NCBI GenBank assembly: GCA_024642295.1
Contig: JAHEBK010000010.1
Coordinates: 1-15,587 of the forward strand
Direction: 5' to 3'
DNA from: Flavobacterium sp.
Lineage (GTDB): Bacteria; Bacteroidota; Bacteroidia; Flavobacteriales; Flavobacteriaceae
DNA: 15,587 bases
In this document: piece after piece, positions 1 through 15,587 of the stretch
Numbering within the stretch: position 1 is the stretch's first letter
Layout: the number at the start of each line of letters is the position of its first letter
Program-made: the position numbers and the translations under genes
Notes under the pieces: generated by a model
Told to the model about the DNA's origin: nothing
The model's input: the letters and a program-made list of their open reading frames with translations, nothing else
Databases searched by the model: none

Positions 1-77
1 AAAAAGGACAAATCAATGTCCCAATGAAAATTCGAAAGGAAACTTTAGATTACGATAAGAAAAAGAAAAAGAAGTGA
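1..77 (+). CDS. C-terminal tail of an upstream protein (partial)
   Basis: Frame 3 is open from the window edge and ends at TGA 75-77. It encodes about 24 residues that finish in a run of six lysines after the segment LDYD. The short basic tail contains no recognisable domain. In related genomes I recall an OstA-like (LPS-transport-type) protein upstream of this aminotransferase, but nothing in these residues proves that identity. The other two + frames are interrupted by stops here. The 84-base gap to the next gene contains no clear terminator, so co-transcription with the aminotransferase is possible. Confidence 0.5.
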   Translation, partial: KGQINVPMKIRKETLDYDKKKKKK

Positions 78-161
78 TTAGTGAATAGTAATTCGTTTTT
101 AGTTGTCAGTTACAATATAGCATCCAAAAACTTTATGAAATTTACAGTTTAAAAAAATAAA

Positions 162-1358
162 TTGAATCAAGACTTTATAAAATACCAAGCACAAACATCT
201 CCTTACCCATTGGGTATGGAAGTTTCACATGCGATAGGATCTTATATTTACGATACGAATAACAAGAAATACTTAGACTTTGTGGCTGGTGTTTCGGCTT
301 GTACTTTAGGGCACCAACATCCAAGAGTCAATCAAGCCATTAAAGACCAATTAGACAAATATTCACATGTCATGGTATATGGCGAATACTCACAAAGTCC
401 AGCGGTGGAATATTGCAAGCTCATGGCTTCACTACTTCCTGCTCCTTTAGACAAAACCTATTTGGTCAACTCTGGCACCGAAGCGATTGAAGGTTCATTA
501 AAATTAGCCAAAAGAGCAACAGGTCGCAGTCAGCTAATTTCTTGCCACAATGCCTATCACGGAAACACCATGGGTTCGATGAGCGTAATGGGATTTGAAG
601 AACGCAAACAAGCCTTTAGACCTTTACTTCCCGATATTGATTTTATTACATTTAATAACGAAGAGGATTTACTAAAAATCACCACAAAAACCGCTGGAGT
701 CCTATTAGAGACTATTCAAGGCGGCGCTGGTTTTATCGAACCTTTTAATGATTATTTGAAAAAAGTACGCCAACGCTGTACAGACGTCGGTGCTTTGATG
801 ATTTTAGACGAAATCCAACCTGGATTTGGAAGAACCGGTAAACTTTTTGGATTCCAAAACTACGATGTTGTTCCTGATATCGTGGCGATGGGAAAAGGAA
901 TGGGAGGCGGAATGCCAGTTGGTGCTTTCACAGCCTCGGCAGCAATGATGGATTTATTGACGGAAAACCCTAAACTAGGACATATAACAACCTTTGGAGG
1001 ACACCCTGTCATTGCGTCAGCCTGTTTAGCAACATTACAAGAAATCATTGAAACCGATATCATGAAGGAAGCTTTAGCAAAAGAAAAGCTCTTCAGAACA
1101 CTTTTGGTACATCCTTTGATACAAGAAATAAGAGGAAAAGGATTAATGCTGGCAGCAATGACAAAAAGCGCCAACATAACAAATGAAGTAATTTTAAGAT
1201 GTCAAGAAAAAGGGCTCATTTTATTCTGGCTGCTTTTTGAAGGATGTGCCATCCGAATTACTCCTCCTTTGACTATTTCCGAAGAAGAAATTCGTGAAGG
1301 TTGTGCGATTATGATTGAGGTAATGAACGAAGTAGCTTTAATAAAAGAAAACCATTAA
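162..1358 (+). CDS. Class-III PLP-dependent aminotransferase, acetylornithine/ornithine/GABA transaminase family
   Basis: A fold-type I pyridoxal-phosphate enzyme of 398 residues, the normal length for this family, expected to be cytoplasmic. The phosphate-binding segment NSGTEA is at residues 103-108. The aspartate that contacts the PLP ring nitrogen is D216 in LDEIQPGFGRTG. The Schiff-base lysine is K245 in AMGKGMGGGMPVGAF. The N-terminal part (SYIYDTNNKKYLDFVAG) is typical of the family. The amino donor cannot be read from sequence: acetylornithine, ornithine, GABA or another omega-amino acid all fit, and relatives are usually labelled only 'aspartate aminotransferase family'. The start chosen is TTG at 162. 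An in-frame TAA at 150-152 rules out any longer start, and the first in-frame ATG is codon 19 (position 216), which would remove the conserved KYQAQTSPYPLG segment. No Shine-Dalgarno site is visible. Confidence 0.88.
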   Translation: MNQDFIKYQAQTSPYPLGMEVSHAIGSYIYDTNNKKYLDFVAGVSACTLGHQHPRVNQAIKDQLDKYSHVMVYGEYSQSPAVEYCKLMASLLPAPLDKTYLVNSGTEAIEGSLKLAKRATGRSQLISCHNAYHGNTMGSMSVMGFEERKQAFRPLLPDIDFITFNNEEDLLKITTKTAGVLLETIQGGAGFIEPFNDYLKKVRQRCTDVGALMILDEIQPGFGRTGKLFGFQNYDVVPDIVAMGKGMGGGMPVGAFTASAAMMDLLTENPKLGHITTFGGHPVIASACLATLQEIIETDIMKEALAKEKLFRTLLVHPLIQEIRGKGLMLAAMTKSANITNEVILRCQEKGLILFWLLFEGCAIRITPPLTISEEEIREGCAIMIEVMNEVALIKENH

Positions 1359-1404
1359 TTAAAAAAATACAATTCCTAATTAACTCATTTTGAATTGTTA
1401 ATTA

Positions 1405-1430
1405 AATTGTTCACAACAATTATCATTTTT
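1405..1430 (+). terminator. Candidate intrinsic terminator after the aminotransferase
   Basis: A perfect 7-bp stem, AATTGTT (1405-1411) with AACAATT (1415-1421), and a three-base CAC loop are followed by ATCATTTTT. The stem is AT-rich and therefore weak. A second hairpin, TAATTAAC (1377-1384) with GTTAATTA (1397-1404), lies directly upstream and can extend into the left arm of this one through CAATT/AATTG with a two-base bulge. The two structures therefore compete. Confidence 0.4.
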
Positions 1431-1454
1431 CTTCCTCACAAAAGTAATGATGCC

Positions 1455-1462
1455 TAACTTTA
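1455..1462 (+). promoter_or_regulatory. Possible -7 promoter element for the TPR-aroE pair
   Basis: TAACTTTA matches the Bacteroidota -7 consensus TAnnTTTG at all but the last base and would give a 5' UTR of about 25 bases. No good -33 TTG is seen at the expected distance, so support is weak. Confidence 0.25.
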
Positions 1463-1490
1463 AATAGGCTAAATTCTAAAAAACAACAGT

Positions 1491-2888
1491 ATGCAATTAA
1501 GCGACGAAGAAGAAAACTACAACTTATCTTTATCTAAATTTGAGTCGATGTTGAAAACCAATAAGGTCTTCTTTTTTGACTCTGAAGAATTTGAAGAAAT
1601 TATTCTTCATTACCTAGATACCGGTAAGACTGCATTGGCTAAAAAAGCCCTTAAATTAGCTTTAGACCAACACCCTAAATCAACTGGTTTGAAATTGGTA
1701 CAAGTCGAAATGCTTATTTTTGAGGACAAGCTAGAAATTGCCGAAAAGCTTCTCAACGAACTCTACGCTATTGAACCTCATAATGAAGAAATCTACATTC
1801 AAAAGGCCAATATCTGTTCTAAAAGAGACCAACATGAAAAAGCAGTTGAATACCTTAAAATGGCTTTAGAATTCACTGATGATTATGCCGATGTGTATAA
1901 TTTGATTGGGATGGAATACCTGTTTATGGACAATCTTGAAGAAGCAAAAGACAGTTTTATTAAATGCTTAGAAGAAGATTTAGAAGACCAATCTGCTTTA
2001 TACAATGTTGTTTATTGTTTTGAGTTTTTAGACAAAAACACCGAAGCAATAGAATATCTTAATAATTACATTGAAAAAAATCCCTATAGCGAAATTGCCT
2101 GGCACCAAAAAGGACGTTTGCATTATGGCTTAAACCAGTATGAAGAAGCTATTCGTGCTTTTGAATATGCCACCCTAATTGATGAAGATTTTTTAGGAGC
2201 CTATATGGAAAAAGCAAAAGCTTACGAACGCCTAAACCAATATGACAAAGCGATCGAAAGTTATAGTCGTACTATTGAACTAGACGACGCCACTTCCTAT
2301 GCCTTATTAAGAATTGGGAAATGCCATGAAAAACTAGGAAATACTGCTTTTGCATTAAAATTTTACAACGATACGGTACATGAAGATCCTCTTTTAGACA
2401 AAGGATGGATTGCCATTACCGATTTCTATGTACGCCAAAATAATTTTCAAAAAGCATTGTTTTACGTCAACAAAGCACTAGCTATTGACAACCAAAACAA
2501 ATTGTATTGGAAAAGATATGCCACAATAAACAAACAAATGAACTTTTTTGAAGAAGCTGAGTTTGGTTATAGAAAAGCAGTAGAATTTGGCGACACTGAA
2601 TTAGATACTTGGTTATTTTGGGTTGATTTATTACAATTTTTAGGTGAATTTGACGGCGCAATACTTACCCTATTACAAGCTAGTGAATTCTATCCTGAAT
2701 CAGATGAAATTGAATACCGATTGGCAGGATTGTACTTTATGATTCAAGACAATGCTAAAGCTAAATTTCATTTAAGTAATGGATTACGTCTTAACTTTGA
2801 CAACTATGTCATTATTGAAGATTTATTCCCAATAGTTTGGACAAAAAAAACAGTACAAAATTATATTGCAAAACATAAAAGACAATAA
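1491..2888 (+). CDS. Cytoplasmic tetratricopeptide-repeat protein
   Basis: A 465-residue acidic protein without a signal peptide or membrane segment. It is built almost entirely of helical TPR repeats. Clear units include PHNEEIYIQKANICSKRDQ (about residues 93-112), YADVYNLIGMEYLFMDNLEE (about 127-146), SEIAWHQKGRLHYGLNQYEE (about 199-218) and the following GAYMEKAKAYERLNQYDKAI. TPR arrays are protein-binding scaffolds, and no catalytic domain accompanies them here. The stop codon overlaps the aroE start by one base, so the two proteins are probably translationally coupled. I recall the TPR-aroE arrangement as recurrent in Flavobacteriaceae. That points to a conserved pairing, but the partner and task of the TPR protein are unknown. 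The ATG at 1491 precedes an acidic start (QLSDEEE) and no better upstream start is seen. Confidence 0.85.
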   Translation: MQLSDEEENYNLSLSKFESMLKTNKVFFFDSEEFEEIILHYLDTGKTALAKKALKLALDQHPKSTGLKLVQVEMLIFEDKLEIAEKLLNELYAIEPHNEEIYIQKANICSKRDQHEKAVEYLKMALEFTDDYADVYNLIGMEYLFMDNLEEAKDSFIKCLEEDLEDQSALYNVVYCFEFLDKNTEAIEYLNNYIEKNPYSEIAWHQKGRLHYGLNQYEEAIRAFEYATLIDEDFLGAYMEKAKAYERLNQYDKAIESYSRTIELDDATSYALLRIGKCHEKLGNTAFALKFYNDTVHEDPLLDKGWIAITDFYVRQNNFQKALFYVNKALAIDNQNKLYWKRYATINKQMNFFEEAEFGYRKAVEFGDTELDTWLFWVDLLQFLGEFDGAILTLLQASEFYPESDEIEYRLAGLYFMIQDNAKAKFHLSNGLRLNFDNYVIIEDLFPIVWTKKTVQNYIAKHKRQ

Positions 2889-3640
2889 TGGTTGCCATCA
2901 ACAAAAAACGCTTTGGTTTATTAGGAAAAAATATTAGTTACTCTTTTTCAAGAGGTTATTTTACAGAAAAATTTAAACTTGGAAACTACGAAGGATGTAG
3001 CTATGAAAATTTTGATATTCCAGAAATCGAACTTTTCACTGAAATCGTAAAAGCCAATCAACCTGAAATAAAAGGGATTAACGTAACGATACCATATAAA
3101 GAAGCCGTAATTCCTTACTTAGATAAATTATCAAAAAAAGCAGCAAAAATAGGCGCTGTAAATACTATTAAGTTCACAAAAAAAGGGAAACTAAAAGGTT
3201 ATAATACGGATTATTACGGATTCAAAAAATCACTAGAACCATTAATACAATCACACCATAAAAAAGCACTAATATTAGGAACTGGTGGCGCCTCAAAAGG
3301 AGTAGCTTTTGCTTTATCGGAGTTAGGAATAGACTATCTTTTTGTATCCCGTGGAAAGAAGGAAAACACCATTGATTATAGCCAAATAGACGATACTATT
3401 TTCAATGAATACCATATCATTATCAACAGCACTCCAGTAGGAACAAGTCCAAATATCGAAGCTTGCCCTGAAATACCCTATGAATTGTTTTCAAAACAAC
3501 ATATTGCTTACGATTTAATATACAATCCAGCAGAGACTCAATTTCTAAAAAACGCGAAAGCCAGAGGGGCTCAAATTAAAAATGGATTAAGCATGCTAGA
3601 ATTCCAAGCTGAAAAATCTTGGGAAATTTGGAATAAATAA
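2888..3640 (+). CDS. aroE: Shikimate dehydrogenase (NADP+)
   Basis: Catalyses the reversible reduction of 3-dehydroshikimate to shikimate with NADPH, the fourth step of the chorismate (aromatic amino acid) pathway, in the cytoplasm. At 250 residues it is slightly shorter than E. coli AroE. The shikimate-binding serines are in the N-terminal GKNISYSFSRGYF segment. NVTIPYK carries the catalytic lysine K71. GYNTD supplies the catalytic aspartate D108. The Rossmann glycine loop is GTGGASKGVAFAL, followed by SRGKK (R155), which replaces the NRTxxK motif of proteobacterial enzymes for the NADP phosphate. NSTPVGT and the C-terminal MLEFQAE (Q240) complete the site. All key residues are present, so the enzyme should be active. 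The start ATG is inside the TAATG junction with the upstream TPR gene, which indicates translational coupling. Confidence 0.95.
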   Translation: MVAINKKRFGLLGKNISYSFSRGYFTEKFKLGNYEGCSYENFDIPEIELFTEIVKANQPEIKGINVTIPYKEAVIPYLDKLSKKAAKIGAVNTIKFTKKGKLKGYNTDYYGFKKSLEPLIQSHHKKALILGTGGASKGVAFALSELGIDYLFVSRGKKENTIDYSQIDDTIFNEYHIIINSTPVGTSPNIEACPEIPYELFSKQHIAYDLIYNPAETQFLKNAKARGAQIKNGLSMLEFQAEKSWEIWNK

Positions 3641-3658
3641 GAATATAAAACATTCTAT

Positions 3659-3697
3659 AACAACAAACCCGCTTAGAATCTAAGCGGGTTTGTTGTT
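3659..3697. terminator. Strong hairpin terminator between convergent aroE and the exported TPR gene
   Basis: A perfect 17-bp inverted repeat (3659-3675 with 3681-3697) has a GC-rich core ACCCGCTTA/TAAGCGGGT and a five-base GAATC loop. On the + strand it ends in a short T tract (TTTT to 3699), which fits termination of aroE. On the - strand the stem is followed by a mixed TTATAG stretch, so termination of the gyrA/TPR transcript is plausible but less canonical. It fills most of the 71-base gap between convergent genes. Confidence 0.85.
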
Positions 3698-3711
3698 TTC
3701 AAGAATAAAGT

Positions 3712-4986
3712 TTATTTACCTAACTTTTCTTTTAATGCTTTTTTCTCAGCGGACATTTCTAAAGCACCATACACACTCATCAGAGTCGTTCCAATATCTG
3801 CATTTTTAGGATCAATTTCTAAAGCTTTTTGCAAGTAAGGAATCACACTTTGATATATCTTTTTCTTTTCAGTTTTTAAAACTTCATATCTTTTATTGTC
3901 TTTATCCGAAGTACCTAATTTATTCATCTCTGCATTAATAGGTGTTTCAGCTTCTAGCTTGGAGGCTACCAAGTTTATATAGGCATTCATATATTTAGGA
4001 TCTACTTCAATTGCCTTCATATAATAGCCTTGAGACTCTTCCTTGTTTTTAGCGTTTCCACTAATAACGCCTAAATTGTATAACAAATCAGCATCATTTG
4101 GATTTTTAGCCAAAATCTCTGAAACTAATTTTTTATAGGTTGCATAATCTTTAGTTTCTAAATACAAATTAGCCTCTGTGGTTGCCAAAGAATTGTCTTT
4201 TGGATTTAAAACTCTAGCCTCAGCAATTACTTTTTTAGCCTCTTCAAGATCCTTTTGTTGAATTAAAATCAAAGCAATATTCTTATAAATCTCCCCTTGT
4301 TTAGAAGGAACATTAACAACTCTTGGCTTTGAATGCGTTTTCAATTTAACCATTTTATCTCGCTCTTCCTTAGATGGAAAAGCTTCTTCTTTATCTGAAA
4401 TCAAACTTGTCGCTACAAAACTTTTAGATTTTCCAGTAAATTTTAATGCTCTTAATTCTTGAAGACTCTTAAGTGCCCCATCATAATCCTTAGCATTTAA
4501 TTGAAAACTTGACGCATAATACAAATTCAAAGTGTCTTTTTTATCCAAAAGATAGGCTTCATGTAATTTAGCAGCACCTTCTTTGTATTTTTCGGTTTTT
4601 GAATCTGCAATTGCCTCATTGATTAGCTTGTCTTTTATTTTAGAAAGAGTTCTTAGCGCTTCATTAGTATGTTCTAATTTCCCTACTTTTTGCTCAATTG
4701 CAATCACTTCCTGAGAAGCTTTGGCCGCTAAAGATAAATTCGTGTCAACATCAAGATTCTTGTCAACGGCATCCATATAAACCGTTTGCCTTAAAAAATA
4801 ATATTGTGCTTTTTCAGCATCAGAAGCACCTGAAATTAAAGCTTCTGCTTGGTTCAATTCACTAGCTACCTCTTGAAGATTCCCTTTTTTTAATGCTTTT
4901 TCAGCCGCTTTTAACTGATCTTTTTGAGCAAAAGTAGCTACTGATATCAATAAAGTTGATGCTAGTATTACATTTTTACTTTTCAT
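3712..4986 (-). CDS. Exported tetratricopeptide-repeat protein downstream of gyrA
   Basis: A 424-residue lysine-rich protein. It has a typical Sec signal peptide (MKSKNVILASTLLISVATFA) and a likely signal peptidase I cut after A20 (T-F-A before Q21). There is no lipobox cysteine, so a periplasmic location is expected. The mature part is alpha-helical with TPR-like units, clearest in the C-terminal half: DADLLYNLGVISGNAKNKEE followed by YMKAIEVDPKYMNAYINL (about residues 295-340), and a last unit around YLQKALEIDPKNADIG. No enzyme domain is visible. The gene lies 55 bases after gyrA on the same strand with no terminator between, so it is probably co-transcribed. The link between a cytoplasmic topoisomerase subunit and an exported scaffold protein is unexplained. 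Confidence 0.85.
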   Translation of the reverse strand: MKSKNVILASTLLISVATFAQKDQLKAAEKALKKGNLQEVASELNQAEALISGASDAEKAQYYFLRQTVYMDAVDKNLDVDTNLSLAAKASQEVIAIEQKVGKLEHTNEALRTLSKIKDKLINEAIADSKTEKYKEGAAKLHEAYLLDKKDTLNLYYASSFQLNAKDYDGALKSLQELRALKFTGKSKSFVATSLISDKEEAFPSKEERDKMVKLKTHSKPRVVNVPSKQGEIYKNIALILIQQKDLEEAKKVIAEARVLNPKDNSLATTEANLYLETKDYATYKKLVSEILAKNPNDADLLYNLGVISGNAKNKEESQGYYMKAIEVDPKYMNAYINLVASKLEAETPINAEMNKLGTSDKDNKRYEVLKTEKKKIYQSVIPYLQKALEIDPKNADIGTTLMSVYGALEMSAEKKALKEKLGK

Positions 4987-5041
4987 AATAATATAATTTA
5001 ATAATTAGTTAGTTACACGTTTATTACAAGAGTTCAAATGC

Positions 5042-7690
5042 TTACGCTTCATCCTCATCAGAATCGTCATCACCTTCTTCCTCGTCATCAAGGATTTCGT
5101 CATCATCATCGTCATCATCGTCTGAAACTCCGTCATCTTCTAAAACTTCAAGAACAGGTTTAACTCTTTCGATAGCCGTAGATTCAATAACATTACCTTC
5201 TTCATCAACCACAACTTCTTCAGTATCATCTTTCATCACCTTAGTAACTGCTGCGATGGAATCTTTCCCTTTTAGATTAATTAATTTCACTCCTTGAGTG
5301 GCACGTCCCATAACACGTAAGTCTTCAATAGCCATACGAATTGTTAATCCAGATTTATTAATAATCATCAAATCATCAGCATCAGTTACAGCACTAATCG
5401 AAATTAGACTACCTGTTTTCTCAGTAATATTCAGTGTTTTTACACCTTTACCTCCACGGTTAGTAATTCGATACACATCCTCACCGTCTTCATCAACTAA
5501 TTTGGTACGTTTGCCATATCCGTTTTCAGTCACCACTAAAATTTGTGAATCATTGATATCCTCTTTATCTACAGTAACCATACCAATTACTTCATCCGTT
5601 TCATCTTTTAACGTAATTCCACGAACTCCAGAAGCTGTTCTTCCCATTGGACGCGTTTTAGTTTCTTCAAAACGAACCAATTTACCTGATTTTACAGCTA
5701 ATATAATTTGGCTTTCACCATTTGTTAATTTAGCTTCCAATAATTCATCTCCTTCTTTAATGGTAATAGCAGCAACGCCATTTACTCTTGGCTTAGAATA
5801 TTTCTCCAAAGAAGTCTTTTTAACCTGACCTTGCTTGGTTACCATTACTAAGTTATGACTTGAAATATAGTCTTTATCTTTAAGGTCTTGAGTACAAATG
5901 AATGCTTTTACTTTATCGTCGCTTTCAATATTAACTAAGTTTTGAATCGCTCTTCCTTTAGCTGTTTTACTTCCTTCAGGTATTTCATAAACACGCATCC
6001 AGAAACATTTTCCTTTTTGTGTAAAGAACATCATGTATTGATGATTAGTAGCGACAAACATGTGCTCTAAGAAATCTTGATCTCTTGTACCTGCACTTTT
6101 TTGCCCAACTCCTCCTCTATTTTGGGTTTTGTACTCTGTTAAGTTGGTACGTTTGATGTATCCAGCATGTGAAATAGTAATCACCACTTGTTCATCGGCA
6201 ATTAAGTCTTCAATACTTACATCACCTCCTGAGTATTCAATAGTAGAACGACGCTCATCACCATATTTATCTCTGATTTCTGTAAGCTCTTCTTTAATCA
6301 AGTCAATTCTTAAATTAACATCAGCTAATAAAGCTTTCAAATGATCAATTAATTTCATTAATTCTTCAAATTCAGCTCTTAACTTGTCTTGTTCCAGACC
6401 TGTTAATTGTCGCAAACGCATCTCTACAATTGCTCTAGCTTGAATATCTGATAATTTGAACCTTTCAATTAATTTTTCACGAGCCTCTTCAGTATTTTTC
6501 GAACTTCTAATTAACGCAATCACTTCATCAATATTATCTGAAGCAATAATCAAACCTTCTAAAATATGCGCTCTTTCTTCTGCTTTACGCAATTCAAACT
6601 GCGTTCTACGAACAACCACATCGTGACGGTGCTCAATGAAATAATGAATCATATCTTTTAGATTCAACATTTGAGGACGACCTTTTACTAATGCAATGTT
6701 ATTTACACTAAACGAAGATTGAAGTTGTGTATACTTATATAATGTATTCAATACTACATTAGGAGTTGCATCACGCTTTAAAATATAAACGATACGCATA
6801 CCGTTTCGATCCGACTCATCACGAATATTTGCAATTCCTTCGATTTTCTTTTCATTAACCAAGTCAGCTGTACGTTTAATCATATCAGCCTTATTCACTT
6901 GATAAGGAATCTCAGTAACAATAATAGACTCTCTTCCATCTACTTCTTCAAAACCAACTTTGGCACGCATCACAATACGACCTCTACCCGTTTTAAATGC
7001 TTCACGAACACCTTCGTAACCATATATCACACCACCAGTTGGAAAATCTGGCGCTTTGATATGGTTCATCAATTCATCAATCTCGATATCATTATTATCT
7101 AGATAAGCCAATGTTCCATTGATTACCTCCGTTAAATTATGAGGGGGCATATTAGTTGCCATACCCACCGCAATTCCTGTTGCTCCGTTCACTAACAATG
7201 TTGGAACACGTGTAGGCATTACTTTTGGCTCATATAGCGTATCATCAAAGTTTAGTTGGAAATCAACTGTCTCTTTTTCGATATCCGCCATGATGTCCTC
7301 TGAAATCTTTTTCATTCTAGCCTCAGTATAACGCATGGCTGCTGGGCTATCCCCATCAACCGAACCAAAGTTACCCTGACCATCAACTAATAAATATCGC
7401 ATACTCCACTCTTGGGCCATACGAACCATAGCATCATATACAGAAGTATCTCCGTGCGGGTGATACTTTCCTAGAACTTCTCCAACTATTCTTGCAGATT
7501 TTTTGTGGGCAGATCTTGAAGTCACTCCTAAATCATACATCCCATAAAGCACTCTTCTATGTACAGGTTTCAAACCATCTCTAACATCTGGAAGCGCTCT
7601 GGATACAATTACCGACATTGAATAATCAATGTAAGCCGATTTCATTTCATCTTCTATGTTAATAGGAATTAACTTTTCTCCTTCAGACAT
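5042..7690 (-). CDS. gyrA: DNA gyrase subunit A
   Basis: The breakage-reunion subunit of the A2B2 type IIA topoisomerase that introduces negative supercoils. It is 882 residues long. The N-terminal domain starts with [39 protein letters not shown]. The DNA-linking tyrosine is Y121 in [10 protein letters not shown]. The quinolone-resistance region reads [17 protein letters not shown] (residues 77-93), so the E. coli S83 position is T82 and the D87 position is D86. The C-terminal beta-pinwheel begins near residue 505. Its GyrA box is QNRGGVG (523-529), lacking the basic residues at positions 2 and 6 of the Q(R/K)RGG(R/K)G consensus. The last 30 or so residues are almost all Asp/Glu, including eight consecutive aspartates. 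Both wild-type-like Thr82 and the altered box are, as I recall, normal in Bacteroidota. ATG at 7690 gives the standard family start. Confidence 0.97.
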
Positions 7691-7947
7691 AAGTTATTAT
7701 ATTAAATATTATATTAGTTTCAAAACGTGCCAATATACAGCTTTTAGAATTTTTTTCGGGTATTTCACGGCACTAATTTCAACGATTTATTAACAAAAAC
7801 AACTGTGTTTTGTTTAATAAATTAATCAAACTTTCAAGGTATTTTACCATTTTTTTCGTCAATTAGCTGTCAGGACTTGACAAAGGAATGATTTTTGTTT
7901 TTAAAATACTAATTCACTAAATTTACCGATACCAATTATATATTATT
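7691..7947. promoter_or_regulatory. Divergent gyrA/clpC promoter region
   Basis: This 257-base AT-rich gap must hold the promoters of both divergent genes. For clpC, TTTG (7894-7897), a 20-base spacer and TAAATTTA (7918-7925) fit the Bacteroidota -33/-7 pattern with one mismatch and give a 5' UTR near 19 bases. For gyrA, the best - strand candidate is TATATTGG (7737-7730), one mismatch from TAnnTTTG, without a clear -33 partner. An imperfect palindrome (7812-7831, GTTT...AAAC, 8 of 10 pairs) sits between them and could be an operator, but chance is likely at this base composition. No CtsR-box direct repeat or CIRCE element was seen. Confidence 0.45.
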
Positions 7948-10497
7948 ATGGATGATAATTTTTCACCAAGAGTAAAGGACGTTATAACCTACAGCAAAGA
8001 AGAAGCTTTGCGTTTAGGTCATGACTTTATAGGAACTGAACACTTAATGCTTGGTATCCTAAGGGATGGTAATGGAAAAGCCATAAGAATATTAAACAGT
8101 CTTTCTGTTGATTTAGAACACCTAAGGAGAAAAGTTGAAATCCTAAGCCCCGCAATACCAAGCACAGAGACCAATATTGAAAAGAAGAACTTGCATTTGA
8201 CACGTCAAGCTGAAAGAGCTCTAAAAACTACTTTTCTTGAAGCGAAGGTTTTTCAAAGCACTTCAATCAGTACAGCCCACTTGCTGCTTTGTATTTTAAG
8301 AAATGAAAACGACCCAACAACCAAGCTATTAAATAAACTTAAAATAGATTATGATGTAGCCAAAGAACAATATTTAAATATGACACCAAACGAAGAAGAA
8401 TTCTTAGAAAACCTACCTAGAGCAACCGATTCATATAACGATGATTTAGGACAAGATGACAGTCTAAAAGAAGGCAACTTCAACAACCCTTCAAACAAGT
8501 CAAATAAAAAATCTAAAACACCAGTATTAGACAACTTTGGTAGAGATTTAACTGAAATGGCCGAAGAAGGAAAATTAGACCCTGTTGTAGGACGTGAAAA
8601 AGAAATTGAACGTGTAAGCCAAATTTTAAGCCGACGCAAAAAAAACAACCCGCTTCTTATTGGAGAACCTGGTGTAGGTAAATCTGCCATTGCTGAAGGT
8701 TTAGCATTACGCATCATTCAAAAGAAAGTATCGCGAATTTTATTCAACAAGCGAGTAGTCACTTTAGACCTTGCTAGTCTTGTTGCTGGCACTAAATACC
8801 GCGGCCAATTCGAAGAGCGAATGAAAGCCGTGATGAATGAATTAGAAAAAAATGACGATATCATTCTTTTCATTGACGAAATCCATACTATCGTTGGTGC
8901 TGGTGGGGCTACTGGTTCGTTAGACGCTTCTAATATGTTCAAACCTGCCTTAGCAAGAGGAGAAATTCAATGCATTGGAGCTACAACTCTAGATGAATAC
9001 AGACAATATATTGAAAAAGATGGCGCCCTTGAAAGACGTTTTCAAAAAATCATTGTTGAACCAACTTCTGTTGATGAAACTATTATGATTTTGAACAATA
9101 TCAAAAACAAATACGAAGACCATCATAATGTTACTTATACACAAGAGGCAATCGAAGCCTGTGTGAAATTAACGAACAGATATATGTCGGAGCGTTTTTT
9201 GCCAGACAAAGCTATTGATGCTCTAGATGAAGCAGGATCAAGAGTACACATTACCAATATTGAAGTTCCAAAACAAATTTTAGACCTAGAACGTCAATTA
9301 GAAGACATTAGAGAACTTAAAAATGTTGTTGTTAAAAAACAAAAATATGAGGAAGCAGCTAAACTTCGTGATGATGAAAAACGTCTTGAAAAAGATTTAG
9401 CTATTGCTCAAGAACAATGGGAAGAAGATGCCAAAAACAATCGAATTGAAGTAACAGAGGATAATGTAGCTGATGTAGTTTCGATGATGACAGGAATCCC
9501 TGTGAATCGTATTGCTCAAACTGAAAGCAACAAACTTGCCAAATTACCCGAATTAATAGAAAGCAAAGTAATTGGTCAAAAAGAAGCCGTTTTAAAAATT
9601 GCACGTTCCATCCAAAGAAATAGAGCTGGTTTAAAAGACCCAAACAGACCAATTGGTTCGTTTATTTTTCTAGGACAAACAGGTGTTGGTAAAACACAAT
9701 TAGCCAAAGTTTTAGCTAGAGAATTATTTGATTCTGAAGATGCATTAGTTCGTATTGACATGAGTGAATACATGGAAAAATTCGCTATCTCTAGATTAGT
9801 AGGAGCACCTCCGGGATATGTAGGATACGAAGAAGGCGGACAATTAACGGAAAAAGTAAGAAGAAAACCTTATGCTGTTGTACTTTTGGATGAAATTGAG
9901 AAAGCTCATCCTGATGTATTCAATATGATGTTACAAGTTCTTGATGACGGATTCCTAACGGATAGTTTAGGTCGCAAAATAGATTTTAAAAATACTATTA
10001 TCATCATGACTTCCAATGTAGGTGCGAGACAATTAAAAGATTTCGGACAAGGTGTTGGTTTTGGAACTGCTGCCAAAGTAGCCCAGACAGATGATAACTC
10101 GAAAAGCATTATCGAAAATGCCTTAAAGAAAACTTTTGCACCAGAATTCTTAAACCGTATTGATGATGTTATAGTTTTCAATGCCTTAGAAAAAGAAGAT
10201 ATTGATTTAATAATCGAAATCGAATTAAAAAAATTATATGCAAGAATTGCAGAATTAGGATACATATTAAAACTTTCAGACAAAGCCAAAAGCTTTATTG
10301 CTGAAAAAGGATTTGACAAACAATTTGGAGCAAGACCACTAAAAAGAGCTATTCAAAAATATGTTGAAGACACCCTTGCTGAAGAAATAATCACTTCAAA
10401 AATTAATTCTGGTGACGAAATATTCATGGATATTGAAGATGGAGCACAAGAACTATCTGTTGTTATTCATAAAGCTGGAGAAGCAACAAATCCATAA
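7948..10497 (+). CDS. clpC: ClpC-type AAA+ unfoldase of the Clp protease
   Basis: An 849-residue double-AAA+ HSP100 ATPase that unfolds proteins and feeds them into ClpP. In order: two Clp_N repeats (about 5-150), a charged linker (about 150-190), and AAA-1 with Walker A GEPGVGKS (K245) and Walker B ILFIDEIH (D310, E311). A UVR-type coiled middle segment of about 450-495 (KYEEAAKLRDDEKRLEKDL) follows; it marks ClpC rather than ClpA or ClpB. AAA-2 carries Walker A GQTGVGKT (K582) and Walker B VVLLDEIEKAHPDV (D648, E649). The ClpP-docking loop is GVGFG (702-706), which shows that this is a protease partner rather than a ClpB disaggregase. The C-terminal D2-small domain contains GARPLKRAIQKYVED. 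Transcription is divergent from gyrA and the gene appears monocistronic, with a terminator at 10522-10558. Confidence 0.95.
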   Translation: MDDNFSPRVKDVITYSKEEALRLGHDFIGTEHLMLGILRDGNGKAIRILNSLSVDLEHLRRKVEILSPAIPSTETNIEKKNLHLTRQAERALKTTFLEAKVFQSTSISTAHLLLCILRNENDPTTKLLNKLKIDYDVAKEQYLNMTPNEEEFLENLPRATDSYNDDLGQDDSLKEGNFNNPSNKSNKKSKTPVLDNFGRDLTEMAEEGKLDPVVGREKEIERVSQILSRRKKNNPLLIGEPGVGKSAIAEGLALRIIQKKVSRILFNKRVVTLDLASLVAGTKYRGQFEERMKAVMNELEKNDDIILFIDEIHTIVGAGGATGSLDASNMFKPALARGEIQCIGATTLDEYRQYIEKDGALERRFQKIIVEPTSVDETIMILNNIKNKYEDHHNVTYTQEAIEACVKLTNRYMSERFLPDKAIDALDEAGSRVHITNIEVPKQILDLERQLEDIRELKNVVVKKQKYEEAAKLRDDEKRLEKDLAIAQEQWEEDAKNNRIEVTEDNVADVVSMMTGIPVNRIAQTESNKLAKLPELIESKVIGQKEAVLKIARSIQRNRAGLKDPNRPIGSFIFLGQTGVGKTQLAKVLARELFDSEDALVRIDMSEYMEKFAISRLVGAPPGYVGYEEGGQLTEKVRRKPYAVVLLDEIEKAHPDVFNMMLQVLDDGFLTDSLGRKIDFKNTIIIMTSNVGARQLKDFGQGVGFGTAAKVAQTDDNSKSIIENALKKTFAPEFLNRIDDVIVFNALEKEDIDLIIEIELKKLYARIAELGYILKLSDKAKSFIAEKGFDKQFGARPLKRAIQKYVEDTLAEEIITSKINSGDEIFMDIEDGAQELSVVIHKAGEATNP

Positions 10498-10521
10498 AAA
10501 GAAATCTTTAAATAATCAATC

Positions 10522-10560
10522 AACCCGTTACGTTTTATTAACATAACGGGTTTATTTTTT
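10522..10560 (+). terminator. Rho-independent terminator after clpC
   Basis: AACCCGTTA (10522-10530) pairs with TAACGGGTT (10544-10552). The stem extends inward by GTT/AAC past one C-A mismatch to leave a five-base loop, and it is followed by TATTTTTT. It begins 24 bases after the clpC stop. Confidence 0.85.
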
Positions 10561-10595
10561 AAATATAATTCAGCCTTATTTCGGAAAACAATATT

Positions 10596-10603
10596 TACTT
10601 TTA
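10596..10603 (+). promoter_or_regulatory. Possible -7 promoter element for the RimK-fusion gene
   Basis: TACTTTTA is one base from TAnnTTTG, lies after the clpC terminator, and would give a 5' UTR of about 32 bases. No clear -33 TTG is present at the right distance. Confidence 0.25.
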
Positions 10604-10638
10604 CCCCTTCTAAAATTAGAATCATCAAACCATACAAT

Positions 10639-12012
10639 ATGTCTCAAAATAAAGTAATACTTGGTAGCGAAGAATGGTGTTCCTTTCCAGAATTAGGTAT
10701 TCCAACAATAAAAGCTCGAGTAGACTCAGGAGCTAAAACTTCAGCCTTACATGCTGTAAATATTGCTCCTTTTATAAAAAATGAAACCAACTGGGTTAAA
10801 TTTGACATTAATCCAATTCAAAATAATCAAAAAACAGTAATACACTGTGAAGCTCCCCTTATTGACAAACGAATAGTAAAAAGTTCTAGTGGCTTTAGAG
10901 AACAACGCTATGTGATTCAAACCACGCTTAAAATTGGCGACTCCAATTGGCCTATTGAAATGACACTAACCAATCGAGATTCTATGGGATTCCGAATGCT
11001 TTTAGGCCGTGAAGCCATGAGCGGGAGAATATTGGTTGACCCAGAACAAAAATACTTATTAGGACAACCCTCTACTGAAAACCTAAAAGACTTATACAAA
11101 AATTCTGAAAAAGCAAGTACAGGATTGCGTATTGGAGTATTAGCTAGTAATCCCGAATTATATAGCAATAAAAGAATCATGGAAGCTGGTGAAATGCGTG
11201 GACATGAAATGCATTTCTTAAACATCAAAGAATGCTATATGCGATTGGATGCTAAAACACCTGAAATTCATTATCGTGGTGGACTTATCTTAGATCAATT
11301 TGATGCTATTATCCCAAGAATAAGACCTAGTATTACTTTTTACGGATGCGCTTTAACCAGACAATTTGAAGCTTTAAAAGTATTTTGCTTAAACTCTGCA
11401 AGTGCTATTACTCAATCAAGAGACAAACTTTACTCATTACAATTACTACTACACAGTGGTATTGACATCCCTACTACAGGCTTTGCCAACTCCCCTTTGG
11501 ATACTAATGATTTGATAAAAATGGTTGGCGGACCACCGTTAATTGTAAAGTTATTAGAAGGTACACAAGGTAAAGGTGTTGTACTTGCCGAAACTAAAAA
11601 AGCTGCTGAAAGTGTTATTAACGCCTTCAAAAGTGTTAATGCTAATATCCTTGTGCAAGAGTTTATTAAAGAAGCCAACGGTAAAGATATTCGTTGTTTT
11701 GTTATTGATGGTAAAGTTGTAGCTTCTATTCAAAGAGAAGCCATGCCTGGTGAATTCAGAGCAAACATTCACTTAGGAGGAACAGCATCAGTTATCAAAG
11801 CAACTGCTGAAGAAAAACGAATTGCTATTAAAGCTACAAAAGCTATGGATTTAAAAGTAGCAGGAGTTGACATTATCCGTTCTTCAAAAGGGCCATTATT
11901 ATTAGAGGTAAACTCTTCTCCTGGACTAGAAGGAATCGAAGGAGCAACTAATAAAGACATCGCTGGCGAAATGATTAAAGCGATTGAAAAAAACTTTATA
12001 AAGTCAAAATAA
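10639..12012 (+). CDS. rimK: Retropepsin-like ('ATP-dependent zinc protease', RimB-like) domain fused to RimK-family glutamate ligase
   Basis: A 457-residue cytoplasmic two-domain protein. Residues 1-145 or so match the family annotated as ATP-dependent zinc protease (PF05618), which has a retropepsin-like fold. The aspartic-protease-type motif VDSGAKTSA carries D29, and MLLGREAM (about 120-127) matches the conserved hydrophobic-Gly segment. Residues about 160-457 form a RimK ATP-grasp ligase. They start at [14 protein letters not shown], followed by [24 protein letters not shown] (K304 and the glycine-rich ATP loop), [23 protein letters not shown] and the metal-binding [14 protein letters not shown] (E423, N425). 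E. coli RimK adds glutamates to the C-terminus of ribosomal protein S6. The substrate here is not known. Fusion to a candidate peptidase suggests that one chain can both add and trim residues. ATG at 10639 begins the domain without spare residues. Confidence 0.88.
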
Positions 12013-12031
12013 ATTCATTTTCAACCAAATA

Positions 12032-12078
12032 AAAAACCATCCTCAATTTTATGTGAATTAAGGATGGTTTTTCATTTT
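12032..12078. terminator. Bidirectional terminator between convergent rimK-fusion and pit genes
   Basis: AAAAACCATCCT (12032-12043) pairs perfectly with AGGATGGTTTTT (12061-12072). A short imperfect inner stem (AATT/AATT past one mismatch) closes the loop. T-rich runs follow on both strands, so it can stop the + transcript of the RimK fusion and the - transcript of the phosphate transporter. Confidence 0.85.
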
Positions 12079-12092
12079 AACAGAGATTTATA

Positions 12093-13382
12093 TTAAAAAA
12101 ATACACTCAATATATAATAAAACAAAGCCGCTAATAAAGCTGAAATAGGAATTGTTAATACCCAAGCCCACAATAGACTCACCGTAACACCCCAACGTAC
12201 TGCTGAAACTCTATTTGTCAGCCCTACTCCAATAATTGAACCCGTAATGGTATGCGTTGAACTCACTGGAATTTTCAAATGTTCAGTAAAATATAAGGTT
12301 AATGCTCCTGCTGTTTCAGCTGCTACCCCTTCAAAAGAAGTTACTTTTGTGATTTTAGACCCCATGGTTTTCACAATTTTCCAACCTCCACTTAAAGTCC
12401 CAGCGGCAATTGCTGAATAACACGCTAAGGGTATCCAACCTGGCATTTGTCCAGGAATATCATCTTTAGGCAAAATTACATTAAGCCAAGCAGGCAAACT
12501 TTCTTGAGCTACACCGCTAGTATTTATATAAACAGCAACAGCTGCCGCAATAATCCCCATTACTTTTTGAGAATCATTTCCACCATGACCTAAACTAAAA
12601 GCAGCAGAGGACAACAACTGCATTTTCTTTAACCAAGAATTTGCTTGATTCAAATTTAGAAAACTAAAAACCAAACAAAACAAACTCACTGAAAGAACAA
12701 TAAACGCCACTAAAAACCATTTCAAATTATGTGCTTCTGTAGCAACAGTCCAAAAATGAGATTCAAAATTCCTATCTTTAATGGCTATAGCTTCGTAATA
12801 TTTTATTTGACTTTCTACAAACCAAATAGTCAAAGCCATTAGTGCTGCTGTAAATACTTTTGGAAACACTGTTTTTTTAGAAGAATGTAGCAACCAAAGC
12901 GAAATGAGATATGACATTAAAGCACCTACTAGAGGAGCTAGAACAATAAAGGCAATAATAATCACAACCCCTGACGGCATTCCTCCGTCATGTCCTTCTT
13001 TATACCACGAGACAACTCCAAAGCCAGCATGTGCAATAGCTGCACCCGCAAACCCTCCAATTAAAGTATGAGAGGAACTCGATGGAATTCCTAACCACCA
13101 AGTTAGTAAGTTCCAACAAATAGCTGCAATGATCCCAGCGAGTATGACAACCAAATTAATATCCATAGTGTGAGCGGTTTTAGCAACAGTATCTGCCACA
13201 CCAAAACCAAAAACCCAATAGGCTAAAAAATTAAAAAAAGCAGCCCAAAGCACCGCCTGAAAAGGCGAAAGTACCTTGGTCGCTACAACCGTAGCAATTG
13301 CATTAGCCGCATCATGAAAACCATTGATATAATCAAAAATGAGCGCTAATATTATAATAACTATAAGCAAAGTAAATTCCAT
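12093..13382 (-). CDS. pit: Inorganic phosphate transporter, PiT family
   Basis: A 429-residue polytopic inner-membrane protein with about ten hydrophobic segments, of the low-affinity, cation-coupled phosphate permease family (PF01384). The two inverted repeats of the family are both visible. The first carries NGFHDAANAIAT at residues 20-31 (D24, N27) and the later SSSSHTLIGG. The second carries GHGGNDSQKVMG (N269, D270) and SSTHTITGSIIGVG. A hydrophilic loop near residues 193-220 separates the halves. The gene starts 29 bases after the DUF47 gene on the same strand, an arrangement that is common for PiT systems and supports one operon. The substrate is inferred from family and partner. Sulfate transport by relatives is known but less likely here. 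Confidence 0.93.
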   Translation of the reverse strand: MEFTLLIVIIILALIFDYINGFHDAANAIATVVATKVLSPFQAVLWAAFFNFLAYWVFGFGVADTVAKTAHTMDINLVVILAGIIAAICWNLLTWWLGIPSSSSHTLIGGFAGAAIAHAGFGVVSWYKEGHDGGMPSGVVIIIAFIVLAPLVGALMSYLISLWLLHSSKKTVFPKVFTAALMALTIWFVESQIKYYEAIAIKDRNFESHFWTVATEAHNLKWFLVAFIVLSVSLFCLVFSFLNLNQANSWLKKMQLLSSAAFSLGHGGNDSQKVMGIIAAAVAVYINTSGVAQESLPAWLNVILPKDDIPGQMPGWIPLACYSAIAAGTLSGGWKIVKTMGSKITKVTSFEGVAAETAGALTLYFTEHLKIPVSSTHTITGSIIGVGLTNRVSAVRWGVTVSLLWAWVLTIPISALLAALFYYILSVFF

Positions 13383-13411
13383 AAATGTAATTTCAGATGT
13401 AACTGATTAAA

Positions 13412-14056
13412 TTAAGAATGCTTTACAGCAATAGATTCTAAAACACTAGCAACACTCTTACATTTATCTGTTGCAGTTTCTAAAACAGATAATACTTCTT
13501 TATATTTAATGATGTTTTTGGCATCTGTTTCGTTTTCGAAAATTTCAAAAACAGCTTTATTATAGACATCATCCGATTTGTTTTCTAGTTTACTAATTCT
13601 AGCACAGGCTTCGGTAATACTTCTAACATTTTTTAAATTTCTCAATTCTTTCACAGCCAAATCAATTTGTTGACATGCATCTAAATTGATTTCTGTTAAT
13701 TTTCGAATTGATTTTGTGATTTTATCAACTTGATACAAACGCATAATACTGGAAGCACCATGCAATCTATCAGCAACATTATCAATAGAAGTAATCAACG
13801 AGTGAATATCTTCTCTATCAAAAGGAGTAATAAAGTTTTTACTCAATTCTATATTAGTCTGTCTTGTAATATCTTCTCCTTTTTGTTCTAAAACATCAAT
13901 TTTTTGAAAAAGAGTATCCCTTTCTTTCAATGGTAAATTAACCGCTTCATGCAAATCAGAGGCTAATTCAATCAAATTACTTGATGCTTTTTCAAAAAGC
14001 GGAAAAAATTTCTTGTCCTTTGGAGCTAAAAATTGGAAAATACTATTTAGTGACAT
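13412..14056 (-). CDS. DUF47 / PhoU-like PiT accessory protein
   Basis: A 214-residue, all-helical cytoplasmic protein of the PhoU-divergent family (PF01865, DUF47). It starts MSLNSIFQFLAPKDKKFFPL, a typical opening for the family. The PhoU-like metal-site acidic clusters are visible in TPFDREDIHSLITSIDNVADRL and in EVLSVLETATDKCKSVA near the C-terminus; a further acidic segment is SKLENKSDDVYN. No membrane segment or signal peptide is present. Family members sit next to PiT genes and are thought to modulate the permease or coordinate phosphate uptake, and this one immediately precedes pit in the same direction. It is not the classical PhoU of Pst systems, since no Pst genes are nearby. Confidence 0.9.
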   Translation of the reverse strand: MSLNSIFQFLAPKDKKFFPLFEKASSNLIELASDLHEAVNLPLKERDTLFQKIDVLEQKGEDITRQTNIELSKNFITPFDREDIHSLITSIDNVADRLHGASSIMRLYQVDKITKSIRKLTEINLDACQQIDLAVKELRNLKNVRSITEACARISKLENKSDDVYNKAVFEIFENETDAKNIIKYKEVLSVLETATDKCKSVASVLESIAVKHS

Positions 14057-14080
14057 TTCTTTCTATTTTATTGTTGGGCG

Positions 14081-14088
14081 CAAATTTA
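14081..14088 (-). promoter_or_regulatory. -7 promoter element for the DUF47-pit operon
   Basis: The - strand reads TAAATTTG (14088 to 14081), a perfect match to TAnnTTTG, followed by CGCC. It predicts a start site near 14077 and a 5' UTR of about 20 bases. The -33 region is poor (TTTA at 14108-14105, spacing 16). Confidence 0.55.
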
Positions 14089-14183
14089 ATTTATTTTTTT
14101 TAACTAAACCCATCATTCCCAACAAATCAACTTTCATCCCATAACCTTTATTTTAATGGAACATTAAAAACCAAAAAATGCTT

Positions 14184-14214
14184 TTTGTTTTTTTATAAAA
14201 AAAATGTAATTTTG
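14184..14214 (+). promoter_or_regulatory. Bacteroidota-type promoter (P1) for the threonine leader and thrA
   Basis: TTTG (14184-14187), a 19-base spacer and TAATTTTG (14207-14214) match both promoter elements of the phylum exactly, with ideal spacing. The predicted transcription start is near 14218, about 7 bases before the leader-peptide ATG. It is the best-formed promoter in the window. Confidence 0.65.
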
Positions 14215-14224
14215 GCCTTTATCT

Positions 14225-14317
14225 ATGAATACAAACAGAAATACATATACTACTTTCTTAACAACTTCAACCGAAGTTGTAATTTCTGTTACTTTTACAA
14301 CAACTACTACCCCTTAG
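14225..14317 (+). CDS. thrL: Threonine-rich leader peptide of the thr operon (attenuator peptide)
   Basis: A 30-codon reading frame, ATG 14225 to TAG 14315-14317, too short for routine gene calling. It begins MNTNRNTYTTFLTTSTEVVI and ends in SVTFTTTTTP. Thirteen of 30 residues are threonine: positions 3, 7, 9, 10, 13, 14, 16, 23 and 25-29. The last five are consecutive and lie one codon before the stop. Val18, Val19, Ile20 and Val22 add branched-chain codons, reminiscent of the Thr/Ile control of E. coli thrL. The peptide sits 103 bases upstream of thrA, whose pathway makes threonine, and starts about 7 bases after a predicted transcription start. The inferred role is regulatory: ribosomes stalling at Thr codons when charged tRNA-Thr is scarce would alter folding of the downstream RNA. 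The peptide itself need not be stable. The gene symbol is given by analogy; homology to enterobacterial ThrL is not claimed. Confidence 0.8.
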   Translation: MNTNRNTYTTFLTTSTEVVISVTFTTTTTP

Positions 14318-14369
14318 GGGGAAACAATTCACATATAATCTTATATTTGCATTTTCCTTATTCAAGGAA
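14261..14369 (+). promoter_or_regulatory. Candidate attenuator RNA structures in the thr leader
   Basis: Several hairpins exclude one another. A: ACAACTTC (14261-14268) with GAAGTTGT (14273-14280), perfect 8 bp, AACC loop. B: GTTGTAA (14276-14282) with TTACAAC (14295-14301), 7 bp, reusing the right arm of A. C: CCCC (14310-14313) with GGGG (14317-14320) across the leader stop codon. C': GGGGAAA (14318-14324) with TTTCCTT (14353-14359), two G-U pairs, reusing the G run of C. D: TTCCTT (14354-14359) with AAGGAA (14364-14369), reusing the right arm of C'. A ribosome stalled at the Thr run (14297-14311) would cover B and C and favour C'. I saw no strong GC stem followed directly by a U run. The best weak candidate is 14376-14405 (ATGTA/TACAT plus G-U pairs, then TTTTATTT). 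Confidence 0.45.
14342..14349 (+). promoter_or_regulatory. Possible second promoter (P2) for thrA, downstream of the leader
   Basis: TATATTTG, followed by CA, is a perfect -7 match and would start transcription near 14353, bypassing the leader peptide and leaving a 68-base 5' UTR. No TTG is found 17-23 bases upstream, so it may be chance in AT-rich sequence. Confidence 0.35.
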
Positions 14370-14420
14370 GGTCTTGGATGTATAAAAAATAGTACATTTT
14401 TATTTAATAAAATAAACAGA

Positions 14421-15587
14421 ATGAAAGTATTAAAATTTGGCGGAACCTCTGTAGCCAATGCAACAAACATAAAATTAGTTTTAGACATAGTCGCTAACAA
14501 AGCCAAACAAGATAAAATAGTCGTTGTGGTTTCAGCTCTTAGTAAAGTAACCGATACTTTACATTTAGCAGCAGCAAAAGCAGCAGCCAATGATGAATCT
14601 TTCAAAGAAATCATTGCTGATATTGAAAAAATGCATTTGGACACTTTGAAAGAGTTAATACCTGTTAGTGAACAAAGTAGTTTATTAAGCCATGTGAAAC
14701 GCATCATCAATCATCTTGAAACCCTTTTAGATGGTTGTTATTTATTAGGGGAACTTTCTGCTAGAACTTTAGATACTATTTTAGGTTTTGGTGAATTACT
14801 TTCATCCTATATCATTGCTGAAGCATTGAAACAAAATTTAAAAAACAGTAGTTATAAAGACAGCCGCGAATTAATCAGAACCAATAGTAACTTTGGGAAA
14901 GCGACGGTAAATTTTGATGTTACTAATTTATTAATTACAGAGTTTTTCAATTCTAATGAAAATCAAGTAGTTGTAATGCCTGGTTTTATTTCGTCATCTA
15001 CAGATGGGATAAGCACCACTCTAGGTCGTGGTGGTTCAGATTATACTGCAGCCATTTTAGCAGCAGCATTAAACGCACCTGATTTAGAAATCTGGACAGA
15101 TGTAAACGGAATGTTTACTGCCAATCCTAAGATTGTAAAACAAGCACAACCAATTGCTACAATTTCGTACCAAGAAGCAATGGAGTTATCGCATTTTGGT
15201 GCCAAAGTTTTGTATCCTCCAACAATCCAACCCGTATTACAAAAAAACATACCTATATATATCAAGAATACTTTTGCTCCTGAAGCAGAAGGAACTTTTA
15301 TCTCTAACAAGCCTGTTGCAAGTGCTAATCCTGTAAAAGGAATTAGTCATATTGAAAAAATCACTTTGATTACACTTGAAGGACCTGGAATGATTGGTGT
15401 TACAGGTTCGTCTAAAAGACTTTTTGAAGTACTTTCTTTGGCTCATATTAATGTTATTTTCATCACTCAAGCGTCATCAGAACATTCAATTTGTATTGGT
15501 ATTCTTAATGAAGATGCTGATGTTGCTGAAATAGCCATCAACAAAGCTTTTGAAATTGAAATTGCTCAAAACAAAGTGGATCCATGC
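14421..15587 (+). CDS. thrA: Bifunctional aspartokinase / homoserine dehydrogenase I (partial, N-terminal 389 residues)
   Basis: The reading frame is open from ATG 14421 to the window end. ThrA phosphorylates aspartate (first step of the aspartate family) and, through a C-terminal domain outside the window, reduces aspartate semialdehyde to homoserine. Visible here is the aspartokinase domain: MKVLKFGGTSVAN (catalytic lysine K5), GFGELLSSYIIAEAL, PGFISSSTDG, STTLGRGGSDYTAA (198-211), LEIWTDVNGMFTANP and MELSHFGAKVLYPPTIQP. The start of the ACT regulatory region follows (ITLITLEGPGMIGVTG, from about residue 314, then INVIFITQASSEHSICIG). The residue order and ACT start match E. coli ThrA rather than stand-alone LysC, so fusion to homoserine dehydrogenase is inferred, not seen. 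Family members are about 810-820 residues, so about half is missing. Feedback control by threonine through the ACT domains is expected, in addition to the leader-peptide control upstream. thrB and thrC often follow. Confidence 0.93.
   Translation, partial: MKVLKFGGTSVANATNIKLVLDIVANKAKQDKIVVVVSALSKVTDTLHLAAAKAAANDESFKEIIADIEKMHLDTLKELIPVSEQSSLLSHVKRIINHLETLLDGCYLLGELSARTLDTILGFGELLSSYIIAEALKQNLKNSSYKDSRELIRTNSNFGKATVNFDVTNLLITEFFNSNENQVVVMPGFISSSTDGISTTLGRGGSDYTAAILAAALNAPDLEIWTDVNGMFTANPKIVKQAQPIATISYQEAMELSHFGAKVLYPPTIQPVLQKNIPIYIKNTFAPEAEGTFISNKPVASANPVKGISHIEKITLITLEGPGMIGVTGSSKRLFEVLSLAHINVIFITQASSEHSICIGILNEDADVAEIAINKAFEIEIAQNKVDPC

Follow-up and report, generated by a model that had tools for sequence, protein, structure and literature searches.

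The stretch of Flavobacterium DNA analysed here (15,587 nt, in the following called the window) raises the question whether a short threonine-rich open reading frame in front of thrA is a leader peptide and, if so, in which way it could control the gene downstream. In E. coli the thrABC operon is governed by the thrL attenuator, a short Thr-rich leader ORF upstream of thrA containing Thr and Ile codons. The reading frame in the window (uORF) occupies positions 14225–14317 of the forward strand, extends from an ATG to a TAG codon and encodes the peptide MNTNRNTYTTFLTTSTEVVISVTFTTTTTP, in which 13 of the 30 codons specify Thr. Five of these stand in a row (ACA ACA ACT ACT ACC, 14297–14311, forward strand); this run, whose threonines are conserved in the genus, is the proposed stalling site. 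It is followed by a single CCT codon and by the stop codon TAG (14315–14317), and after a gap of 103 nt thrA starts at 14421. A preliminary description of the sequence had named the 30-codon ORF with its 13 Thr codons, the run of five ahead of the stop and the distance to thrA, and all of this is borne out by the reading frames of the window. The window contains 294 reading frames with a length of 20 aa or above; among these the uORF ranks first with a Thr fraction of 0.43, the next value being 0.20. Under the intergenic base frequencies the probability of at least 13 Thr in 30 codons is about 5.5e-9. The cluster of Val and Ile codons that had also been pointed out is present as the stretch VVISV; its V18 codon (GTT, 14276–14278), however, lies inside the 3' arm (14273–14279) of the hairpin H0 described below and may be kept for structure.

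The downstream gene (14421–15587, forward strand), which we take to be thrA coding for a bifunctional aspartokinase, is truncated by the end of the window, so that 389 aa of its N-terminal part are present. In the relatives L004, L006, and L075 the equivalent ORF comprises 815–816 aa, and the next ORF, presumably homoserine kinase, has 306–322 aa. The closest relatives of the window thrA protein come from Flavobacterium. The genome to which the window belongs (G000) amounts to 2.2 Mb in 425 contigs and is 69% complete. It contains a second aspartokinase-like stretch (G000:C358:2374-3483, locus L002), which is 40% identical to the window thrA. Two MAG contigs labelled Klebsiella pneumoniae and Lentimicrobium (L060 and L067) carry a thrA 79–80% identical to that of the window together with a Flavobacterium-type leader; the labels or bins of these two look wrong.

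A/T-rich intergenic DNA often contains short ORFs, which would speak for a Thr-rich ORF that is present by chance and has no function. We regard this as hardly credible, as the conservation of the ORF, its synonymous drift, a frame control, and a set of control gene starts are all contrary to it. The conservation was assessed with two tests. The loose test, an ATG-initiated ORF with at least 4 Thr and more than 15% Thr at most 320 nt upstream of thrA, was passed by all 80 named loci of the genus. The strict test called for at least 4 Thr, and for Thr plus Ile at half of the positions, within about 12 terminal codons. This test was passed by 83 of the 84 sequences from Flavobacterium (two genus leaders are duplicates, leaving 82 distinct ones). 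In the remaining genera of the Flavobacteriaceae it was passed by 37 of 68 leaders (a count that includes L157, which failed), and in other families of the class by 12 of the 24 leaders that were read. The controls were 465 gene starts, drawn from the same loci and not independent since many are mutually homologous; 4 of them passed, and all 4 are the thr leader itself.

The leaders from other genera were obtained by a family search, which found thrA at E<=1e-120 in 144 of 199 genomes, among them that of the window. Upstream regions were taken from 69 of the 143 other genomes, of which 1 belongs to Flavobacterium and 68 to other genera. A start was locatable in 67 of these 68; L141 and L160 are without a locatable start. 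Promoter and structure counts refer to 62 or 61 of the 67 other-genus leaders, L102, L110, L130, L148, and L150 having no hairpin by any pattern and L090, with a longer hairpin loop, no start codon. L157 belongs to the same family, was found via the class search, whose loci are the 30 best places, and was counted in the strict test only.

The sole miss of the genus in the strict test is L024 from F. luteum. In this locus (2804–3000) the stop-codon hairpin is kept and the leader peptide is poorer in Thr codons; a weakened Thr sensing is possible. As a further variation, 28 of the 82 genus leaders (e.g. L014, L074, L077) contain about 25–90 extra bases between leader and thrA. Several of these long-spacer leaders share a similar GTTTTCAGTTTCAGTTCACAGT stretch, which is perhaps a mobile repeat.

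The leaders were also compared codon by codon. The four codons before the ACC of the hairpin at the stop codon specify Thr in 320 of 328 cells (82 genus leaders), with ACT, ACA, ACC, and ACG interchanged. Within the ten codons ending at this hairpin the Thr fraction in the genus is 0.72 in frame versus 0.00 in the other frames, where the reading frame was set by the ACC codon and Thr at that one position is given by construction. The same ten codons in other genera show 0.44 Thr and 0.18 Ile in frame versus at most 0.03 each. Accordingly, the terminal codons are nearly pure Thr in Flavobacterium and a mixture of Thr and Ile in the other Flavobacteriaceae genera. Because Thr is kept despite synonymous drift and the other two frames are almost without Thr, the comparison indicates that selection is acting on the meaning of the codons, beyond the DNA alone. 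The preliminary description had proposed to look in relatives for a Thr-rich ORF that persists with synonymous drift, and such an ORF does persist. We thus consider it very probable that a Thr-sensing leader peptide precedes thrA.

Where transcription of the leader could begin is suggested by a -7 promoter element, TAATTTTG (14207–14214, forward strand), which was recognized as a genus-wide match to the Bacteroidota pattern TAnnTTTG. This box is situated at most 60 nt from the uORF start in all 82 genus leaders and at a distance of 9–11 nt in 77 of them. In other genera the box was found in 57 of 62 leaders, in 45 of these at 16–23 nt. For F. johnsoniae promoters were accepted if transcription started 4–5 nt past the -7 element, and leaders longer than 10 nt were described in 87% of the cases (PMC6847099). 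From the spacing between box and ORF together with this start rule, transcription in the window is expected to start at about 14219–14220, roughly 5 nt before the uORF. For the genus this predicts a nearly leaderless thr uORF with a 5' UTR of about 4–7 nt. A sigma-70 promoter scan of the region 13900–14600, which models no Bacteroidota promoters, gave no site.

We then considered which RNA structures accompany the ORF. A hairpin inside the uORF, H0 (ACAACUUC-AACC-GAAGUUGU, 14261–14280, forward strand), was predicted by RNAalifold from 53 genus leaders with changes on both sides in 6 of 7 pairs. When own and swapped arms were compared, z values of -6.6 in the genus and -4.35 in other genera were obtained. 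The scores observed for H0 and H1 together were reached by 0 of 500 shuffles, which ignore relatedness. By comparative sequence H0 qualifies as a covarying hairpin. It is also the single terminator-like match in a scan of 13900–14600.

The second hairpin, H1 (CCCC-UUA-GGGG, 14310–14320, forward strand), was recognized by its conserved pattern and carries the UAG stop codon (14315–14317) across its loop and 3' arm. The pattern ACCCY-N2-4-RGGGT is present in 81 of 82 genus leaders and in 60 of 67 other-genus leaders; the one genus miss is the window itself, in which the outermost pair is A-G. A first control gave 37 matches in 371 gene starts, H1 being palindromic and genes divergent from thrA sharing its leader; after 43 starts sharing or overlapping the leader had been dropped, 0 of 330 controls matched. 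In the family alignment (A1) both-side changes were found in 0 pairs of H1, and in the genus alignment one pair is U-A in 2 sequences. H1 is hence conserved in sequence, with pairing being plausible. Because there is almost no covariation in H1, it may be conserved for a purpose other than pairing.

Three further elements are situated between H1 and thrA. The motif ACAUAUAAUC(C) (14331–14340, forward strand; columns 127–136 of alignment A2) is largely at least 90% conserved. In the window the motif, ACAUAUAAUCC, lies 10 nt after H1, and a related UAUAU...CGUCCG stretch is found in many other-genus leaders. The leader fold moreover contains H2, a pyrimidine/purine hairpin (UUUUCCUU-AUUC-AAGGAAGG, 14352–14371, forward strand) without a U-run after it. 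The H2 zone has a mean z of -1.69 in the genus; in the swap test H2 reached z -3.8 in other genera versus z -0.08 at a fixed position in the genus, and was rejected at that position. Last, the fold shows H3 (14376–14405, forward strand), a weak A/U-rich stem GGAUGUA/UACAUUU followed by UUUUUAUUU, which is the terminator-like site nearest to thrA. Two other searches for pairing were discarded. A tree-null unsupervised covariation analysis of 84 genus leaders was dominated by phylogeny, the best pair having an expected false count of 1.55. A long-range pairing of CGGACAUA early in the uORF with the downstream UAUNCGUCCG, complementary by eye in other genera, had a z of -1.7 when own and swapped partners were compared, the extreme of 176 tests being -2.47.

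The question how the leader could act depends on whether a terminator is present. The leaders were scanned from H1 onward for stems that contain GC and have 5 or more T in the next 8 positions. In this lenient scan H1 itself with its U-rich stretch passes in 55 of the 82 genus leaders, a site in the H2 zone in 3 and a later site in 1, and 26 leaders contain no such site. In other genera H1 passes in 9 of 62 leaders, and nothing was found from H1 onward in 52 of 62. Lowering the threshold to at least 4 T of 8 gave 72 of 82 genus and 27 of 62 other-genus leaders, which is above shuffles. Terminator-like sites inside the uORF, before H1, occur in the genus (27 of 82 leaders) and are absent from the 61 leaders of other genera; on these counts H0 was not taken for the terminator, a role that is nevertheless conceivable within the genus. 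The scans of the genus and of other genera thus revealed no canonical intrinsic terminator between the thr leader ORF and thrA, and in the window the weak H3 with its U-run is the only terminator candidate before thrA. Of the thrL-like attenuation proposed in the preliminary description, the conserved Thr leader therefore stands, whereas a terminator/antiterminator pair is not clearly present in the scans or in the modelled pairing.

Such a pair would nevertheless be formed if H3 (14376–14399 plus the U-run) acted as terminator and if, upon stalling at the Thr codons, ACAUAUAAUCC paired with UUGGRUGUAUA as antiterminator. For this classical two-hairpin switch it can be said that a T-run of at least 4, located 60–112 nt past the GGGG, occurs at the position of H3 in 40 of 54 short-spacer genus leaders, and that in the window the expected number of modelled H3 pairs drops from 6.55 with the ribosome at the stop codon to 3.19 with the ribosome stalled. 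The effect is not general, however: the mean over the 38 genus leaders in which both elements were found is unmoved (2.18 versus 2.17 pairs), and in the window the pairing of the motif itself amounts to 0.0 pairs in the stalled state. H3 is moreover weak and A/U-rich, it is absent from the output of the terminator scan for 13900–14600, and no counterpart was seen in other-genus leaders. As the modelled position of the ribosome has no consistent effect over the 38 leaders, a 2:3/3:4 switch of this type was set aside, and we judge it unlikely.

Termination could alternatively be brought about with the help of Rho, which would load on a stretch rich in C and poor in G past the uORF wherever no stalled ribosome protects it. 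In other genera C minus G in the 70 nt before thrA is 0.104 (n=55) versus 0.040 in the regions before other ORFs of the same loci (n=52; p=4e-6), and several of these leaders have no local hairpin in the 70 nt before thrA. Flavobacterium, on the other hand, does not show this bias (median C/G 1.18 versus 1.12 in controls), and the his leaders, which bear terminators, display it as well (1.80). Since Rho sites are in addition beyond proof from sequence, we rate Rho-assisted attenuation as somewhat doubtful, with slightly better prospects than the two-hairpin switch.

A stalled ribosome could also alter the RNA structure at the start site of thrA and thereby control translation. Modelled accessibility of the thrA start shifts by more than 0.05 in 17 of 111 leaders; its mean, however, is the same with a stalled ribosome as without (0.606 versus 0.604, n=111), and H1 is about 100 nt away from the thrA start. 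Given that no mean change was seen, translational attenuation was rejected as a candidate and appears improbable.

Because the modelling gives no support to translational control and none that is consistent to the H3 switch, and because the C-rich, G-poor stretch is absent in Flavobacterium, we favour an explanation centred on H1. The comparison of the leaders establishes the conserved coding ORF, the promoter box, the covariation of H0, and the conserved sequence of H1; from these we infer stalling, masking of H1, termination, and the sign of the response. In outline, RNA polymerase would initiate about 5 nt before the uORF, and the nearly leaderless mRNA would immediately be loaded with a ribosome. 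Under a shortage of charged tRNA-Thr this ribosome would stall in the Thr run and cover H1, and transcription would proceed into thrA. With ample threonine it would complete the uORF and depart, so that H1 could form and the polymerase would be halted or delayed at H1 or shortly after it, either through weak intrinsic termination or assisted by Rho.

We hold it for probable that the ORF senses threonine as a leader peptide and regulates thrA through ribosome-dependent attenuation of transcription, the explanation centred on H1 being the best one. That the masking of H1 is the decisive detail is reasonable to entertain though short of probable. More tentative still is the full reading as a terminator-less Thr attenuator of the Flavobacteriaceae, in which the small hairpin over the stop codon is hidden by the stalled ribosome and the polymerase otherwise stops or pauses, possibly with Rho. 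The frequent passing of H1 with its U-rich stretch in the lenient scan of the genus speaks for the H1-centred explanation. Against it stand the poor U-tract after H1, the 31 of 68 other-genus leaders that fail the strict Thr/Ile test, and the fact that it assigns no role to H0, H2, and the downstream motif. Since a ribosome at the stop codon covers H1 as well, the explanation also needs a fast release of the ribosome or a pausing polymerase. Attenuation based on coupling is probably available to Flavobacterium cells, given that their his leaders resemble classical attenuators.

If the H1-centred explanation is true, the threonine biosynthesis of a large environmental bacterial family would be under the control of a leader peptide. 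It would also provide a compact handle on the extent of coupling between transcription and translation in Bacteroidota, whose mRNAs are without Shine–Dalgarno sites. In the more tentative terminator-less reading the leader would represent a minimal ribosome-masking attenuator in such a phylum. The genus itself offers a natural contrast between his leaders with a canonical terminator and thr leaders in which none was found.

The leader constitutes a conserved RNA element without an Rfam match: the window has 0 matches at gathering score, and of the 7 matches with E<=5 in 14150–14450 none belongs to a leader family. Of 120 family genomes, 61 contain a single match to a model of the element (R1), 58 of these just upstream of thrA; the counts include many genomes used for building the model. 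The exceptions are G074, where the match (E 0.0066) lies away from its thrA, and G056 and G106, which have no thrA match at E<=1e-120. In the class sample 5 of 197 genomes have a match, four of them Flavobacterium, so that there is hardly any match outside the family; weak matches are lost by the stricter filters applied in both searches. The element therefore appears to be specific to thrA.

The preliminary description knew of no well-characterised thr attenuator in Bacteroidota. The novelty for the group has to be qualified, as leader-peptide attenuation has already been proposed in Flavobacterium: for F. psychrophilum, strong clues for it were reported upstream of amino-acid operons, with pheA and hisG named among the conserved 5' elements (PMC9723704); the paper has 64 structured 5' regions, and its main text contains neither the term thrA nor threonine. 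Leader-like short ORFs are mentioned in Bacteroides (PMC7366714), and the terms Bacteroid-, Flavobacter-, and thrA do not occur in the searched text of PMC2965389. For the thr leader in particular, no paper on such a leader in Bacteroidota was found by title or abstract in a search that covered literature other than older subscription titles.

A comparative survey of attenuators by Vitreschak and colleagues from 2004 is said to cover Bacteroidetes/Chlorobi.

One close system for comparison is the his leader of the same genus. In the hisG loci L181–L201 a leader ORF with a His run is followed by ACCCGTTTGAGTA...CGGGTTTTT just before hisG, i.e. as in the thr leader a run of cognate codons is located in a leader ORF upstream of a biosynthetic gene. 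Unlike the thr leader, the his leader has a canonical terminator: the pattern ACCCG...CGGGTTTTT, which was written after seeing these leaders, occurs in 21 of 22 loci, and the general scan (stem at least 8) found a terminator in 15 of 21. The position of the ORF differs as well, since the his uORF starts 19–36 nt past the nearest -7 box in 20 of 21 leaders, compared with the 9–11 nt of the thr uORF. In the Bacteroidia family f39 (L169, L174, L178, L180) a Thr/Ile-rich leader ORF lies upstream of thrA as it does here. Unlike in Flavobacterium, these thr leaders possess a strong terminator, in 4 of 4 when read by eye and by pattern and in 3 of 4 in the general scan; the count covers these four leaders, two further f39 matches having been left out. 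The family f16 (L170, L176, L177, L179), likewise of the Bacteroidia, has a Thr/Ile leader with an ACGGGGT...CCCGT-type repeat at the stop codon.

Regarding E. coli, the conserved Thr leader supports the likeness to thrL and with it the earlier suggestion of a functional analogue in Bacteroidota. To judge from the sequences, the principle is a known one, leader-peptide attenuation, in a different RNA layout, that of a Thr leader for which no standard terminator was found. Unlike thrL, the Flavobacterium leader is without a canonical terminator in our scans, its ORF is predicted to be nearly leaderless, and it has one hairpin inside the ORF and another one over the stop codon. As in thrL, a Thr-rich ORF is placed just before thrA, a possible RNA stem overlaps its last part, and in the other Flavobacteriaceae genera Ile joins the Thr codons.
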